This document shows, in pieces, positions 1-64,000 of a stretch of DNA of 64,000 bases (position 1 is its first letter; each line of letters opens with the position of its first letter). The DNA comes from Stakelama pacifica. Lineage in GTDB: Bacteria; Pseudomonadota; Alphaproteobacteria; Sphingomonadales; Sphingomonadaceae. The notes below the pieces were generated by a model that had not been told where the DNA came from, did not search any database, and saw nothing but the letters and a program-made list of their open reading frames with translations. The position numbers and the translations under genes were made by a program. The DNA is taken from the NCBI RefSeq assembly GCF_004361835.1, contig NZ_SNWD01000008.1, positions 62,001 to 126,000 on the forward strand, written 5' to 3'.

Positions 1-2
1 CG

Positions 3-308
3 CCGGACCCGGTAACCGCGATCATCGCGAGCAATGAGCAGACCGCGCTTGGCGTGATGGCGGTCGCACGCGAACAGGGGGTGTCGATCCCCGATGACTT
101 GTCGCTGATCAGCTTCGACGATACGCCGCTGGTCCGCTTCGGCACGCCCGCGCTCACCGCCGTGGCGCAGCCGATCGCCGAAGTGACCGCGCGCGCGGTC
201 GAAGCGATTATCGAGGATCGTAAAACGAAGGAGACGCTCGACCGGACGGCAGTGGTACCCGCCGGGCTGATCGAGCGCGAATCCACCGCACCGCCGCGCA
301 AGCGCTGA
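3..308 (+). CDS. LacI-family transcriptional regulator, C-terminal part
   Basis: An open frame runs in from the left edge without a start and ends at a TGA. The visible ~101 residues are the end of a periplasmic-binding-protein-like sensor domain: a 'TAIIASNEQTALGVM' segment followed by 'GVSIPDDLSLISFDDTPL', the hallmark of the second sugar-binding lobe in LacI/GalR regulators. The DNA-binding head lies outside the window, so neither operator nor effector can be inferred. It converges on hutH with only five bases between the stop codons, and nothing links it functionally to histidine use. Confidence 0.85.
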   Translation, partial: PDPVTAIIASNEQTALGVMAVAREQGVSIPDDLSLISFDDTPLVRFGTPALTAVAQPIAEVTARAVEAIIEDRKTKETLDRTAVVPAGLIERESTAPPRKR

Positions 309-313
309 CCGGG

Positions 314-1849
314 TCAGGCGAGCGCGGGCAGCGTCACCTGTACCGCTTCGCCGAGCGCACCCGACCGGACAAGTCCGGCCGCCACCGCGATGTCAGGGTG
401 GAAATGGCGGTCGTCTTTCAGCGTCGGCACCAGCGCGCGCAGTTGCGCCCGCACTGCCTCCAGCGCTTCGGACGAGGTCAGCGGCGCATGGAAATCGCAC
501 CCCTGCGCCGCCGCGAGCAATTCGATGCTGAGCACCGAATGCAGATTCTCCGCCATCCGCCCCAGCCGCCGCGCGCCATGCGCCGCCATCGATACATGAT
601 CTTCCTGATTGGCGGAGGTCGGGATGGAATCGACGCTTGCCGGATGGGCGAGCTGCTTATTCTCGGAAACCAGCGCCGCTGCCGTGACCTGCGGGATCAT
701 GAAGCCTGAATTGAGGCCGGGGCGGGGCGTGAGAAACGCGGGCAGGTTGGACAAAGCCGGATCGACCAGCATCGCCACGCGGCGTTCGGCAATCGACCCG
801 ATCTCGCAGATCGCCATCGCGATCATATCGGCGGCAAAGGCGACCGGCTCAGCATGGAAATTGCCGCCCGACAGCGCCTCCAGCGTATCGGCGAAGATCA
901 GCGGATTGTCGGACACGCTGTCCGCCTCAATCTCCAGCGTACGTGCGGCATTGGTGAGCACATCGAAGGCAGCGCCCATGACCTGCGGCTGGCAGCGCAG
1001 GCAATAGGGGTCCTGCACGCGCGGATCATCGACGCGGTGGCTGGCGCGGATCGCTGATCCGTTCATCAGCGTGCGCAGCGCATCGGCGACCGCGATCTGG
1101 CCGGGATGCGGGCGCAGCGCATGGATGCGCGGATCGAACGGCGCATCGGTGCCCTTCGCCGCTTCGGTCGACAGCGCGCCGGTGACGAGTGCTGCGCGGA
1201 AGGCGGTTTCCGCCTCGAACAGTCCGGCGAGCGCGTAGGCGGTCGAAAATTGCGTGCCGTTAAGCAGCGCCAGCCCTTCCTTCGGGCCAAGCTCGACAGG
1301 AGACAGGCCTGCGCTCTGCAATGCCTCGGCCGCGGGCATGATCTTGCCCCCGACCATGATCTCGCCCGTGCCGATCATCGCGGCGGCCATATGGCTTAAC
1401 GGAGCAAGATCGCCGCTCGCGCCGACCGACCCCTGCGCCGGGATGACGGGCAGCAATCCCTGTTCCAGCATCGCGCCGAGCAGCGCCAGCGTGTCCGGCC
1501 GGATGCCCGACGCGCCGCGGCCAAGGCTCACCAGCTTCAGCGCCATCATCAGCCGCACGATCGCACCCGGCATGGGTTCGCCTACCCCGGCGGCATGGCT
1601 AAGCACGATATTGCGCTGAAGCACCGCGAGTTCGTCATCGGCAATGCGCACGCTCGCCAGTTTTCCGAAGCCGGTATTGATGCCGTAAACCGGCTCGCCC
1701 CGCGCAAGGATGCGCTCGATCGCCTCCGCACCCCTTGCTACTGCCGCGTCGCAGGCAGGATCGAGCCGTGCACGGGCGCCGCGATAGATTGCGCGCCAGT
1801 CGGCAAGCCCGACCTTGCCGGGGGTGAGGGTCAGCAGTTTCAGATCCAT
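314..1849 (-). CDS. hutH: Histidine ammonia-lyase
   Basis: This enzyme deaminates L-histidine to trans-urocanate, the first step of histidine degradation, in the cytosol. The 511-residue product has the normal family length. It contains the '[16 protein letters not shown]' segment, whose Ala-Ser-Gly cyclises to the MIO electrophile, plus the downstream '[15 protein letters not shown]' and 'NQEDHVSM' signatures of the HAL/PAL family. The ATG lies just downstream of a palindromic operator candidate at 1873-1890, and hutC is divergent. No hutU, hutI or hutF is visible on either side, so the rest of the pathway must lie elsewhere, since the neighbouring gene to the left is an unrelated LacI regulator. 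Confidence 0.97.
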
Positions 1850-1872
1850 GTGCTTCGCAATCTTGTAATTCG

Positions 1873-1890
1873 ATTATGTCTAGTCATAAT
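1873..1890. promoter_or_regulatory. Probable HutC operator between hutH and hutC
   Basis: ATTATGTCTAGTCATAAT is a perfect inverted repeat except for one T/T pair flanking the central CTAG. It lies 24 bases upstream of hutH in the hutH/hutC divergent intergenic region. GntR/HutC regulators bind palindromes of this size, and the site is the only strong dyad here. The assignment to HutC is inference from position. Confidence 0.6.
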
Positions 1891-1982
1891 GACCGGCAGA
1901 TGTTGCGACACATATCCGCCTGCCGAACGGGGCACCAGCCCCGGCGTGTCAGGCGGTTCCGCAAACAGGGGCCGATACGCGC

Positions 1983-2672
1983 ATGGACGACGATCTGACG
2001 CTGGACCAGCGCATACGCGGCGATATCGAAGCGCGCATTCGTTCGGGCGAATGGCCGCCGGGGACGCGCATTCCGTTCGAACATGAACTCGTGCGGCAAT
2101 ATGGCTGCGCGCGGGCGACGGTCAGCAAGGCGATGGAGAAGCTCGCGCATGCCGGGCTGATCCACCGCCGCCGCCGGGCAGGATCGTTCGTCGCGCGGCA
2201 GCAGGAGCAATCCGCCGCGCTCGACGTGCCCGACCCTGCGAAGATCGCCGCCGAACGCGGCGAGCGCTATCGCTGGAAACTGGTGCGTATGCGCAAGATG
2301 CGCGGCGCGGGCGATATGCCGGGCATGGTGCTGTTCGTCACCGGGGTGCATCTGAGCAACGATGTGCCGCTCGCACTCGAATATCTTACCGTGTCGCTTG
2401 CCACGGTTCCGCATGCGCTAAGCGCGCCGTTTCAGCGGATTTCACCCGCCGACTGGTTGCATGAGCGAATTCCCTGGACCGATGCCCGGCACCGCATTCG
2501 CGCAGTGGAGGCCGATGTCGACGATGTCGCCCTGCTCGACGTGCCGCTCTATACCGCCTGTCTGTCGATGGAGCGATCGACCTGGCGTGCGGGTCAGGCG
2601 GTGGCGCGCTTGCGTCAGCTCTATCCCGGCAACCGCTATGAGCTGGTGGCGGAATTCAGCGCAAGCACCTGA
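1983..2672 (+). CDS. hutC: Histidine utilization repressor, GntR/HutC family
   Basis: A 229-residue GntR-type repressor. Residues ~8-75 are a winged helix ('LDQRIRGDIEARIRSGEWPPGTRIP', 'GCARATVSKAMEKLAHAGLIHRRRRAGSFV'). The remainder is a UTRA/HutC effector domain ('ALEYLTVSLATVP', 'ERSTWRAGQAVARLRQLYPGNRYELVAEF'). In known systems HutC represses hut genes and urocanate relieves repression. It is divergent from hutH across a 133-base gap containing the palindrome at 1873-1890, which fits autoregulation together with hutH control. Confidence 0.93.
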   Translation: MDDDLTLDQRIRGDIEARIRSGEWPPGTRIPFEHELVRQYGCARATVSKAMEKLAHAGLIHRRRRAGSFVARQQEQSAALDVPDPAKIAAERGERYRWKLVRMRKMRGAGDMPGMVLFVTGVHLSNDVPLALEYLTVSLATVPHALSAPFQRISPADWLHERIPWTDARHRIRAVEADVDDVALLDVPLYTACLSMERSTWRAGQAVARLRQLYPGNRYELVAEFSAST

Positions 2673-2719
2673 TCCTGCACGGCTTTACAGCGGCGCGGCG
2701 GGACGTGATACTCGCCGCC

Positions 2720-3826
2720 ATGATGGAAAGGCTCACTCGCCCGCTCCGTCGGCTGTTTCTGTCGGCGCTCGTTCTCCTCACCGCTGTGGCGGCCTTCCCG
2801 GTTCAGGCGCAGCAGCCCGCGCCGCAACAAAAGGTTATGACCGTCGCGACCCGTCCCGCGCCGCCCTTCGTCATCAAGGGCGATGACGGGCAGTGGCACG
2901 GCCTCGCCATCGATCTGTGGCGCGATATCGCGCGCGATCGCGACATCGAATACCGGCTGGTCGAAACCGATCTGAAGGGCATGGTCGATGGCGTCGCCGA
3001 TGGCCGCTACGACATGAGCGTCGGCGCACTGACCGTAACGCCGCAGCGTGAGGCGAAGGTTGATTTCACCCATCCGTTTCAGAGCACCGGCTTCGGGATC
3101 GTGGTGGGAAAGGCGCCGCCCAGCTGGTTCCTGCTGCTGCGCAACTTCTTCACCTGGAGCTTTTTGCAGGCAGTGCTCGCGCTGCTCGGCCTGCTGGCGG
3201 TGATCGGCCTGCTCTTCTGGCTGGCTGAGCGGCGGCACAATGAAGCGGAGTTCGGCGGCGGCACCGCAAAGGGCATCGCATCGGGCATGTGGTTTTCCGC
3301 CGTTACGATGACCACGGTCGGCTATGGCGACAAGGCACCGCGCAGCGCGGCGGGCAAGATCCTGGCGCTGGTATGGATGTTCGGCGCGATCATCATCATT
3401 TCGACCTTCACCGGCATGATCGCATCCTCGCTGACCGAAGGGCGGCTGGCCGGGCGGATCACCGGCCCCGACGACCTGACAGGCGCTACGATCGGGTCGA
3501 TCCGGGGATCGGCGGCGGAGGAATGGCTCGACGATCGCGGGCTGGGTTTCGAAAATGAAAAGTCGATCGCGGATGGTCTGAACGCGGTGCGCGACGGCCG
3601 GATCGACGCGTTCGTCTATGACCGCCCGCTGCTCGCCTATCTGATGCGCGAGGGCGCAGCGGGTAAGGGGCTGCGGCTGGTGCCCGGCACGTTCGGGCGG
3701 CAGGATTATGCCTTTGCCCTGCCGCAGGACAGTGCGATCCGCGAACCGATCAACCAGTCGCTGCTGCGTGAGATTGAAAGCACCGAATGGACGAACAAGC
3801 TGAAACAGGTGCTGGGCAAGGAATAG
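2720..3826 (+). CDS. GluR0-type ligand-gated potassium channel
   Basis: A Sec signal (residues ~1-30 from the ATG at 2720) is followed by the first half of an amino-acid-binding bilobed domain. Next come a membrane helix (~143-169), a pore loop ending in the potassium selectivity filter TTVGYGD (~198-204), a second helix (~212-238) and the second ligand-binding segment. The 'LTVTPQREAKVDFTHPF' motif matches the conserved iGluR stretch whose Arg holds the ligand alpha-carboxylate. 'FVYDRPLL' supplies an acidic residue where the alpha-amino group is bound. This is the architecture of the cyanobacterial channel GluR0, not of a soluble ABC binding protein. A GTG at 2705 is an alternative start. 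The ligand is unknown; position just after hutC invites, but does not prove, histidine or another amino acid. Confidence 0.88.
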   Translation: MMERLTRPLRRLFLSALVLLTAVAAFPVQAQQPAPQQKVMTVATRPAPPFVIKGDDGQWHGLAIDLWRDIARDRDIEYRLVETDLKGMVDGVADGRYDMSVGALTVTPQREAKVDFTHPFQSTGFGIVVGKAPPSWFLLLRNFFTWSFLQAVLALLGLLAVIGLLFWLAERRHNEAEFGGGTAKGIASGMWFSAVTMTTVGYGDKAPRSAAGKILALVWMFGAIIIISTFTGMIASSLTEGRLAGRITGPDDLTGATIGSIRGSAAEEWLDDRGLGFENEKSIADGLNAVRDGRIDAFVYDRPLLAYLMREGAAGKGLRLVPGTFGRQDYAFALPQDSAIREPINQSLLREIESTEWTNKLKQVLGKE

Positions 3827-3845
3827 CGGGCGCTGAGCTAACCAT

Positions 3846-3971
3846 CGTCATTGCGAGCCCCGTAGGGGCGCGGCAATCCATAGCGGCGCGTGGATCGGTG
3901 GATCGCTTCGTCGCTTCGCTTCTCGCGATGACGGCCGCCTGTTCAATCCCGGCCCCCGCCGGGGGTGACGC
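3846..3971. repeat. Dispersed intergenic repeat, copy A
   Basis: Bases 3846-3933 begin CGTCATTGCGAG and end CTCGCGATGACG, imperfect inverted ends around a 'gcggcaatcca...tggatcgcttcg' core. A GC-rich palindromic unit follows at ~3949-3971 (cccccgccgggggtgacg). The same two-part arrangement recurs at 48579-48776 in another intergenic region. No coding capacity is apparent. I recognise this as a sphingomonad-type repeat, from memory only. Confidence 0.7.
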
Positions 3972-3974
3972 AGC

Positions 3975-6029
3975 TCACGCTTCCGGCAGCGCTGCTTCCA
4001 GCTCGTCGATCCACACCCGCGCGGTGCCGTCCGACGGCGCGCGCCAGTCGCCGCGCGGGGAGAGCGCACCGCCGCCCGACACCTTCGGCCCGTTGGGTAG
4101 GGCCGAGCGTTTGAACTGGCTCGTCTGAAAGAAGCGCCACAAAAAGGAGCGCAGCCATTTCGCGATTTCTTCCAGCGCATATGCGCGGCGCAGATGATCG
4201 GGAAAATCCACGGGCCAGCGGCCCGCCTCCGCATCGTGCCAGGCATGCCAGGCAAGGAACGCGACCTTTGACGGCTTCATCCCGAAACGGATGATGTGAT
4301 GCGCGAAGAAATCGTTCAGCGCATAGGGGCCGATCTTCTCCTCGGTCTTCTGAATCTCGCCATCCTCCCCGGCAGGCACCAGTTCGGGGGAAATGTCGGT
4401 ATTCAGGATCGCGCGCAGAATATCGTGCGTCGCATCGTCATACTGGCCCGATGCGATACACCAGCCGATAAGAAACTGGATCAGCGTCTTGGGAACGCCG
4501 CTATTGACCGCATAATGGCTCATCTGGTCGCCGACGCCATAGGTGCACCATCCGAGCGCCAGCTCCGAAAGGTCGCCGGTACCGAGCACCATGGCTTCGC
4601 GCTGATTGGCGAGGCGGAAGAGATAATCGGTGCGCAGCCCCGCCTGAACATTTTCGAACGTCACGTCATGCACGGGTTCGCCTGAAGCGAAGGGGTGTCC
4701 CATATCCTCGAGCATTCGCGTCGCGGCGGGGCGGATGTCGATTTCTGCGCCGGTAACGCCCAGCGCGTTCATCAGCGCCCAGGCATTGTCCTTTGTCGCA
4801 TCGCTGGTCGCGAAGCCCGGCATGGTGAAGCCCAATATGTCCTTCCTGTTCCGGCCCATCCGGTCGAACGCCTTTGCCGCGACGATCAGCGCATGGGTGG
4901 AATCAAGGCCGCCGGACACGCCGATCACGATCCGCTTCACGCCCGACGCGACGATCCGCTTGCGCAGCCCCTCGACCTGGATGTTAAAGGCTTCGTAGCA
5001 ATCCTCGTCGAGCTTTTCGGGCGTGTTGGGAACGAAGGGGAAGCGGCGGACGGCGCGCATCAGGCCCATATCGCTCCGCGCAGGACGGTGTTCGAACGGC
5101 ACCCGGCGAAAGCGCGTTTCCGGATGGCCCGCGGCGACGGCGGCATCGTTGAACGTCCCCATCCGCATCCGTTCAAGCCGGATGCGCGCGACATCGACAT
5201 CGGCCAGCACGATTTCGCTCGCAAGGTCGAACCGGCCTGACATGGCAAGCGGTTCGCCCAGCTCGTGGATCATCCCCTGACCGTCCCAGGCAAGGTCGGT
5301 CGTGCTCTCCCCCGGCCCGGCGGCGGAATAGACATAGGCGGCGACGGCGCGCGCCGAATGCGCGGCGGCAAGCATCGTCCGGTCGCGACCCTTGCCGATC
5401 ACGATATTGGAAGCGGAAAGATTGGTGAGGATCGTCGCGCCGGCCAGCGCGCCATAGGTCGAGGGCGGGATCGCTGCCCAATAATCCTCGCAAATCTCGG
5501 CATGGAAGGCGAAATCGGGCAGGTCGCTCGCCGCGAAGATCAGGTCGGTGCCGAACGGCGCGCGCTGGCCCGCCACCTCGATCTCCAGCCCGGTCAGCCC
5601 GGCGCCGGGCGCGAACCAGCGTTTTTCATAATATTCGCGATAATTGGGGAGGTGGCTTTTCGGCACCACGCCGAGAACCCGCCCGCGCGAAATCGCCACC
5701 GCGCAATTATACAGTCGTCCGTTGCGGCGGAGCGCCACGCCCATCAGCAGGGCCGGGGAGAGCGTCTCGCTCGCCTCCGCCACCCGGGCCAGCGCTGCCT
5801 CGCTCGCATCGCACAGCGCGTCCTGCAGATGGAGATCGTCGATCGCATAGGAAGACAGGTTGAGTTCGGGAAAGACCAGCAGGTCCGCCCCCGCTTCGTC
5901 CCCCTGTTTCGCCAGCGCGATCGCGGCATCGGCATTGGCGATGGTGTCGCCGACCGTCGCGACCGGCGTACAGGCGCCGACCCGCACGAAACCGTGAGTA
6001 TGCGCAGCGAAAAAGGGGTGGTTGGTCAT
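3975..6029 (-). CDS. nadE: Glutamine-dependent NAD+ synthetase
   Basis: The last step of NAD synthesis: nicotinic acid adenine dinucleotide plus ammonia from glutamine gives NAD+. The 684-residue product is a two-domain enzyme of the usual length. The N-terminal nitrilase-type glutaminase domain (~1-290) carries Glu in '[10 protein letters not shown]', Lys in '[17 protein letters not shown]' and Cys in 'EICEDYW'. The C-terminal synthetase domain has the ATP-pyrophosphatase loop '[11 protein letters not shown]' and the '[12 protein letters not shown]' segment. Its ATG overlaps the TGA of the upstream pncC-like gene (ATGA), so the two are translationally coupled and both act on pyridine nucleotides. 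Confidence 0.96.
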
Positions 6030-6532
6030 CCGATCGCCTGTCTCAGCATTTCCAGTGCAGTGCCGATAGCGCGTATTCGGGTCGGACCGCGACCGATATC
6101 TCCATAATGTTCTTCGCGCGTCACGGTTTCCGCGCCCGACCGCGCACAGCCGAGATAGACGAGACCGGGTTCATCCTCGGGACCGCCTGGCCCGGCAAAG
6201 CCGGTCACGGCGAGCGCGATATCCGCGCCTGATGCGGCCAGCGCGCCGTCCGCCATTGCCTTTGCCACCGCAGCGCTCACCGCGCCGCAGCGGTCGATCT
6301 GTTCGGGGGCGATGTTGAGCAATTCGCATTTCGCCGCCTTGCTATACACGACGAAGCCGCGTTCAAAGGCGTGGCTGACCCCTTCGACATCGGTCAGCAG
6401 CGAGGCGAGCAGCCCGCCGGTGCAGCTTTCCGCGACGGCGAGCGTCAGGTCCTTGTCACATGCGGCTTCCAGCACATCATGCGCGGCGCGTTCGATGGAA
6501 TCGGGAATTGCGGGGCTGAGCGTTTCAGTCAT
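6026..6532 (-). CDS. pncC: Nicotinamide-nucleotide amidohydrolase, CinA C-terminal family
   Basis: The 168-residue product is a stand-alone CinA C-terminal domain, the size of E. coli PncC. It has 'AESCTGGLLASLLTDVEGVS', 'GFVVYSKAAKCELL', 'GAVSAAVAKAMADGAL' and 'AVTGFAGPGG'. PncC deamidates nicotinamide mononucleotide to nicotinic acid mononucleotide, returning it to NAD synthesis. The ATGA overlap with nadE downstream strongly supports this role over a competence function. The start at 6532 (MTETLSPAIPD) was chosen over a longer frame because the extra N-terminal residues are low-complexity Arg/Cys-rich and the family domain begins soon after it. Confidence 0.9.
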   Translation of the reverse strand: MTETLSPAIPDSIERAAHDVLEAACDKDLTLAVAESCTGGLLASLLTDVEGVSHAFERGFVVYSKAAKCELLNIAPEQIDRCGAVSAAVAKAMADGALAASGADIALAVTGFAGPGGPEDEPGLVYLGCARSGAETVTREEHYGDIGRGPTRIRAIGTALEMLRQAIG

Positions 6533-6575
6533 GCCCCGAAAATAGGGGGCTCGGCGGCCCCCGCAACAACTTCGA

Positions 6576-7298
6576 TCAGACCTTGCCCGCGAACAGCATC
6601 CGGCCTTCGCCGAGCATCGCGAACAGGGGATCGCGATGCGTCTCACCCACCGCGAAACAGCCTTGGCTGCGGCCCAGCATGCCGTGCTTTTCGATCATAT
6701 CGGCGTTGGCATACCATGCGCCGTGAATGACGATGGCACGCGCACGGGCATTGTTGTTCGTCGGGTCGAGCCCGTCGAGCCGCTGCGACTTGCCGTGCTT
6801 GCCGACATAATAGTTTGAGGTGACATAGGCCCCCTCACTGGTCGAGTTCGAATTGGGCACGTTCGAAAAGCGGTGCAGATAACCGCTGTGCGACGGGTCG
6901 GACCCGCTGCCGTGCGACACCAGCACTTCATGCATCGATCCGTCTTCCAGATTGATGACCTGAAGCCGCGGCTTGGCCGAAAAGGGCGTGAAATCGGCGA
7001 TTGCGATGACGTCGCGCTTCGCGATCGCGCTGCCATGACGGTCGAGCGAAGCGAGCGCGCGCTGGAACAGTTCGGGGCGAACCCCGGCAGGCGCGACCGG
7101 CGCCTTTGCGACGACCGGTTCCACTGCGGCCGGCGCGGGCGCTTTGGGAAAATGCGGATCGATCGCAGGCCCGGTGGCCGCGCTCTGTTCGGTCATCACG
7201 GAGCGCGCGCAGCTTCCCAGCACCATGGCGGAACCAAGCGTCAACCCCGAACGAAGAAATGCCCGCCGCGAGCGCGCATCGATATTTTCTGTATTCAT
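6576..7298 (-). CDS. Murein L,D-transpeptidase-like Tat lipoprotein (YkuD_2 type)
   Basis: The 240-residue product starts with a twin-arginine signal (SRRAFLRSGL) followed by a lipobox, LGSC, so it is probably a Tat-exported lipoprotein. The mature part resembles the 'murein L,D-transpeptidase catalytic domain family': 'VIHGAWYA' and 'GRSQGCFAVGE', with the presumed catalytic Cys in the second motif. Such enzymes act on peptidoglycan stem peptides, though activity of this subgroup is poorly established. The ATG at 7298 has GGGGGA eight bases upstream, favoured over the longer frame. Monocistronic, with flagellar genes downstream. Confidence 0.8.
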   Translation of the reverse strand: MNTENIDARSRRAFLRSGLTLGSAMVLGSCARSVMTEQSAATGPAIDPHFPKAPAPAAVEPVVAKAPVAPAGVRPELFQRALASLDRHGSAIAKRDVIAIADFTPFSAKPRLQVINLEDGSMHEVLVSHGSGSDPSHSGYLHRFSNVPNSNSTSEGAYVTSNYYVGKHGKSQRLDGLDPTNNNARARAIVIHGAWYANADMIEKHGMLGRSQGCFAVGETHRDPLFAMLGEGRMLFAGKV

Positions 7299-7445
7299 GG
7301 ACAATGTCCCCCGACTTTGTCCCCCTTTTTCGTTACCCCTGCTTATAGCAGATCGTGCGCGAAAATCACCGAACGGTTCCCCGATACGGCGCGCTTCGCG
7401 CACGGTTCATCGGCCAAAAAGGGTCGTTTCGGGGGTGAAACGCGA

Positions 7446-7868
7446 TCATAGCTGGGTATTGATGGCGATCGGGCTGGGAAGATCGGCGCGCTGCATCATG
7501 CCCCCCGCGCCGTACGACGCAGATGTCGACCCGCGCCGCCGACGCGTATCCTGTTCGATGGCGAGGATCAGGTCCTCGGCAAAGGCGATCTTGCGTTCCA
7601 GCGCGATGCCGTTCGCTTTGGCGCTGTTCGCCATGCGCTCGGCGGCCTCGGCCAGTTCGACGCGCAGTTCCGGATCGATCTCGGCCCGCCACTTGGGATT
7701 TTCGCGTTCCATCCGCGCAAGCTGCGCGTCGAGCGCGGCGGCGAGGCGGATTTTGTCGCGCACGACCTCCTCAATCTCCGCGCGCGGCGCATGTTCGTAC
7801 AGAAGTTCGGTTTCCTGTTCGGTGATGCGCGCCATTGCCTGCATCAGGTCGAGCAACTCAGCGGCCAT
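7446..7868 (-). CDS. FlbY/FlgN-like small flagellar protein
   Basis: A 140-residue, highly charged, mostly helical protein with 'MARITEQETELLYEHAPRAEIEEVVRDKIRLAAALDAQLARM' character (given here in overlapping short form: alternating Glu/Arg/Leu heptads). It is the last gene of flgI-cheL-orf, the position of flbY in Caulobacter. FlgN-type proteins are export chaperones for hook-associated proteins, and the length and coiled-coil character fit. No diagnostic motif is visible, so the name rests on synteny. The ATG at 7868 overlaps cheL by 11 bases and has a GGGAGG Shine-Dalgarno. Confidence 0.6.
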   Translation of the reverse strand: MAAELLDLMQAMARITEQETELLYEHAPRAEIEEVVRDKIRLAAALDAQLARMERENPKWRAEIDPELRVELAEAAERMANSAKANGIALERKIAFAEDLILAIEQDTRRRRGSTSASYGAGGMMQRADLPSPIAINTQL

Positions 7869-8157
7869 TTGAGGAACCTCCCTGCATCCTGATAATCTGA
7901 TCCAGCACGGCGGGGGCAAGGCCCAGTCCGCCGCGATCGGTGATCGCTTCACCCATTTTCTCGGCCAGCACGCCGCGGAACATTTCCTCGGCATGACCGC
8001 CGGAAAAATCGCCTTGCTGAACGCTTTCCATCATCAGTTTCGTCATCTGGCCGACGAACACTGCTTCGAAATCGCGTGCGGTCTTCGCATCCCTGGGGTT
8101 GGGCGCCTGCCGCGCGGGAAGCGCGGCGGCGCTTAGCGATGTGACGGGATCGGTCAT
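7858..8157 (-). CDS. cheL: Rod-binding protein CheL (FlgJ N-terminal domain type)
   Basis: The 99-residue product carries only the rod-binding half of FlgJ: 'ARDFEAVFVGQMTKLMMESVQ' and 'AEEMFRGVLAEKMGEAITDRGGLGLA', the pattern that caps the growing rod. The muramidase half found in enterobacterial FlgJ is absent; a separate lytic-transglycosylase-like gene lies at 30344-31276. The ATG overlaps the flgI stop (ATGA), so synthesis is coupled to the P-ring protein. Confidence 0.9.
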   Translation of the reverse strand: MTDPVTSLSAAALPARQAPNPRDAKTARDFEAVFVGQMTKLMMESVQQGDFSGGHAEEMFRGVLAEKMGEAITDRGGLGLAPAVLDQIIRMQGGSSNGR

Positions 8158-9266
8158 TGTACCTCGATATCGGCCTGGAGCGCGCCGGCGCTCTTGATCG
8201 CCTGAAGGATGGTGATGAGATCGCGCGGGCTTACCCCCAGCGCGTTGAGCCCGGTGACGAGCGAGGCAAGCGAGGTTTCGCCGCCCAGCGTGCCCAGCGA
8301 GGCACCGCTGCCGTCATCCACGCCGATCGACGTACGCGGCACGGTGGTCGTCTGACCGTTCGAAAAGGGGCCGGGCTGCGAAACCATCGGCGTTTCGGTG
8401 ACGCTGATCGTCAGGCCCCCTTGCGCGATCGCGACCGGGCTGATGCGGACATCGGCGCCCATCACGACGGTGCCCGATGCTTCGTTGATGACGATGCGCG
8501 CAGGCTGATCGACCGAAACGGGGAGATTTTCGACCATCGCCATCAGGTCGACGACCGACCCCTGAAAACCGCTGCCCGGCCCGATTTCGACCGTTGCCGG
8601 GTCGAGCACCTTCGCGGTGCCGGTGAACCGGCCGTTGATCGCGGCGGCGATCATGTTGGCGGTGGTGAAATCGGGGTTTTTCAGCGCGAGCTTCAGCGTC
8701 TGGGCGGAACGAAGCGCATAGGGCACTTCGCGTTCGATGATCGCGCCGTCGGCGATCCGGCCCGAGGTGGATACGCCGCGTGTGATGCTGGCCGCCGCGC
8801 CGCGTGCCTGAAATCCCGACACGGCGAGCGGGCCCTGCGCCACGGCGTAAATCTGTCCGTCCAGCGCGCGGAGCGAGGAAGCGATCAGCGTTCCGCCCTG
8901 CAGGCTGGTGGAATCGCCCAGCGCCGATACTGTCACGTCAATACGCGAACCGGCCCGCGCAAAGGCGGGCATGGTGGCGGTGATCGAAACGGCAGCGACA
9001 TTCTGCGTCTTCATCTGCGTGCCGCGAACGTTGACGCCCATGCGTTCGAGCATGGCCTGCATCGATTCCTCGGTGAAGGGCGCATTGCGGATACGGTCGC
9101 CGGTACCGGCAAGGCCGACCACGAGACCATAGCCGACCAGCTGGTTCGACCGGACATTCTCGATATCGACAATATCCTTGATACGATGGCTGGCAGGGCG
9201 GGCGAGCGCGCTGAGCGGTGTCAGCCCGATCGCTCCGATCGCCAGTAATGTGAGTATCCGGCGCAT
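8154..9266 (-). CDS. flgI: Flagellar P-ring protein FlgI
   Basis: The 370-residue P-ring subunit. The ATG at 9266 (AGAGGGG upstream) gives a clean Sec signal, 'MRRILTLLAIGAIGLTPLSALA', shown here at positions 1-22. It is followed by the FlgI start 'RIKDIVDIENVRSNQLVGYGLVVGL'-type segment, 'GTGDRI', and the C-terminal 'LGVSPRDLITILQAIKSAGAL'. It polymerises in the periplasm around the rod. The much longer frame upstream runs antisense through fliX and was rejected. First gene of flgI-cheL-flbY-like; divergent from fliX as in Caulobacter. Confidence 0.96.
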   Translation of the reverse strand: MRRILTLLAIGAIGLTPLSALARPASHRIKDIVDIENVRSNQLVGYGLVVGLAGTGDRIRNAPFTEESMQAMLERMGVNVRGTQMKTQNVAAVSITATMPAFARAGSRIDVTVSALGDSTSLQGGTLIASSLRALDGQIYAVAQGPLAVSGFQARGAAASITRGVSTSGRIADGAIIEREVPYALRSAQTLKLALKNPDFTTANMIAAAINGRFTGTAKVLDPATVEIGPGSGFQGSVVDLMAMVENLPVSVDQPARIVINEASGTVVMGADVRISPVAIAQGGLTISVTETPMVSQPGPFSNGQTTTVPRTSIGVDDGSGASLGTLGGETSLASLVTGLNALGVSPRDLITILQAIKSAGALQADIEVQ

Positions 9267-9303
9267 AAACCCCTCTGCAACGCTCCGATAACTATTCTTT
9301 TGT

Positions 9304-9339
9304 CTTATAGAGAGATGGAGAGGCCTGCGGTCCTGCCGG
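9304..9339 (-). promoter_or_regulatory. Probable flgI promoter
   Basis: Read on the minus strand, a CTATAAG box (9304-9310) sits about 38 bases upstream of the flgI start, preceded by a GC-rich near-palindrome CCGGCAGGACCGCAGG (9324-9339). The box matches the CTATNAT element found before other flagellar operons here. The upstream element is a weaker version of the AT-core palindromes at 12.8, 33.5, 44.0 and 58.7 kb. Confidence 0.4.
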
Positions 9340-9358
9340 TCAAAGGAAGATAGAGCAT

Positions 9359-9781
9359 ATGCGGATCGAAGGACTGCCGTTGCCGATACAGACGGTGCTG
9401 AACGCACTGTCGAAACCGGACGCATCCTTTCGCCTTCCCGGCGGTGCGGCACCGCGTATGGACGTCGCCGCAACACCGCCGCCCGCGCCCTCGCTTCAGG
9501 CGGCGACATCGGTACAGGTGATGATCGCAGCTGCCGCGCTGAACGAAACGCCGCAGCAGATCCGCAAGCGCGAGGCAAAGCGAGTCGATCGCGGCGTATC
9601 GCTTCTGGAACGGCTGCATCAGGCGAGCCTTGGCGGTCCGCCCGAACCGCAGGTGCTGGAGGAGCTGGCGCAATGGGCGGAGGAGTTCAGCCTGCCCGAC
9701 AGCCCGCAATTGCAGTCGCTTGCCCGCGACGTCGAACTGCGCGTGAAGGTCGAACTCGCACGGCACGAACGCTTCGTCTGA
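9359..9781 (+). CDS. fliX: Flagellar assembly regulator FliX
   Basis: The 140-residue product matches FliX in size, gene position and pattern: a Pro/Ala-rich N-terminal third, then 'RVDRGVSLLERLHQASLGG' and a helical C-terminus 'PDSPQLQSLARDVELRVKVELARHE'. In Caulobacter, FliX couples early basal-body assembly to FlbD activity and is transcribed divergently from flgI, exactly as here. Its presence with an intact flbD at 55.3-56.6 kb indicates that the FliX/FlbD checkpoint pair is retained. Confidence 0.85.
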   Translation: MRIEGLPLPIQTVLNALSKPDASFRLPGGAAPRMDVAATPPPAPSLQAATSVQVMIAAAALNETPQQIRKREAKRVDRGVSLLERLHQASLGGPPEPQVLEELAQWAEEFSLPDSPQLQSLARDVELRVKVELARHERFV

Positions 9782-9844
9782 GTATTTTACGGGGTGTGGA
9801 GGGACGGGCCGACGATGCGCCTGCTCATCGCACCTGCCGCGCGA

Positions 9845-10912
9845 TCAGTTTTCGCGCGCCAGCTTCATCACATAGCTGATGATTTCCGCGACCGCGGCAT
9901 AATGTTCGACCGGGATCGGCCGGTCGATTTCTGCGCTGGCATGCAGCGCGCGGGCAAGCGGGCGGTTTTCGACCAGCGGTACGCCTGCATCGGTCGCGAC
10001 CGAACGGATGCGCAGTGCCACCTCATCGGTTCCCTTCGCCACCACCACCGGCGCTGCCATGGTGCCATGGTCATATTTCAGCGCGACGGCGAAGTGCGTC
10101 GGATTGGTGATGACCACGCTGGCCTGCGGCACAGCGGCCATCATCCGGCGGCGCGAGCGCTGCATGCCGATCTGACGGATCTTCGCCTTGATATGCGGAT
10201 CGCCTTCCTGATCCTTGAACTCGTCCTTCACTTCCTGACGCGACATGCGCAGCTTTTTCAGCCAGCTGTGTCGTTGATAGAAAAGGTCGAATATCGCGAT
10301 TGCGCCGACCAGCAGCGCGACCGCGCGAAATACGGTGATGATGATCCGATGGGTCAGCGCGGCAATGCCGACCGGATCGAGTCCGACCATCGCGCTGAAA
10401 CCCGGGACGAACGGGATGACCACGATATAGCCCACGGTCACGACCGCGATCAGCTTGGCCAGCGTCTTGCCGAATTCGACAAAGGCGCGCATGCCGAAGA
10501 TGCGTTTCGCGCCCGATACGGGCGAGAGTTTGGACCATTTCGGCGCCAGTCGCGACCAGGACAAAGCAGGACGCCCCTGCAACAGGCCGCCGACGATCGC
10601 GAATGCGACCATCGTCGCCAACAGCGGCAGCAGCGTCATCGCAATCGTCGAGAAAAGCAGGGTCATTACCGACTGCGCGGTGTCGGGGGTCAGCGAGAAA
10701 GTCTCGGCATTGTCCCACAGAGCTGCCATCTTCTGCGCCAGATTATTGAACAGATATACCGCCAGCCAGCCGATCGACACCAGCAGCCCGGTGAACATCG
10801 CGGCGTGGCGGACCTCCGGCGCGGACGCAATATCGCCCTTCTTGCGCGCATCCTCCAGCCGCTTTTCGGTCGGGGCTTCTGTTTTCTGGTCCTTATCGGG
10901 TTCTTCGGCCAT
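9845..10912 (-). CDS. flhB: Flagellar export switch protein FlhB
   Basis: A 355-residue inner-membrane component of the flagellar type III export gate. The N-terminus 'EKTEAPTEKRLEDARKKGDIA'-type segment (here QKTEAPTEKRLEDARKKG) precedes four membrane helices (~30-205). The cytoplasmic domain contains the autocleavage motif NPTH at residues 270-273, followed by 'FAVALKYD'. FlhB cleavage switches export from rod/hook to filament substrates, together with FliK. Last gene of flgC-fliE-fliQ-fliR-flhB, four bases after fliR. Confidence 0.97.
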   Translation of the reverse strand: MAEEPDKDQKTEAPTEKRLEDARKKGDIASAPEVRHAAMFTGLLVSIGWLAVYLFNNLAQKMAALWDNAETFSLTPDTAQSVMTLLFSTIAMTLLPLLATMVAFAIVGGLLQGRPALSWSRLAPKWSKLSPVSGAKRIFGMRAFVEFGKTLAKLIAVVTVGYIVVIPFVPGFSAMVGLDPVGIAALTHRIIITVFRAVALLVGAIAIFDLFYQRHSWLKKLRMSRQEVKDEFKDQEGDPHIKAKIRQIGMQRSRRRMMAAVPQASVVITNPTHFAVALKYDHGTMAAPVVVAKGTDEVALRIRSVATDAGVPLVENRPLARALHASAEIDRPIPVEHYAAVAEIISYVMKLAREN

Positions 10913-10916
10913 CGGC

Positions 10917-11672
10917 TTAGCCCCACGCGCCGTTCAGCCACGCCGCCTGGGCATTGGCAAAGGCGATCAACACGGTGCCGAGCACGCCGGCAATGATGGT
11001 GATGCCGAGCAGCAGGTTGAGCGGCTGGGCAATGAAAAAGACCTGAATGGCGGGCGAGATGCGTGCGGCAAGGCCCAGCACCACGTTGAACACGATGGCA
11101 TAGACCAGCACCGGCGCAGCGAGCGACAGGCCGAGGAGCAGCGCATCGCCCGACACGCGGATGGCGAGCTGCGCGAAGTCCGCTGCGTTCGGCAGCATGC
11201 CGACCGGGAACATGCCATAGGATTTGATGAGGCCGCCGATCCAAAGATGATGGACGTGCATCGCCATGCACACCACCGCGGCGGCGACACTGACGAAGCG
11301 TGAGAGGATCGCCGACTGGCTCGATTGCGCGGGGTCGAACATCATCGCCATGGAAAGCCCGATATTCAGGCTGATGATCGACCCGGCGATTGCGATCGCC
11401 TGAAACATCAGCCGCATGACGAGGCCGAGCGACAGGCCGACCATCAGCTCGGCGAACAATGCGCCGATAAAGGCGTCGTCGCCCTGCCGCGCGATCGGCA
11501 TCACATGATCGGAAAGCAGCGCCCATAGCGCCAGCGTCATCGCGCCCGCTGCAAGCAGGCGGATCTGCGTCGGAATGCCGTCTTCGGAAAAGACCGGCAG
11601 CAGCGCGATGACCGATCCCACCCGCGCGAACAGCAGGAGGAATGCGGTCACATAGATCGGGAAATCGGTCAT
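10917..11672 (-). CDS. fliR: Flagellar export gate protein FliR
   Basis: A 251-residue, very hydrophobic protein with about six membrane helices. It begins 'MTDFPIYVTAFLLLFARVGS' and includes 'PVFSEDGIPTQIRLLAAGAM', typical of FliR in the FliPQR core of the export gate. The start lies 13 bases beyond the end of fliQ and the stop four bases before flhB. Length and topology are normal. Confidence 0.95.
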   Translation of the reverse strand: MTDFPIYVTAFLLLFARVGSVIALLPVFSEDGIPTQIRLLAAGAMTLALWALLSDHVMPIARQGDDAFIGALFAELMVGLSLGLVMRLMFQAIAIAGSIISLNIGLSMAMMFDPAQSSQSAILSRFVSVAAAVVCMAMHVHHLWIGGLIKSYGMFPVGMLPNAADFAQLAIRVSGDALLLGLSLAAPVLVYAIVFNVVLGLAARISPAIQVFFIAQPLNLLLGITIIAGVLGTVLIAFANAQAAWLNGAWG

Positions 11673-11685
11673 CGCGATGAAAAAC

Positions 11686-11952
11686 TCAGCGTCCGGAAAT
11701 GATATGGTCGCTGACCAGCGTCATGAACTGCCCCAGCGCGCTGCCGATCATCGGCAGCGACAGGAGCAATACCGTGCCCATCACCAGAATTTTGGGAACG
11801 AAGGTCAGCGTCTGTTCCTGAATCTGGGTCAGCGCCTGCATCAACCCGATCACGACGCCGGTGATCAGCGCGCCGAACAGCATCGGCCCGGCAACGGTGA
11901 GCGTCAGGACCAGCGCGGCGCGGGCCAGTTCGATGGCGGTTGCAGCTTCCAT
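11686..11952 (-). CDS. fliQ: Flagellar export gate protein FliQ
   Basis: An 88-residue protein with two membrane helices and the FliQ signature 'GALITGVVIGLMQALTQIQEQTL' (abbreviated here: GVVIGLMQALTQIQEQTL) and 'FVPKI'. It joins FliP and FliR in the export gate. The start ATG follows fliE after 15 bases and the gene lies immediately before fliR. Confidence 0.96.
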   Translation of the reverse strand: MEAATAIELARAALVLTLTVAGPMLFGALITGVVIGLMQALTQIQEQTLTFVPKILVMGTVLLLSLPMIGSALGQFMTLVSDHIISGR

Positions 11953-11967
11953 GATGCGATCGCCCGA

Positions 11968-12294
11968 CTAAATCTGCATGCGCATGATTTCGGAATAGGC
12001 GTTGACGACGCGGTCGCGTACCGCAACCACCTTGTCCAGCGCCAGTTCCGCCGCACCCATCGCGGTTACGACATCGATCAGGTCGCCCTTGCCGGCAACC
12101 TGCTTCGACGAGGCGGCTTCCGCGCCTTTCAGGCTGCTCGCCGCGTCGCCGACCATGGATTCGACCATCTGGCCGAACCCGCCGGCCCCTTCGGTCTTGC
12201 CGCTGTCGGCGATACCGCCGGTGCCGCCCGAAACAGGCGCAAGACCGACCGCACGGCCGTACGCACCGGCCGCGTCCAAAGCTCCAATCGACAT
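11968..12294 (-). CDS. fliE: Hook-basal body complex protein FliE
   Basis: The 108-residue MS-ring/rod junction protein. The C-terminus 'AAELALDKVVAVRDRVVNAYSEIMRMQI' (positions ~80-108) is the conserved FliE end. A Gly-rich N-terminus and the 'FGQMVESMVGDAASSLKGAE' helix complete it. It lies directly after flgC, as usual, although flgB is about 51 kb away in this genome. Confidence 0.95.
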   Translation of the reverse strand: MSIGALDAAGAYGRAVGLAPVSGGTGGIADSGKTEGAGGFGQMVESMVGDAASSLKGAEAASSKQVAGKGDLIDVVTAMGAAELALDKVVAVRDRVVNAYSEIMRMQI

Positions 12295-12305
12295 TGGGTG
12301 GTTCC

Positions 12306-12713
12306 TTATTTCAACAGATCAATGGTGCGCATCGTCATGCCCTTGGCAGCTTCGATGGCGCTCAGATTGGCTTCATAGGCACGCTGCGCGGCCCGCATAT
12401 CGGCGGCTTCGACCAGACCGTTGACATTCGGCTTCAGCACATAGCCCTTTTCATCCGCAGCCGGGTTGCCGGGCTGATAGACACGCGTGAAGTCCGAACG
12501 GTCAGTGGTCACGTTCTTCACTTCCACCCCGGTCCCGCCGGTCGCCCGGTCGAGTTCTGCGTGGAAGGTCGCGACCTTGCGCCGATAGGGCGTGCCGCCC
12601 GGCGTATCGGCGACGGAATCCTGGTTCGCCAGATTTTCCGCGATCACGCGCATGCGAAGCGCCTGAGCGCGCAAGCCTGTCGCGGAAACGGAAACTGAGG
12701 TTTTCAGGTCCAT
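12306..12713 (-). CDS. flgC: Proximal rod protein FlgC
   Basis: The 135-residue rod protein begins 'MDLKTSVSVSATGLRAQALR' with 'VIAENLANQDS' and contains 'YQPGNPAADEKGYVLKPNV' and 'EAADMRAAQRAYEANLSAIE', all FlgC features. The ATG at 12713 has GGGGAT nine bases upstream; the longer frame extends into the shared promoter region and was rejected. First gene of flgC-fliE-fliQ-fliR-flhB, divergent from fliN2-fliO-fliP. Confidence 0.95.
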   Translation of the reverse strand: MDLKTSVSVSATGLRAQALRMRVIAENLANQDSVADTPGGTPYRRKVATFHAELDRATGGTGVEVKNVTTDRSDFTRVYQPGNPAADEKGYVLKPNVNGLVEAADMRAAQRAYEANLSAIEAAKGMTMRTIDLLK

Positions 12714-12762
12714 GAATGCGTCATCCCCTTTTCGGCGGGCAGGGATTGCCGCCGACACCACA

Positions 12763-12819
12763 ATCATAGGCAAGTTTTTCCTACCCCGGACCGGAGATGG
12801 GAAAATTCCTCCTATAAAT
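12763..12819. promoter_or_regulatory. Symmetric divergent promoter of flgC and fliN2 operons
   Basis: Two AT-core palindromes, GGCAAGTTTTTCC (12769-12781) and GGGAAAATTCC (12799-12809), are bracketed by outward-facing boxes: CTATAAAT (12812-12819, plus strand, toward fliN2) and CTATGAT (minus strand, 12763-12769, toward flgC). No TTGACA-like -35 or GG-N10-GC is present. The layout suggests one regulator dimer pair serving both directions. Confidence 0.55.
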
Positions 12820-12842
12820 TTGCGCAAGAGGGAGGTGCAGCC

Positions 12843-13082
12843 ATGTCCGTACTTGAAAATATATCGGTCGATATGTCGATCGTACTGGGTTCGACCCAGC
12901 TTCCGATCCGGCAGATCCTGAAGATGAGCCGCGGCGCGATGATCGCGTTCGACAGCGGTCAGGACGACCCCACGCAGATTTTCGTCAACGGCACGCTGGT
13001 CGCCAAAGGCCGGGTTCTAGTCGAGGGCGAGCGCATGTCGGTGGAAATCACCGAAGTCCTTCCCAAGGGGATGGCAATATGA
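12843..13082 (+). CDS. fliN: Short FliN-like switch protein (SpoA domain only)
   Basis: The 79-residue product is essentially one SpoA/FliN domain: 'VLGSTQLPIRQILKMSRGAM', 'DPTQIFVNGTLVAKGRVLVE' and 'MSVEITEVLP'. It lacks the acidic/Pro-rich N-terminal extension of the second FliN (56584-56997). It opens fliN2-fliO-fliP, the classical position of fliN, with a strong GAGGGAGG ribosome site. Whether it builds the C-ring, or forms a heterodimer with FliM or the longer FliN, cannot be told from sequence. Confidence 0.88.
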   Translation: MSVLENISVDMSIVLGSTQLPIRQILKMSRGAMIAFDSGQDDPTQIFVNGTLVAKGRVLVEGERMSVEITEVLPKGMAI

Positions 13083-13414
13083 GTTTTCTTGACCTTGTCC
13101 GCATGTTCGGCGCGCTGGCGCTGGTACTGGGCGGGCTTGCCGGCGCGCTCTGGGCGGTTCGCCGCTATGATCTGAAGCTGCCGTTGCATATGGGTGGCGG
13201 CGACCGTGCCAGCCGCCGGCTCGAACTGATCGAACGGCTGCCGATCGATCAGAAGCGCGCGGTGGCGCTTATCCGTCGCGATGGTGCCGAACATCTGATC
13301 CTGCTGGCACCTGAGGGCAATATGGTGGTCGAAAGCGCCGCCAACCCTAATGGCCACCGCGCCTTTTCCGATTTGCTGCCGCGCGCCGAGAGCGCCGAAC
13401 CTGCATTGGGCTGA
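13079..13414 (+). CDS. fliO: Flagellar export protein FliO
   Basis: A 111-residue protein with one N-terminal membrane helix ('MFGALALVLGGLAGALWAV') and a cytoplasmic tail 'RRLELIERLPIDQKRAVALIRRDGAEHLILL', here in two overlapping motifs ERLPIDQKRAVAL and GAEHLILL. These are the FliO pattern. The ATG overlaps the fliN2 stop (ATGA). FliO assists assembly of the FliPQR complex, and fliP follows six bases later. Confidence 0.88.
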   Translation: MSFLDLVRMFGALALVLGGLAGALWAVRRYDLKLPLHMGGGDRASRRLELIERLPIDQKRAVALIRRDGAEHLILLAPEGNMVVESAANPNGHRAFSDLLPRAESAEPALG

Positions 13415-13420
13415 AAATAG

Positions 13421-14158
13421 ATGAAACGCATTTTTGCTGGCGTGCTCGGCACCGTCTGGTTGCTGGTCCCGCATGTCGCGATGGCGCAGGAAGCCTCGCT
13501 TTCGCTGGGCGGCGGCGGCGAAGGATCGATGAGCAGCCGCGCGATCGGTCTGGTCGCGATGCTGACGGTGCTGAGCCTTGCGCCCGGCATTTTGATGACG
13601 GTGACGTCCTTTACCCGGATCGTCGTCGCGCTGTCGCTGCTGCGTACCGGTCTCGGCGCGCAGGGCGTCCCGCCGAACCCGGTCATCATCAGCCTTGCCA
13701 TGTTCCTGTCGCTGTTCGTCATGGCCCCGACCTTTCAACAGGCCTGGGACACCGGCGTGAAGCCCTATACGCAGGGCCAGATTGACGAGAGCGTGGCGTT
13801 CGACCGCACTTCCGCGCCTTTCAAACAGTTCATGCTGAAGCAAGTGCGCGAGGATGACCTCAAAATGTTCAACGATCTGGCGCAAAAGCCTGCAAAGGAT
13901 CGGCAGAGCATTTCGCTCGGCACTCTGGTTCCCGCCTTCATGGTTTCCGAACTGCGCCGTGCGTTCGAAATCGGCTTCCTGCTGCTGCTGCCGTTTCTGG
14001 TGATCGATCTTGCCGTTTCCGCAGTGCTGATGGCGATGGGCATGATGATGCTGCCGCCGGCAACGATATCCATGCCGTGCAAGATCATCTTTTTCGTGCT
14101 GGTCGACGGCTGGGCGCTGGTTGCGGGCAGCCTGATCCGAAGTTTCGGAACCGGCTGA
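13421..14158 (+). CDS. fliP: Flagellar export gate protein FliP
   Basis: A 245-residue gate protein with a cleavable signal (residues ~1-22, ending AMAQ) and four membrane helices. Signatures are 'MTSFTRIVVALSLLRTGLG' (here read as TVTSFTRIVVALSLLRTGLG), 'PFKQFMLKQVREDD', 'GTLVPAFMVSELRRAFEIGF' and 'GMMMLPPATISMPCKIIFF'. It is the last gene of its operon and is followed by a strong terminator. Confidence 0.97.
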   Translation: MKRIFAGVLGTVWLLVPHVAMAQEASLSLGGGGEGSMSSRAIGLVAMLTVLSLAPGILMTVTSFTRIVVALSLLRTGLGAQGVPPNPVIISLAMFLSLFVMAPTFQQAWDTGVKPYTQGQIDESVAFDRTSAPFKQFMLKQVREDDLKMFNDLAQKPAKDRQSISLGTLVPAFMVSELRRAFEIGFLLLLPFLVIDLAVSAVLMAMGMMMLPPATISMPCKIIFFVLVDGWALVAGSLIRSFGTG

Positions 14159-14183
14159 TCTCTTTCCTCGGCTTCGCCTCGGT

Positions 14184-14223
14184 AAAGGCCCGGTGGGATA
14201 TGCTCACCGGGCCTTTATTTTAT
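14184..14223 (+). terminator. fliP terminator
   Basis: A perfect 12-bp stem (AAAGGCCCGGTG / CACCGGGCCTTT) with a nine-base loop, followed by ATTTTAT. It lies between the convergent fliP and PilZ genes and overlaps the PilZ stop codon, so it may serve both directions. Confidence 0.9.
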
Positions 14224-14858
14224 CGCAGGGCAAAGCGGGTGGGAGAAGATTGCAGCCATTCCGCCAGCGCCGAATACAGGATCGGTTTGGTGAATTGTAT
14301 TCCGGCCATGTCGTTATCGCACCAGCGTATTGTGCCCTCGACCGGCTCGAGCTGCGGGATGTTCAGCGTGAACAACCCCTCGGCCAGCGGCCATTGCAGA
14401 TTGGCAAGCCGCGCGCCGCGCGGGTTGATGTCGAGCATATCGGCATGCACGATCCGCCCGTGCTGGCGGACGGTGACCGGACACTGGGTAGTGATCCGCG
14501 GCATCCGCTGATGCCAGTCGGTATCGCTTTGCGCGCCGTGCAGCACCGCATCGGTATCGATCGGCTGGACAAACTCCATGCCGACCACACCCGGCCCGGT
14601 CCAGCGGACATGTCCGGCGAGCACGATGTCGCCGCGCAGTTCCACCTGTACCGGATCGCCGGGAGCAAGCGTTGCGGGCGTTTCGATACGCGCGCCACCT
14701 GTCGAAATATTGCGTACGCGGCACAGCCCGTCGGTCCCGGCGAACAGCAGCCGTCCGACGAGCAGCGTGGTGACCAGCCGCTTCGTTTCGGGCGCGCGCC
14801 GATCGACAGAAAAGCTCGCCGCTTCGGAAGGCTGGGGACTGAAAGGTTCAACCGACAT
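14220..14858 (-). CDS. Tandem PilZ-domain protein
   Basis: The 212-residue product has two PilZ-like units. The first (~15-110) has an Arg-rich start 'RRAPETKR' and 'NISTGGARIETP', matching the RxxxR and (D/N)xSxxG c-di-GMP contacts. The second (~115-205) has 'RMPRI' and 'DINPRGARLANL', with Asn in place of the conserved Ser. It is the last gene of the operon that starts with motA, 12 bases after the MotB-linked FliL paralogue. A YcgR-like role, slowing the motor when c-di-GMP rises, is inference from domain and context. Confidence 0.85.
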   Translation of the reverse strand: MSVEPFSPQPSEAASFSVDRRAPETKRLVTTLLVGRLLFAGTDGLCRVRNISTGGARIETPATLAPGDPVQVELRGDIVLAGHVRWTGPGVVGMEFVQPIDTDAVLHGAQSDTDWHQRMPRITTQCPVTVRQHGRIVHADMLDINPRGARLANLQWPLAEGLFTLNIPQLEPVEGTIRWCDNDMAGIQFTKPILYSALAEWLQSSPTRFALR

Positions 14859-14870
14859 GGTAGCCGCTCC

Positions 14871-15308
14871 TTAATCCGGTACTGCCTTGGTCACCGCTAC
14901 ACGTTGGACCACGCCCTGTCCAAGCGCTTCCTTTGCGGCATCGGCCACAACCTGCCGGAATTTTTCGATGTCGGGGATCGTCCCGTCGACACCGGCGGCA
15001 AGCGGCGTGCGATACGTGCGCAGGTTGATCGCATGCTGCACAAAGGGGATGCGCTGCGTCACGCTGTCGACATCCTTCTCGGGGACCTCCAGCTGCACCT
15101 CAAACGCCATATAGCCCGAAAGGCGGCCGTCGGGCAGGACGAGTGGCGCGACCATATGGGGCACGGGGACGAAGCTGGTCTTCACCGCTTCTTGCGCCCC
15201 ATGCGCATCGTCGGGACTGCCCAGCACCAGACCGGCACCATAGCCGCTGCCTGCACCGACGCCGATCCCTGCGATGATGAGGGCCAAGGGGAGGAGGAAT
15301 TTCTTCAT
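14871..15308 (-). CDS. FliL-like membrane protein next to motB
   Basis: A 145-residue protein with one N-terminal membrane helix ('FLLPLALIIAGIGVGAGSGYG') and a periplasmic part with 'GYMAFEVQLEVPEKDVDSVTQR', where FliL family members have their conserved strand. It differs from the fliL beside fliM (43422-43949). The ATG at 15308 lies four bases after the motB stop. FliL proteins form rings around stators, and linkage to motB fits that role. Family assignment is moderate because sequence signals are weak. Confidence 0.65.
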   Translation of the reverse strand: MKKFLLPLALIIAGIGVGAGSGYGAGLVLGSPDDAHGAQEAVKTSFVPVPHMVAPLVLPDGRLSGYMAFEVQLEVPEKDVDSVTQRIPFVQHAINLRTYRTPLAAGVDGTIPDIEKFRQVVADAAKEALGQGVVQRVAVTKAVPD

Positions 15309-15312
15309 GGCG

Positions 15313-16140
15313 TCAGAACCGAAAGCTCGCATCGGTGGGAAGCGAAGGGGCCTCGCCCTTCACGATAATGGTGATCCGGCGGTTTTCCGCACGGTTCGGC
15401 TGATCGGGATAGAGCGGCTGGCTGCCGCCCATCGCCACTGCACCTGCGATGCGATCGGGGGTGAGCCCGCCGTCGAGCAATGCCTGCCGCGCGGCAAGCG
15501 CACGCTGGCCCGACAATGCCCAGTTCGCGGCGCTGTCGCCGCCGACCCCGTCGGTATGTCCCTCGATCGTCAGGCGCGCACCGGATTTGGCGAGTTTTTC
15601 TCCCACCAGCTTCAGCCGCTGATAGGCGAAATCGTTGAGCTGTGCCGTTGCGGGTTTGAACATCGGCAGTTTCGGACCGTCCATCAGGGTGATGCGCAGC
15701 GCATCGTCATCGGTCTCGATCTTGCTCGTCTTGTTCGTCGGATTGGTCGGCTGGGCGTCGAGGACGATGCGCAATTCCTGCGCGAGAACGCGCAGCGAGG
15801 CATCGGGCACCGTTGCGCTGCCGCCGCGCGATACGCCTGCGCTTTGCGCTTCCATTGCCGGAACGCCGGTCGGCCGCGCATCATCGGCATCGGATTCGCG
15901 TGCAAAGCCGCCCGTACCCACGCCGTCGCCGGACGCTGTGACCGGGGTGAAATATTCGGCCAGCCCTTTCAGCACTTCCTTGTCCGGATTGCTGATCAGC
16001 CAGAGCAGCATGAAAAACGCCATCATGGCCGTCACAAAGTCGGCATATGCGACCTTCCACGCGCCGCCATGATGACCTCCGGAAATCTTTTTGACCTTAC
16101 GGATGACGATCGGGCGTTCATTGGGTGTGCGGCTGGCCAT
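15313..16140 (-). CDS. motB: Flagellar stator protein MotB
   Basis: A 275-residue stator subunit. The N-terminus 'ISGGHHGGAWKVAYADFVTA' and 'MMAFFMLLWLIS' form the single membrane helix, with the ion-carrying Asp in 'YADF'. The C-terminal half is an OmpA-like peptidoglycan-binding domain ('TIEGHTDGVGG', 'ALSGQRALAARQALL', 'NRAENRRITI'). Separated from motA by nine chemotaxis genes within the same operon. Ion specificity cannot be read with confidence. Confidence 0.96.
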   Translation of the reverse strand: MASRTPNERPIVIRKVKKISGGHHGGAWKVAYADFVTAMMAFFMLLWLISNPDKEVLKGLAEYFTPVTASGDGVGTGGFARESDADDARPTGVPAMEAQSAGVSRGGSATVPDASLRVLAQELRIVLDAQPTNPTNKTSKIETDDDALRITLMDGPKLPMFKPATAQLNDFAYQRLKLVGEKLAKSGARLTIEGHTDGVGGDSAANWALSGQRALAARQALLDGGLTPDRIAGAVAMGGSQPLYPDQPNRAENRRITIIVKGEAPSLPTDASFRF

Positions 16141-16143
16141 GCC

Positions 16144-16476
16144 TTAATTGCCCTGGGCAAGCGCCGCGCGCAGCCGATCCTGAACCACGCTTAGGCGCAC
16201 GGGGGCGATGGCTTCCTGCGACGGCAGGCCATTGGCGAGCCGTTCCAGAATAGCGGCATTTTCCTCGGCATATTGCGCGAGCAGATCGAAGGTCTGCAGC
16301 TTGTCGACATAGCGCATCACGAAATGCTCGTCGGTAATCAGCAGCGCTGCCAGTTCCTCGATCATCAGCCGCGCATGACGCAATTCTTCGGCGATCGCAT
16401 TGTGCAGAACGCTGATCAGCCGGTCGGTCGCTTCGGGGTGCCCGGTGGCGCAGTCGGGAGGGGAGGATTGTGACAT
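16144..16476 (-). CDS. Uncharacterised 110-residue protein of the chemotaxis operon
   Basis: I do not recognise the family. The product is soluble, helical and acidic, with 'RLISVLHNAIAEELRHARLMIEELAALLITDEHFVMR'-like helices (key residues: EELRHAR and DEHFVMRYVDKLQTFD). It has no signal peptide or membrane segment. The start at 16476 is supported by GAGGG eight bases upstream. It lies between cheD and motB, three bases before motB, a position comparable to small che genes (cheU, cheE) of Caulobacter. Its role in motor or adaptation control is only inferred from that position. Confidence 0.7.
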   Translation of the reverse strand: MSQSSPPDCATGHPEATDRLISVLHNAIAEELRHARLMIEELAALLITDEHFVMRYVDKLQTFDLLAQYAEENAAILERLANGLPSQEAIAPVRLSVVQDRLRAALAQGN

Positions 16477-16489
16477 GATAAAATTTCCC

Positions 16490-17008
16490 TCAGAAAAGCT
16501 CGATTTCGCCGCAATGCTCGGGCTTGCGTTCAGGCACCGGCGGCGGCGGGACGTCAGCGACGCAGCGCGAACGCACCTTGCCATCATAGGGGCGGAACTC
16601 GACCTTTCGGGCGCGGTTGCCGCCGGTATCCACATGGCCGATCGCGATCCCTTCGGTTTCGAGGAAGCGCTTGGCGAAAGCGGCGTTGGCTGTGCCGATC
16701 CCGCCAAGTCCGGCGATGATGTTCGCGCCGCCATACAGGTGAGCGCGCAGATTCTGACGCTGCGCGCCCGCCTTCATCGTGGCGTTGATGAGCAGTTCCA
16801 TCGCGTGCAGGCCATAGCGCTGCAGTTCCGATGCATTCAGCTTCTGATCGGGGCCGGGTTCGCCCAGAAGGAAGTGGTTCATCCCGCCGATGCGCTTTTC
16901 CGCATCATGCAGGCACACCGCGATGCAGGAACCCAGCAACGTCGAGATGACGACTCCCTCCTCGTTAACGACGGCATGTTCGCCCTGAATGATCGGAATG
17001 GTACGCAA
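16490..17008 (-). CDS. cheD: Chemoreceptor glutamine deamidase CheD
   Basis: The 172-residue CheD converts receptor glutamines to glutamates. The catalytic Cys lies in 'STLLGSCIAVCLHD', the His in 'GGMNHFLL', and the 'LYGGANI' loop is present. A Pro-rich tail ('PPPPVPERKP') follows the domain. It is 14 bases after cheY and upstream of the 110-residue protein. Substrates would be chemoreceptors such as the globin-coupled one at 28.9-30.3 kb, though that is not shown. Confidence 0.95.
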   Translation of the reverse strand: MRTIPIIQGEHAVVNEEGVVISTLLGSCIAVCLHDAEKRIGGMNHFLLGEPGPDQKLNASELQRYGLHAMELLINATMKAGAQRQNLRAHLYGGANIIAGLGGIGTANAAFAKRFLETEGIAIGHVDTGGNRARKVEFRPYDGKVRSRCVADVPPPPVPERKPEHCGEIELF

Positions 17009-17022
17009 CGACTGGGCCTCCT

Positions 17023-17412
17023 TCAGGTAAGGGCGCCGAACACGCGCTCGATCTTTTCCTTCAGCGCGGCAGGCGCGAAGGGTTTGACCAGATAGTTGTT
17101 CACGCCCAGCGCAGCCGCCTTCTGAACGACCTCGCGGTCGGACGAACCGGTGAGCATGATGAATACGGTCTTGGCGAGGACCTCGTCCTTGCGGACCGCT
17201 TCCAGGAAGGCGAGGCCGTCCATTTCCGGCATGTTATAGTCGGAAATGACCAGATGGACGCGATCGGACTTGATCGCGGGCAGGGCTTCGGTGGCCGTGG
17301 GCTTGTCACGCACGTCCTTGAAACCGAAATCCTGGAGCGCGCGACGGATCATCGCACGCATACTGGCCTGGTCGTCCACGACCATCACCTTGATTTGAGA
17401 GGCAGCAGGCAT
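17023..17412 (-). CDS. cheY: Chemotaxis response regulator CheY (second copy)
   Basis: A 129-residue stand-alone receiver. The acidic pair is in 'VMVVDDQASMRAMIRRAL', the phospho-Asp is D58 ('LVISDYNMPEMDG'), and 'MLTGSS' and 'YLVKPFAP' supply the Thr and Lys. It resembles enterobacterial CheY more than the upstream copy at 22051-22416, so this is the likelier motor-binding CheY. The ATG abuts the cheB stop. Confidence 0.93.
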   Translation of the reverse strand: MPAASQIKVMVVDDQASMRAMIRRALQDFGFKDVRDKPTATEALPAIKSDRVHLVISDYNMPEMDGLAFLEAVRKDEVLAKTVFIMLTGSSDREVVQKAAALGVNNYLVKPFAPAALKEKIERVFGALT

Positions 17413-18456
17413 TTAACGCTCCCGATGCTCGCCGCGGCATGCCGACAATATTGTCGAAGCCATGCTGGACAGGCTGATTTCTTGTTGTACCCCGCCCAGC
17501 TCTGCAGCTGCGCGTGGCATTCCCCAGACCACGCAGCTTTCGCGTGACTGGCCGAAGGTTGTGGCACCCGCCTGACGCAACGCCAGCAGACCCTCTGCTC
17601 CGTCAGCACCCATCCCGGTCAGGATGGCGCCGACCGACGCCGCGCCGCTTTGCGCGACGGAATGGAACAGCGCATCCACCGAAGGGCGATGACCGCCGAT
17701 CGGATCGCTCTCGATCAGTCGGATACGGCCGTTATAGCCACCCTGAAGCGTCATGTGATGTGTGCCTCCCGGTGCAATATAGACGGTTCCGGGCGCGATC
17801 GGCTGACCATGTTTCGCTTCGACGATTTTCGGCGGGCAGCTGCGATCCAGCCGGTCGGCAAAGCTCGCGGTGAAGGCCGCGGGCATATGCTGGACGATCA
17901 GCGTCGGCGGGCAGTTCTCCGGAAAGGAGGAGAGCACATGGAACAGTGCCTCCACACCGCCCGTCGATGCGCCGATCGCGATCACCATGTCATGAAAGCG
18001 GGTATTTCTGCTTTCACCGGAGGCCATTGGCGGCGTCGTCGTGACCCGGGGCCGGGCGCTTGAACGCGCGGCATTCTTGACGGTACGGCAAAGCAGCGCC
18101 GCACTTGCCGCGAGCTCCGCCGGGCCGCCCACGGGTTTGGCGATGCAATCCACCGCGCCCAGACGCAGCGCCTCGATCGTGACCTCGGCGCCCGCTGCAG
18201 TGAGCGAGGAGCACATGACCACCGGCATGGGGCGCAGACGCATGATGCGTTCGAGAAAGGACAGGCCGTCCATTCCCGGCATTTCCACGTCCAGCGTAAT
18301 GACGTCGGGATTGAGATCCTTGATCATGGCGCGCGCCGTATGCGGCTCGGGTGCCATGCCGACGACCTCAATCTCCGGATCGGATTTGAAGATATGGGCG
18401 AGGGTTGCGCGGATCGACGGGCTGTCGTCCACGATCAGGGTGCGTACGGTCTGCAT
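17413..18456 (-). CDS. cheB: Chemotaxis methylesterase CheB
   Basis: A 347-residue protein with a receiver (~1-120; D56 in 'VITLDVEMPGMDG') and a methylesterase domain. The catalytic triad is visible as S164 ('AIGASTGG'), H190 ('IVQHMP') and D285 ('LTGMGADGAEG'). It removes methyl groups from receptors. The start at 18456 shares one base with the cheR stop (TGATG), so the two opposing enzymes are made together. A longer frame upstream was rejected for that reason. Confidence 0.96.
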   Translation of the reverse strand: MQTVRTLIVDDSPSIRATLAHIFKSDPEIEVVGMAPEPHTARAMIKDLNPDVITLDVEMPGMDGLSFLERIMRLRPMPVVMCSSLTAAGAEVTIEALRLGAVDCIAKPVGGPAELAASAALLCRTVKNAARSSARPRVTTTPPMASGESRNTRFHDMVIAIGASTGGVEALFHVLSSFPENCPPTLIVQHMPAAFTASFADRLDRSCPPKIVEAKHGQPIAPGTVYIAPGGTHHMTLQGGYNGRIRLIESDPIGGHRPSVDALFHSVAQSGAASVGAILTGMGADGAEGLLALRQAGATTFGQSRESCVVWGMPRAAAELGGVQQEISLSSMASTILSACRGEHRER

Positions 18457-19328
18457 CAGCGACCGTCCGCGAGACGATAGATAGTGTTCCCGCACGAAAC
18501 CATCTTCTCGGCAGCGGGGCCGATCAGGCGTTCCGAATGGCCGATATACAGGAAACCTTCGGGTTTGAGCATGTTCACCAGTTTTGCTTCCAGTTCGGCC
18601 TTGGCCGTGTCGTCAAAATAGATCATCACGTTGCGGCAGAAGATGGCATCGTAGCGCATGCGCATCGGCCATTCATGGAACAGGTTGAGTACCCGCGCGG
18701 TGACGAGTGCTCGTGCCGCCTCCACCATCCGATACCCGCCCTCTTCGCGCCGCATCCACAGATCGCGATATGCCGCCGGCACCGGTGCCACGGTCGATTC
18801 GGCGTACAGCGCTTCCCGCGTCGCGTTCACGACCGGTTCGGACAGATCAGTCGCGAGCAATTTTACATCGCGACCGTTCATCCATTGCGCCTTGGAACGA
18901 TCGTCGCCGAGCAGGCACATGGCGATCGTGTAGACTTCCTCGCCGCTGGAACATGCCGAGGACCAGATCCGCACCGGCGAACGGTTCGGATCGGACTTCA
19001 GCCGGGGCAGCAGATGTTCGCGAAGATGGTCGAAATGATGATCTTCACGGAAAAAATGCGTGTGGTTGGTGGTCAGCGCAGTAACCATCTGGCGCCGTTC
19101 TTCGGTATTGCTTTCGACCAGGTCGAGATACGCCTTGAAGCTCGCCAGCCCATGCAGGCGCAGCCGCCGGCTGAGCCTGGAATGGACCAGCGTCTTCTTC
19201 ACCTCGGTCAGGTGAATGCGCGCATCGTCCTGCATGATCCGGGCGACCCGACCGAATTCGGCGTCCCCGAGGACGGGTGCGCCCTCGGGAAGCGGTGATG
19301 CGGACGTGCCGGGGGCGAGCGTCGCCAT
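18456..19328 (-). CDS. cheR: Chemotaxis methyltransferase CheR
   Basis: A 290-residue SAM-dependent receptor methyltransferase. The N-terminal helical domain carries 'RRLRLHGLASFKAYLDLV', and 'HTHFFREDHHFDHLREHLLP' precedes the SAM site 'IWSSACSSGEEVYTIAM', with 'FCRNVMIYFD' and 'GFLYIGHSERL' downstream. It lies between cheW and cheB with minimal gaps. No TPR extension. Confidence 0.96.
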   Translation of the reverse strand: MATLAPGTSASPLPEGAPVLGDAEFGRVARIMQDDARIHLTEVKKTLVHSRLSRRLRLHGLASFKAYLDLVESNTEERRQMVTALTTNHTHFFREDHHFDHLREHLLPRLKSDPNRSPVRIWSSACSSGEEVYTIAMCLLGDDRSKAQWMNGRDVKLLATDLSEPVVNATREALYAESTVAPVPAAYRDLWMRREEGGYRMVEAARALVTARVLNLFHEWPMRMRYDAIFCRNVMIYFDDTAKAELEAKLVNMLKPEGFLYIGHSERLIGPAAEKMVSCGNTIYRLADGR

Positions 19329-19331
19329 GGA

Positions 19332-19856
19332 TCAGGCAGCCAGATCGAGATGGCGGGTGATCGCCAGCGCATCGAGATCGAGCAGAAGCACCATCGAATG
19401 CGAATCCTCGCCGCCTTCCTTGGTACGGTTCGGCACCTGGACGAGGCCGGAGATAACGTTCGCTTCCTGGATCTCGACATCGGGAGCGGGCTGGATGGCA
19501 TTCTGCTGAATGACGACGATGTCGTTGACTTCATCGACCAGAAAGCCGGCCTGCTTGCCCGAAATCGCGACGACCAGCACGCAGGAGCGCGGATGGATGA
19601 CGCTGGGTTCCCAGCCGAGCCGTTCGGCAAGGCCGACGATCGGGATCACGGTGCCACGCAGATTGCTGACGCCCAGAATATAGTTCGGAACGCTGGGCAG
19701 CGGGGTGGGGGACGCCCATTCGCGGATTTCGATGAGCGAGCGCATGTCGATGCCGAACACCTGATCGCCCAGGGCGAAGGTGACGATCTTCATTTCGCCC
19801 GCCTCGTCAATGCTTGCGATGGTCTTGTTTTCGGAAGCGAGGGTCAGGTCGTTCAT
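19332..19856 (-). CDS. cheW: Chemotaxis coupling protein CheW
   Basis: A 174-residue CheW-domain protein that links receptors to CheA. It shows 'IVTFALGDQVFGIDMRSLIEIREW', 'PNYILGVSNLRGTVIPIVGLAERLG' (motif core NLRGTVIPIV) and 'GFLVDEVNDIV'. The ATG overlaps the cheA stop (ATGA). Normal length, no unusual features. Confidence 0.95.
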   Translation of the reverse strand: MNDLTLASENKTIASIDEAGEMKIVTFALGDQVFGIDMRSLIEIREWASPTPLPSVPNYILGVSNLRGTVIPIVGLAERLGWEPSVIHPRSCVLVVAISGKQAGFLVDEVNDIVVIQQNAIQPAPDVEIQEANVISGLVQVPNRTKEGGEDSHSMVLLLDLDALAITRHLDLAA

Positions 19857-22054
19857 GCCGCAATTCCTCTCATTTGCGTACGGTTTTGGTGCAGGTTGGG
19901 GGCAGTAAGGGCATCCACGTCGAGGATGAGCGCGATCGACCCGTCACCAAGGATCGTTGCGCCGCCCAGTCCGCGGATCGGGTAGAGATTTTCTTCAAGG
20001 CTCTTGATCACCACCTCGCGGCGGTCATCGACGGTATCGACCATCAGACCGACCTGACCCGAGGAGTCGTTTTCGACCACGATGATCAGGCTGTCCTCGA
20101 TCGGACGGCGTTCGCCGCGTTCCAGCCCGAACATGCGGGGCAGGCGGCGGATCGGAATATACTGGCCGCGTACTTCGATGACTTCGCTGTCGGGCGTGGT
20201 GGAACGCACCTGATTCGGTTCGGGCTGCAGGGTTTCGACCACGGTAGCGAGCGGCAGGACGAAACGCTGTCCGCCCAGCCGGACGACCATGCCGTCGAGA
20301 ATGGCGAGAGTCAGCGGCAGGACCAGCGTGAACGTCGTTCCCTTGCCCGGTGTGGAGCTGATGTCCACCCGGCCGCCCAGTGCCTCGACATTCGACCGCA
20401 CCACATCCATGCCGACGCCGCGGCCGGAAATGTTCGAAATGGTTTCCGCAGTCGAAAAGCCGGGGGCACAGATCAGCTGATCGATTTCCTCGTCAGTCAG
20501 ATTGGCATCGGCCGAAATCAGGCCGCGTTCGATCGCCTTGTTACGTACGCGGGCCCGGTCGATGCCGCGCCCGTCATCCGAAACGGTGACGATGATCCGC
20601 GCGCCCTTCTGCTCGGCCGACAGGGTGACGGTACCGGCTTCGGGTTTTCCGGCGCGGATGCGCTCTTCCGGCGATTCCAGACCATGATCGACCGCATTGC
20701 GGATGAGATGGGTCAGCGGATCGCCGATCTTCTCGATCACGCCCTTGTCGACTTCGGTCGTCTCGCCATGGGTGACCAGCTCGACGATCTTGCCGGTTTC
20801 GGCATGAAGGTCGCGCAGCATCCGGGGAACGCGGCTGAACGCCTGCCGGATCGGCTGGGCGCGCAGGCTCATGACATTGTCCTGAATCTCGCGGGTCAGA
20901 CGCGCCAGCTCGGGCAGTTCGACGCGTTCCTGATCTTCCGAATCCAGCCGGTCGGACAGGATCGAGTTGCGGATCACCAGTTCGCCGACAAGGTTCAGCA
21001 GCATGTCGAGCTTGGTCAGGTCGACACGGATCGTCTGCGAACCGTGGTCGGCCGCACGTGCATCCGACAGCGGAGCGGGCTTTGCAGGCTTTGGTGCCGC
21101 CGCCGCCGGCGCTGCCGTCGTTCCGGTCGCGGGCGGGGTATTGTCCTGCATCGGAGCTTCGGCTTCGACCGGTGCGGGTGCCTCGGCAGGTGCTTCGAAG
21201 GCCGCAGGCGCGTTCGCCTCCTGCCGTTCGACCGTGATCAGCGCATCGGGCGCCACGAAATCGAAGGCTTCGCGAATGCGCGATTCCTCGCACCATTCGG
21301 GCAGGTCGAGCGACCAGGTGACATAACCCTGTTCGGGATCGAGATCGCGAAGCGCCGGGAGGTTGTCCGCATCATAGCCGACCACCCGGCCGCCCATCTC
21401 TTCCAGCTCGCGGATGACCAGCATCGGTTCGGCGCCGTTTGCCATCGCTTCGTGCGAGGGACCGAACATCACACGCCATCCGGCGGCGACCGGTGCCGGG
21501 CTGCTCTCGCTTTGCTGATCGTCGAGCTCCAGATCGAAGGAATCGAGATCGGTGATGGCGACCGTGACGGGTTCGAAGCCGAACGGATCGTCATCCTCAG
21601 CGGCGGGCGCTGCCGGTGCCGGCGCTGCGGGCGCGGGCGCTTCGGCGGCGGCGGGCGCGGCAGCAGCCGATTCGCCTTTCAGGATCGCGTCGAGCGCGGC
21701 CAGCGAAGCGCTGTCATCGGGAAGGTCCATCGTCCCTTGCGCAGCAGCGACATGATCCGCCAGCACGTCGAGCGCGGTCAGCATGACGGCGACGGTAGGT
21801 GCGGTGGGTTCGATCCGTTCCGCGCGAACTTCGTCGAGCAGATTTTCGAAGCGATGGGCGAAGGCGGTCAGCGCGGTATGGCCGAACGCACCTGCGCCGC
21901 CCTTGATCGAATGGACCGCGCGGAACACCGCCGCGATCGTTCCGGCCGAGGTATCGCCGTCGCGCATTGCCGACAGGCCGGTTTCAGCGGCAGTCAGACC
22001 TTCGGCGCATTCTTCGAAGAAGATCGCCTGGATTTCGTCGAGTTCGTCGCTCAT
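19853..22054 (-). CDS. cheA: Chemotaxis sensor kinase CheA
   Basis: A 733-residue kinase. The HPt domain has H48 in 'AVHSIKGGAGAFG'. A long Ala/Pro-rich linker and P2-like region (~130-300) follows, then dimerisation (~335-400), the ATPase with 'LIRNAVDHGLESPEER', 'DDGRGID' and 'GRGVGMDVV', and a C-terminal CheW-like domain ending near 'DVDALTAPNLH'. It phosphorylates CheY and CheB. The ATG at 22054 overlaps the upstream cheY stop (ATGA) and is preferred to a GTG at 22060. Confidence 0.97.
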   Translation of the reverse strand: MSDELDEIQAIFFEECAEGLTAAETGLSAMRDGDTSAGTIAAVFRAVHSIKGGAGAFGHTALTAFAHRFENLLDEVRAERIEPTAPTVAVMLTALDVLADHVAAAQGTMDLPDDSASLAALDAILKGESAAAAPAAAEAPAPAAPAPAAPAAEDDDPFGFEPVTVAITDLDSFDLELDDQQSESSPAPVAAGWRVMFGPSHEAMANGAEPMLVIRELEEMGGRVVGYDADNLPALRDLDPEQGYVTWSLDLPEWCEESRIREAFDFVAPDALITVERQEANAPAAFEAPAEAPAPVEAEAPMQDNTPPATGTTAAPAAAAPKPAKPAPLSDARAADHGSQTIRVDLTKLDMLLNLVGELVIRNSILSDRLDSEDQERVELPELARLTREIQDNVMSLRAQPIRQAFSRVPRMLRDLHAETGKIVELVTHGETTEVDKGVIEKIGDPLTHLIRNAVDHGLESPEERIRAGKPEAGTVTLSAEQKGARIIVTVSDDGRGIDRARVRNKAIERGLISADANLTDEEIDQLICAPGFSTAETISNISGRGVGMDVVRSNVEALGGRVDISSTPGKGTTFTLVLPLTLAILDGMVVRLGGQRFVLPLATVVETLQPEPNQVRSTTPDSEVIEVRGQYIPIRRLPRMFGLERGERRPIEDSLIIVVENDSSGQVGLMVDTVDDRREVVIKSLEENLYPIRGLGGATILGDGSIALILDVDALTAPNLHQNRTQMRGIAA

Positions 22055-22416
22055 GGGCACACCCGGCGCACGGCCGCTCCCAGCTTGGTCGGTTCAAAAG
22101 GCTTGGTGATCCATCCGGTCGCACCGGCCGAGCGGGCGCGCGCCTTTTTCTCGTCCGAAAATTCGGTGGAAAGGACGAGGATGGGCGTGCCGCGGAAATC
22201 GCCGATGCCGCGCACCGCTTCGATCAGTTCGAAACCGTCCATCTCCGGCATGTTGATGTCGGTGATGAGCAGGTCTGGGCGCACTTCGTGCATCCGCTCC
22301 AGACCGTGCTTGCCGTCATTCGCGGTCTCGATACGATATCCCTGAGAGGTGAGGGTGGCCTTCAACAGCATCCGCATGCTCGCGGAATCGTCGACAGTCA
22401 GGATCAGCTTGCTCAC
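22051..22416 (-). CDS. cheY: CheY-like response regulator (first copy)
   Basis: A 121-residue receiver with 'LTVDDSASMRMLLKATL', phospho-Asp D53 ('LLITDINMPEMDGFEL'), 'VLSTEFS' and 'GWITKPFEPTKL'. The 'SASMRMLL' and 'GATGWITKPF' style is that of CheY proteins encoded beside cheA in alphaproteobacteria, which may act as phosphate sinks rather than on the motor. ATGA overlaps join it to the STAS gene upstream and cheA downstream. Confidence 0.92.
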   Translation of the reverse strand: MSKLILTVDDSASMRMLLKATLTSQGYRIETANDGKHGLERMHEVRPDLLITDINMPEMDGFELIEAVRGIGDFRGTPILVLSTEFSDEKKARARSAGATGWITKPFEPTKLGAAVRRVCP

Positions 22417-22745
22417 GATTTGGTTTCCTCTTCGGTGACGAGACCCAGCGGGCCGGCAAGCCCAAGCGCCTCGATCCTGGCTCTGAAGGCCGGGCTGGCA
22501 TTGATGATGGTAAAGGGATGGTCATTGGCCTGCGCCTCCGCCCGACCGGCCAGCAGCAACTGGACCATGGCCTGACCGACGCTTTCGACCTGGCTGGCAT
22601 CGATAATCATCTCTCCGCCCAGATCTGCGGCGAGAACGAGACGGACCTTCAGTTCTTCCGCGGTGACGGTGGTGCCGTTGACGGGCAGCATGATCGTTTC
22701 GATCGCGGTGGCAGGAACGTCAGACAGGTTGGGCAGCAAGGTCAT
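22413..22745 (-). CDS. STAS-domain protein of the chemotaxis operon
   Basis: A 110-residue small soluble protein with a STAS (anti-sigma-factor-antagonist-like) fold pattern: a strand-rich start, 'LAADLGGEMIIDASQVESVGQAMVQLLLAG' (key segment IIDASQVESVGQAMVQLL) and a C-terminal 'ALGLAGPLGLV'. The Ser in 'ASQVESVG' is where phosphorylatable STAS proteins carry their Ser/Thr. It overlaps motA by 26 bases and the following cheY by four. STAS genes beside cheA occur in other alphaproteobacteria; function unproven. Confidence 0.8.
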   Translation of the reverse strand: MTLLPNLSDVPATAIETIMLPVNGTTVTAEELKVRLVLAADLGGEMIIDASQVESVGQAMVQLLLAGRAEAQANDHPFTIINASPAFRARIEALGLAGPLGLVTEEETKS

Positions 22746-23604
22746 TCTTCGCCTCCTCGAGCGCGGTTTCCAGTTGCTGGAAGGTGGGGGCATGGTCGCT
22801 GGGCGTCGCGCGCCGGGCGATCTCCACCGCCACCTGGGTCGGCATGCCCTGGGCATGGGCGACGATAGCGGTCTTGATGATAAAAAATGGTTTCACGTCA
22901 TTGTCGATCACCTGCTGCAGTTTCAGCGCCAGCGGCCCGACAAAGCAGTAGGAGAGCAGCACGCCCAGGAACGTCCCGACCAGCGCGCCGCCGATCATTC
23001 CGCCCAGGATTTCGACAGGCTGGTCGATCGATCCCATCGTCTTGATGACGCCCAGAACCGCCGCGACGATACCGATGGCGGGCAGCCCCTCGGCCATTTG
23101 CTGAAGCGCATGTTGCGGTGCCAGCTCGTGGTGAAGATGCGCTTCGATATCATTTTCCATCGCTTCGGCGATCTGGTGCGGATCTTCGAAGCTGACCGTC
23201 ATCATGCGCAGATAATCGCAGACGAATTCGATCAGATGATGATCGGCCAGAAGGCGCGGATAGCGTTTGAAAAGTTCGCTTTCCTCCGGCGCGTCGAGAT
23301 GCGGTTCGATCGCGACCGCACCGCCCTTCTTGAACGTCGACAGCAGGGCGTACATCAGCGTCAGGACATCCTGATAGTCGCTGTTGTTCCACCGGCCGCC
23401 CTTGAAGGAGCGCACGATGCCTTTGCCCGCGGCTTTCACCACCGACATCGGATTGGAAACGAGAAAGGCGCCGATCGAGGCACCTCCGATCGCCAGCATT
23501 TCGTGCGGCAATGCGTGCAACACCACGCCCATCTTGCCGCCAGCCCAGATGAAGCTGCCGAAAACGCAGGCGAGGATGACGATAAAGCCTACGCCGTTTA
23601 GCAT
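22720..23604 (-). CDS. motA: Flagellar stator protein MotA
   Basis: A 294-residue stator subunit with four membrane helices. The ATG at 23604 gives 'MLNGVGFIVILACVFGSF', which aligns gap-free with the E. coli MotA start; a TTG 12 bases upstream is the alternative. 'FKGGRWNNSDYQDVL', 'LADHHLIEFVCDYLRMM' and 'GLPAIGIVAAVLGVIKTMGSI' carry the conserved Pro and cytoplasmic loop. First gene of the long motor/chemotaxis operon, with a CTATAAT box at 23654-23660. Confidence 0.95.
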   Translation of the reverse strand: MLNGVGFIVILACVFGSFIWAGGKMGVVLHALPHEMLAIGGASIGAFLVSNPMSVVKAAGKGIVRSFKGGRWNNSDYQDVLTLMYALLSTFKKGGAVAIEPHLDAPEESELFKRYPRLLADHHLIEFVCDYLRMMTVSFEDPHQIAEAMENDIEAHLHHELAPQHALQQMAEGLPAIGIVAAVLGVIKTMGSIDQPVEILGGMIGGALVGTFLGVLLSYCFVGPLALKLQQVIDNDVKPFFIIKTAIVAHAQGMPTQVAVEIARRATPSDHAPTFQQLETALEEAKNDLAAQPV

Positions 23605-23653
23605 GATGTCGAACAATCCCTTCGTGCTACGCCGATAAGCGTCGATTTCTGGG

Positions 23654-23737
23654 ATTATAGGATGCAGCGCGGTCGGTCGGACGCGGATCGGTGCTTTTGG
23701 TGAATCAATAAAAGATGCCGAACAACTGCTTTCGGCA
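23654..23737. promoter_or_regulatory. motA promoter box and upstream inverted repeat
   Basis: On the minus strand a CTATAAT box (23654-23660) lies about 50 bases before motA with no TTGACA-like -35. Further upstream, TGCCGA (23716-23721) and TCGGCA (23732-23737) form an inverted repeat, toward the flaF side of this 205-base divergent intergenic region. For flaF itself only a poor CTCTAAAAT box near 23774 is visible. Confidence 0.45.
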
Positions 23738-23809
23738 AATCCGTTAAAAGCCTGACCGGGCGGGCAGCTTATCCTCTAAAATGGGCGCTGAGGCCAAAGA
23801 GGAAGGTAT

Positions 23810-24169
23810 ATGTCGCTCAACGCCTACCAGCAGGTTCGCACCCTTGCCGAAACGCCGCGCGCTATGGAGCGCCGTCTGATCGGTCAGATTACGGGGCAAA
23901 TGATTGCCCTGCACGAAGCAGGAATTAGCGGTTCGGGGTTAATGCCCGCGCTTCACCGCAATCGCGAGATGTGGAACATGTTCGCTGCATTGTGCGGCGG
24001 GCCGGGGAACGAACTTCCCAATGAATTGCGCGCCTCACTCGTATCGATCGGCCTGTGGGTCGACCGGTATACGAGCGAGGTCATTGCAGGACGCGATTCG
24101 ATCGAACCGCTGATCGAGGTCAACCGATCGATTCTCGAAGGGCTTGCAGACACGGTTCTCGCGGCCTGA
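23810..24169 (+). CDS. flaF: Flagellar biosynthesis regulator FlaF
   Basis: The 119-residue product begins 'MSLNAYQQVRTLAETPRAME' and contains 'LHRNREMWNMFAALCGGPGNELPNELRASLVSIGLWVDRY' (key motif NELPNELRASLVSIGLWV), the FlaF family signature. In Caulobacter FlaF is needed for flagellin synthesis and works with or against FlbT. Here flaF is split from flbT (33.0-33.4 kb) and from flagellin (47.1 kb). A GAGGAAGG ribosome site precedes the ATG. Confidence 0.92.
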   Translation: MSLNAYQQVRTLAETPRAMERRLIGQITGQMIALHEAGISGSGLMPALHRNREMWNMFAALCGGPGNELPNELRASLVSIGLWVDRYTSEVIAGRDSIEPLIEVNRSILEGLADTVLAA

Positions 24170-24200
24170 CGCCTGTGACGCGCGGATCTGGCCGGTTCCG

Positions 24201-24818
24201 TCAGGGAACCTGGACCAGACCGGCGGCAAAGGCGACGCGCAGGGCTTCCGACAGGCTGCCCACGCCCAGCTTCTCCATCATATTGGCGCGATAGATTTCG
24301 ACGGTTCGCGGGGACAAGTCGAGATCGTGCGCGATTACCTTGTTCGCACGCCCCTCGATCAGCCCCATCAGCACATCGCGCTCGCGCGGGCTGAGCTTGT
24401 CGATCCGGTCGGTCGCGGCCTTTAACCGCTCCTGATGGCCGGTTTCGCTTTCGAACCGCTTGAACGCCGCTTCGACCACGCGAAGCAGGTGATAGGGGTC
24501 ATAGGGCTTTTCGAGAAAGTCGACCGCCCCCGCCTTCATCGCCTGAACCGCCACGGATACATCGCCCTGGCCGGTCAGCATCACGGCAGCGAAGCGCACC
24601 CGCTGATCGCCCAAGGCGCGCAGCACATCGAGGCCATTGCTGCCGGGCATGTGGTAATCGAGCAGCAGCACGCCGCCATCCTCTGCCTCGACGCTTTCCA
24701 GAAAATCGTCGCCCGAACGGAAGACGCGGATCTGATGGCCGGGCCGCTCGGCAAGCAGCCCCTGAAGCGAGCTGCGGACGGCATCATCATCATCGACGAT
24801 ATACACGCTGCGCATCAT
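24201..24818 (-). CDS. FixJ-type response regulator
   Basis: A 205-residue two-domain regulator. The receiver has 'VYIVDDDDAVRSSLQGLL', phospho-Asp D54 ('VLLLDYHMPGSNG'), 'LTGQGDVSVAVQAMKAGAVDFLEKP', the classical FixJ alpha4 segment (core GQGDVSVAVQAMKAGA). It is joined to a LuxR-type helix-turn-helix 'LSPRERDVLMGLIEGRANKVIAHDLDLSPRTVEIYRANMM' (core ANKVIAHDLDLSPRTVEIY). The ATG overlaps the kinase stop (ATGA), with GGAGG seven bases upstream. Targets unknown. Confidence 0.93.
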   Translation of the reverse strand: MMRSVYIVDDDDAVRSSLQGLLAERPGHQIRVFRSGDDFLESVEAEDGGVLLLDYHMPGSNGLDVLRALGDQRVRFAAVMLTGQGDVSVAVQAMKAGAVDFLEKPYDPYHLLRVVEAAFKRFESETGHQERLKAATDRIDKLSPRERDVLMGLIEGRANKVIAHDLDLSPRTVEIYRANMMEKLGVGSLSEALRVAFAAGLVQVP

Positions 24819-27454
24819 GCCGACACCTCCTGCTTATTGACGCGGGGCAGGGTAAACCTGAAGCGGGCGCCGCCCTCCGGCATATTTTCGCCGCTTAGCG
24901 TGCCCCCATGTGCTTCGACAATGCGTCGGCAAATAGAAAGGCCAATTCCCATACCACCTTCCCCCTTTGTGGTCTTAAACGGCATATAAATCTGTTCGAG
25001 TATATCGCTGGAGAGCCCGGGGCCAGTATCACTGACACTCAGTTCCAGCATATCGTCGTTCAGCGTGCGTGACCAAATAACGATTTTCCGATCCTCACGC
25101 GGCACAGCTGCCAGCGCATCCATGCTGTTACGCAAGAGATTTACCAGCACCTGCTGCACCTGAATCCGATCGCCGAACATATAAAGCGCATCGTCGGACA
25201 ATTGATATCGTATGTCGATTCCCAAACGGTCATAACCGGTCAGGACGAGCGATGTCGCTTCCTCGATCACCGAATGTACCGATTCGACCCGGCTATCGGT
25301 TTCGTGTTTCGATGCGAAGTCACGCATGCGCCGGATGATCTGCCCGGCGCGCAGCGATTGCTGGCGAACCGCGGCCAGTTGCGCGCGCAGCTTGGCGTGG
25401 TTCACCCGGTCATCATCCAGCATGATTTCGGCGATTGCCATATAATTGGCGATGGCAGAGAGCGGCTGATTGATTTCATGGGCCAGTCCCGCCGCGAGTT
25501 CGCCCATCGCGTTCAACCGGCCGACATGGTTGAGCTCGCTTCTCAGCGTATCGAGCCGCTCCTCACTTTCCAGTCGTTCGGAAATATCCTGCACAAATGC
25601 AGTGAAGACGCGGGTGTTATTGTATCGCGCCTCGCCAAGGCGCAGTTCCACGGGTATCTTGCGGCCATCGGCGTGAAGCGCGCTTAGCAAATGTTGCGCA
25701 CCGCCCGGTCGCCGGTCCCCGGCCTCGCCGATGCGAACGGGATTTTCCTGATCGATGTCGATACGGAAATCCTCCATCAGCATCTGTATCCTGCGGCCGA
25801 TCGCGACCGCCGCAGAATAGCCGAACATGCGCTCGGCTGCCTTGCTGAAGGTTAGGATGACGCCATCTTCATCCACCACGATCATCGCGCTGGGTACGGT
25901 GTCCAGGATCGAGCGCAGTTGCGCTTCGCGGGCGGCCAGTTGCGCTTCGCGGTCGACCCGCGCGGTGACGTCGATATTCACCCCGATCGTCCGGATCAGC
26001 ATGCCCTGTTCGTCGTAAAAGCAGCGCGCCGACCCTTCGATCGCACGCACTTCGCCGGACGGGAGTCGCATCCGGTAGAAAAAGGAGAAGCGCTCGGCCT
26101 TTGCCCAGACCGTTGCTTCGAGCCGTTTTCGGATCGTTTCCAGATCTTCGGGAAGCACCAGCCGTGCCCAGCGATGGAAATCGCTCAGGGTTCCGGGCGG
26201 CAGGCCCAGCTGCGTTTCGGTGTCGCTGATCCACTGGACGTTGTTATCGCCCACCCGCCATTCGAAAATCCCGATCGCATGCGCCTCGGCAGCGAGCGCC
26301 AGCCGTTCGTCGCTGTCGCGCAGCGCCTGTTCGATCGCGACGCGCTTTCCGATATCGGTCATCGAAAGCACCGTGACCGACCCGGCTTCCTTTTCATCGG
26401 TTACCAGCCGGCGTTCAAGAATATGGATAGTGCTGCCGTCCTTGTGCGATTCGATCAGCTGATATTCGCTCGAACCTTCCGCACCCCGCAGTGTATAATC
26501 ATTCGCCGGTTCGCGGGAGTTGAGCAGGACTGACTTGACCTTGCCGATCACCTCTCTGGCGGACCAGCCGTAAAGCGTTTCGCAGCCGCGCGACCAGTAG
26601 ATGATCTTGCCCTGGCTATCGACGAGCGCGATCGGCATCAGATCGGCGACCCGGGAAAAGATACGCGCGGTCGAACGCTCGGCATACAGCATCCGGAACA
26701 CCCAGAGCATCATCACGCCGATCACGGTCGCCTGCGCGGTCAGGGTGACGAGCACGATCCACTCCGACGGCTCGAACGCCAGGATCACAATGTCAAACGC
26801 GCCGATAAAACAGGGGGCAGCGAGCAGCAGAAAAAGCGCATGGGGTGTTTTAAAGCCGCGCCCGCTGCTTTGTTCCTGATAATCCGCTGTGCGTCGCGAT
26901 GCGCTGATCAGGAGTCCGATTGCAATCAGTGCCAGTGCAATTGCATGGCCGGGAAGGAGCGGCTCATAGGATGTCGAGGAAAAGAGCCGCCGATCAGCGA
27001 TCTTGAACAGCGAAACGGTGATCGGCCCCGCCGCAATCGTCGCGCACAGCGCCGCCGCGCCCATGGTGAGCGGCGATTTGCGGGTCAGCAGCAATGTGCC
27101 GATGCTGAGCGGGCCGACAATCAGCGCGAACAGCAACCGATACATATCGCCATGATCATAAGAGATCACTGCCGCAGTATTGGCCAGCGCGATCACCAGT
27201 GCGATGCCGCACAGCAACCCTATCGCCGACCGCGACCATCCGAGCCCGCTGCCGAGCAGCGCCAGCGCCAGCGCGCCGACAGCAGTATAGGCGACTGCGG
27301 CGACTTCGAGTGAAGACGAAGCGGTGAAAAAGGCAACGTACGGGAAAAGCAGCGAACTCAGAAACTGCAATACGACCACTGCCATCGCAGCCACAGCCAG
27401 ATAGCATATTGTCGTTGCCTGACGGGGGGCCGCCGATATCGGGTGCGCTTGCAT
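24815..27454 (-). CDS. FixL-like membrane sensor histidine kinase with PAS domains
   Basis: An 879-residue kinase: eight or so N-terminal membrane helices (~15-265) resembling a MASE-type sensor, three PAS units (~275-395, 400-515, 520-640), a HisKA dimerisation helix with the phospho-His H659 in 'GLAHEINQPLSAIANY', and an HATPase ('NLLRNSMDAL', 'SDTGPGL', 'GGMGIGLSICRRIVEAHGG'). The last PAS aligns closely with rhizobial FixL ('SAMIVVDEDGVILTFSKAAERMFGY'; core AAERMFGY) but has no His where FixL carries the haem ligand, so oxygen sensing is doubtful. It forms an operon with the FixJ-like regulator. Confidence 0.9.
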   Translation of the reverse strand: MQAHPISAAPRQATTICYLAVAAMAVVVLQFLSSLLFPYVAFFTASSSLEVAAVAYTAVGALALALLGSGLGWSRSAIGLLCGIALVIALANTAAVISYDHGDMYRLLFALIVGPLSIGTLLLTRKSPLTMGAAALCATIAAGPITVSLFKIADRRLFSSTSYEPLLPGHAIALALIAIGLLISASRRTADYQEQSSGRGFKTPHALFLLLAAPCFIGAFDIVILAFEPSEWIVLVTLTAQATVIGVMMLWVFRMLYAERSTARIFSRVADLMPIALVDSQGKIIYWSRGCETLYGWSAREVIGKVKSVLLNSREPANDYTLRGAEGSSEYQLIESHKDGSTIHILERRLVTDEKEAGSVTVLSMTDIGKRVAIEQALRDSDERLALAAEAHAIGIFEWRVGDNNVQWISDTETQLGLPPGTLSDFHRWARLVLPEDLETIRKRLEATVWAKAERFSFFYRMRLPSGEVRAIEGSARCFYDEQGMLIRTIGVNIDVTARVDREAQLAAREAQLRSILDTVPSAMIVVDEDGVILTFSKAAERMFGYSAAVAIGRRIQMLMEDFRIDIDQENPVRIGEAGDRRPGGAQHLLSALHADGRKIPVELRLGEARYNNTRVFTAFVQDISERLESEERLDTLRSELNHVGRLNAMGELAAGLAHEINQPLSAIANYMAIAEIMLDDDRVNHAKLRAQLAAVRQQSLRAGQIIRRMRDFASKHETDSRVESVHSVIEEATSLVLTGYDRLGIDIRYQLSDDALYMFGDRIQVQQVLVNLLRNSMDALAAVPREDRKIVIWSRTLNDDMLELSVSDTGPGLSSDILEQIYMPFKTTKGEGGMGIGLSICRRIVEAHGGTLSGENMPEGGARFRFTLPRVNKQEVSA

Positions 27455-27690
27455 TCAGCCGGTTTTTCAGTGTCGTTTACCGTTACCTATCTGATACCCG
27501 CATGACGGCCAAAAAAAATCGTGCATCGTCAACAATATCCTTTGCCGAGGAACATTCTTATTCGGCAGAGGAACAGCTATATCTTTGACTCGTCAAGATA
27601 TTTTATCGCGCAGCGATTCCGGCCGATCGGATGAAGGTAAGCGACGCGGCAGGGCGGCGCACCTTTTGCTGCTGGAGGATCGGAACCTGC
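27455..27690. other. Intergenic region upstream of the FixL-like kinase
   Basis: No gene is visible. The part near the kinase has an A-run (27513-27520) and an inverted repeat TGCCGA (27543-27548) / TCGGCA (27562-27567), the same half-site as the repeat at 23716-23737 upstream of flaF. It presumably holds the kinase promoter, but no clear -35/-10 pair was found. Confidence 0.4.
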
Positions 27691-27743
27691 ACCAAAAGCA
27701 AAGGCCGCCCGTTCCGGCCAGGGGAGGCGGAACGGGCGGCCTT
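27691..27743 (-). terminator. Strong terminator after the sigma-like gene
   Basis: A perfect 16-bp stem (27701-27716 with 27728-27743) and an 11-base loop, followed on the minus strand by TTTGCTTTTGG. It lies 24 bases past the stop at 27768 and isolates the gene from the kinase operon. Confidence 0.92.
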
Positions 27744-27767
27744 GCAGAGCCGGACTGTTCGTACAGA

Positions 27768-28775
27768 TCAGTTCAGTCGCGAACGACGCGCTTGGGCTTC
27801 ATGAGCGATCGGCAGCATGACGGGCATACCGTTCATGTCTTGCGCTTCGATCACGAGAACGCGGGTTTCGCCCGGGTTCGGCATGGGAAGCAGCGACTGC
27901 TCGACCTCGACGCGATCGGTCGCGCGACGGCGCGGCTCGGGCTTGCGGCGTTCGAACATGCCGCCGAAGCGTTCGTCGGTCTGCGCGATTTTCGCGATGG
28001 TCTTGGCAGCGCGCTTGGCGACCTGACGGAGGCGTTCGCGCTCCTGCGGATCGTCGGTCATATCCGAAAGATCGTCGTTCAGGCGGTGCGCGACGATTTC
28101 GCGCTGGCTTGCGAGACGCTCTTCCAGCTCGGCCAGTTCATCGGCATCGATCGCGCCCCGGGCCCGGAAGCGAGGAAGCGAGGTGTCGTCATTCTGGCGC
28201 GAACGCTGGGTGCGGGCACGGCGGCGGAGCTGATCGATACCGACTTCGCGCAGATGCGCGACATAGGCGTCGAGCAGCGCTTCGCGAGTATTGTCGGCGA
28301 GATGTTCTGCAGCGCAGGCCTCGGTGCGCTCCAGCGCATCCTCGTCCTCGATCATGCTTTCCAGCGAAGTGGCTTCGCCATCGGCGGCCATGGCGGTGGC
28401 GTGCAGCGAAACCGTGGTCGCCTCGACCTTCTTCGCCGAGGGGCGCTGATCGGTCATGAGGCGGAAGCGAAGGCTCTGAAGCTCGCCGCGAAGCTGCCAG
28501 TTCACAAAGGTGGTGAACTGCGCTTTGCTGGGGTCATAAGCCTGAATGGCGCGGTGTACGCCGATGGCACAGCACTGCTCGGCATCTTCCCAATGGGCGA
28601 CCAGGCCGTACTGGCGGATGAAATGGCGGATACGCGGAGCGACGAGATCCAGGACCCTGGCGAAAGCCCGGTCTCCATAGACGCGCTGGCGATTGGTCTG
28701 CTTCTCTCCGTCCTTCGGCAGGTTCGCGATGACCTCTGCGACTGCGGCTTCGAGAGCGGCGGTGATTTTCGACAT
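27768..28775 (-). CDS. Sigma-70 region-2-like protein lacking a recognisable region 4
   Basis: A 335-residue protein. Residues ~38-106 resemble sigma region 2 of flagellar/stress sigma factors: 'LDLVAPRIRHFIRQYGLVAH', 'EDAEQCCAIGVHRAIQAYDP' and 'QFTTFVNWQLRGELQSLRF' align with FliA regions 2.1-2.4. The remaining ~230 residues are charged and helical (Arg/Glu/Asp-rich) without an evident region 4 helix-turn-helix. The gene is monocistronic with a strong terminator. The second ATG (28775) was chosen because GGGGA is six bases upstream of it. It could be an unusual sigma factor, an anti-sigma decoy, or another RNA-polymerase-binding protein. Confidence 0.65.
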   Translation of the reverse strand: MSKITAALEAAVAEVIANLPKDGEKQTNRQRVYGDRAFARVLDLVAPRIRHFIRQYGLVAHWEDAEQCCAIGVHRAIQAYDPSKAQFTTFVNWQLRGELQSLRFRLMTDQRPSAKKVEATTVSLHATAMAADGEATSLESMIEDEDALERTEACAAEHLADNTREALLDAYVAHLREVGIDQLRRRARTQRSRQNDDTSLPRFRARGAIDADELAELEERLASQREIVAHRLNDDLSDMTDDPQERERLRQVAKRAAKTIAKIAQTDERFGGMFERRKPEPRRRATDRVEVEQSLLPMPNPGETRVLVIEAQDMNGMPVMLPIAHEAQARRSRLN

Positions 28776-28795
28776 TAACATTCCCCTGATCTGGT

Positions 28796-28854
28796 CCGGC
28801 AGGTCGCGCTGCGGCCTGCCGGTAGGAGAGAGAATGCCTTGGAGGGATTAATAG
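28796..28854 (-). promoter_or_regulatory. Leader of the sigma-like gene: CTATTAAT box and hairpin
   Basis: On the minus strand, CTATTAAT (28847-28854) could be a -10. Downstream, within the predicted leader, CCGGCAGG and CCTGCCGG (28796-28803 and 28815-28822) form a perfect 8-bp inverted repeat about 20 bases before the start codon. It may be an RNA hairpin or a DNA operator. No T-tract follows, so it is not a plain terminator. Confidence 0.45.
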
Positions 28855-28915
28855 CCGTAAACTTCTGCCTTATGGGAAAACACGACCCTACCTACGTATT
28901 TCCACAATGTTTCTG

Positions 28916-30265
28916 TTACGCAGCCCGCACTTTTGCGAGGAATTGACCGACTTCGCCCGACAGCGAATTTGCACGTTCGGAAAGGTCTCCGGCAGAAGTG
29001 TAAACCTGTGACGCGGCGGCGCCGGACACTTCGGATGCCTGGCTGACGCTCACGATGTTGGTCGAAACCTCCTGAGTCGCGGCGGCTGTCTGCTGAATAT
29101 TTCGGCTGATTTCTGCGGTTGCGCTGTTCTGCTGATTGACCGCATTGTTGATCGTGCCGGCGATTTCGGCGACCTGGGCGATGGTGCCCGAAATTGTTTC
29201 CAGCGCCGATACCGCTTCGCGAGTCGATACCTGAATCGCGCGCACCTGAAGCTCGACCTCTTCGGTCATGCGTTCGGTCTGGCTGGCGAGAGTCTTAACT
29301 TCCGCGGCAACGACCTCGAACGCCTTGCCGGCTTCGCCCGCACGCGCCGCCTCGATCGATGCGTTGAGGGCGAGCATGTTCGTCTTGCCTGCGATCTGGC
29401 CGATCATGCCGATCACATTGCCGATCTGTTCGGCACCGGTGGCAAGCGTGCGCACGATTTCGTCGGTGCGCCGGGCATCGGCGACGGCGCGGTCGGTGGT
29501 GCGGCTCGATTCGCCCATCTGCTGCGCGATGAGCTGGATCGACGCGGCGAGTTCTTCGGCGGCCGAGGCAACGGTCTGCACGCCCGCGCTTGCCTGTTCT
29601 GCGGCGGCGGCGACGGTCATGGCGCGCTTGTTGGTCTGATCGCTGCTTTCGGTCATCGACCGGGCGGTGCCCTCCAGTTCGTTGGAGGAAGAGGCCAGCC
29701 GTTCGACGAGAGACCCGACATTCGCCTCGAACTCGCTTGCCAGCCCGCTCAGCTTGGCATCGTAGCTCGCTTTGTTTTCAAAAATATAGCCGGAAATGGC
29801 GAGATCCATGTCGATCAGCGCGGCCATGTTGATGGCGGCGCACAGCTTCGTCGCCTTGACGCTCTGACCGGTGCCGAGGCCTTTCCTGCCGGTCACCTTG
29901 CCGACATGTTCGAAGATATGGCGCAGCAGGAAGGAATAGCCGCCGAGATACCATTGCGGTTCCAGCCCGATCCGGCTGTGGACCATGCCGATCTGGCGAA
30001 CCGATGCGACATATTCGTCGTCGAACTTACCCGAAAACAGCTTTTTCCAATGGCTGATCTGCGCGCTGCCCGCGCGCGACATTGCGCCGCTGCCGCTGAA
30101 TTTGCCCGACAGATTCGGCCAGCGATTCAGGTTGGCATAGAAGGCATCGACCATTGCCGGCAATGCGCTCTCAAGCGTCGGGAGAAAAGCGGCAAGCTGG
30201 TCGCGCATCTCGTCGGTGAAACCGACATACGCAAGGCGATCAACGATCTCGTTGCTCACTCCCAT
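28916..30265 (-). CDS. Globin-coupled soluble chemoreceptor
   Basis: A 449-residue cytosolic methyl-accepting chemotaxis protein without membrane helices. Residues ~1-170 are a protoglobin/HemAT-like sensor with '[22 protein letters not shown]' and the proximal haem His H96 in '[20 protein letters not shown]'. The rest is a chemoreceptor coiled coil whose tip is '[20 protein letters not shown]' plus '[17 protein letters not shown]'. It should bind oxygen or another haem ligand and signal through CheW/CheA (aerotaxis). No C-terminal CheR-docking pentapeptide. A perfect dyad surrounds its promoter box (30288-30315). Confidence 0.93.
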
Positions 30266-30287
30266 GCGTCATATCCTCTTTTATAAA

Positions 30288-30315
30288 TTGCTGATATTGT
30301 ATTTATAGTCAGCAA
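30288..30315 (-). promoter_or_regulatory. Operator-like dyad around the chemoreceptor promoter
   Basis: TTGCTGA (30288-30294) and TCAGCAA (30309-30315) are perfect 7-bp arms flanking a CTATAAAT box (minus strand, 30301-30308), 36 bases before the start. A protein bound to both arms would cover the -10, suggesting repression. The repeat was not seen elsewhere in the window. Confidence 0.5.
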
Positions 30316-30343
30316 CCGGATATGCGGGCGGGTACTGTATAAA

Positions 30344-31276
30344 TCAGGTATAGCGTTGTGGTTGCACGCTATTTGCCACATAGCCGCGCAGCCATGCGCG
30401 ATGTGCCGCACTGGCGTCTCCGGCGGCCGCGATCGCTTTTTGGGCGCGGCCGCTGCCGATCTGCGCGGCGAGAAGCGTGGCGGCGCGCTGATCCGACAGA
30501 CCGGTGGTCATGAAGGTCACCGCATCGCCCGGCCCCAGATGATGGGCGAGATAGGCAGTCCGGGCGATGCTGGTCGCATCGCTGCCGACATTCACCCCCT
30601 TGCGTTCGAGAAAGTCCAGATTGCGGCTGGCATAATCGGCAATCGTCTGAATCGAGGCCGTCGGATCATAGCGCAGGCGTAACAGGTCGGCGCGCGCTGC
30701 GGACCGGACATTGCCGTTCTGGTCGAGCCAGCCATGATCGGCGGCCACCTTGTTGAGCCAGGTACCGGGCTTTTTCGCCATATCCTGCCATGTACCGCTC
30801 AGAAACTGGCCCAGACCTGCCGCGCTGGAGCGGGGATTGCGCGAAAAGGCGTTCCAGCGGCCCGAGGAGTCCTTCGCCGCTTCGGCATCGACGATCGCGG
30901 CAAGCGCGCTTTCGGGAACGCCGGTGCGCCGCGCCGCCGCTTCGAGCGATCCGGAATGCTCATTATTCACGCCGAGGTTCAGGATACCGTTCGACGCAAT
31001 GCTGTTCGCCGACTCCATGGTGGTCACAGCGATCGCAGGTTGCATCCGGGGCCGCGCGACCATGTCGGGCCGATTGCCCGAGACGAGCGCGACCATGCTG
31101 GCAAAGTCCATGCCGCCGCGCATACCGCCGACGCTTTCGCTCGCGTCGGGCATGTCGTCGCTCTGTCCCAGCGCTGCCTGCCACAGTCGTTGCTGAACAT
31201 CGGCCATGGCGGTGCGATGGATCATATCGGCGCGCCTTGCGGGCGACAGGCGGGAAAAGTCCATGGATTCGATCAT
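30344..31276 (-). CDS. Lytic-transglycosylase-like protein of the fliI operon
   Basis: A 310-residue product without a clear Sec signal. The central part (~110-200) resembles soluble lytic transglycosylases: 'RTGVPESALAAIVDAEAAKD' with a candidate catalytic Glu, then 'NPRSSAAGLGQFLSGTW', where the family has G.GLmQfmp.TW. Because CheL lacks the muramidase half of FlgJ, this protein is a good candidate for cutting peptidoglycan ahead of the rod. Export could use the flagellar apparatus, as for FlgJ. The ATG overlaps the fliJ stop (ATGA). Confidence 0.7.
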   Translation of the reverse strand: MIESMDFSRLSPARRADMIHRTAMADVQQRLWQAALGQSDDMPDASESVGGMRGGMDFASMVALVSGNRPDMVARPRMQPAIAVTTMESANSIASNGILNLGVNNEHSGSLEAAARRTGVPESALAAIVDAEAAKDSSGRWNAFSRNPRSSAAGLGQFLSGTWQDMAKKPGTWLNKVAADHGWLDQNGNVRSAARADLLRLRYDPTASIQTIADYASRNLDFLERKGVNVGSDATSIARTAYLAHHLGPGDAVTFMTTGLSDQRAATLLAAQIGSGRAQKAIAAAGDASAAHRAWLRGYVANSVQPQRYT

Positions 31277-31713
31277 GACTGACGCTTTCTGTCCCGTGCA
31301 TGGCGCATCGTGCGCACAAAGCGCGCAGCCACCACATCATCGACAAGTTGTTGTTCGGCGCGTTCGCGCTCGCGTTCGACATTCTGGCGATATTGATCGG
31401 CGGCATTGCCGATCGCGCGCATCGAGGCGAATTGCTCCGCCGCTTTTTCGCGCAACACCGAAAGTTCCTGCTCGGCGGTGCGCTGCGCATCGTCCAGCGA
31501 GGCGCGTTGCTGCCGTGCCCGGGCGAGATAGGCATCGGCGAAGAGAATATGGTTTTCGGTCGAAAGCTGCTGCTCCTCGACGATCCTCTTTCCGATCGCC
31601 TTACGCTCGGCCTCGATCGTGGTGAGGCGCTCCATCGCATCGCGGATGACGCGCTTCAGCTCGTCCATCTCCTGATCGAGCGCGCGCAGCGCGGCGTCAT
31701 ACGGCGTTTTCAT
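31273..31713 (-). CDS. fliJ: Flagellar export chaperone FliJ
   Basis: A 146-residue, almost entirely coiled-coil protein (Glu/Arg/Gln-rich: 'LDQEMDELKRVIRDAMERL', 'ERERERAEQQLVDDVVAARF') directly after fliI with a 17-base overlap. Size, heptads and position are those of FliJ, the stalk-like partner of the FliI ATPase. Sequence identity in this family is low, so synteny carries weight. Confidence 0.88.
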   Translation of the reverse strand: MKTPYDAALRALDQEMDELKRVIRDAMERLTTIEAERKAIGKRIVEEQQLSTENHILFADAYLARARQQRASLDDAQRTAEQELSVLREKAAEQFASMRAIGNAADQYRQNVERERERAEQQLVDDVVAARFVRTMRHARDRKRQS

Positions 31714-33034
31714 CGACCGTCTTCACCATTTCGCCCAGTTTCTCGAACGATTGCAGCATATCGCCGCGATCGGTCTTCCCCTGGGTCAGCAGCGATTCGA
31801 TCCCCGGCGCGATCGCGACCGCGCGGTCGACCTCCGGGTTCGACCCGGCCTTATAGGCGCCGAGGCGAACGATATCTTCCATATCGGCATAGGTCGAAAG
31901 CACCCGCCGCGCGGCAAGGCGCGTTTCATTCTGCTCCGGTTCGAGGCAATGGGGCAGGGTGCGCGACACCGATTTCAGCAGATCGATCGCCGGATAGCGG
32001 CCGCGCTCCGCAATGCGCCGGGTAATGACGACATGGCCGTCCAGAATGCCGCGCACTGCGTCGGCGACCGGTTCGTTATGATCGTCGCCATCGACCAGCA
32101 CGGTGAACAGGCCGGTGATCGACCCCTGACCCGGAAGGCCGGGTCCGGCGCGTTCGAGCAGGCGCGGCAGTTCGGCGAAAACGGTCGGGGTATAGCCTTT
32201 GGTCGCGGGCGGTTCGCCACTGGCAAGGCCGATTTCGCGCTGCGCCATGGCGAAGCGGGTGACCGAATCCATCAGGCACAGGACATTGAGCCCGCGATCG
32301 CGAAAATGTTCGGCGATCGCCATGGTGGTCCACGCTGCCTGACGCCGCATCAGCGCCGGTTCGTCCGACGTGGCGACGACGACGACGCTGCGCGCAAGCC
32401 CTTCGGGGCCGAGATCGTCCTCGACAAATTCCTGCACTTCGCGGCCGCGCTCACCGATCAGTCCGATGACCGCGACATCGCATTCGGTCCAGCGCGCCAG
32501 CATCGACAGCAGCACCGATTTGCCGACGCCGGACCCTGCGAACAGCCCGAGGCGCTGACCCCGGCACAGCGGCACGAACAGGTCGAGCGCGCGCACGCCG
32601 GTTTCGATCCGGCGTCCCACGCGTGCGCGCACAGCGGCGGCGGGCGGCGATGCCTTGATCGGCTGCGGCTCGGCCCCGCGCACCAGCGGCGCTTTGCCGT
32701 CGATCGGACGGCCCAGCCCGTCGACCATGCGGCCCAGCCAGTCATCGCACGGGCGTACCGCGAAGCTGCTGGCTTCCAGCCATGCAGCGGTGCCGACCAT
32801 CAGCCCTTGCGGGTCGCTGAACGGCAGGCACTGGGCAAGGCCCGATTCGAAGCCGGTGACTTCCGCCGCGAGCACGCCGACATTGGTTTCGATCGACATG
32901 CGCGATCCGATCTGCGCGGCGCCGGCAAGGCCTTCCACCTCAATCAGCGCGCCGCGAACCGACACGACCCGGCCATGGCGGCGGTCGATCGGCAGCGACT
33001 CGATGGCGCGCGCGGCAGAGAGGAGATTGTGCAT
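31697..33034 (-). CDS. fliI: Flagellar export ATPase FliI
   Basis: A 445-residue ATPase of the F1-beta-like export family. Walker A is 'GLFAGSGVGKSVLLSMLAR' (around residue 172), with 'VIGLIGERGREVQEFVEDDLG', 'LCLMDSVTRFAMAQREIGLA' and 'GQGSITGLFTVLVDGDDHNEP', all typical of FliI rather than F1 or Rho. It hexamerises at the base of the export apparatus with FliH and FliJ. The ATG at 33034, 11 bases after flbT, is preferred over a longer frame overlapping flbT. Confidence 0.96.
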   Translation of the reverse strand: MHNLLSAARAIESLPIDRRHGRVVSVRGALIEVEGLAGAAQIGSRMSIETNVGVLAAEVTGFESGLAQCLPFSDPQGLMVGTAAWLEASSFAVRPCDDWLGRMVDGLGRPIDGKAPLVRGAEPQPIKASPPAAAVRARVGRRIETGVRALDLFVPLCRGQRLGLFAGSGVGKSVLLSMLARWTECDVAVIGLIGERGREVQEFVEDDLGPEGLARSVVVVATSDEPALMRRQAAWTTMAIAEHFRDRGLNVLCLMDSVTRFAMAQREIGLASGEPPATKGYTPTVFAELPRLLERAGPGLPGQGSITGLFTVLVDGDDHNEPVADAVRGILDGHVVITRRIAERGRYPAIDLLKSVSRTLPHCLEPEQNETRLAARRVLSTYADMEDIVRLGAYKAGSNPEVDRAVAIAPGIESLLTQGKTDRGDMLQSFEKLGEMVKTVDENAV

Positions 33035-33045
33035 GGCTGTGGCGC

Positions 33046-33438
33046 TCAGGCAGCAGCGACGTCGCTCGTCATCGCCTGTTCGTGCGCGATGAGCGCGCGG
33101 CACTGAATCAGGCCCTTATAATAATCGCACACCGCGACACGGTTGGCGAAGGCGACACAGGCTGCCTTCGCCTCGATATCTTCCAGCGTCGGCATCAGCT
33201 GGCGCAGCGCATCGATGATTTCATCGCGATGCTTGTCGCTGTCTTCACCGATATAGGCCATCATGCACGCATAATAGAGCCGCTTGGCGGGGGTGTCGGC
33301 CTCTTCCGGCGTCATGATCTCACGCCCGCGCAGCAGGCATGCCTGATTTTCGACCTTCAGTTCGGTGCGGCCCGATGCGCGCAGCAGCGCGCCGTTGATG
33401 ATAAGCGCTTCGCCGTCGCGCAGAGTAATTCGAAGCAT
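33046..33438 (-). CDS. flbT: Flagellin translation regulator FlbT
   Basis: A 130-residue FlbT: 'MLRITLRDGEALIINGALLR', 'NQACLLRGREIMTPEEADTPAKRLYYACMMAYIG' (core IMTPEEADTPAKRLYYACM) and 'CDYYKGLIQCRALIAHE'. In Caulobacter FlbT binds the flagellin mRNA leader and promotes its decay until the hook is complete. Here flbT opens the fliI operon. The flagellin gene has a structured leader (46994-47042) that is a plausible target. Confidence 0.93.
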   Translation of the reverse strand: MLRITLRDGEALIINGALLRASGRTELKVENQACLLRGREIMTPEEADTPAKRLYYACMMAYIGEDSDKHRDEIIDALRQLMPTLEDIEAKAACVAFANRVAVCDYYKGLIQCRALIAHEQAMTSDVAAA

Positions 33439-33467
33439 CGCTGCCTCCCAAATGGGTGATTGTGCAA

Positions 33468-33574
33468 ATTATAGAAGCATGTGCGCGTGTCCCGACGCGG
33501 GGGGCGGAAAAAATTGCCGGGTGGAATTTTTTGCACCCGCAATGGGACCGGACGTTCGCGTCTGCCTCTATCAT
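33468..33574. promoter_or_regulatory. Divergent flbT / flgE promoter with paired palindromes
   Basis: CTATAAT on the minus strand (33468-33474, toward flbT) and CTATCAT on the plus strand (33568-33574, toward flgE) face outward from two adjacent AT-core elements, GGAAAAAATTGCC (33506-33518) and GGAATTTTTTGC (33523-33534), separated by four bases. The same four-base-spaced pair occurs upstream of fliF (58680-58709). No TTGACA-like -35. Confidence 0.6.
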
Positions 33575-33620
33575 GGGGGCGAAGCGCCGATTTTGGGGCG
33601 CGAATGACGGGAGATCCCTC

Positions 33621-34925
33621 TTGAGCCTTTATTCGGCCCTCTATGCCGGCGTTTCCGGCCTTAGCGCGGAATCCTTTGCGATGGCCGCCGTCGCTGACAA
33701 TATCACCAACATCAACACGGTAGGATATAAGGGGACCACGACCCAGTTCCGCACGCTCGTTACGGATGGCGGTGTGAAGAGCAGCTATTCGGCAGGCGGC
33801 GTCGCCGCTGCGCCGCAATCGCTGATTTCGAAACAGGGCATGTTGCAGGCGTCGGGCAGTTCGACCGACCTTGGTATCGAAGGCAATGGCTTTTTCGTGA
33901 CCCGTGGCGGCCTGGAGGCCAATTCGGATGTCGCTTATACCCGCGCCGGTTCGTTCAAGCCGGATAATTCGGGCTATCTGCGCAACGCCTCGGGCCTGTA
34001 CCTGATGGGCTGGCGTCTTGATGCCAGCGGCGGTTTCACCAATACCGGCAGCCTGAACGCGCTGGAACCGGTTCGCGTCAGCGACCTTACCGGTTCGGTC
34101 GCATCGACGACCAAGATCGATATCAGCGCCAATCTTCAGTCGACCTCGACGCCGTTCACCGGCACTTATAATCGCGGCGACATGGCGAACGGTACGGTGC
34201 CCCCGACGTTCAAGCGCTCGTTCGACGTCTATGATTCGCAGGGCGGCATGCACCGGCTGACCATGGGCTTTGTCCGTACCGGCACGAACCAGTGGCAGGC
34301 GGAAGTCTATGGCGATCCGACCGAAATGACCGCGCCGGGTGGCGTTCTCGCCAGCGGCCCTATCCAGTTCAATGCGGACGGCAGCCTGATTAAGGACCCG
34401 GCGGTCTATACGTCGGAAATGTTCGACATGCCGACGATCAACTGGACCAATGGTTCTTCCTCGCAGAAGATCAATCTGGGCCTCGGCACCAACGGCACGC
34501 TGAGCGGCCTGCGTCAGTCGGTCGGCGATTCGGCGATGATTACGTCGACCGTCGATGGCGGTATGCTGGGCAGCATCTCGTCGGTGCAGGTATCGGATAC
34601 CGGCGTCGTCAGCGCAGCGTTCGCGAACGGCGTCACCCGCGATGTGTTCCAGCTTCCGATCGCGACCTTCTCCAATCCCGACGGTCTGACCCGTTTGTCG
34701 GGCAATGCGTATATCGCATCGAACGACTCCGGCAATGTCGCGATCAACAAGCCGGGTGCGCTGGGTGCGGGTGATATCCGTTCCAGCACGCTGGAAGCAT
34801 CAACGGTCGATCTGGCCGAAGAGTTCAGCAACATGATTCGCTTCCAGCGGGCATACAGCGCCTCTTCGAAGATCATCACCACCGTTGATGACATGCTTCA
34901 GGAAGTCAGCAACCTGAAGCGTTGA
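33621..34925 (+). CDS. flgE: Flagellar hook protein FlgE
   Basis: The 434-residue hook subunit. A TTG at 33621 with GGGAGA upstream gives the rod/hook start 'SLYSALYAGVSGLSAESFAM', 'AVADNITNINTVGYKG', and the end is 'FSNMIRFQRAYSASSKIITTVDDMLQEV' (core NMIRFQRAYSASSKIITTVD). The longer frame from 33456 runs through the promoter and was rejected. It is the first gene of flgE-flgK-flgL. Confidence 0.96.
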   Translation: MSLYSALYAGVSGLSAESFAMAAVADNITNINTVGYKGTTTQFRTLVTDGGVKSSYSAGGVAAAPQSLISKQGMLQASGSSTDLGIEGNGFFVTRGGLEANSDVAYTRAGSFKPDNSGYLRNASGLYLMGWRLDASGGFTNTGSLNALEPVRVSDLTGSVASTTKIDISANLQSTSTPFTGTYNRGDMANGTVPPTFKRSFDVYDSQGGMHRLTMGFVRTGTNQWQAEVYGDPTEMTAPGGVLASGPIQFNADGSLIKDPAVYTSEMFDMPTINWTNGSSSQKINLGLGTNGTLSGLRQSVGDSAMITSTVDGGMLGSISSVQVSDTGVVSAAFANGVTRDVFQLPIATFSNPDGLTRLSGNAYIASNDSGNVAINKPGALGAGDIRSSTLEASTVDLAEEFSNMIRFQRAYSASSKIITTVDDMLQEVSNLKR

Positions 34926-34956
34926 TGCACCTCTTTCGGTACAGGGAGTACGGACA

Positions 34957-37056
34957 GTGTCGCTGAACGACATATTGGGATCGGCACTGTCCGGCCTGGG
35001 CGCCTCGCAGGCGGGTCTCAGAACGGTTTCGACCAACATCGCCAATGTCGGCACCCCCGGCTATGCGCGCGAACGCGTGTCGCAATCGGCCGGGGTTACC
35101 GCCGGACGGGTGAGCGGTGTGGTCGTGAGCCAGGCCGAACGCGTCGCCGACCGGTTTCTGGAGGCGACCGCTTACCAGCGCGCCACCGAAGTCGGCATGA
35201 GCGACGCGCGGTCCTCCTATCTCGACCGGATGCAGGCGCTGCTCGGCACGCCGGGCGCGGAATCGGGTCTGCCCGCGCGGCTGGACGCGATTTCGTCCGC
35301 CGCGATCACGATGACCGGTTCGCTGGGCGGCGATCAGAATCAGGCGAATTTCGTTTCGAAAGCGAGCGATTCGATCTCGGCGATGCAACAGCTCGACTCC
35401 GATGTCGATGCGTTGACCCGCGATGCGGATCAGGAAGTCGGCTTCACGGTCGAACGAATCAACAGCCTGTTGTCGCGAATCTACGATCTCAACGCGACCG
35501 TTTCCCGGCTCGACGGGCTGGGCAAGACATCGGCGGGCTCGGTCGATCAGCGCAACGCCGCTGTCGAGGAACTGAGCGGCCTGATAGCGGTCAATGTCCG
35601 GTTGCAGCCCAATGGGCGGGTCAATATCGACACCGCCGGCGGAGCGCCGCTGATCGACGGCAGGCTGCGGCTGCTTTCCTACCCCAATGGCGGCGCGGGA
35701 AGCAGTGCGCCGGTTCGCCCCGGTATCGATATCCGTATGACCGATGCCGACGGCAATATTTCGACGCCCACCGGCGACCGGATCGAATCCTCTGCGGCAG
35801 GCGGAAAGCTGGGCGGTCTGCTCGACCTTCGTGACCGGACGCTTCCGGGCGTGCGCGAACAGATCGGCTCGCTGTTCGCCGGACTTGCCCGGACGATGAA
35901 TCAGGCATCGAATGCCGCCAGCGCAGTTCCTGCACCTTCCGAACTGGTCGGCGCGCGTACCTCGCTCGCCGGGACCGACCGGCTCGGCTTCACCGGCAAT
36001 ACGATATTCGCGGTGACCGATTCCTCGGGCAAGCTGGTCGCAAAAACCAATGTGGATTTCGACGCACTGGGCGCAGGTGCGAGCATCGATGATGCCGTCG
36101 CCGCGATCAATGCAGGGCTTGGCAGTGCAGCGACGGCAAGCTTCGCGAACGGCCGTCTGTCGATCCGCGCGACCGGATCGGGGCAGGGCGTGGTCATTGC
36201 CGATGATCCGGCCGATCCCGGAAAGCGCGCAGGTGTCGGCTTTTCCCAGTTTTTCGGCATGAACGATCTGATCCGAAGCGATGAAGGCGTTCTGGCCCCG
36301 ACCGGGCTTGCGCCCGCCGATCCGCATGGTTTCACCACCGGCCAGACGACCGGTATCGAAATTCGCGACGGCAGCGGTCGCGTGCTGGCGCAGATGACTC
36401 TGACGCCGACCACGGGCGGCACGATGGGCGATCTGGTCAACGACATGAATTCGGGCCCGCTCGCCGCTTATGGCAGCTTCAGCATGGACGATGTCGGACG
36501 GTTCCGGTTCGAACCGGCCTCCGCCTATGCCGGGGCCAAGCTGTCGATCCCGGTCGATTCGACCGATCGCAACGGAACCGGCGCGTCCTTTGCGATGATT
36601 TCCGGGCTGAGCGGCTTTGCCGCCGGGCTTGGCGTGGGTGAGGTGCGCGATGACATCCGCAACGATACACGGCGGCTTCCCATCGCGCTGTTCGATACCA
36701 GCGCCACGGTGGGCAGCTTTGCCCTCGGCACTGCCGACACGCGCGGAGCGCAGGGCTATGCCGATTCGCTGACCAGCCCGATCGACCTGGGCAAGGACGG
36801 CGTGATGTCGCTGGAGCGCTTTTCGAACCAGCTGATCGGCGGTGCGGGCACAGAGGCTTCGCGCGCGAAGGACCGGCTGGCCGATGCCACTGCGCGGCGC
36901 GACGACGCAGTCAATCGCCGCGACAGCTTTGCCGGCGTCAATATCGACGAGGAATTGTCGCAGATGGTCGTGCTGCAAAACTCCTATTCCGCGGCCGCGC
37001 GGGTAATGACTACCGCCAGCGAAATGTACCAGACGCTGATAGCGATGATTGGCTGA
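34957..37056 (+). CDS. flgK: Hook-filament junction protein FlgK (HAP1)
   Basis: A 699-residue hook-associated protein, longer than the enterobacterial form through an expanded central region. The N-terminus 'DILGSALSGLGASQAGLRTV' and 'VSTNIANVGTPGYARE', and the C-terminus 'GVNIDEELSQMVVLQNSYSA' / 'ARVMTTASEMYQTLIAMIG', are the conserved helical termini. A GTG start with AGGGAG upstream. A long antisense frame over it is a GC-skew shadow. Confidence 0.95.
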   Translation: MSLNDILGSALSGLGASQAGLRTVSTNIANVGTPGYARERVSQSAGVTAGRVSGVVVSQAERVADRFLEATAYQRATEVGMSDARSSYLDRMQALLGTPGAESGLPARLDAISSAAITMTGSLGGDQNQANFVSKASDSISAMQQLDSDVDALTRDADQEVGFTVERINSLLSRIYDLNATVSRLDGLGKTSAGSVDQRNAAVEELSGLIAVNVRLQPNGRVNIDTAGGAPLIDGRLRLLSYPNGGAGSSAPVRPGIDIRMTDADGNISTPTGDRIESSAAGGKLGGLLDLRDRTLPGVREQIGSLFAGLARTMNQASNAASAVPAPSELVGARTSLAGTDRLGFTGNTIFAVTDSSGKLVAKTNVDFDALGAGASIDDAVAAINAGLGSAATASFANGRLSIRATGSGQGVVIADDPADPGKRAGVGFSQFFGMNDLIRSDEGVLAPTGLAPADPHGFTTGQTTGIEIRDGSGRVLAQMTLTPTTGGTMGDLVNDMNSGPLAAYGSFSMDDVGRFRFEPASAYAGAKLSIPVDSTDRNGTGASFAMISGLSGFAAGLGVGEVRDDIRNDTRRLPIALFDTSATVGSFALGTADTRGAQGYADSLTSPIDLGKDGVMSLERFSNQLIGGAGTEASRAKDRLADATARRDDAVNRRDSFAGVNIDEELSQMVVLQNSYSAAARVMTTASEMYQTLIAMIG

Positions 37057-37067
37057 AAGGACCGGTA

Positions 37068-37970
37068 ATGCGCGTCGCCACGATACCTTTGCAAAAAACC
37101 ACCATGGACGCCATTCGGCGTAGTCAGGAAGCGCTTGCCGACACACAGGCGCAGCTTTCCACCGGAAAAAAGGCGCCTGACATCGCGTCGCTGGGCACCG
37201 AAGCGGTGCGGACCCTGTCCGCGCACTCGATGCTCGCCCGGCAGGAAGCGCAGGGCGATACCGCGAAGCGACTGGGCACCACCCTGTCGCTATATGATGC
37301 GAATATCAGCACGATCGAAGATGAGGGGATGAGTCTGAGCAAGCGTATCCTCACTGCCATCGGCAGCGGGGATGCCGCAGGACTGAACGAAGCGATCGAT
37401 TCTGCCTTTTCCCTGATGCGCAGCGCACTGAACGGGCAGGAGGGGGGCGTTCCCCTGTTCGGCGGCGGTTCGAGCCAGCCGCCGTTCAAGCCGGAAAAGA
37501 TCGCCGACCTGATCGGCATCGATCCTGCCGATGCGTTCACCAACGGCACGGCGCGCGCCAGCGCCCGGGTGGGCGACCGGCTCGATGTCCAATATGGCGT
37601 GCTGGCCAATGAAGTCGGCACCGATATGGTGAAGGCGTTTCAGTCACTCGCTGCGATCGGGCCGTTCGATCAGAAGCTGACCGATGCGCAGAGCGCGGCG
37701 CTGAAATCGGCGCAGGCCGAACTGGAAACCGGTATCACCACCGTTCGCAAATATAACGCGGATAACGGCCGGCGTCAGGCGCAGGCGGAAACGCTCGTCA
37801 CCCGCGCCGATGAACGATCGTTGGTGCTCAATGATGTGATCGCGCGCAACGAAGATGCCGATCTCGGTCAGGTGGCGATGGATCTTGCCCAGCAGCAGAC
37901 GATGCTGCGCGCCAGCTATTCGGTCTTTTCCCAGCTCAACAGCATGTCGCTGGTGGATTATCTGCGGTGA
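37068..37970 (+). CDS. flgL: Hook-filament junction protein FlgL (HAP3)
   Basis: A 300-residue flagellin-like junction protein, with N-terminal 'VATIPLQKTTMDAIRRSQEA', 'DTQAQLSTGKKAPD' and C-terminal 'LGQVAMDLAQQQTMLRASYS' / 'FSQLNSMSLVDYLR'. It lies 11 bases after flgK and is the last gene of the hook operon, followed by a terminator at 38020-38053. Confidence 0.92.
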   Translation: MRVATIPLQKTTMDAIRRSQEALADTQAQLSTGKKAPDIASLGTEAVRTLSAHSMLARQEAQGDTAKRLGTTLSLYDANISTIEDEGMSLSKRILTAIGSGDAAGLNEAIDSAFSLMRSALNGQEGGVPLFGGGSSQPPFKPEKIADLIGIDPADAFTNGTARASARVGDRLDVQYGVLANEVGTDMVKAFQSLAAIGPFDQKLTDAQSAALKSAQAELETGITTVRKYNADNGRRQAQAETLVTRADERSLVLNDVIARNEDADLGQVAMDLAQQQTMLRASYSVFSQLNSMSLVDYLR

Positions 37971-38019
37971 CGAGCGCGCCGGGGCAGCCGCTCCGGCAAC
38001 GCGATCCGAATATCCGATC

Positions 38020-38053
38020 GGGGCTGTGCGGATGTGCCGCGCAGCCCCTTTTT
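38020..38053 (+). terminator. flgL terminator
   Basis: A stem GGGGCTG..CAGCCCC with an inner GCGG/CCGC pairing, followed by five T, 50 bases after flgL. Confidence 0.88.
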
Positions 38054-38077
38054 CCTGCGTGGTGTTACCAGAACAGC

Positions 38078-38114
38078 AAAAGGCCCGGCGCACCTCGTCG
38101 GCAGCCGGGCCTTT
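38078..38114 (-). terminator. Terminator after the TPR-like gene
   Basis: An 11-bp stem AAAGGCCCGGC / GCCGGGCCTTT followed on the minus strand by TTGCTGTTC, about 40 bases past the stop of the TPR-like gene. Together with 38020-38053 it separates two convergent units. Confidence 0.85.
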
Positions 38115-38153
38115 CCTGTTCCACAGGCGGTTATCTGCGCGAAGGAAAGGGCC

Positions 38154-39965
38154 TCAGCCCGCATCCCCCTCGATCAGCCCGGTGAGCGGGCCTGCCGATG
38201 CCGCGCCCGGCATGGCGGCGAGCGCTGCCTCGATCGCGCCGGGATCGACCTGATCGGGACGGTCGGTAAGCAGCGCTAGCGCCTTGCCGCTCGGTCGCTT
38301 GCTCATCGCCGGACCATAGCGTCGTTTCAGGTCGGAAAGCCCCGCTTCATTGCCCTGCATTGCCAGCGCGACGGCCTGGCGCAACACCGCAGTTTCGGCA
38401 GCAGCGTTGAGCCCCGCCGGAGCGGGCAGCGCGCGGCCGTTCGCTTTGACGAAACCGGACCAGTCGCGCTGATGCCAGAGCATTTCCGCCTTTAGCGGCG
38501 CTGAATCCGGCACCAGGTCGAGCATCGCCATCGCTTCGTTCTTCTTGCCGAGCCGGAACAGCGCGACAGCGCTCATCCGGCGGCGATCGGTCAGCATGGT
38601 TTCGGGATAAGGCGGTCCGTCGCTCGCGCGGATCACCTCCAGCGCACCTTCCGGATTGCCGTCAAGCAGTTGCAGTTCCGCGATGCGGACCGACAGTGGC
38701 CCCTTGGCGATGTCGGTGGCGCGATTGTCCATCTGATAGCGCAGCAGTTCTGCCGCCCGTCCGAACAGCCGGGCATCGGCCAGCCGGTCGGCCAGATTCG
38801 AAGCAACGGCATCGCCGGCACCGCCGGTCGGGGCAAGGTCGCGATATTCCCAATAAACGCCCGCCGCCTGCGATAACGGCAATTGCTGGTCGTTGAGCAG
38901 GTTTGACAACATGCCCTGCAGCTTTTCCAGAACCGGCCTGGTTTTCGGGCCGAGGTCGAAATAGCGAAACAGGCGTGCGCCGGCATCCAGCGCGCCGCGT
39001 TTGTCGCCCATGGTTTCAGCGAGTTTCCAGCGAACCTTCAGCGCCTCGCGCTCGGTATCATCGCCGCGCCAGTGATAGAGGAGCGCGTCGAGCTGATCGG
39101 CGGCGTCCTTTGCGGACAGGCTTTTTGAGGCAATGCCGGTTTCGATGATCGCAAGCTGGGCGGCGGCGCGCTGCTGCGGCGATCCGGCAAGTGCGACCCG
39201 GCGCAGTTTCAGCAGGCCTTCATCATATTTCCCCAGCGCGAGCAGCGCCTTGCCGCGCACCAGATTCGCATCCGTATCGCTTTCAGCCAGCGGTGCGAGC
39301 AGGGTCATCGCATTTTCCGGTGCCATGATGCCGATTGCGGTCTGGGCGGCGGCGATCCGGAAATCGTGCTGGCTCCATGCCGGCATAGCATCCATCGCGG
39401 GGGCGGCGCAGCGGAACTGCTTGCCCGCCGCTTCCCAGTCATGCATCCGGGCGAGAAGGCGCATCCGCCAGGCACAGGCCGTTCCGGTCATGGTGAGGCC
39501 GGGATCGGAAAGTGAGGCCAGCGCATCCGAGGTGCGGCCGATCCGCGCAAGCGCGACACCATTGGCAAGACGCCATGCCGATACCAGCGACAGATCGGGA
39601 TCGTCCATCTGCATCACCGACAGGACGCCCAGTTCCTCGGCAGGGCTGCCATAACGGGCAAGCGAGCGGGCGAGGTTCCAGCGCGCCGCCTGCCGCCCCG
39701 AATCGCTTGCCTGTGCAAGGGTGCGCCAGGCAGCGTCGATCGTCGGCACCGGCTGGTCGCTGTCGTCCAGCGGCATCTGGGCCAGTTCGGCGGCGAACCG
39801 GAGCGAGGGCTTGTCGATCGCGGTGACTGCGGCGGCATCCGGTGCATTGTCGCCTGCGGTCGAATTGACCGCATGATCTTCACCCACTGCATGGTCTTGA
39901 GTCGCAGGGGCATTTGCCGCCGATGCCAGCAGCGCGGTGATGAGAAGCGCGCGCCGCCCTTTCAT
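38154..39965 (-). CDS. Exported TPR-like protein of unknown function
   Basis: A 603-residue protein with an N-terminal signal (GRRALLITALLASAANAPA) and then helical repeats of the TPR type: 'WRLANGVALARIGRTSDALA', 'GKALLALGKYDEGLLKLRRV', 'MSAVALFRLGKKNEAMAMLD'. I do not recognise a named family. It is translationally coupled (ATGA) to a small membrane protein and divergent from a small secreted protein. All sit in the middle of flagellar genes behind a flagellar-type CTATAAT box. A periplasmic scaffold role for motor or filament assembly is possible but unproven. Confidence 0.75.
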   Translation of the reverse strand: MKGRRALLITALLASAANAPATQDHAVGEDHAVNSTAGDNAPDAAAVTAIDKPSLRFAAELAQMPLDDSDQPVPTIDAAWRTLAQASDSGRQAARWNLARSLARYGSPAEELGVLSVMQMDDPDLSLVSAWRLANGVALARIGRTSDALASLSDPGLTMTGTACAWRMRLLARMHDWEAAGKQFRCAAPAMDAMPAWSQHDFRIAAAQTAIGIMAPENAMTLLAPLAESDTDANLVRGKALLALGKYDEGLLKLRRVALAGSPQQRAAAQLAIIETGIASKSLSAKDAADQLDALLYHWRGDDTEREALKVRWKLAETMGDKRGALDAGARLFRYFDLGPKTRPVLEKLQGMLSNLLNDQQLPLSQAAGVYWEYRDLAPTGGAGDAVASNLADRLADARLFGRAAELLRYQMDNRATDIAKGPLSVRIAELQLLDGNPEGALEVIRASDGPPYPETMLTDRRRMSAVALFRLGKKNEAMAMLDLVPDSAPLKAEMLWHQRDWSGFVKANGRALPAPAGLNAAAETAVLRQAVALAMQGNEAGLSDLKRRYGPAMSKRPSGKALALLTDRPDQVDPGAIEAALAAMPGAASAGPLTGLIEGDAG

Positions 39966-40189
39966 CGCAGGAACCACGCCTGAAGCACGCCGCCCAGAGC
40001 GGCGGCGATGACGAACAACAGGATCAGGCCGATACGTCCACCGCGCGATGCGGTCTGCTCAGCCTGTGCGGCCCCGTCGGCAGCATTCGCGGTCGCTCCC
40101 GTCTGGAGCTTTCCTGCGGCGTTGGTCGGCGCGTTCGCGGTGCTGGAACCGACGACGCGAACGCGTGTCGGCTTTTGGTCATGACTCAT
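39962..40189 (-). CDS. Small tail-anchored membrane protein, unknown
   Basis: A 75-residue protein with a polar Ala/Thr-rich N-terminal 50 residues and one C-terminal membrane helix ('IGLILLFVIAAALGGVLQAW'). It is coupled by ATGA to the exported TPR-like protein, which suggests a membrane anchor or partner for it. No known family recognised. Confidence 0.65.
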   Translation of the reverse strand: MSHDQKPTRVRVVGSSTANAPTNAAGKLQTGATANAADGAAQAEQTASRGGRIGLILLFVIAAALGGVLQAWFLR

Positions 40190-40214
40190 GCTTCACCCGG
40201 TGGCTCGATTTTCA

Positions 40215-40227
40215 TCCTATTATAGGA
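40215..40227. promoter_or_regulatory. Palindromic bidirectional promoter box
   Basis: TCCTATTATAGGA is a palindrome apart from its central base and presents CTATAAT to the minus-strand pair (39962-40189, 38154-39965) and CTATTAT to the plus-strand gene at 40276. The same core occurs between fliL and flgF at 43997-44008. Confidence 0.5.
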
Positions 40228-40275
40228 GCGTGGGGACGCTGCCGGTTGTGCACACCCCGATAGGAGTGCTCATTC

Positions 40276-40677
40276 TTGGTTCGTCTGCTTCGCCTGTTTC
40301 CGCTCATCCCGCTGCTCGTGCTGGCGCCCCCGGTGGCTGCGTCCGGCGGCGAAAGCGGTGGCGCCGGCGGGGGCGCGGCTGCGCTGGAGACGCAGCCGCT
40401 GTCAGTGCCGATCGTGGACGGCAGCCGCATGGTCGGCAGGCTCGATCTGGTATTGCTGGTCGAACCCGATCCCAAGGCACCGATGACCTTCGCCGCGCCG
40501 GTGGTACGCGCGGCGCTGTACGCGGCGGCAGCGGAGTTCGCGCGGCTGAACGTATCCACGCGGCTGCCGGTCGATGCGTCCAAACTATCGCATATTCTGG
40601 ACAAGGCCGCGCATGACGCCGATCCCGCTGCCGCGCGCGTGTTGCTGATCGAAGTGCGCACTACGCCTGCAGGCTAA
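40276..40677 (+). CDS. Small secreted protein of unknown function
   Basis: A 133-residue protein with a signal peptide (LLRLFPLIPLLVLAPPVAA), a Gly-rich linker and a compact domain: 'QPLSVPIVDGSRMVGRLDLVLLVE' and '[20 protein letters not shown]'. A TTG start with AGGAG nine bases upstream is used, as for several flagellar genes here. The domain faintly recalls FliL-type periplasmic folds, but I cannot assign it. Divergent from the TPR-like/tail-anchor pair. Confidence 0.65.
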   Translation: MVRLLRLFPLIPLLVLAPPVAASGGESGGAGGGAAALETQPLSVPIVDGSRMVGRLDLVLLVEPDPKAPMTFAAPVVRAALYAAAAEFARLNVSTRLPVDASKLSHILDKAAHDADPAAARVLLIEVRTTPAG

Positions 40678-40688
40678 TCGGAAGTCGC

Positions 40689-41399
40689 TTACCGACCGGC
40701 GGCGGGATCGACGCTCTGCAGGATCTTGTCGAGCATGGTGACCAGTTCGTCGTCGCCTGCGCGCATCGCCTCGCGGATAAGCTCCATCATCGGCGGCACC
40801 ACGGTATGGCGCGTGCGGTAGCGACGCCGTTCCAGCTTTATCTCGTCCTGAATATATTCCGCTTCGACATGCAGCAGGGCGATCACCCGATCATCGAAAT
40901 CCGACCGGGCTTTGGTATCAGCGACAAAGACACTGCCTATCGCGCTGCCCAATATTCCTTTTAACGGCACGCCCGCATAAGCGCGGACTTTCATCGGCCC
41001 GACAACGGCAGGATGGGTCCCCAATACGGGATCGGTCGTGAGGTCGGCGATAAGCGACAGTTTGTTCTGCGAAACCACGGTCGCACAGAGCGATTCCGAC
41101 ACGGAAATCGATTCCAGCGACGCGCTGTGGCAGATCGGCAGCCAGCAGGTGTCGTGATCGATCACCGTGACCCCGGCCATGGATGCGCCGGTGCGCTCCA
41201 TCAATATATGGATGCGTTCCTGCAGCACCGGATCGCCACGTAGCAACATCAAGCCCGACGCGAGAATCGCGGCCTGCCGCAGCGACCGCGATCGTGGGTC
41301 ATCAGAAGCGGGCAAACCAGACCCCAATTGAAGCGTCCTGAAGGGATAGTGTCCTTTACTGCACCGCCGACTATCTTCTCTTTTCGGGTGAGACGCCAC
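40689..41399 (-). CDS. GAF-domain protein
   Basis: A 236-residue protein with a single GAF sensor (~55-185): 'RTGASMAGVTVIDHDTCWLP', 'SLCATVVSQNKLSLIADLTT' and 'RAYAGVPLKGILGSAIGSVF'. It has no kinase, GGDEF or HTH output, only a helical Arg/Glu-rich tail. Start uncertain: GTG at 41399, or a TTG further in with AGGA eight bases upstream. It lies between convergent and same-strand flagellar units; ligand unknown. Confidence 0.75.
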   Translation of the reverse strand: MASHPKREDSRRCSKGHYPFRTLQLGSGLPASDDPRSRSLRQAAILASGLMLLRGDPVLQERIHILMERTGASMAGVTVIDHDTCWLPICHSASLESISVSESLCATVVSQNKLSLIADLTTDPVLGTHPAVVGPMKVRAYAGVPLKGILGSAIGSVFVADTKARSDFDDRVIALLHVEAEYIQDEIKLERRRYRTRHTVVPPMMELIREAMRAGDDELVTMLDKILQSVDPAAGR

Positions 41400-41453
41400 C
41401 CCCGTAAAAATACGGTAACATTGCCTAATCTGTGGTGATGTTCTTAGTCTCGC

Positions 41454-41993
41454 TCAATCCACCGCCTTTTTCATAGGCTCTGCGCGGACCGGAATACCGC
41501 GTGCCAGACCCATGCTGAGTGCAGCCGCGCCCTGCGGTGTCATCGCCGCCATGATCAATCCTGCATTGCGCTCCCGCATATGCTGGGCGATGCGCAGCTG
41601 GACATCGGGGTCGAGCTTTTCGAGAACGAGCGCTGCCTTGGCCGGTTTCATCGCCTGATAGATGCGGGCGAGATCGGCAAAACGCTGCTCGCTCGGATTG
41701 TCGCCTCCGGCCGCACCGCCGGCACCATCGGCGGGTGCCGTTGCTGCCTGACCTTCGTCAAGCTGGCGCTTCATGCGCGCCTGCGCGGCCTTCAGCGCCT
41801 GTTCGCGAAGGTCGAGCGCACGCTGGCGCTGCGCCTCGCGGCTCTGCTGCGCCTTCATATCGGACCGGATCTCGTTACCGAGACGCGTTTCCTGCGGCTG
41901 ACCGACGGCGTCACCGGCAACCGCCGCGCCATTGGCGACGACGGCAAGCGCGCTGACCGCCGCCGTCAGGGGTAGCAGCGGAAGGCGGATCAT
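41454..41993 (-). CDS. MotE-like periplasmic protein
   Basis: A 179-residue protein with a signal peptide, a coiled coil ('REAQRQRALDLREQALKAAQ') and a C-terminal MgtE-N-like helical domain: 'FADLARIYQAMKPAKAALVL', 'LDPDVQLRIAQHMRERNAGL', 'MAAMTPQGAAALSMGLA'. This is the MotE architecture of alphaproteobacteria, where MotE chaperones a periplasmic motor protein. ATGA-coupled to the preceding gene in the fliL-fliM operon. No motC is visible, so its client is unknown. Confidence 0.75.
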   Translation of the reverse strand: MIRLPLLPLTAAVSALAVVANGAAVAGDAVGQPQETRLGNEIRSDMKAQQSREAQRQRALDLREQALKAAQARMKRQLDEGQAATAPADGAGGAAGGDNPSEQRFADLARIYQAMKPAKAALVLEKLDPDVQLRIAQHMRERNAGLIMAAMTPQGAAALSMGLARGIPVRAEPMKKAVD

Positions 41994-42415
41994 GCGGCTT
42001 CCTTTTCCGTCGCAGCGGTCTTTGCCGCAGCTTCTTTGGTTCCGGCATCGCCGGTGTCACGGCGCGGCTTTGCTGCGCCTTTGGGCTTCACAAGCGGCTT
42101 GGCGGGTGCGCTGTCGCGCACCTGCGACAGGCGTTCGGCGCTTGCATCGGCAAGCTCGGTCATCATGCGAAGTTCCTCGGCAATCGCTTCCGCGCGCATC
42201 AGGGCATCGCTCGAATCCGAACAGCGCTTCAGCGTGCCCTTCATTTCCGACATCACGATCCGCGCCTGCATGGTCGCCTGATCGAGCGCGCTGACCACCT
42301 GGGCCAGGTCGCCGCGCTTCACCGCGTTCAGGCTGCGCATCATCCGCACGCTCTGAACCGTGACGGCGGCGCACAACAGGATCGTTGCGATATTGGCGAT
42401 CAGGGTGAAGGTCAT
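41990..42415 (-). CDS. Small membrane protein of the fliM operon (DUF6468-like)
   Basis: A 141-residue protein with one N-terminal membrane helix ('LIANIATILLCAAVTVQSVR'), a helical stretch with 'LNAVKRGDLAQVVSALDQAT', and a Lys/Ala-rich tail. Its position directly after fliM matches a family of unknown function often found there in alphaproteobacteria. The ATG at 42415 overlaps the fliM stop (ATGA). Confidence 0.7.
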   Translation of the reverse strand: MTFTLIANIATILLCAAVTVQSVRMMRSLNAVKRGDLAQVVSALDQATMQARIVMSEMKGTLKRCSDSSDALMRAEAIAEELRMMTELADASAERLSQVRDSAPAKPLVKPKGAAKPRRDTGDAGTKEAAAKTAATEKEAA

Positions 42416-43425
42416 GGTTGCACTCCCTTTGCGATGTCGGAAACCAGTCGCACCGCGACGTTGTTGGATCGTTGGCCGATTTGCGCCCGGCCCAGCGGAA
42501 TCCCGCCGCATTGCAATTCCAGCGGCTCATCGGGACCGTGGAACAGCGAAATCGTCTGCCCCACATCGAAATCGCGCACCTGCGCCAGCGGCAGCATCCG
42601 TTCGCCCAGCACCACGTCGAGCGTGACCTCGGTCTTGCGGATTTCGTTCGCCATGTGCGATTCCCAGATATTATCATGGCCCAGCTTCTCGCCCATGAAC
42701 CGCTGGCCCAGCAGGTGGCGCACCGGTTCGATGCTGGCATAGGGAAGCAGGATGCTGAACCGCCCGCCGCGTTCGTCCATATCGACGCGGAAGGTTGCGA
42801 CCGCGCAGATATTGGTCGACCCGGCGATCGTGGCGAAGCGCGGGCTGGTCTCAATCCGCTCCAGCGACACGGTGGTCGGTGTGATCGGCGCCATTGAGCT
42901 CGACATATCGGCAAGCGCATGACGAAGCATCCGTCCGACAAGATCGGTTTCGATGGTCGTGAACCCGCGCCCGTCGATCATCATCGAATCGCCGCCGCGA
43001 CGGCCGCCCAGAAGTGCGTCGACCACCGAATAGATCAGCCCGGATTCGACGGTGATGAGGCCGTAATTCTCCCATTCCTCGACCCGGAACACGCCGATCA
43101 TCGCAGGCAGCATGACATGGCCCATGAAATCGCCGAAGCGGACCGAAGAGACTTCTTCCAGATTCACGTCGATCGCGTCAGAGGTAAGGTTGCGCATCGA
43201 TGTCGCGAAGATGCGCACCATGCGGTCGAACACCACCTCAAGCATGGGCAGCCGTTCATGGCTGACCACGTCGGATTCGATCAGCGCGCGCAGCCCCTGT
43301 TTCGGTTCTACCGGCGTACCGACATCGCCGAACAGGGCGTCAATGCCCGCCTGATCCAGCGGAATGTCAGGATCGAAATCGCCGCTCGGCGGATCGGGCA
43401 GGAAATCTTCGAAATCGTCACTCAT
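42412..43425 (-). CDS. fliM: Flagellar motor switch protein FliM
   Basis: A 337-residue C-ring protein: an acidic N-terminus with 'PLDQAGIDALFGDVG' (CheY-binding region), a middle domain with 'RMVRIFATSMRNLTSDAIDV', 'GDFMGHVMLPAMIGVFRV' and 'ALLGGRRGGD', and a C-terminal SpoA domain ('VLGERMLPLAQVRDFDVGQT'). ATGA-coupled after fliL. It pairs with one or both FliN proteins encoded in the window. Confidence 0.95.
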   Translation of the reverse strand: MSDDFEDFLPDPPSGDFDPDIPLDQAGIDALFGDVGTPVEPKQGLRALIESDVVSHERLPMLEVVFDRMVRIFATSMRNLTSDAIDVNLEEVSSVRFGDFMGHVMLPAMIGVFRVEEWENYGLITVESGLIYSVVDALLGGRRGGDSMMIDGRGFTTIETDLVGRMLRHALADMSSSMAPITPTTVSLERIETSPRFATIAGSTNICAVATFRVDMDERGGRFSILLPYASIEPVRHLLGQRFMGEKLGHDNIWESHMANEIRKTEVTLDVVLGERMLPLAQVRDFDVGQTISLFHGPDEPLELQCGGIPLGRAQIGQRSNNVAVRLVSDIAKGVQP

Positions 43426-43949
43426 TGCTGAATAAGATCCTGAATAAGAACGTCTTTCACCTGATCGTGGCCAAGCACCTGATCGGCGCGAACCAGCAAC
43501 TCTTCCTTCACGCGGAACACCGCTGCCGATCCGTTCAGATCCTCAGGCCGCAATTCGCGCAGAAACGGCTGATATGCATCCATCAGCAGGGGCAGCTTCG
43601 CCTTCAGCGTATCGGACGTGGTGTGCGGCCCCGGCACCAGCATGAAATGCACTTTGAGGAAGCGGGCGCTGCCGTCCGTGCTGCGCAGGTTCACCATCAT
43701 CGCGGGTACGTCGACAAAGGTTTCCTCGCCATGCGTGGTGACCGAATGGTCGGTCGGCTCGGTCGCATAGCTCTCGTCGGTCAACGGTTCGGCTTTGCTG
43801 CTGCTGAGAAAGGCATAAGCAGCGCCGCCGCCGCCGCCCAGAAGCGCGACCGCACCCACGGCGGCAATGATCAGCTTTTTCTTACCCTTTTTCGGCGGCT
43901 CGACTGCTTCGGCAGGCTGGTTCGAAACCTCTGCTGTGTCCTCGCTCAT
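43422..43949 (-). CDS. fliL: Flagellar basal-body protein FliL
   Basis: A 175-residue protein with a membrane helix ('LIIAAVGAVALLGGGGGAAYAF') and a periplasmic domain with 'VPAMMVNLRSTDGSARFLKV' and 'LPLLMDAYQPFLRELRPEDL', ending 'DVLIQDLIQQ', all typical of FliL. First gene of fliL-fliM-orf-motE, with a CTATAAT box and AT-core palindrome upstream. A second FliL-like protein is linked to motB (14871-15308). Confidence 0.93.
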   Translation of the reverse strand: MSEDTAEVSNQPAEAVEPPKKGKKKLIIAAVGAVALLGGGGGAAYAFLSSSKAEPLTDESYATEPTDHSVTTHGEETFVDVPAMMVNLRSTDGSARFLKVHFMLVPGPHTTSDTLKAKLPLLMDAYQPFLRELRPEDLNGSAAVFRVKEELLVRADQVLGHDQVKDVLIQDLIQQ

Positions 43950-43997
43950 TTCCCGTTTCCTTTTGCGCGGGTCCGCGACCGGACCGGCAGTTTGGTC

Positions 43998-44030
43998 CTA
44001 TTATAGGAGAGTGAGCAGGCAAATTTTGCC
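43998..44030. promoter_or_regulatory. fliL / flgF divergent promoter region
   Basis: CTATAAT (minus strand, 44000-44006) lies 11 bases from GGCAAATTTTGCC (44018-44030), the most symmetric AT-core palindrome in the window. The plus-strand CTATTAT overlaps the same box (43998-44004), but the palindrome is then downstream of it, so flgF may start elsewhere in the interval. Confidence 0.55.
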
Positions 44031-44071
44031 TAGTCGCAAAAAACTGATCAGATTTTTGAAAGGCCGCTGCC

Positions 44072-44812
44072 TTGGACGTCACATCCTATGTATTGCTGAG
44101 CCACGAACAGGCGTTGCGCCGCCGGATGGACATTGTGTCCAATAATATGGCCAACCTTTCGACGGCCGGATTCAAGCGGGAAGACCCGCTTTTCCACGAA
44201 TATGTCGAAAAAAGCGGCGGGCCGGACGCGGCGACGCGCACGACGTCGATGGTGCTCGATTACGGCACTGTTCACGATACCAGCGCGGGCACGTTTCAGG
44301 TGACCGACAATCCGCTCGACGTGATGATCGAGGGGCCGGGCTATCTGAGCGTTCAGACGCCCGACGGCGGCACTGCCTATACGCGCGCGGGCTATCTGAA
44401 GGTCGAACAGGACGGGTCGCTGACCAACGCCGCAGGGATGCGCGTGCTGGGCGAGCGGGGGCGTCCGATCACCGTTCCGCCCGAACAGGCGAGTCGCCTG
44501 ACCATCGGCGATGACGGCACGATCCGCGGGCCGGACGGCGATATCGGCCGGATCGCGGTCACCGTGTTCGACAATGAAGGCAGCGTCGATCCGCGTGGCG
44601 ACGGCACTTTTACCGGCACCGGCGGCCGCGAACTGACCGCCGAACAGACCAAATTGCGCAGCGGCGGGATCGAAGGGTCCAATGTCCAGCCGATCGTCGA
44701 GACCACCAATATGGTCGCGATCCTGCGCGCGTATCAATCCAGCATGCGGATGGCGGAAACGCTGGGCGACATGCGCAAATCCGCCATCGACAAGCTCGGC
44801 CGCTTCGGCTGA
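44072..44812 (+). CDS. flgF: Proximal rod protein FlgF
   Basis: A 246-residue rod protein: 'VLLSHEQALRRRMDIVSNNM' then 'ANLSTAGFKREDPLFHEYVE', and a C-terminal 'NVQPIVETTNMVAILRAYQS' / 'MRMAETLGDMRKSAIDKLG'. TTG start with AAAGG upstream. First gene of flgF-flgG-flgA-flgH. Confidence 0.95.
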   Translation: MDVTSYVLLSHEQALRRRMDIVSNNMANLSTAGFKREDPLFHEYVEKSGGPDAATRTTSMVLDYGTVHDTSAGTFQVTDNPLDVMIEGPGYLSVQTPDGGTAYTRAGYLKVEQDGSLTNAAGMRVLGERGRPITVPPEQASRLTIGDDGTIRGPDGDIGRIAVTVFDNEGSVDPRGDGTFTGTGGRELTAEQTKLRSGGIEGSNVQPIVETTNMVAILRAYQSSMRMAETLGDMRKSAIDKLGRFG

Positions 44813-44827
44813 TAAGGAGAATTCGAA

Positions 44828-45610
44828 ATGCGTGCACTTTTCACCGCCGGCACCGGGATGCTTGCCCAGCAGACCAATGTCGATGTGATTTCGAACAATA
44901 TCGCGAACATGAACACCACCGCGTTCAAGCGGCAGCGGGCCGAGTTTCAGGACCTGTTGTACCAGCAGGTGTCGCGCCCCGGTGCCCAGTCCGGTCCCGA
45001 TAACCGAATCCCCAGCGGCATTCAGATCGGTACCGGTGTGCGTACCGGCGGCGTGTATCGGATCAGCGAACAGGGATCGCTGAGCCAGACCGACAATCGC
45101 TATGACCTCGCCATTCAGGGTCGCGGCTTTTTTCAGGTCACGCTGCCCTCGGGCGAAACCGGCTACACCCGCGACGGGTCGTTTCAGGTGTCGGATCAGG
45201 GCGAGCTGGTGACGCAGGACGGTCTGATCGTTCAGCCCGGCATTAATATTCCGCAGGACGCGATCGACGTTACCGTGTCGAAAACCGGCCAGGTGCAGGT
45301 AAAGGTCGCTGGTCAGCCGGACCTTCAGAATGTCGGCCAGCTTCAGCTGTCGACCTTCATGAACGAAGCGGGGCTGGAAGCGCAGGGCGGTAATCTGTTC
45401 CTCGAAACCGCCGCATCGGGTCAGCCGACCGTCGCGACGCCGGGCGATCCGGGCTTCGGCACGATCCAGCAGGGCTTTATCGAAGCGTCGAACGTAAATC
45501 CGGTCGCCGAAATCACCGCGCTCATCACCGCGCAGCGCGCCTATGAAATGAACAGCCGCGTCGTGAAGACGGTCGACGAAATGCTGTCCACGACGAGCCA
45601 GATGCGATGA
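44828..45610 (+). CDS. flgG: Distal rod protein FlgG
   Basis: A 260-residue distal rod protein: 'MRALFTAGTGMLAQQTNVDV', 'NNIANMNTTAFKRQRAEFQD' and the C-terminal 'EASNVNPVAEITALITAQRA' / 'YEMNSRVVKTVDEMLSTTSQ'. AAGGAG ribosome site. It follows flgF after 15 bases, and its stop overlaps the flgA ATG. Confidence 0.97.
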   Translation: MRALFTAGTGMLAQQTNVDVISNNIANMNTTAFKRQRAEFQDLLYQQVSRPGAQSGPDNRIPSGIQIGTGVRTGGVYRISEQGSLSQTDNRYDLAIQGRGFFQVTLPSGETGYTRDGSFQVSDQGELVTQDGLIVQPGINIPQDAIDVTVSKTGQVQVKVAGQPDLQNVGQLQLSTFMNEAGLEAQGGNLFLETAASGQPTVATPGDPGFGTIQQGFIEASNVNPVAEITALITAQRAYEMNSRVVKTVDEMLSTTSQMR

Positions 45611-46056
45611 TCCGCGCGCTTCTCCTCGCGCTTGCCCTTGTCCCGGCCGTTGCCGCGCCCGCTATTGCGGCGCCGGAAACGGTCGAGGTCGCGGTCCTGG
45701 CGCATCCGGTCATGCGCGGCGATGTGCTGAACGCCGGCGATTTCGTGCTGGAAGAACGGCCCGCATCGCTGGCGCGCGGCGCGCTCGATGTGAAGTCGGC
45801 CAGCGGTATGGAGGCGAAGCGTACGATCGCACCGGGTTCGGTGATCCGGGTGATGGATGTCATCACCCCCCGGCTGGTGCGTCGCGGTGAGCCGGTGCTC
45901 ATCGTGGTGAAGAGCGCCGGTCTGGTCATTACCGGCCGGGGCCGGGCGCTTGCCAGCGCGGGCGAGGGAGAGATGGTGCGTGTGGTCACGGATTCGACCA
46001 ATCGCACGCTCGATGGTGTCGTCGCACCCGACGGTTCGGTGCTGATCGGCGGATAA
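45607..46056 (+). CDS. flgA: P-ring assembly chaperone FlgA
   Basis: A 149-residue periplasmic chaperone with a signal peptide (MIRALLLALALVPAVAAPAIA is cleaved near position 21) and an SAF-type domain: 'VMRGDVLNAGDFVLEERPAS', 'TIAPGSVIRVMDVITPRLVR' and 'VTDSTNRTLDGVVAPDGSV'. It is shorter than enterobacterial FlgA, as usual for alphaproteobacteria. It acts on FlgI, which is encoded 36 kb away. Confidence 0.9.
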   Translation: MIRALLLALALVPAVAAPAIAAPETVEVAVLAHPVMRGDVLNAGDFVLEERPASLARGALDVKSASGMEAKRTIAPGSVIRVMDVITPRLVRRGEPVLIVVKSAGLVITGRGRALASAGEGEMVRVVTDSTNRTLDGVVAPDGSVLIGG

Positions 46057-46066
46057 GGAAGATTCC

Positions 46067-46855
46067 ATGCGAAAAGTAATTGGTATCGTCGCGCTTGCCG
46101 CGCTGTTGCCGGGCTGTGCATCAATGGACGCGCTGGGCCGGATGGGCCGTGCGCCGGCAATGACGGCCGCTGAACCGGTGGTTATGCCCGCGACCCAGCC
46201 TTCGCTCGGCATGCCCAGCCTCAATTACGCCGAAGGGCAGGGCGGCGTCGTGATCGGACCGGGCGGGGTCGTCACCGCCCCGATGGTGCCGCCGCCAGCC
46301 GGTACGAGCAGCGCATCGCTGTTCCGTCCGGGCGCCGGGAGCTTTCTGGGCGACCAGCGCGCAAGCCAGGTCGGCGACATCCTGACGATCCGCATTCAGA
46401 TTCAGGATAAGGCCGAAGTGGGTAATACTACCACGCGGCAGCGTGCAGGTTCGGAAAGCGCCAGCGTCGCTTCGCTGCTGGGGCTGCAGAAACTGCTGCC
46501 TTCCAGCATCGATCCCAGCAATCTCGCTTCGACCGATTCCTCGTCCAAATCGAGCGGCGGCGGCAATATCAGCCGTTCGGAAACGATCAACATGACGATG
46601 TCGGCGATCGTTACCGGCGTATTTCCTAACGGCAATCTCGCCATTCGCGGGCGTCAGGAAGTGCGGGTGAATTACGAGCTGCGCGAACTGGTGGTGACCG
46701 GCATCGTCCGGCCGCAGGATATCTCCCGCGACAATTCGATCCTGCATTCGCAGATCGCCGAGGCACGGATCAGCTACGGCGGACGCGGCCAGCTTTCAGA
46801 GGCGCAGCAGGCGCGCTGGGGACAGCAAATCTACGACGCATTGTTCCCGTTCTGA
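46067..46855 (+). CDS. flgH: Flagellar L-ring lipoprotein FlgH
   Basis: A 262-residue outer-membrane ring lipoprotein with signal and lipobox 'LPGCAS'. It contains 'RASQVGDILTIRIQIQDKAE', 'SAIVTGVFPNGNLAIRGRQE', 'ELVVTGIVRPQDISRDNSIL' and 'AEARISYGGRGQLSEAQQAR', the FlgH core. It ends the flgF operon and is followed by a terminator. Confidence 0.96.
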   Translation: MRKVIGIVALAALLPGCASMDALGRMGRAPAMTAAEPVVMPATQPSLGMPSLNYAEGQGGVVIGPGGVVTAPMVPPPAGTSSASLFRPGAGSFLGDQRASQVGDILTIRIQIQDKAEVGNTTTRQRAGSESASVASLLGLQKLLPSSIDPSNLASTDSSSKSSGGGNISRSETINMTMSAIVTGVFPNGNLAIRGRQEVRVNYELRELVVTGIVRPQDISRDNSILHSQIAEARISYGGRGQLSEAQQARWGQQIYDALFPF

Positions 46856-46881
46856 CGGGCGCGTCACGGCAGAAAGACGAA

Positions 46882-46910
46882 GGGGTCGGCAGAAATGCCG
46901 GCCCCTTTTT
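46882..46910 (+). terminator. flgH terminator
   Basis: A ten-bp stem GGGGTCGGCA / TGCCGGCCCC (one G-U) with a GAAA-type loop followed by TTTTT, 26 bases after flgH. It separates the rod/ring operon from flagellin. Confidence 0.88.
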
Positions 46911-46993
46911 CGTTAACACACCGGCAACCATTAAAAATTCATCGGGCCCGACCGGGAAAACGATAATTCGCCCAAAATGGAAGTGCGACCTCA

Positions 46994-47042
46994 CTTCTGC
47001 AGGTTGTCGGCGGACCGCCGCTTCGGTCCATGGCTGCAGAAG
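46994..47042 (+). promoter_or_regulatory. Structured flagellin mRNA leader, possible FlbT target
   Basis: A perfect 9-bp outer stem, CTTCTGCAG (46994-47002) with CTGCAGAAG (47034-47042), encloses an inner hairpin GGACCG (47012-47017) / CGGTCC (47024-47029). It ends 29 bases before the flagellin ATG. An in-frame ATG at 47030 lies inside it. The interval 46911-46993 presumably holds the promoter, but neither a CTATNAT box nor a sigma-28 consensus is convincing. Confidence 0.55.
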
Positions 47043-47071
47043 CGGCCATTACTTCCAAGAAGGATATTATC

Positions 47072-47890
47072 ATGGGCTTTTCGGTAAACACCAATGTCGG
47101 CGCGATGGCCGCTCTTCAGAGCCTCAACGCGACCAACAAGGGCCTTGCTACGACTCAGAGCCGCATCAACACCGGTCTCTCGGTTGCTTCGACCAAGGAC
47201 GATTCGGCTGCTTACACGGTTGCTCAGACGCTTCGCGGCGATCTGGGTGGTCTGACCGCCGTCAACTCGTCGCTCAGCCGCGCCAAGAGCACGGTTGACG
47301 TTGCGACTGCCGGTGCCGAGCAGATTTCGGACCTCGTCAATCAGATGAAGGCGAAGGCAACCGAAGCTTCGGACGCGGGTCTGGACGCTGACAGCCGTAC
47401 TGCACTGGGTAAGGATTTCGACGCTCTGAAATCGCAGATCAGCACGATCATCGATTCGTCGGAATTCAACGGCACGAACCTGCTGAAGGCTTCGGGCGGC
47501 ACCGTCAACGCGCTGCAGTCGACCGATACGACTGCTTCGACGCTCGACGTCGCCAACCAGGACTTCTCGGCAATCGTGACCGCGATCGGCACGACCTTCA
47601 GCGACGCCGCAACGGCGAAGACGATGGTCGGCACGCTCGAAACTCAGGCGAAGGCAATCAACGGCAAGCTCAGCACGCTGGGTGCCGCCGGTCGTAAGAT
47701 CGAAGGTCAGCAGTCCTTCATCAGCAAGCTGTCGGACGTTATCGAAAGCGGCGTCGGCAACCTCGTTGATGCCGATCTCGCCAAGGAGTCGGCACGTCTT
47801 CAGGCGCTTCAGGTCAAGCAGCAGCTTGGCGTGCAGGCTCTGTCGATCGCCAACCAGGCTCCGCAGACGATCACGTCGCTGTTCCGTTAA
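47072..47890 (+). CDS. fliC: Flagellin
   Basis: A 272-residue compact flagellin with only the conserved terminal D0/D1 domains: 'FSVNTNVGAMAALQSLNATN', 'QSRINTGLSVASTKDDSAAY', 'SEFNGTNLLKASGG', and the C-terminal 'LAKESARLQALQVKQQLGVQ' / 'ALSIANQAPQTITSLFR'. The variable surface domain is minimal. The ATG at 47072 has AAGGA seven bases upstream; an in-frame ATG at 47030 would add 14 residues. The only flagellin in the window, with a strong terminator. Confidence 0.97.
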   Translation: MGFSVNTNVGAMAALQSLNATNKGLATTQSRINTGLSVASTKDDSAAYTVAQTLRGDLGGLTAVNSSLSRAKSTVDVATAGAEQISDLVNQMKAKATEASDAGLDADSRTALGKDFDALKSQISTIIDSSEFNGTNLLKASGGTVNALQSTDTTASTLDVANQDFSAIVTAIGTTFSDAATAKTMVGTLETQAKAINGKLSTLGAAGRKIEGQQSFISKLSDVIESGVGNLVDADLAKESARLQALQVKQQLGVQALSIANQAPQTITSLFR

Positions 47891-47932
47891 GGCGTATAGG
47901 CGGTTCCGGTCGCATGACCGAGATCGCAATCT

Positions 47933-47968
47933 GGACCGGGGCGGAGCAATCCGTCCCGGTCTTTTTTT
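47933..47968 (+). terminator. Flagellin terminator
   Basis: An eleven-bp stem GACCGGGGCGG / CCGTCCCGGTC (one G-U), six-base loop, then seven T, 42 bases after the flagellin stop. Confidence 0.93.
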
Positions 47969-48061
47969 GTCTCGCCGGCGGCGTCTGTCGCTCATGCGAA
48001 CTATTACGCTTCCATGCCGAAAAGCGGCCCGGAAGGCCGGTTCAGGGCCTATAATTCATCT

Positions 48062-48478
48062 ATGAATCGCCATTATTTCATCCGGATCCGCGAGCTTGTC
48101 GACACAAGCGGGGTTCGCCTGCGTCTGGGGATCGAAAATGGTCCGACGGGAATGCAAATCGCGCTGGAACGCTGCGATCTTGAATCGCCGACTATGGTCA
48201 AGCTGGACAATTATGGCGCCGAACTGCTTTGCGGGTTCGTCATGGCGGCACGGCTGGCGGGCAATGAAGGCCTTGCCGCAGAAAAGGCATGGGGGCCGTA
48301 TTCGGCCACGTTCAGTGCCTTTCAGGGTGACGCGCGGCGGATCGAGATCGCACAGGCGGATGCCGTCGATCCGGTGGCTATTCCGGTAAGCCTGTGGGAT
48401 CGCCTGTTTGCTGAACTATGCATTGTATCGGCACATGGCCGGGCAATCGCCTCCTCCACGCCGATCACCGTCCATTGA
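48062..48478 (+). CDS. Unknown 138-residue protein downstream of flagellin
   Basis: A soluble protein without signal or membrane helix; no family recognised. Notable segments are 'VDTSGVRLRLGIENGPTGMQ' and 'GAELLCGFVMAARLAGNEGL'. A CTATAAT box at 48049-48055 ends only six bases before the ATG, so the transcript would be leaderless or the true start is upstream (ATG at 48014). Possibly a flagellar accessory protein, given its place after flagellin. Confidence 0.6.
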   Translation: MNRHYFIRIRELVDTSGVRLRLGIENGPTGMQIALERCDLESPTMVKLDNYGAELLCGFVMAARLAGNEGLAAEKAWGPYSATFSAFQGDARRIEIAQADAVDPVAIPVSLWDRLFAELCIVSAHGRAIASSTPITVH

Positions 48479-48578
48479 ACGAGGCGGGGCGAAAGCGCCA
48501 TCGGCAGTGCACCCCATTCGACCTGCATCGGCGGGCCGACTGATACCTACCTGCTTCGATCCCAGGCTATCATACCAA

Positions 48579-48776
48579 CGTCACCCGCGAGCCCCGACAG
48601 GGCGCGGCAATCCAGAGCGGTATGCGCCATCACTGGATCGCTTCGTGGCTGCGCTACTCGGAAGGGCGGGCTTGGGTTGGGGAGCAGACGCCCCCGGCCC
48701 CGGCCTGCGCCGGGGCGACGCATGGTGTTAGCGCCTTTGTACATTTCCACAATCGTCGCCCCGGCGGAGGCCGGGG
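48579..48776. repeat. Dispersed intergenic repeat, copy B with inverted GC-rich units
   Basis: Bases 48579-48662 match the 'cgtcac..cgcgagcc..gcggcaatcca..tggatcgcttcg' unit of the copy at 3846-3933, with a degenerate right end. It is followed by two 23-base GC-rich units in inverted orientation (48698-48720 and 48754-48776, 22 of 23 matching). The 375-base gap between genes holds this repeat and no gene that I can support. Confidence 0.7.
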
Positions 48777-48853
48777 CCGATGGCGTGTGATGCTATGGTC
48801 GCGCGGAGCGGCGTGATGCGAGGCGATCGTCCGGCAACGTGCGCGCAGTCCGG

Positions 48854-50938
48854 TCAGCGAATGGCGCGTGCCAGCGTGCCCGGGACGGGAGCGCCCAGCG
48901 TGCCCGGCAGGGAACTGAGCAACGCTTCCAGCGTCATCGGCTGACCGAGCTTATAGCCCTGTGCGTAGCGATATCCCATCGCAATGGCCTCTGAAAGCTG
49001 TGCCGCATTCTCGACACCCTCGATCGTGCATTCCAGCCCCAGCGACTGGGCAAGATTGCGGATCGCGCCGGTAATCTGCTTTCCTGATGAAGAATCGAGA
49101 CCGCGAGCGAAGCTTTTATCGACCTTCACGATATCGAGCGGCAGGTCCTGCAATGTGGCGAGCGTGGAATAGCCGGTGCCGAAATCGTCGAGCGCGACGC
49201 GCATACCGAGTACGCGCAGCCGCCCCAGAACGTCGCGCGCAAGATCGAGGTCGCGACCCAGCGAAGTTTCCGTAACTTCGAAGATGAACCGTTTCGGCGG
49301 CTGACGGGTCGCGAGAACCATCGAGATCAGCTCGCGCATGGTGCCGTGCGAGGCGATGTCCTCGCTCGACAGATTGAACGACAGATCGATTGTCGAAGGC
49401 AGCATGGCAAGCGCGGCCAGCGCCTTTTCGAACAGATGGAGCGTTACCTGCTGAATCCTGCCCGATCGTTCGGCGGCGGCGATAAGCTTATCGGCGGGAA
49501 TATCGCCCATAAGCGGCGAATGCCAGCGCGCAAGGGCCTCGACACTGGAGACTGTCATCGATCGACAGTCATAGATCGGCTGGAATTGGACCGTCAGTTC
49601 GCGCGCAAGGTCGGCGGTATGGAGCAGATTTTCGATCCGCTGCGCATCGCGAACCTGTACCTCATGTACGGCATTGAACACCGCGCATTCACCGCGCCGA
49701 TTGGTTTTGACATGGTACAGCGCATGCGCCGAGCGGGCGAACAGATCGTTCGCCGACGTGCCGTGATCGGGATAGACGGCAATGCCGCTCGAACAGCCGA
49801 TCCTGAGTTGAATATCATCGAGATTCACCGGCTGGGTGAGGCGGGTGGTGATCTGGCGCAGCATATGCTCGCCCTCCGTCTGCGACCGGTCGCAGATCAC
49901 GCCGAATTCGTCGCCGCCCAGTCGCGCGACGAAAACGCCTTTGTGCTGATATTCCATCAGGCGGCGCCCGGCCTCTGTCAGCACGCGATCGCCGGCTTCA
50001 TGGCCATAGGCGTCGTTGACCGGCTGGAGACTGTCCAGATCCAGTTTTGCGATGCAAAGCGGCGCCCGATTATCGCGTTCGCGTTCTTCGATCAGCGATT
50101 CGAGCCGGGCGAGGAAGGAGCGGCGGTTGGGCAGGCCGGTAAGCAGATCGGTATGGGCGAGGCGAAGATTCTCGCGGTTCAGCCGCTCTGCTTCCTGGCG
50201 TTCGGTCGCAAGCGCTCGCCGCGAACGGATCAGCGCGACGAAGGTGCGATGCGAATCGAACATCATGCGAAGCACCAGTGCCGCGATCAGCACGATATTG
50301 ATCGTCATTGCGATCTGGGTGAGATCGCGATGCCACAGGCCGTTCACAATCAGCGGAATAAGTACGCTGAGCGTGATGGCGACCGCGGCGCGCGGCACAT
50401 GCATCAGGCAAAACAGGATGCCGAGCAGCGACAGTCCCGAAAAAACCAGCACATATGCGTGATGCGGATGGCTGCTGAATGCGCTGAGCGACAATGCCCA
50501 GAGTTCCGATACGCCACCGACTACCGGCGCGAGCCAGGTGATGCGTCGCAGCTGGCGGATTGCTCCGGCTTCACCCTGCTCATTCTGTCCGGACGCGCTG
50601 AACCAGTAGATGGCGCGCGAGAGCGCGATACCGACGATGAGCAGGGGTATCAGATAGGTAAGCAGCGCGGGCGCGCTGCCGTGGAAGATCAGCGCAAGCG
50701 CGGTGGTGCTGGCGCACAGCAGCAGATACCCCCACGGCAATTGCCGGGTAAGATGCTGTAATTGCGCTTCGGCAAGCGTGTAATGCCCGTTCAGGTCTGG
50801 CGCTGAATCGAGGGCTGCGGCGTGACGATCGTTATTGTCGGGTTGGACCGGAGCCGGGGGTAAACAGGGGGCACAGACCATCGGCTCCGATCCATTACCA
50901 TCATAGGGCGGAACCGATGCGGACGGTCGCGCACCCAT
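48854..50938 (-). CDS. Membrane GGDEF/EAL cyclic-di-GMP enzyme
   Basis: A 694-residue protein with six or so membrane helices (~70-225), a GGDEF domain with intact motif (341-345) and an EAL domain (EAL at 467-469, 'NLSSED', 'FEVTETS', 'ALDDFGTGYS', 'VKVDKSF', 'IEGVEN', 'YAQGY'). The residues needed for both synthesis and hydrolysis appear present. The inhibitory RxxD site before GGDEF is absent (HKGV). It is the last gene of the fliF-to-flgD operon, directly after flgD, linking hook assembly to c-di-GMP. An ATG at 50938 was chosen over a TTG six bases upstream. Confidence 0.92.
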   Translation of the reverse strand: MGARPSASVPPYDGNGSEPMVCAPCLPPAPVQPDNNDRHAAALDSAPDLNGHYTLAEAQLQHLTRQLPWGYLLLCASTTALALIFHGSAPALLTYLIPLLIVGIALSRAIYWFSASGQNEQGEAGAIRQLRRITWLAPVVGGVSELWALSLSAFSSHPHHAYVLVFSGLSLLGILFCLMHVPRAAVAITLSVLIPLIVNGLWHRDLTQIAMTINIVLIAALVLRMMFDSHRTFVALIRSRRALATERQEAERLNRENLRLAHTDLLTGLPNRRSFLARLESLIEERERDNRAPLCIAKLDLDSLQPVNDAYGHEAGDRVLTEAGRRLMEYQHKGVFVARLGGDEFGVICDRSQTEGEHMLRQITTRLTQPVNLDDIQLRIGCSSGIAVYPDHGTSANDLFARSAHALYHVKTNRRGECAVFNAVHEVQVRDAQRIENLLHTADLARELTVQFQPIYDCRSMTVSSVEALARWHSPLMGDIPADKLIAAAERSGRIQQVTLHLFEKALAALAMLPSTIDLSFNLSSEDIASHGTMRELISMVLATRQPPKRFIFEVTETSLGRDLDLARDVLGRLRVLGMRVALDDFGTGYSTLATLQDLPLDIVKVDKSFARGLDSSSGKQITGAIRNLAQSLGLECTIEGVENAAQLSEAIAMGYRYAQGYKLGQPMTLEALLSSLPGTLGAPVPGTLARAIR

Positions 50939-50940
50939 AG

Positions 50941-51609
50941 TCAATCTTTGATCATGGTGCCGATAAGCGAACCGAACGGATAGGTTGCACCGGCGGCGCC
51001 CTTTAGCATCACCGATTTGCCGTCGAGCATCGCTTCGTCGATGCGCGCATTTGCATGGACGCTGACCGGGACCGAGCCGCCCGAATTATCGGTCGCCTTT
51101 ACGGAAAGCATGTACAACCCCTCAGCTGCGGTGCCGCCATCGGCAAGTTTCCCATCCCATTGGATCGTCCCGCTCGCCTTGTCCAGAGGCCAGGCAGCGA
51201 CTGCGTTGCCCTTTGCGTCCAGCACGGTTGCGACCATTTCGGTGGGTGCGCCCGTGGCCGCATAGCTCCAGCTCGCCGGGGCGCCGTCGGAAAATCCTGC
51301 GATTTCACTATCGAAGGCACCGGTCTTGCCGACCAGCGAAGATGCCGAAACCAGATCCTGACCGGTCATTTTGGCCAGAATGTCGTTCAGCGCGCCGGTT
51401 TGCTGGATCGATTGTTCGACCTGAGAAAATTGCACCAGCTGCTGCGTATATTGCGACGTGTCCATCGGATTGAGCGGATCCTGATTCTGCATCTGGGTGG
51501 TCAGCAGCTTCAGGAACATGGTCTTGTCGGACAACAGCTTGTCCATCGACGCATTGCTCTTCGTGTCGGTCGCCGTGGGGGTCGGCGTGGTGCTGGTAAC
51601 AGTGGTCAT
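50941..51609 (-). CDS. flgD: Hook capping protein FlgD
   Basis: A 222-residue scaffold for hook polymerisation. The N-terminus 'FLKLLTTQMQNQDPLNPMDT' and 'SQYTQQLVQFSQVEQSIQQ' are the FlgD signature, followed by a beta-rich FlgD_ig/tudor part ('GTIQWDGKLADGGTAAEGLY'). Between fliK and the GGDEF/EAL gene. Confidence 0.95.
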   Translation of the reverse strand: MTTVTSTTPTPTATDTKSNASMDKLLSDKTMFLKLLTTQMQNQDPLNPMDTSQYTQQLVQFSQVEQSIQQTGALNDILAKMTGQDLVSASSLVGKTGAFDSEIAGFSDGAPASWSYAATGAPTEMVATVLDAKGNAVAAWPLDKASGTIQWDGKLADGGTAAEGLYMLSVKATDNSGGSVPVSVHANARIDEAMLDGKSVMLKGAAGATYPFGSLIGTMIKD

Positions 51610-51618
51610 AGTGCTTCC

Positions 51619-53190
51619 TTATGCGAGCAGGTCGACCCTGCCCGAAGCGATGCCGAGCGATTGCATCTGCGAGGCGAGGAGCGGATCATTGATATCGTCG
51701 GATGCGGTTCCGGCGCTGTGGAACGGGGTGTGGCGACCCTGTCCGCTGCCCTGTTGTCCGCCCCATGCGGCATTTTGCTGGCCGCCCGAGAATGCGCCGC
51801 CGCCGTCGAAGCGGAAGCCCTGCGCATCGGTGCGCACGCCCGCATCGTTCAGCGTACGGACCAGCGTGTCAGTGTCGCGGCGGATCAGGTCGAGCGTGTG
51901 ATGATGGTCGGCGGAAATGCGCGCAGTCATCATGCCCTTGTCATCCATCGCCAGCCGCACCTCGATCTTGCCGAGATGACCGGGATCGAGCCGCAGCGTC
52001 ACGACCTGATCGCCCTTGTCATTGGCGTGGCGCGATAAAGCGATGCCCATATCCTGCCCGAGCGAGGATGCGCGCACCACCTGATCCTGCGGCTGAGCGG
52101 GGACGGGCTGGGCGGCGGTCTTCATATCGGCCGGGCGCGGCGCATCGGGACCGTTCGGAGCGCGGGCAAGATCGAGCGCCGCCGAAAAATCGCGCGGAGT
52201 CGCCGCGTCGCGCTGGGCGGATGCAGTCTTGTCGTTGGGGGCGGCGTCCTTGCCTTCCACCTTCGTCGAGGAGGCAAGCTTTTCGAAGGATTTCCCGACA
52301 GTATCGTCCTGCTTCGTGCCGGGTTCGACGGCTGCGGGTTCGCCATCGCCCGTGCGCACCACGAGCGAAGGTGCGACCGCCGCTGTGGCTTTCGGCGCCT
52401 TATCGGCCGATTTGCCGTCGCTTGCGGCTGCGGGCGTGTTTACACCCGCTGCGGCCACTACGGTCGCGACCATCGGCTGAACGGGAGCAACGGCGGCAAG
52501 GATCGGTGCATCTTCCGCTTTGGCCGACTTCGTGTCGCGTCTGGCGGTCTCGGTTTCGGCATTCGGCCTGGATGCGACGACCGGCGCTGCCGGAACGGCA
52601 GCGTCGTCGTTCGCTTTCGCCGCGTTCTGCGCAGCCGCCTGCGCCTGCATATCTGCGGGCAGGACCTTTGCCGGCATCGGCGCATCGGTCGTTTCGGCGA
52701 GCTTCGGCTTCCCCGGTTTGCCCGGCGCAGCGGCGGGCGGTGTTACGGCCCCCTCTGCGGTTTGCGGAGCAGCGGCGATCGGCATGTCCGGCAGCGCCGC
52801 TTCGGGCGCGGCTGGAGATACGGCTTCGGTTTCGGCGGTGCCCGCAGGGGTAGTCGTCCCGGCATCCGCCGAAACCGTCTGCGGCACGGCGTTTTGCGGC
52901 GCTGCGGCCTGCACCGTGCCGGACATTGCGGCGGCGTCGGTGAGCGGCTGGCCGATCAGCATCGACAGCACCGGACCGGCCTGTGCGGATGCCTGTCCTC
53001 CGGCCTGAGCTCCTGTTCCGGCCGTAGCTATACCCGGCGGGGTAAGCGCCGTACCGCCGAGCAGGGCTGCGAATCCGGCATCGTCGCCGCTTGTCGGGGC
53101 GGCGGAACCGGTGCTTGCGGCGGGCGCACCTTGGGCGCCGACGAGCGAAATAGGCTGCATATTATGCATGATAGGCGGCTTTGGGGCCAT
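51619..53190 (-). CDS. fliK: Hook-length control protein FliK
   Basis: A 523-residue protein: a long Ala/Pro/Thr-rich, low-complexity ruler region (~1-390) and the conserved C-terminal Flg_hook domain 'DQVVTLRLDPGHLGKIEVRL' / 'MTARISADHHHTLDLIRRDT'. It measures the hook and triggers the FlhB switch. It lies between flhA and flgD with short gaps; AAGGAG precedes the first ATG, though an internal ATG seven codons in is possible. Confidence 0.93.
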   Translation of the reverse strand: MAPKPPIMHNMQPISLVGAQGAPAASTGSAAPTSGDDAGFAALLGGTALTPPGIATAGTGAQAGGQASAQAGPVLSMLIGQPLTDAAAMSGTVQAAAPQNAVPQTVSADAGTTTPAGTAETEAVSPAAPEAALPDMPIAAAPQTAEGAVTPPAAAPGKPGKPKLAETTDAPMPAKVLPADMQAQAAAQNAAKANDDAAVPAAPVVASRPNAETETARRDTKSAKAEDAPILAAVAPVQPMVATVVAAAGVNTPAAASDGKSADKAPKATAAVAPSLVVRTGDGEPAAVEPGTKQDDTVGKSFEKLASSTKVEGKDAAPNDKTASAQRDAATPRDFSAALDLARAPNGPDAPRPADMKTAAQPVPAQPQDQVVRASSLGQDMGIALSRHANDKGDQVVTLRLDPGHLGKIEVRLAMDDKGMMTARISADHHHTLDLIRRDTDTLVRTLNDAGVRTDAQGFRFDGGGAFSGGQQNAAWGGQQGSGQGRHTPFHSAGTASDDINDPLLASQMQSLGIASGRVDLLA

Positions 53191-53203
53191 CCGGTCGCGC
53201 TCC

Positions 53204-55285
53204 TTATCCTATCGAACCCAGCGCGCGCACCCGGGCGCGCGAATGGATTTCATTCTGTGACAACACCACCGTGGCCGGACGGACACGTTCGATGACCGAA
53301 CGGACAAAGGGGCGGATCGTCGGATTGGTCAGCAGGCAGGGAATTTCGCCTTCGCCCGCCAGCCGGTCATAGGTGTCGCGCACCGAGCTGATGAACCCCT
53401 GAAGCGCGGACGGCGCCATCGCAAGCTGCCGGTCATCGCCCTGGCCGATAATGCTTTCGGCAAAGGCGGTGTCCCATTCGGTCGACAAAGTAACGATCGG
53501 GATCGATCCTTCGCGCGCCTGCTGCGCCGAAATCTGGCGGGCAAGCCGCGCGCGGACATGTTCGGTGATCTGCGTCAGATTCTGCGTGACGGGCGAAGCT
53601 TCGGCAATGCCTTCGAGGATCGTCGGGATATCGCGGATCGAAACGCCCTCGGCCAGCAGGTTCTGCAGAATGCGCTGAACGCCCGAAATCGAAATGCGCG
53701 ACGGGATGATATCGCCGACCAGTTTCGCCGAGTCGGTATGCACTTCGTTCAGCAGCTTCTGAACCTCGGTATAGCTCAGCATGTCCGCGATATTGTCCTT
53801 CACCAGTTCGGTGAGATGCGTGGTGATGATCGTGCCCGCATCGACCACGGTGAGGCCCCGGAAGCTCGCTTCCTCGCGCAGCTCGCGATCAATCCACAAA
53901 GCGGGCAGGTTGAACACGGGTTCGCGCGTCGCTTCGCCCGGAATGCCGACCGGGCCGCCGCCGGGATTGATGACCATCAGCCGGTCAAGGCGGATTTCGC
54001 CGCGTGCCGCCTCGGTCTCCTTGATCGAAATGATATATTCGTTCGCCTTCAGCGCCATATTGTCGAGGATGCGGACCGAGGGCAGGACGAAGCCATATTC
54101 GGTCGCCATCTGACGGCGCAGCGCACGCACCTGATCGTCGAGGCGCGGTTCGCGGCTCGAATCGTTGATGATCGGGAGGAGGCCATAGCCGATCTCGATC
54201 CGCACCGCGTCGATGGCGAGCGTGCGCGAGATCGGTTCCTCTGCATTTTCGGCGGCTTCGGCCTCTGCGGTCTGCGCTGCGCGGCGTTCGCGCTGTTCGC
54301 GTTCTGCGTTCAGCTTGGAGAGCTTCCAGGCGGCATAGCCCGAGGCTCCTGCAAAGGCGGCGAAGGGAATGAAGGGAAGGCCGGGCATCAGCGCCAGCGC
54401 GCCCATCAGCACCGCGACCATGCCGAACGCCTTGGGGAAGCGGAACAGCTGTTCGCCGAGCGCCGTGCCCGCCTTGCCCGCGACGCTGCCCTTCGACACC
54501 AGCAGGCCCGCTGCGGTCGACACGATCAGCGCCGGGATCTGGCTGACCAGACCGTCGCCGACGGTCAGCAGCGTATAGCTCTGAAACGCCTGACCGAAGG
54601 GCACGCCGTGAATGGCGACGCCCATGATCAGGCCGACAATGACGTTGATCGCGGTGATGAGCAGGCCAGCGACCGCATCGCCCTTCACGAACTTGGACGC
54701 ACCGTCCATCGCGCCGTAAAAGCCGCTTTCGGCCTCGACCTCCTGACGGCGTTCCTTTGCCTGTTGCTCGTTGATCATGCCCGCCGACAGATCGGCGTCG
54801 ATTGCCATCTGCTTGCCGGGCATGGAGTCAAGGCTGAAGCGCGCGGCGACTTCGGCGATACGGCCGGCACCCTTGGTGATGACGACGAAGTTGATGACCA
54901 CCAGAATTGCGAAGATCGTAAGACCGATCACCGTCTGACCGCCGATCAGAAATTCGCCGAACGCACCGATAACGCCGCCCGCTGCCTCCGGCCCCTCGTG
55001 CCCGTGGCCGAGGATAAGTCGGGTTGAGGCGAGGTTGAGGCCGAGGCGAAGCATGGTCGCGACGAGCAGAATCGTCGGAAAGGCGGAAAGCTGAAGCGGC
55101 TTTTCGATGAACAATGCGGTCATCAGGATCATCACCGAAAAGGTGATGGACAGGGCAAGGCCAAGGTCCAGCATCCATGCCGGCATCGGCAGGATCAGCA
55201 TCGCGATGATGCCGATCACGCCGATCGCCAGCGCCATGTCGCGATTGTCGCCGATGCGACCGAGGATTTGAGTCAGCTTTTCCAT
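53204..55285 (-). CDS. flhA: Flagellar export gate protein FlhA
   Basis: A 693-residue export gate subunit. The N-terminal half has about eight membrane helices and the FHIPEP loop 'RFSLDSMPGKQMAIDADLSA' / 'EESGFYGAMDGASKFVKGDA'-type segment (here AESGFYGAMDGASKFVKGDA). The C-terminal half is the cytoplasmic substrate-docking ring ('VRILDNMALKANEYIISIKE'). It follows flbD after three bases. Confidence 0.97.
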   Translation of the reverse strand: MEKLTQILGRIGDNRDMALAIGVIGIIAMLILPMPAWMLDLGLALSITFSVMILMTALFIEKPLQLSAFPTILLVATMLRLGLNLASTRLILGHGHEGPEAAGGVIGAFGEFLIGGQTVIGLTIFAILVVINFVVITKGAGRIAEVAARFSLDSMPGKQMAIDADLSAGMINEQQAKERRQEVEAESGFYGAMDGASKFVKGDAVAGLLITAINVIVGLIMGVAIHGVPFGQAFQSYTLLTVGDGLVSQIPALIVSTAAGLLVSKGSVAGKAGTALGEQLFRFPKAFGMVAVLMGALALMPGLPFIPFAAFAGASGYAAWKLSKLNAEREQRERRAAQTAEAEAAENAEEPISRTLAIDAVRIEIGYGLLPIINDSSREPRLDDQVRALRRQMATEYGFVLPSVRILDNMALKANEYIISIKETEAARGEIRLDRLMVINPGGGPVGIPGEATREPVFNLPALWIDRELREEASFRGLTVVDAGTIITTHLTELVKDNIADMLSYTEVQKLLNEVHTDSAKLVGDIIPSRISISGVQRILQNLLAEGVSIRDIPTILEGIAEASPVTQNLTQITEHVRARLARQISAQQAREGSIPIVTLSTEWDTAFAESIIGQGDDRQLAMAPSALQGFISSVRDTYDRLAGEGEIPCLLTNPTIRPFVRSVIERVRPATVVLSQNEIHSRARVRALGSIG

Positions 55286-55288
55286 GTT

Positions 55289-56581
55289 TTACGCCGCAGG
55301 AATGGTGGAAATACCGGCTTCGACAAAGGCCTTCAGCTTGTTGCGCATGGTGCGCACCGAAATGCCGAGGATCTGCGAGGCAGAGGTGCGGTTGCCGTTG
55401 CACCGCTCCAGAGTCTGGAGGATCAGCGCGCGTTCGACTTCCTCGACCGTGCGACCTACCAGCGCTTCGACGGTCGCTTCGGAATTGCCTTCCACCGACC
55501 GGATGCGTGATCCGTCGGCAAGCACGATCGACTCCGCATCGATGCCTCCGTTGTGCGCGAGCAGCACGGCGCGGTGCATTGCTTCCTGAAGCTCCGCCAC
55601 ATTGCCCGGCCATTCATAGCCCTGAATCAGCCGCAGCGCTTCGGGGGCGATTGCGGGAACCGCACGGCTTTCCATCGCGGCAAAGCGGGCGACGAAGGTT
55701 TCGGCGAGCAGTGCGATATCGTTGCCGCGATCGCGCAGCGGCGGGATGGTGATGCTGGCCAGCGCGAAGCGGGCGAGCAGATCGGCGCGGAAGCGTCCGG
55801 CCTCGACCAGCGCGCCGAGGTCGCGCGAATTGCTGGCGATCAGGCGCGGTGCACCCGGCTCATCGATCGCGCTGAGCACCCGGTGCTGGAGCAAGGGCGG
55901 AAGCTGATCGATGTCGCGAAGGAACAGCGTCCCGCCGCGCGCCGTGGTGAAGGCCCCCCGTCGGTCCGCACGCGCGCCGGGAAAATCCCCCGCCTCATGG
56001 CCGAACAGTTCGGAGGCGAGAATGTCAGGCGCAACGCCGCCGCATTCGACGCTGTGGAAGCAGCCGCCATTGGATGCGGCATGGACCATATGCGCCACGC
56101 TCTGCTTGCCGGTTCCGCGTTCGCCCGAAATCAGGATCGGGGCATGCGCCGGTCCCATGGCACGGGCAAAGGAAAGCGCGCGGGTGAAATTCTGCGCTTC
56201 GCCGATCAGTGTGACTTCGGGCAGCACCGCGATCTGGCGGATCGCTGCAGCGATCAGTTCGCGGTCGGGGGGAAGGGGGACATAGTCGACGGCACCGGCC
56301 CGGATCGCTGCGACCGCGCGTTCGGCCGATGCATCTATGCCGCAGGCAAGCACGGGCACGCCGAAGCGTTCCTGAGTCAGATCGGCCAGAAAGCCCGGAA
56401 CGTCGGTTTCGACGTCGATCATGACCATGCCTGCGCCGCTGTCACGCAGCGCGCACAGCGCATCAGCGGGGGTGTCGGCAAGGCGAACCTCGGCACCCGC
56501 CCCGCGCGCCATTTCGGCTGCTTCGCGGAACGGGCCGCCCTTTGGCCCGACGAGCAACATCCTGACGATGGTGCCGTTCAT
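55289..56581 (-). CDS. flbD: FlbD, flagellar NtrC-family regulator with degenerate AAA+ motifs
   Basis: A 430-residue FlbD homologue. The N-terminal receiver-like domain (~1-115) lacks the paired acidic residues but keeps an Asp at 56, as in FlbD proteins not controlled by phosphorylation. The AAA+ domain (~125-350) has Walker A GERGTGK (153-159). The sigma-54-contact loop GAFTGA is replaced by GDFPGA (198-203), and the Walker B Asp-Glu is replaced by Arg-Asp (222-223; GGTLFLRDI). A Fis-type HTH ('RTSASQILGISVRTMRNKLK') ends the protein. Between fliN and flhA; FliX (9.4 kb) is the expected partner. Confidence 0.9.
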   Translation of the reverse strand: MNGTIVRMLLVGPKGGPFREAAEMARGAGAEVRLADTPADALCALRDSGAGMVMIDVETDVPGFLADLTQERFGVPVLACGIDASAERAVAAIRAGAVDYVPLPPDRELIAAAIRQIAVLPEVTLIGEAQNFTRALSFARAMGPAHAPILISGERGTGKQSVAHMVHAASNGGCFHSVECGGVAPDILASELFGHEAGDFPGARADRRGAFTTARGGTLFLRDIDQLPPLLQHRVLSAIDEPGAPRLIASNSRDLGALVEAGRFRADLLARFALASITIPPLRDRGNDIALLAETFVARFAAMESRAVPAIAPEALRLIQGYEWPGNVAELQEAMHRAVLLAHNGGIDAESIVLADGSRIRSVEGNSEATVEALVGRTVEEVERALILQTLERCNGNRTSASQILGISVRTMRNKLKAFVEAGISTIPAA

Positions 56582-56583
56582 TC

Positions 56584-56997
56584 TCAACGATCCGGCCGAA
56601 CGATTTCGGTGAGCGTCACGCCCAGCGCCTGGTCAATCATGACCACTTCGCCGCGTGCCACCAGCCGGTTGTTGACGAACACATCGACGGGTTCGCCGAC
56701 GCGGCGGTCGAGTTCGACCACCATGCCCGAATGCAGGCGAAGCAGATCGCCGACCGGCATTTTCGCGCGGCCAAGCACCGCCTGAACCTTTACCGGTACG
56801 TCATGCACGGCGGCCAGCGCACCGGGCGCGTCGCCCGGCGTATCCGTTGCGGGATTGCCGAATTCCTCAAAAGAAGGGGCTTCGTTCGCGACCATCGCCA
56901 TATGCTCGTCGGTCTGGGGTTGGGACTGGGTGGCATCTGCTTCGGGTTCCGGCGAGAAACCGGGGGTTTCGCTCGAGATGTCCATCGGGCTCTCCAT
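56584..56997 (-). CDS. fliN: Flagellar motor switch protein FliN
   Basis: A 137-residue FliN with an acidic/Pro-rich N-terminal ~60 residues and a SpoA domain 'VHDVPVKVQAVLGRAKMPVG', 'LRLHSGMVVELDRRVGEPVD', 'VFVNNRLVARGEVVMIDQAL'. The ATG at 56997 shares one base with the fliF stop (TAATG). This longer form sits between fliF and flbD; a second, domain-only FliN is at 12843-13082. Confidence 0.93.
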   Translation of the reverse strand: MESPMDISSETPGFSPEPEADATQSQPQTDEHMAMVANEAPSFEEFGNPATDTPGDAPGALAAVHDVPVKVQAVLGRAKMPVGDLLRLHSGMVVELDRRVGEPVDVFVNNRLVARGEVVMIDQALGVTLTEIVRPDR

Positions 56998-58604
56998 TAT
57001 GCGTTCATCCATTGGCGCAGCACTGCTGCGGCTTCAGGGGGACTGTTGGTGACCATGTCGCCGATCCGTTTGATTGCGGATGCCTTGATCCGGCCGTCGA
57101 CCTGGGCGAGGGCGATATCGTGGTCCAGCATCGGCACATCGCCATTCTGGCGGGCTTCCAGCTGTTGCAGCGCCTCGGGATCACCTTCGGCCGCCTGATC
57201 GGCGAGTGCCAGCATTTCGGCCTGTTCGTCCGCTGAGAGCAGCTCCGGCGTCGGTTCGGCCTGTGCTTCGCCCGGCATCAGGCGCGGCTTCAGCATCCGC
57301 AGCGCCACCAGTCCGACCGCGGCGACGATCAGCAGCTTGATGACGCCCGTCACCTGATCGCTGGTGAGGAAGGCCCACCATGCCTCGCTCGGGTCGACAA
57401 GGTCGGCGGGCGCGCTGAACGGCATGCTTTCGATCACGACGCTGTCGCCGCGCTCCGCATCGGCGCCCACGGCATTCTCGACCAGTCGGGTAAGCCGCTG
57501 AATCTTTGCCTCAGGCAGACCCTTTTCGCCGCCATCGACCATCACCGCGACGCTGAGGCGCGTAACCTTGCCCGGGCCGCGATCGACGATGCTGTGCTTC
57601 AGCGAATTGGCGAACGTGGTGTCTTCGGACGTTTCGTTCTGCGCCGACTGGCTCTTGTCGCCCGGCACCGGGGGCTGATCCTGCGTTTCGGGAAGCTCGT
57701 TGCCGACGCTGACGGTCTGGTTCGCCTGCTGTTCGTTGCTCTGATTGTTGCTTTCGACCGTCACCTGATGCGCGATGACCTGCGTATCGGGGTCATAGAC
57801 ATTGCTTTCCTCCCGCGTACGGTCGCGATCGATCTGCGCGGCGACTTCGGCGCGGACCTTGCCCTGACCGACGATCGGTTCGAGCAGCGCGACGATCTGG
57901 TCGCGAAGCTTGCCTTCGACCTGCAGCTGGCGTTCATCGGCATCGCTGCTTCCCGCCGTTCCGGCTTCACCGGCACGGGCGAGCAGCGCACCGCTCTGAT
58001 CGACGATCGACACCGAGTCAGGCGAAAGATCGGGAACGGCGGAGGATACGAGATAGCGGATCGCATTCACCGTTTCGGACGGCAGGCGTCCGCGCGTCTT
58101 CACTGTCACCGACGCACTTGCCGGTCGTTCTTCGGACGCGAAGATGGCGCGTTCGGGCATCACCAGATGGACGCGTGCGGCCGATATCTGATCGAGGCTC
58201 TGGATCGATTTGACCAGCTCGCCCTCGATTGCGCGGGTTTCGTTGAGCTTGGCGCGGCTGGAGGAAACGCCGAACGGCTGCTCCTCGTCCAGCACCTCAT
58301 ATCCGATCTTTCCGCCGAGCTGTTCGCCGGCCATCGCCATGCGAAGTTCGGCCAGCTTGTCCTGCGGCGCCATGATGGCGGTGCCGTCGGCGGACAGTTC
58401 GAACGGAACGTTCTGCGCCTTCAGCTTTTCGGTGATGGATGCGGCCGATCCGGGGTCGAGATCGGTGTATAGATACCCCATGGTGGTGTCTTCGCCGCGC
58501 AGTGCGACGGCGGCCAGTGCCAGCAGAAGGACTGCCGCCACCCCGCCCATGATCATCAGCCGCTTGGGCCCCAACTGGGCGACAAGATTGCGTAGCTGCT
58601 CCAA
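56997..58604 (-). CDS. fliF: Flagellar MS-ring protein FliF
   Basis: A 535-residue MS-ring protein from a TTG at 58604 with AGGGA eight bases upstream. It has two membrane segments (~18-37 and ~435-455), 'LYTDLDPGSAASITEKLKAQ', 'GYEVLDEEQPFGVSSSRAKL', 'ISAARVHLVMPERAIFASEE' and 'SNQSNEQQANQTVSVGNELP'. The longer frame to 58730 would run through promoter elements and was rejected. First gene of the longest structural operon (fliF-fliN-flbD-flhA-fliK-flgD-GGDEF/EAL). Confidence 0.95.
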   Translation of the reverse strand: MEQLRNLVAQLGPKRLMIMGGVAAVLLLALAAVALRGEDTTMGYLYTDLDPGSAASITEKLKAQNVPFELSADGTAIMAPQDKLAELRMAMAGEQLGGKIGYEVLDEEQPFGVSSSRAKLNETRAIEGELVKSIQSLDQISAARVHLVMPERAIFASEERPASASVTVKTRGRLPSETVNAIRYLVSSAVPDLSPDSVSIVDQSGALLARAGEAGTAGSSDADERQLQVEGKLRDQIVALLEPIVGQGKVRAEVAAQIDRDRTREESNVYDPDTQVIAHQVTVESNNQSNEQQANQTVSVGNELPETQDQPPVPGDKSQSAQNETSEDTTFANSLKHSIVDRGPGKVTRLSVAVMVDGGEKGLPEAKIQRLTRLVENAVGADAERGDSVVIESMPFSAPADLVDPSEAWWAFLTSDQVTGVIKLLIVAAVGLVALRMLKPRLMPGEAQAEPTPELLSADEQAEMLALADQAAEGDPEALQQLEARQNGDVPMLDHDIALAQVDGRIKASAIKRIGDMVTNSPPEAAAVLRQWMNA

Positions 58605-58658
58605 AATCGCGATCCCTGGTTCAAACTCGGGACGGCGCGTGGCGTCCCCTGTGTATGA

Positions 58659-58709
58659 ACTATAGAAGGGAGTGCAGGAGGCAGGTTTTGCCGGTAGGAA
58701 AAATTTGCC
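58659..58709 (-). promoter_or_regulatory. fliF promoter with paired AT-core palindromes
   Basis: On the minus strand a CTATAGT box (58659-58665) is preceded by GGCAAAACCTGCC (58680-58692) and GGCAAATTTTTCC (58697-58709), spaced by four bases exactly as in the flbT/flgE region. The stretch TGCACTCCCTTCTATAGT resembles TGCTCACTCTCCTATAAT upstream of fliL. Confidence 0.6.
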
Positions 58710-58728
58710 GCCCCGAAGCCGGGGCGGC
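58697..58728 (-). terminator. fliG-fliH terminator overlapping the fliF control region
   Basis: A nine-bp stem GCCGCCCCG / CGGGGCGGC (58707-58715 and 58720-58728) with a four-base loop, followed on the minus strand by AAATTTTTCC. The T-tract is itself the distal half of the palindrome pair at the fliF promoter. Confidence 0.8.
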
Positions 58729-58750
58729 ACGTTGCATCAGGCAATAAGGA

Positions 58751-59425
58751 TCAGTTCGGGCGGCCGGGTGCCGCCATCATCAGCCCTTCCAGCTCTTCGC
58801 GAACCGCCGCTTCGCGCGCGGCGCGATCGACCATCAGGCCGCCCTCATCCCATTCGATCCGCGCATCGCCGGGCGAAAGCGACGGATCGGGCGTGACGTG
58901 CAGGTTGAGCCGCCGGCGATCACCGGCCTGTCGGCGGGCGATACGCTCGGCAATATCCGTCTCCAGATCGGGATGGATGCGGATCGTAAGTTCGGTGCCG
59001 CGCGCGACCTGCGCCAGCGCGCGGCCGATCGCATCGTCGATCGCATTTACAGGCTGATCGGTGATCGCCCGTCCTGCGATATGACCCGCCGCAGCGAGCG
59101 CCAGCTCTGCTGCATCGCGGGTCAGCTCGGCGCGGGTGGTGTCGAGCGTTCCGCCGATCGATTCCAGATCGGCCTGAATCGCATCCACCGCTGAAAGCAG
59201 CGCTGCTTCGCGCTCATTGCGTGCCTGTGCCAGCCCTGCCTCGAACCCGTCGACACGGGCGCGGGCGAGTTCGGTATGATGATCTTCGCGCATCCGGCTG
59301 AGTTCCGCGCGGAGCGTTTCGATTTCGATCGACATCGCTTCGGGCGCTTCGGCCGGACGTGCGGCGGGCGCGTCGACAAAGACCCGGTCAAAGGCGAAGG
59401 GGCGGGTGTGAAAGGACATTTCCAT
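58751..59425 (-). CDS. fliH: Flagellar export regulator FliH
   Basis: A 224-residue protein after fliG: a short N-terminus 'FHTRPFAFDRVFVDAPAARP', a coiled coil ('RAELSRMREDHHTELARARV') and the V-ATPase-E-like C-terminus ('INAIDDAIGRALAQV'-type segment, 'IRIHPDLETDIAERIARRQA', 'RIEWDEGGLMVDRAAREAAV'). It regulates the FliI ATPase. Two ATGs (59425, 59419) are possible; the first has AGGA ten bases upstream. Confidence 0.88.
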   Translation of the reverse strand: MEMSFHTRPFAFDRVFVDAPAARPAEAPEAMSIEIETLRAELSRMREDHHTELARARVDGFEAGLAQARNEREAALLSAVDAIQADLESIGGTLDTTRAELTRDAAELALAAAGHIAGRAITDQPVNAIDDAIGRALAQVARGTELTIRIHPDLETDIAERIARRQAGDRRRLNLHVTPDPSLSPGDARIEWDEGGLMVDRAAREAAVREELEGLMMAAPGRPN

Positions 59426-59438
59426 ATCGAATTGATCC

Positions 59439-60467
59439 TTACATGATCATGGTATCGTCGCTCTTCGGATCGACGAGTACGATCTCGCCGGTATCCGCGA
59501 GCGTTTTGGCAAGGCGTACAAGGTCGCTTTGCGCTTCCTCGCAATCGCGTGCGCGCACCGGCCCCATGCCGGCCATATCCTCGCGCAGCAGCTTGGCCGA
59601 ACGTTCGGTCATGGTGGAGAAGAACAGGCTCTTGATCTCCTCCGGCGCGCCCTTCAGCGCGAGTGCCATCTGGCGCTTGTCGGCCTGACGCGCGATCACT
59701 GCGATTGCGCTCGGCATCAGATTGGCGAGATCCTCGAACGTGAACATCAGCGCGCGGATGCGTTCGGCCGATTCCGGCGCCTTCTGATCGAGCGCGCCGA
59801 GCATGGTCTCTTCGGTGGAACGATCCATCGCGTTGAAAATCTCTGCCATGGTTTCGTGCGGATCGCGGCGCTGGGCGCGCGCGAAATTGGCCATGAACTC
59901 GGTCTTCAGCGTGGCTTCGACCTGAGTGAGCACTTCCTTCTGAACCGTGTCCATGCGCAGCATCCGCTGTACCACATCGACCGAGATTTCGCGCGGCAAT
60001 ACGCCGAGAACGCGTGCCGCATGGTCCGACTTCAGCTTGGAGAGAATGACCGCGATGGTCTGCGGATATTCGTTCTTCAGATAGCCGGCGAGGACGCTTT
60101 CGCTGACATTGGACAGCTTGTCCCACATCGTCCGGCCGGAAGGACCACGGATATCTTCCATGATTTCCTTCACCTTGTCCGGCGGCATGATACCGGCGAG
60201 CAGGCGTTCGGTGGTTTCGAACGAGCCGTGACAGGTTTCCATCGCGGTCATGTCATGGGCGAATTGCGCCAGCAGATGTTCGACCACGGCGGCGGGGACG
60301 CGGCCGAGCATCGCCATCGAACTCGACAGCTCTTTCATCTCTTCGGTCGAAAGCTGGTCCCATATCGGCGAACCGTATTTCTGCCCAAGCGCCAGCATCA
60401 GCGCGGCCGCGCGCTGGCGAGGGTCGAAACGTTTCAGTTCGGGCGGTTCGATAAGCTGCGTTGCCAT
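59439..60467 (-). CDS. fliG: Flagellar motor switch protein FliG
   Basis: A 342-residue rotor protein that engages the stators. It has 'RFDPRQRAAALMLALGQKYG', 'GPSGRTMWDKLSNVSESVLA', 'NEYPQTIAVILSKLKSDHAA', 'FTFEDLANLMPSAIAVIARQ' and 'SLFFSTMTERSAKLLREDMA', covering the N, middle and C domains with the charged C-terminal helix. Here fliG and fliH form a short unit ahead of fliF, not the usual fliF-fliG order. Confidence 0.96.
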   Translation of the reverse strand: MATQLIEPPELKRFDPRQRAAALMLALGQKYGSPIWDQLSTEEMKELSSSMAMLGRVPAAVVEHLLAQFAHDMTAMETCHGSFETTERLLAGIMPPDKVKEIMEDIRGPSGRTMWDKLSNVSESVLAGYLKNEYPQTIAVILSKLKSDHAARVLGVLPREISVDVVQRMLRMDTVQKEVLTQVEATLKTEFMANFARAQRRDPHETMAEIFNAMDRSTEETMLGALDQKAPESAERIRALMFTFEDLANLMPSAIAVIARQADKRQMALALKGAPEEIKSLFFSTMTERSAKLLREDMAGMGPVRARDCEEAQSDLVRLAKTLADTGEIVLVDPKSDDTMIM

Positions 60468-60491
60468 GTTGATCTTTTTTCCCCTGAGAAC

Positions 60492-60541
60492 GGGTTTTTC
60501 CTGACCACCTGCGTCGGAACCCGTGCGTGCCCGTCTATTAT
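60492..60541 (+). promoter_or_regulatory. Probable promoter of the beta-propeller protein/flgB unit
   Basis: A plus-strand CTATTAT (60535-60541) lies 38 bases before the start at 60579. Upstream, GGGTTTTTCC (60492-60501) is a half-conserved AT-core element. On the minus strand a CATAAT box overlaps and could serve fliG. Confidence 0.45.
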
Positions 60542-60578
60542 GGAGGGGTGATCGGGTGGTCGGTCGCAGGGAGCAGTA

Positions 60579-63275
60579 ATGATGAACATCAATTCGGGGC
60601 TTGCGGGACTTGCCTTGCTAGGCGGCAATTCCAGCCTGTTCTCCTTCGGCTCGGGAGGTCTGAGCGGCGGTCTGAAGATCGAATCGCGGGCGGTTCGCAA
60701 CGCGCGCGAACAGTTCACCCTGCCTGAAACCACCCCGCCCTGGAAAATGGCGACTGCCACCAAGTCGCTCTACACCCAGGTCGAAGACGTTATGCGGATG
60801 CGCACGGTAATCGACAAACCGGCCGGCGGCGCGCGAACGCTTCCCGACGATGTTCAGACCGCCTTCACAGCGTACAAAGCGCTCGACCGGCTGCGCGCGC
60901 TCGCCGAACTCGCGGCGAAGCCCGGGGCGGGCGAGAGCAATCGCGCTGATTACGACAAGGCTTTTTCGAAAGGTCTGGTCGATCTGGAGAATTTCCTGTC
61001 GACCGCGCCCAGCGACAAGCTCAGCCTTGCCTTCGATCAGCCGGTGCGGCGGGCGCAGAGCGCGACCGTCGACGGCGGGACGGGCAATTATTCGCCGAGC
61101 TTTATCGGCAAGAAAGTGACCAAGGAACGCTCCGATGTGCTGAGCGGCCTGACCGGCACTGAAAAGTTTCAGGTCAAGCTGTCGCGCGGTTCGGCCAGCG
61201 ATACGATCACGGTCGATCTTTCGCAGCTTACCGACCCGCCGACGCTCGATAACGTCTCGACGCTCATCAACAACGCGATCGCCGCGATTCCCTATCGCGA
61301 CGAGAACGGCAATACCGTCACGCAGGCAGACGGCACGACCGAACCCAAATGGAAGGTGAGTTTCGAACCGACCAAGGTCGAGGAAGGCTGGACGCTGAAG
61401 GCGAATCGCCAGTCGATTGAACAGGTTTCAGTGGATCAGATCGACGCTCCCGATGCGGTGCTGGTCGCGACCGGCATGACCGGGCTGGAAACCGCGACAT
61501 CGACGCGTGTGATGCGGATCGACGATCCGTCGGGCGATATGAGCCGCAAGACACTGGCGACGATCGCAGCCAACGACCGGCTGAAGCCCGAAGAGACGGT
61601 GAAGACCACGGCCGATGCGATGGTCACCGATGCTGACGGGTTCGGCTATGTGCTGGGAACGACATCGGGCGATCTCGGCTCGCAGCGGCTGGCGGGCGAT
61701 CAGGACCTGTATCTGACCAAGATGGACAGCCTCGGCAATGTCGTCTGGCAGCATAGCCTGGGCGCCGCAGGCAGCGCGAGCGGCGCGGCGCTTTCGATTG
61801 CCGATAATGGCGATGTCGTCGTCGCGGGCAATGTACGCGGCGCGTTCGAAGGTACGAACAGCGACGGCGACATGCTGGTCGCGCGCTATGACGGCGGCGG
61901 GAACGAGAAATTCGCGACCCTGATCCGCAAGGTCGGCACCGAAACCGCGACCAGCGTGGTCGCCGCCGCTGACGGTTCAGTCTATGTCGGCGGACAGGCA
62001 TCGAGCGAGGACGGCGGGGATGCCTATGTCGTGAAGGTGGATTCGGCCGGCCATATCGCGGCGCGCCAGAGCTACGATACCGGCACCAGTGAGAAGATCA
62101 CATCGCTTGCGATGGGTGCGGACGGAAAGCTGCTCGCGCTGACGCGCGAGGGCGAAAATTCCAGCCTGCGGTTCCTCGACACCAGTGATCTTTCGAGCGA
62201 GACCGGACGCGTCGATCTCGGCACGGCGGACGCGCGCGCGCTTGCGGTGGATGCATCGGGCAATATCGCGATCGGCGGGACGACCGTTTCCGCGCTGGGC
62301 GGTACACAGATCAACGGGCTGAGCGGTTCGGGCGACGGCTTCGTCGCGCGCGTTGCCGGCGATGGCAGCGGGCTCGCCGTGACCTATCTCGGCACCGAGG
62401 GCACCGATCAGGTCGACAGCCTGGTGTATAGCGGCAACACGCTATATGTCGGCGGACGCACCAACGGAACGATCGGCGCCGAAAAAAGCGGCCCCGTCGA
62501 CGGCTTTGTCGCGCGGCTGGATGCTACCAGCGGCGCGATTGGCAAGATCACGCAGTTCGGCACGCCGGGGCAGCGCACCGAGCCGGTACGGCTCGTCATG
62601 TCGTCGGGCGGAACCAACAGCGTCGGCGAACTGGGCTTTGGCCGCGGTGCCATCACGCCGGGAACGTCGATGAAGCTCACCACCGCAACCAGCCTTCGCG
62701 GCGGGGATTCGTTCCAGATGCGGGTCGATGGCGGAGCGCTGCGCACGATCACGATCGATGACGATGAGACGCTCTCTACCCTGATGGGCAAGGTGCAGCG
62801 GATCGTCGGCCGAAAGGGCACGGTCACGACGCCGCGCGGCGATGGCGGTGCGAAGCTTACGATCAGCCCCAAATCCGGCGTGGACATCGAATTTGTCGCC
62901 GGACCGGAAGGGCGCGACGGCCTGAAAAAGCTCGGCCTGCCCACTGCGCGCGTTCAGGGCTATGATATTATCGATCCCAAGGCCCCGGCCGTCCGCCCCG
63001 GCGGTACCTTCGGCCTGAAACTCAACATGACCTTGTCGCTCAAGGACATGAAAAGCGCTGCCGAGGCGCTGGATGCGATTAACAGCGCGATCTCGGTCAG
63101 CCAGACCGGGTATCGCTCGCTTTACTGGGACGATCTGAAAGCAGCGCGCGTCGAGCCGCAAAATTTCGCAGCCGGCGGCGGTTCAGCACGCGAAAATGCG
63201 CAGCTCGCCAATTATCAGGCCGCGCTCGACCGGCTCAGCAGCAGTTCCGCATCAACCTCCATTCTGGGATTCTGA
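60579..63275 (+). CDS. 898-residue flagellar-cluster protein with beta-propeller repeats
   Basis: No signal peptide. The N-terminal ~180 residues are helical. Segments at ~190-300 ('KFQVKLSRGSASDTITVDLS') and ~695-790 ('FQMRVDGGALRTITIDDDET') resemble flagellin/FliD 'IN' motifs. Between them (~345-670) are SBBP-type beta-propeller repeats with recurring 'DxxGNVVVAGxxxG' patterns ('SIADNGDVVVAGNVRGAFEG', 'AAADGSVYVGGQASSEDGGD'). It is immediately followed by flgB (two bases). Caulobacter FlaEY, a regulator of flagellin expression, is a possible relative, from memory. It could also be a secreted cap or sheath-like structural protein. Confidence 0.7.
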   Translation: MMNINSGLAGLALLGGNSSLFSFGSGGLSGGLKIESRAVRNAREQFTLPETTPPWKMATATKSLYTQVEDVMRMRTVIDKPAGGARTLPDDVQTAFTAYKALDRLRALAELAAKPGAGESNRADYDKAFSKGLVDLENFLSTAPSDKLSLAFDQPVRRAQSATVDGGTGNYSPSFIGKKVTKERSDVLSGLTGTEKFQVKLSRGSASDTITVDLSQLTDPPTLDNVSTLINNAIAAIPYRDENGNTVTQADGTTEPKWKVSFEPTKVEEGWTLKANRQSIEQVSVDQIDAPDAVLVATGMTGLETATSTRVMRIDDPSGDMSRKTLATIAANDRLKPEETVKTTADAMVTDADGFGYVLGTTSGDLGSQRLAGDQDLYLTKMDSLGNVVWQHSLGAAGSASGAALSIADNGDVVVAGNVRGAFEGTNSDGDMLVARYDGGGNEKFATLIRKVGTETATSVVAAADGSVYVGGQASSEDGGDAYVVKVDSAGHIAARQSYDTGTSEKITSLAMGADGKLLALTREGENSSLRFLDTSDLSSETGRVDLGTADARALAVDASGNIAIGGTTVSALGGTQINGLSGSGDGFVARVAGDGSGLAVTYLGTEGTDQVDSLVYSGNTLYVGGRTNGTIGAEKSGPVDGFVARLDATSGAIGKITQFGTPGQRTEPVRLVMSSGGTNSVGELGFGRGAITPGTSMKLTTATSLRGGDSFQMRVDGGALRTITIDDDETLSTLMGKVQRIVGRKGTVTTPRGDGGAKLTISPKSGVDIEFVAGPEGRDGLKKLGLPTARVQGYDIIDPKAPAVRPGGTFGLKLNMTLSLKDMKSAAEALDAINSAISVSQTGYRSLYWDDLKAARVEPQNFAAGGGSARENAQLANYQAALDRLSSSSASTSILGF

Positions 63276-63277
63276 CC

Positions 63278-63691
63278 ATGACCGACATTCTTGCCGGCAT
63301 CGGAAAGCGTATGCATTTCCTCGCCGATCGCCAGCGGGTGATCGCTGAAAACGTCGCGAACAGCGAAACCCCGGCGTATAAGGCGCGTGACGTCGCTGCG
63401 CCTGACTTTTCGGACTTTGTGCGCACGAGCGGCGCGGCGCGGGTGGCGCGGCCGCATGTTGCCATCACGCCCGGAATGTCGGCGCTGGGCGCCCGGCCGC
63501 CGCTGGCCGGCAGCAACATCTTCCTCGATTCGTCGACCAGCGAGACCAAGCCTGACGGCAATAATGTCACGCTGGAAGATCAGCTTTTGCGCATGGGCGA
63601 AGTCCAGGCCGATTTCGCCACGATGACTAGTCTTTATCGTAAGAACACCGCATTGATGCAGACCGCGCTGGGCAAGGGCGGGCGCAGCTAA
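63278..63691 (+). CDS. flgB: Proximal rod protein FlgB
   Basis: A 137-residue rod protein: 'LAGIGKRMHFLADRQRVIAE', 'NVANSETPAYKARDVAAPDF', 'NVTLEDQLLRMGEVQADFAT' and 'LYRKNTALMQTALGKGG'. It is normally the first gene of flgB-flgC-fliE; here it follows the beta-propeller gene and lies ~51 kb from flgC. Confidence 0.94.
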   Translation: MTDILAGIGKRMHFLADRQRVIAENVANSETPAYKARDVAAPDFSDFVRTSGAARVARPHVAITPGMSALGARPPLAGSNIFLDSSTSETKPDGNNVTLEDQLLRMGEVQADFATMTSLYRKNTALMQTALGKGGRS

Positions 63692-63803
63692 TCCGCGGTC
63701 GAACCCGCGATCGCTCTTGCCAGCCGTAGCGCACACCCCATATTGTGCAGCGCAGCAAGACTCCGCGACCGGAGCCGTGCGACAGTAAACGGAGTCTGAC
63801 GCA

Positions 63804-64000
63804 ATGGGTTCGATCTCGCAAACGATCCGCGATTTTAATGCGATGCGCGACGGGTTCGACGCGCTTCTCGGCGATCACGGGCGGCTGACCAGCCTGTCCG
63901 ATTTCGGGTCCAATCCCGGCGATCTCGATGCGTTTTGCTATATTCCGGCCGATCTGCCGCCCGCTTCGCCGCTGGTGGTCGTTTTGCACGGATGCGGCCA
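63804..64000 (+). CDS. PHB-depolymerase-type esterase, N-terminal part
   Basis: The first 65 residues of a gene that runs off the right edge. After a polar start, 'GDLDAFCYIPADLPPASPLVVVLHGCG' (core PLVVVLHGCG) is the first strand and oxyanion-hole turn of an alpha/beta-hydrolase of the extracellular PHB depolymerase/esterase family. The catalytic Ser motif lies beyond the window. Not obviously flagellar; it marks the end of the cluster. Confidence 0.75.
   Translation, partial: MGSISQTIRDFNAMRDGFDALLGDHGRLTSLSDFGSNPGDLDAFCYIPADLPPASPLVVVLHGCG

Follow-up and report, generated by a model that had tools for sequence, protein, structure and literature searches.

The flbD locus and the motifs of its product

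The window, i.e., the whole stretch of 64,000 nt of Stakelama pacifica DNA that was analysed, contains a polar-type flagellar and chemotaxis cluster as judged from gene calls and family matches. A globin-coupled chemoreceptor gene (Protoglobin and MCP signal domain; 28916-30265) is situated inside this cluster. On the minus strand, flbD (55289-56581) lies in the gene order flhA-flbD-fliN-fliF-fliH-fliG and is an intact ORF (55289-56581/56587) for a protein of 430-432 aa with a degenerate receiver domain, an AAA+ domain, and a Fis-type HTH. In Pfam, the protein matches PF00158 (1.3e-33) and HTH_8. The closest NtrC-like profile is FlbD, the top NCBIfam model (NF050807, 6.9e-113; runner-up 6.1e-64), though the score of 378 bits is about half of the 750-bit cutoff of this model. 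Consistent with the assignment, flhA adjoins the gene, fliN, fliF, and fliG are located nearby, and FliX, the partner of FlbD, is encoded in the same genome (9359-9781, plus strand). A second FlbD was rejected as a candidate, since none was found in the cluster. Only the C-terminal two thirds of the FliX of the window match the Pfam FliX model. Across the clade described below, FliX matches this model only from about position 24-42 on, its N-terminal part having diverged along with FlbD.

Alignment of FlbD to ZraR, PspF, and NtrC1 placed two altered motifs exactly at the L1 loop and at Walker B. The L1 loop has GDFPGA where GAFTGA is canonical (55973-55990, minus strand), and Walker B reads GGTLFLRD in place of GGTLFLDE (55913-55936, minus strand), so that the Asp is replaced by Arg, while Walker A is intact (GERGTGKQ; 56102-56125, minus strand). 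These three features had already been described in a sequence-only reading of this DNA. That reading was correct but somewhat understated, because it overlooked that about 12 residues are also missing before sensor I, in the L2 region, where the deletion site reads IDEPGAPRL (55841-55867, minus strand). The L2 loop supports L1. Of the features of a sigma-54-dependent bEBP, FlbD thus carries neither GAFTGA nor the Asp-Glu pair of Walker B (Arg-Asp instead), whereas all three features of a GAFTGA-less bEBP, i.e., absence of GAFTGA, an intact Walker A, and an intact HTH (55331-55423, minus strand), are present.

Distribution and conservation of the altered FlbD

FlbD orthologs were collected from three sources, namely 150 genomes at the family level, 398 at the order level, and a single scan across named genomes. 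The altered form was observed in a clade of 23 orthologs comprising the window, Stakelama flava, several Sphingomonas, Sphingosinithalassobacter, and relatives. In all 23 proteins of this clade, Arg replaces the Walker B Asp, the Thr of GAFTGA is either deleted or substituted (by Pro, Ala, Glu, or Asp), and the Lys of Walker A is retained. The remaining 20 aligned orthologs, likewise from this order, show neither change and are canonical throughout. The deletion of about 12 residues in L2 is restricted to a subclade of seven members (the window, Stakelama flava, and five Sphingomonas orthologs). All altered proteins fall on one side of a single branch with a support of 100/100, i.e., one change of state on the tree. 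The synteny around flbD is preserved on either side of this split, and hence altered and canonical FlbD are orthologs. The altered FlbD adds a new, lineage-wide form to the bEBPs known to lack GAFTGA; in the PMC literature searched, no description of an FlbD without this motif was found.

A sequencing error or a pseudogene was rejected as an explanation on account of the 23 intact orthologs and of dN/dS; the recurrence of the same losses in all clade members and in none of the 20 canonical orthologs likewise argues against a sequencing error. FlbD is under purifying selection: in comparison to S. flava, dN is 0.11 and dS is 0.91 (dN/dS about 0.125), and the protein sequence of the HTH is identical (dN 0). 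The HTH is nearly as conserved in altered genomes (identity 0.83) as in canonical ones (0.87), whereas the AAA+ domain alone tolerates more change (0.53 versus 0.74). This relaxed AAA+ domain, together with very divergent FlbD sequences in a few clade members (L016 and L101), would fit a decaying protein without function. Given the 23 intact ORFs, the dN/dS value, the unchanged HTH, the retained synteny, and the conserved operators and spacings described below, we regard such a relic as hardly credible.

Sigma-54 sites at flagellar genes

Upstream of flagellar genes, matches to the -24/-12 consensus with the invariant GG-N10-GC were scored, and in the six canonical and eleven altered genomes used for this purpose, the motif state of FlbD was checked one by one. 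In the relatives, the scan covered about 40 kb around flbD, and divergent sites scoring <11 escape detection. As genes were poorly called in several stretches of high GC content (G364, G447, and G154), the scan was repeated with gene starts anchored by homology, and the counts of flagellar heads refer to these starts. In the canonical genomes, sigma-54 sites were found at 18 of 93 flagellar heads (0.95 expected), located at flagellin genes, flgF, fliK, and flgI; in case of flgI, the promoter is present in all five canonical genomes in which this gene was located. With the same anchoring and a score >=11, sites were observed at 0 of 184 flagellar heads of the altered relatives (2.9 expected) and at 0 of 27 heads of the window. 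The contrast between canonical and altered heads is strong (Fisher p 1.6e-10), with counts that are non-independent owing to the kinship within the clade, and at the level of genomes it amounts to sites in five of six canonical versus none of eleven altered genomes (p 0.001). An independent count over noncoding windows at a score of 12 or more gave 21 canonical sites versus one altered site; a scan of whole regions gave a weaker contrast than upstream windows or homology-anchored starts. The -24/-12 promoters of flgI, flgF, fliK, and the flagellin genes were thus lost in the altered clade, and a third feature of sigma-54-dependent bEBPs, -24/-12 promoters at the target genes, is missing as well.

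Sigma-54 sites were recovered elsewhere in the S. pacifica genome as positive controls, namely TTGGCACGCCCCTTGCT about 60 bp upstream of glnK-amtB and CTGGCACGCCTCCTGCA at psp. Loss of RpoN was rejected as the cause, as S. pacifica encodes RpoN and none of the 26 genomes tested lacks it. With RpoN retained, the change is confined to the flagellar cascade. This specificity is also seen in several relatives with altered FlbD (L161-L164), in which FliA accompanies a second flagellar set whose sigma-54 promoters are intact. Due to these intact promoters, the loss is specific to the set controlled by FlbD, and such cells appear to use a different polymerase system for each of their two flagellar sets. 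Next to the second set of L162 lies a bEBP with GSFTGA and LLDE. A takeover by FliA was rejected, as FliA of the relatives mostly belongs to the second flagellar set and S. pacifica has none; neither FliA nor a second, FliA-bearing flagellar set was seen in its genome.

An altered FlbD could still take part in sigma-54 control if it formed mixed rings with an intact bEBP that supplies GAFTGA. RpoN and four bEBPs with GAFTGA (NtrX, a PrsR-like protein, PspF, and a response regulator) are encoded in the genome, and the arginine fingers are mostly retained in altered FlbD. Such a ring would, however, find no remaining sigma-54 promoters at the flagellar genes, and no other bEBP is located within the flagellar cluster, so that we consider this hetero-oligomer very improbable.

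Predicted operators, CTATAAT boxes, and the probable control by FlbD

From sequence, the FlbD operator is predicted to be a 17-bp palindrome, CCGGCAA-N3-TTGCCGG (CCGGCAAnnnTTGCCGG). In canonical genomes, the predicted operator lies upstream of the -24/-12 elements of late promoters, and a further one is situated at fliF. Coding periodicity distorted the counts of GGCAA-N-TTGCC over whole regions (with maxima at N2, N5, and N8), and the analysis was therefore restricted to noncoding DNA and gene-start windows. A PWM trained on nine canonical sites only gave seven noncoding matches in the window versus 0.75 expected, of which six are flagellar and one is weak and non-flagellar. The predicted operator was also found at the orthologous promoters of relatives.

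Footprints across relatives revealed a conserved (T/C)(C/T)CTATAAT box at fliL, fliF, fliG, the fliN-like gene, flbT, and flgI, at four of which the box is accompanied by a predicted operator. At fliL, the box CCTATAATAGG (43997-44007, minus strand) is preceded by the operator CAGGCAAATTTTGCCTA in the fliL/flgF intergenic region (44016-44032; PWM score 19.3), with the operator centre at -31 from the presumed start of the box in nine of nine genomes. Two tandem operators are located upstream of fliF, a proximal (58678-58694) and a distal copy (58695-58711), centred at about -34 and -51, respectively, relative to the box CCTTCTATAGTTC (58657-58669, minus strand). The fliN-like gene at 12843 carries the box TTCCTCCTATAAATT (12806-12820, plus strand), and the operator of the flgC/fliN-like pair (12767-12783; score 12.5) is centred at -50 of the box at 12813-12818 (-50/-51 across genomes); a second operator of this pair (12736-12752; score 14.9) is centred at -81. 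In case of flbT, the operator in the flbT/flgE intergenic region (33504-33520; score 17.9) is centred at -51 of the box CTTCTATAATTTG (33465-33477, minus strand), and -50/-51 is observed in most genomes. The boxes of flgI (CTCTATAAGAC; 9302-9312, minus strand) and fliG (TCCATAATAGAC; 60533-60544, minus strand) occur in most genomes with the operator absent, and FlbD therefore cannot be the sole input. Another CCTATAATAGG box without an operator (40216-40226, minus strand) is located just upstream of a flaEY-like gene on the minus strand and also near a divergent gene at 40276.

Altogether, 34 boxes of the form CTANAA occur within 60 bp of 44 operators in the altered clade (2.2 expected), 16 of them at a spacing of -50/-51 and 16 at -30 to -35, whereas 0 boxes were found within 60 bp of 33 operators in canonical genomes (2.6 expected). 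Genome-wide, the combination of operator and CTATAA occurs in 13 of 14 altered versus 2 of 12 canonical genomes, with 0 or 1 for reversed-pattern controls. Clade genomes are related and counts across them are not independent, yet the spacing of -51 recurs at three different promoters.

We presume that the CTATAAT box represents the -10 element, which would be read by a polymerase of the RpoD type. As an alternative, the box could serve an unrecognised dedicated sigma factor or another dimeric regulator, with FlbD acting alongside. The nearly palindromic form YCTATAATAGR, of which 28 of 31 genome-wide copies in ten altered genomes are located inside the flagellar cluster, speaks for such a factor. 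The variants CTAGAAT, CTACAAT, and CTATAAG are compatible with an alphaproteobacterial -10 element, and these copies, which occur at the same position, fit a -10 better than a dyad; we thus rate a dedicated factor as improbable.

Considering the motif losses, the missing sigma-54 promoters, and the operators together, it is likely that FlbD of the altered clade acts as a sigma-54-independent, operator-specific DNA-binding regulator of flagellar promoters of the sigma-70 type. According to the sequence-only reading, this FlbD binds DNA and perhaps ATP without remodelling sigma-54, and the flagellar hierarchy would thus differ from that of Caulobacter. This proposal gains support at the level of sequence from the conserved HTH and operator, from the fixed spacing of operators from -10-like boxes, and from flagellar sigma-54 promoters that are missing in the same clade but present in relatives with canonical FlbD.

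No -35 element was found at the CTATAAT boxes, where the best match is 1 to 4 of 6 positions, and the boxes thus look activator-dependent. Because of this and of the rigid spacing by about two helical turns (-31 and -51), we lean moderately towards activation as the direction of control. Repression retains some probability, since the operators at -31/-34 overlap the -35 region and FlbD of Caulobacter represses fliF from ftr4 (PMC3930126), a repression that is modulated by FliX (PMC3096577). Altered FlbD might then have kept just an ancestral, sigma-54-independent repression of class II promoters such as fliF and extended it to fliL, the fliN-like gene, and flbT, while other factors, CtrA for instance, took over the activation of late genes. 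The flagellin promoters, which mostly lack a predicted FlbD operator and carry a CtrA-like TTAA-N7-TAA box (46856-47029 in the window; seen by eye), would agree with this. However, the strict spacing of -50/-51 at three promoters is unneeded for repression, the boxes lack a -35 match, and the fliF operator of canonical genomes adjoins a CtrA-like box that is absent in altered genomes. Repression as the direction of control, and a repressor-only FlbD with it, is hence rather unlikely in our view. The flagellin promoters of the clade also share a conserved TTTTGG...TTCCCAnAATGA stretch.

On this view, FlbD gave up both the L1 contact to sigma-54 and the Asp of Walker B in a single ancestor, whereas the ancestral operator CCGGCAA-N3-TTGCCGG was kept. 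In the clade, this operator is situated at -31, -34, and/or -51 relative to a presumed CTATAAT -10 element lacking a -35 at fliL, fliF, the fliN-like gene, and flbT. With activation as the preferred direction, FlbD would, from these fixed positions, most likely stabilise or recruit the housekeeping RNA polymerase via direct contact, with FliX presumably still as its partner. By analogy to NtrC of Rhodobacter capsulatus, ATP is probably bound without being hydrolysed. There is about an even chance, in our estimation, that one lineage transferred its whole polar-flagellar cascade from sigma-54 control to the housekeeping polymerase, with FlbD as an AAA+-derived, ATP-gated, non-hydrolysing contact activator. 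If so, sister lineages preserve the state before the switch. Because sister families offer both the earlier and the later state for comparison, the way in which a sigma-54 regulon is converted to the housekeeping polymerase is directly testable. Sphingomonad papers describe FlbD as a sigma-54 activator (PMC8921679), and the sequence argues otherwise. Single GAFTGA-less regulators were already known; in this clade, the change extends from the regulator to the promoters of an organelle's genes.

E. coli TyrR, an NtrC-like protein without GAFTGA, regulates sigma-70 promoters. VpsR of Vibrio cholerae is likewise NtrC-like, lacks GAFTGA, and acts at sigma-70 promoters; PMC10274813 cites the GAFTGA-less Vibrio case. 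Both are single regulators, whereas in the clade described here the promoters of an entire organelle regulon changed along with their regulator. FlbD/FliX of Caulobacter crescentus is an orthologous system, as indicated by the profile (NF050807), the flhA-flbD order, and the FliX partner. Caulobacter FlbD also acts independently of sigma-54 in its role as fliF repressor (PMC3930126). In contrast to the altered FlbD, where GAFTGA, the Walker B Asp, and the promoters are gone, it possesses GAFTGA (PMC10274813), and late flagellar genes are activated by it at their sigma-54 promoters.

According to PMC10274813, NtrC of R. capsulatus is devoid of GAFTGA, activates the housekeeping (sigma-70) polymerase, and requires ATP to be bound but not hydrolysed; the retention of Walker A with the loss of Walker B in altered FlbD fits this precedent. 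Action of a GAFTGA-less bEBP with the housekeeping polymerase would be common to both, which in case of Stakelama FlbD is a proposal. NtrC of R. capsulatus differs in that it belongs to another subfamily and another process and that its L1 loop is deleted, whereas L1 is mostly substituted in altered FlbD, which in addition carries the Walker B Arg and has operators near the start (-31 to -51). NtrC of Caulobacter, a further bEBP without GAFTGA at sigma-70 promoters (PMC10274813, PMC12421884), retains the Walker B Asp, which is required in vivo, while altered FlbD always has Arg.

NtrC of S. pacifica (L005; G000:C1 near 346558-347043) resembles NtrC of Caulobacter, as it lacks GAFTGA (ELFGVEEGGDLVRPGM) but keeps FLDE; FlbD and NtrC, two bEBPs of one genome, thus left the sigma-54 mould by different routes. 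A bEBP-like protein of this genome (L009; G000:C6:11012-11185) has a Walker A, no recognisable L1 region, and VLDR as Walker B. In a response regulator (L002; G000:C17:6629-7126), GAFTGA is intact and Walker B reads FLDR, i.e., the Glu and not the Asp is lost, while its relatives have FLDE.
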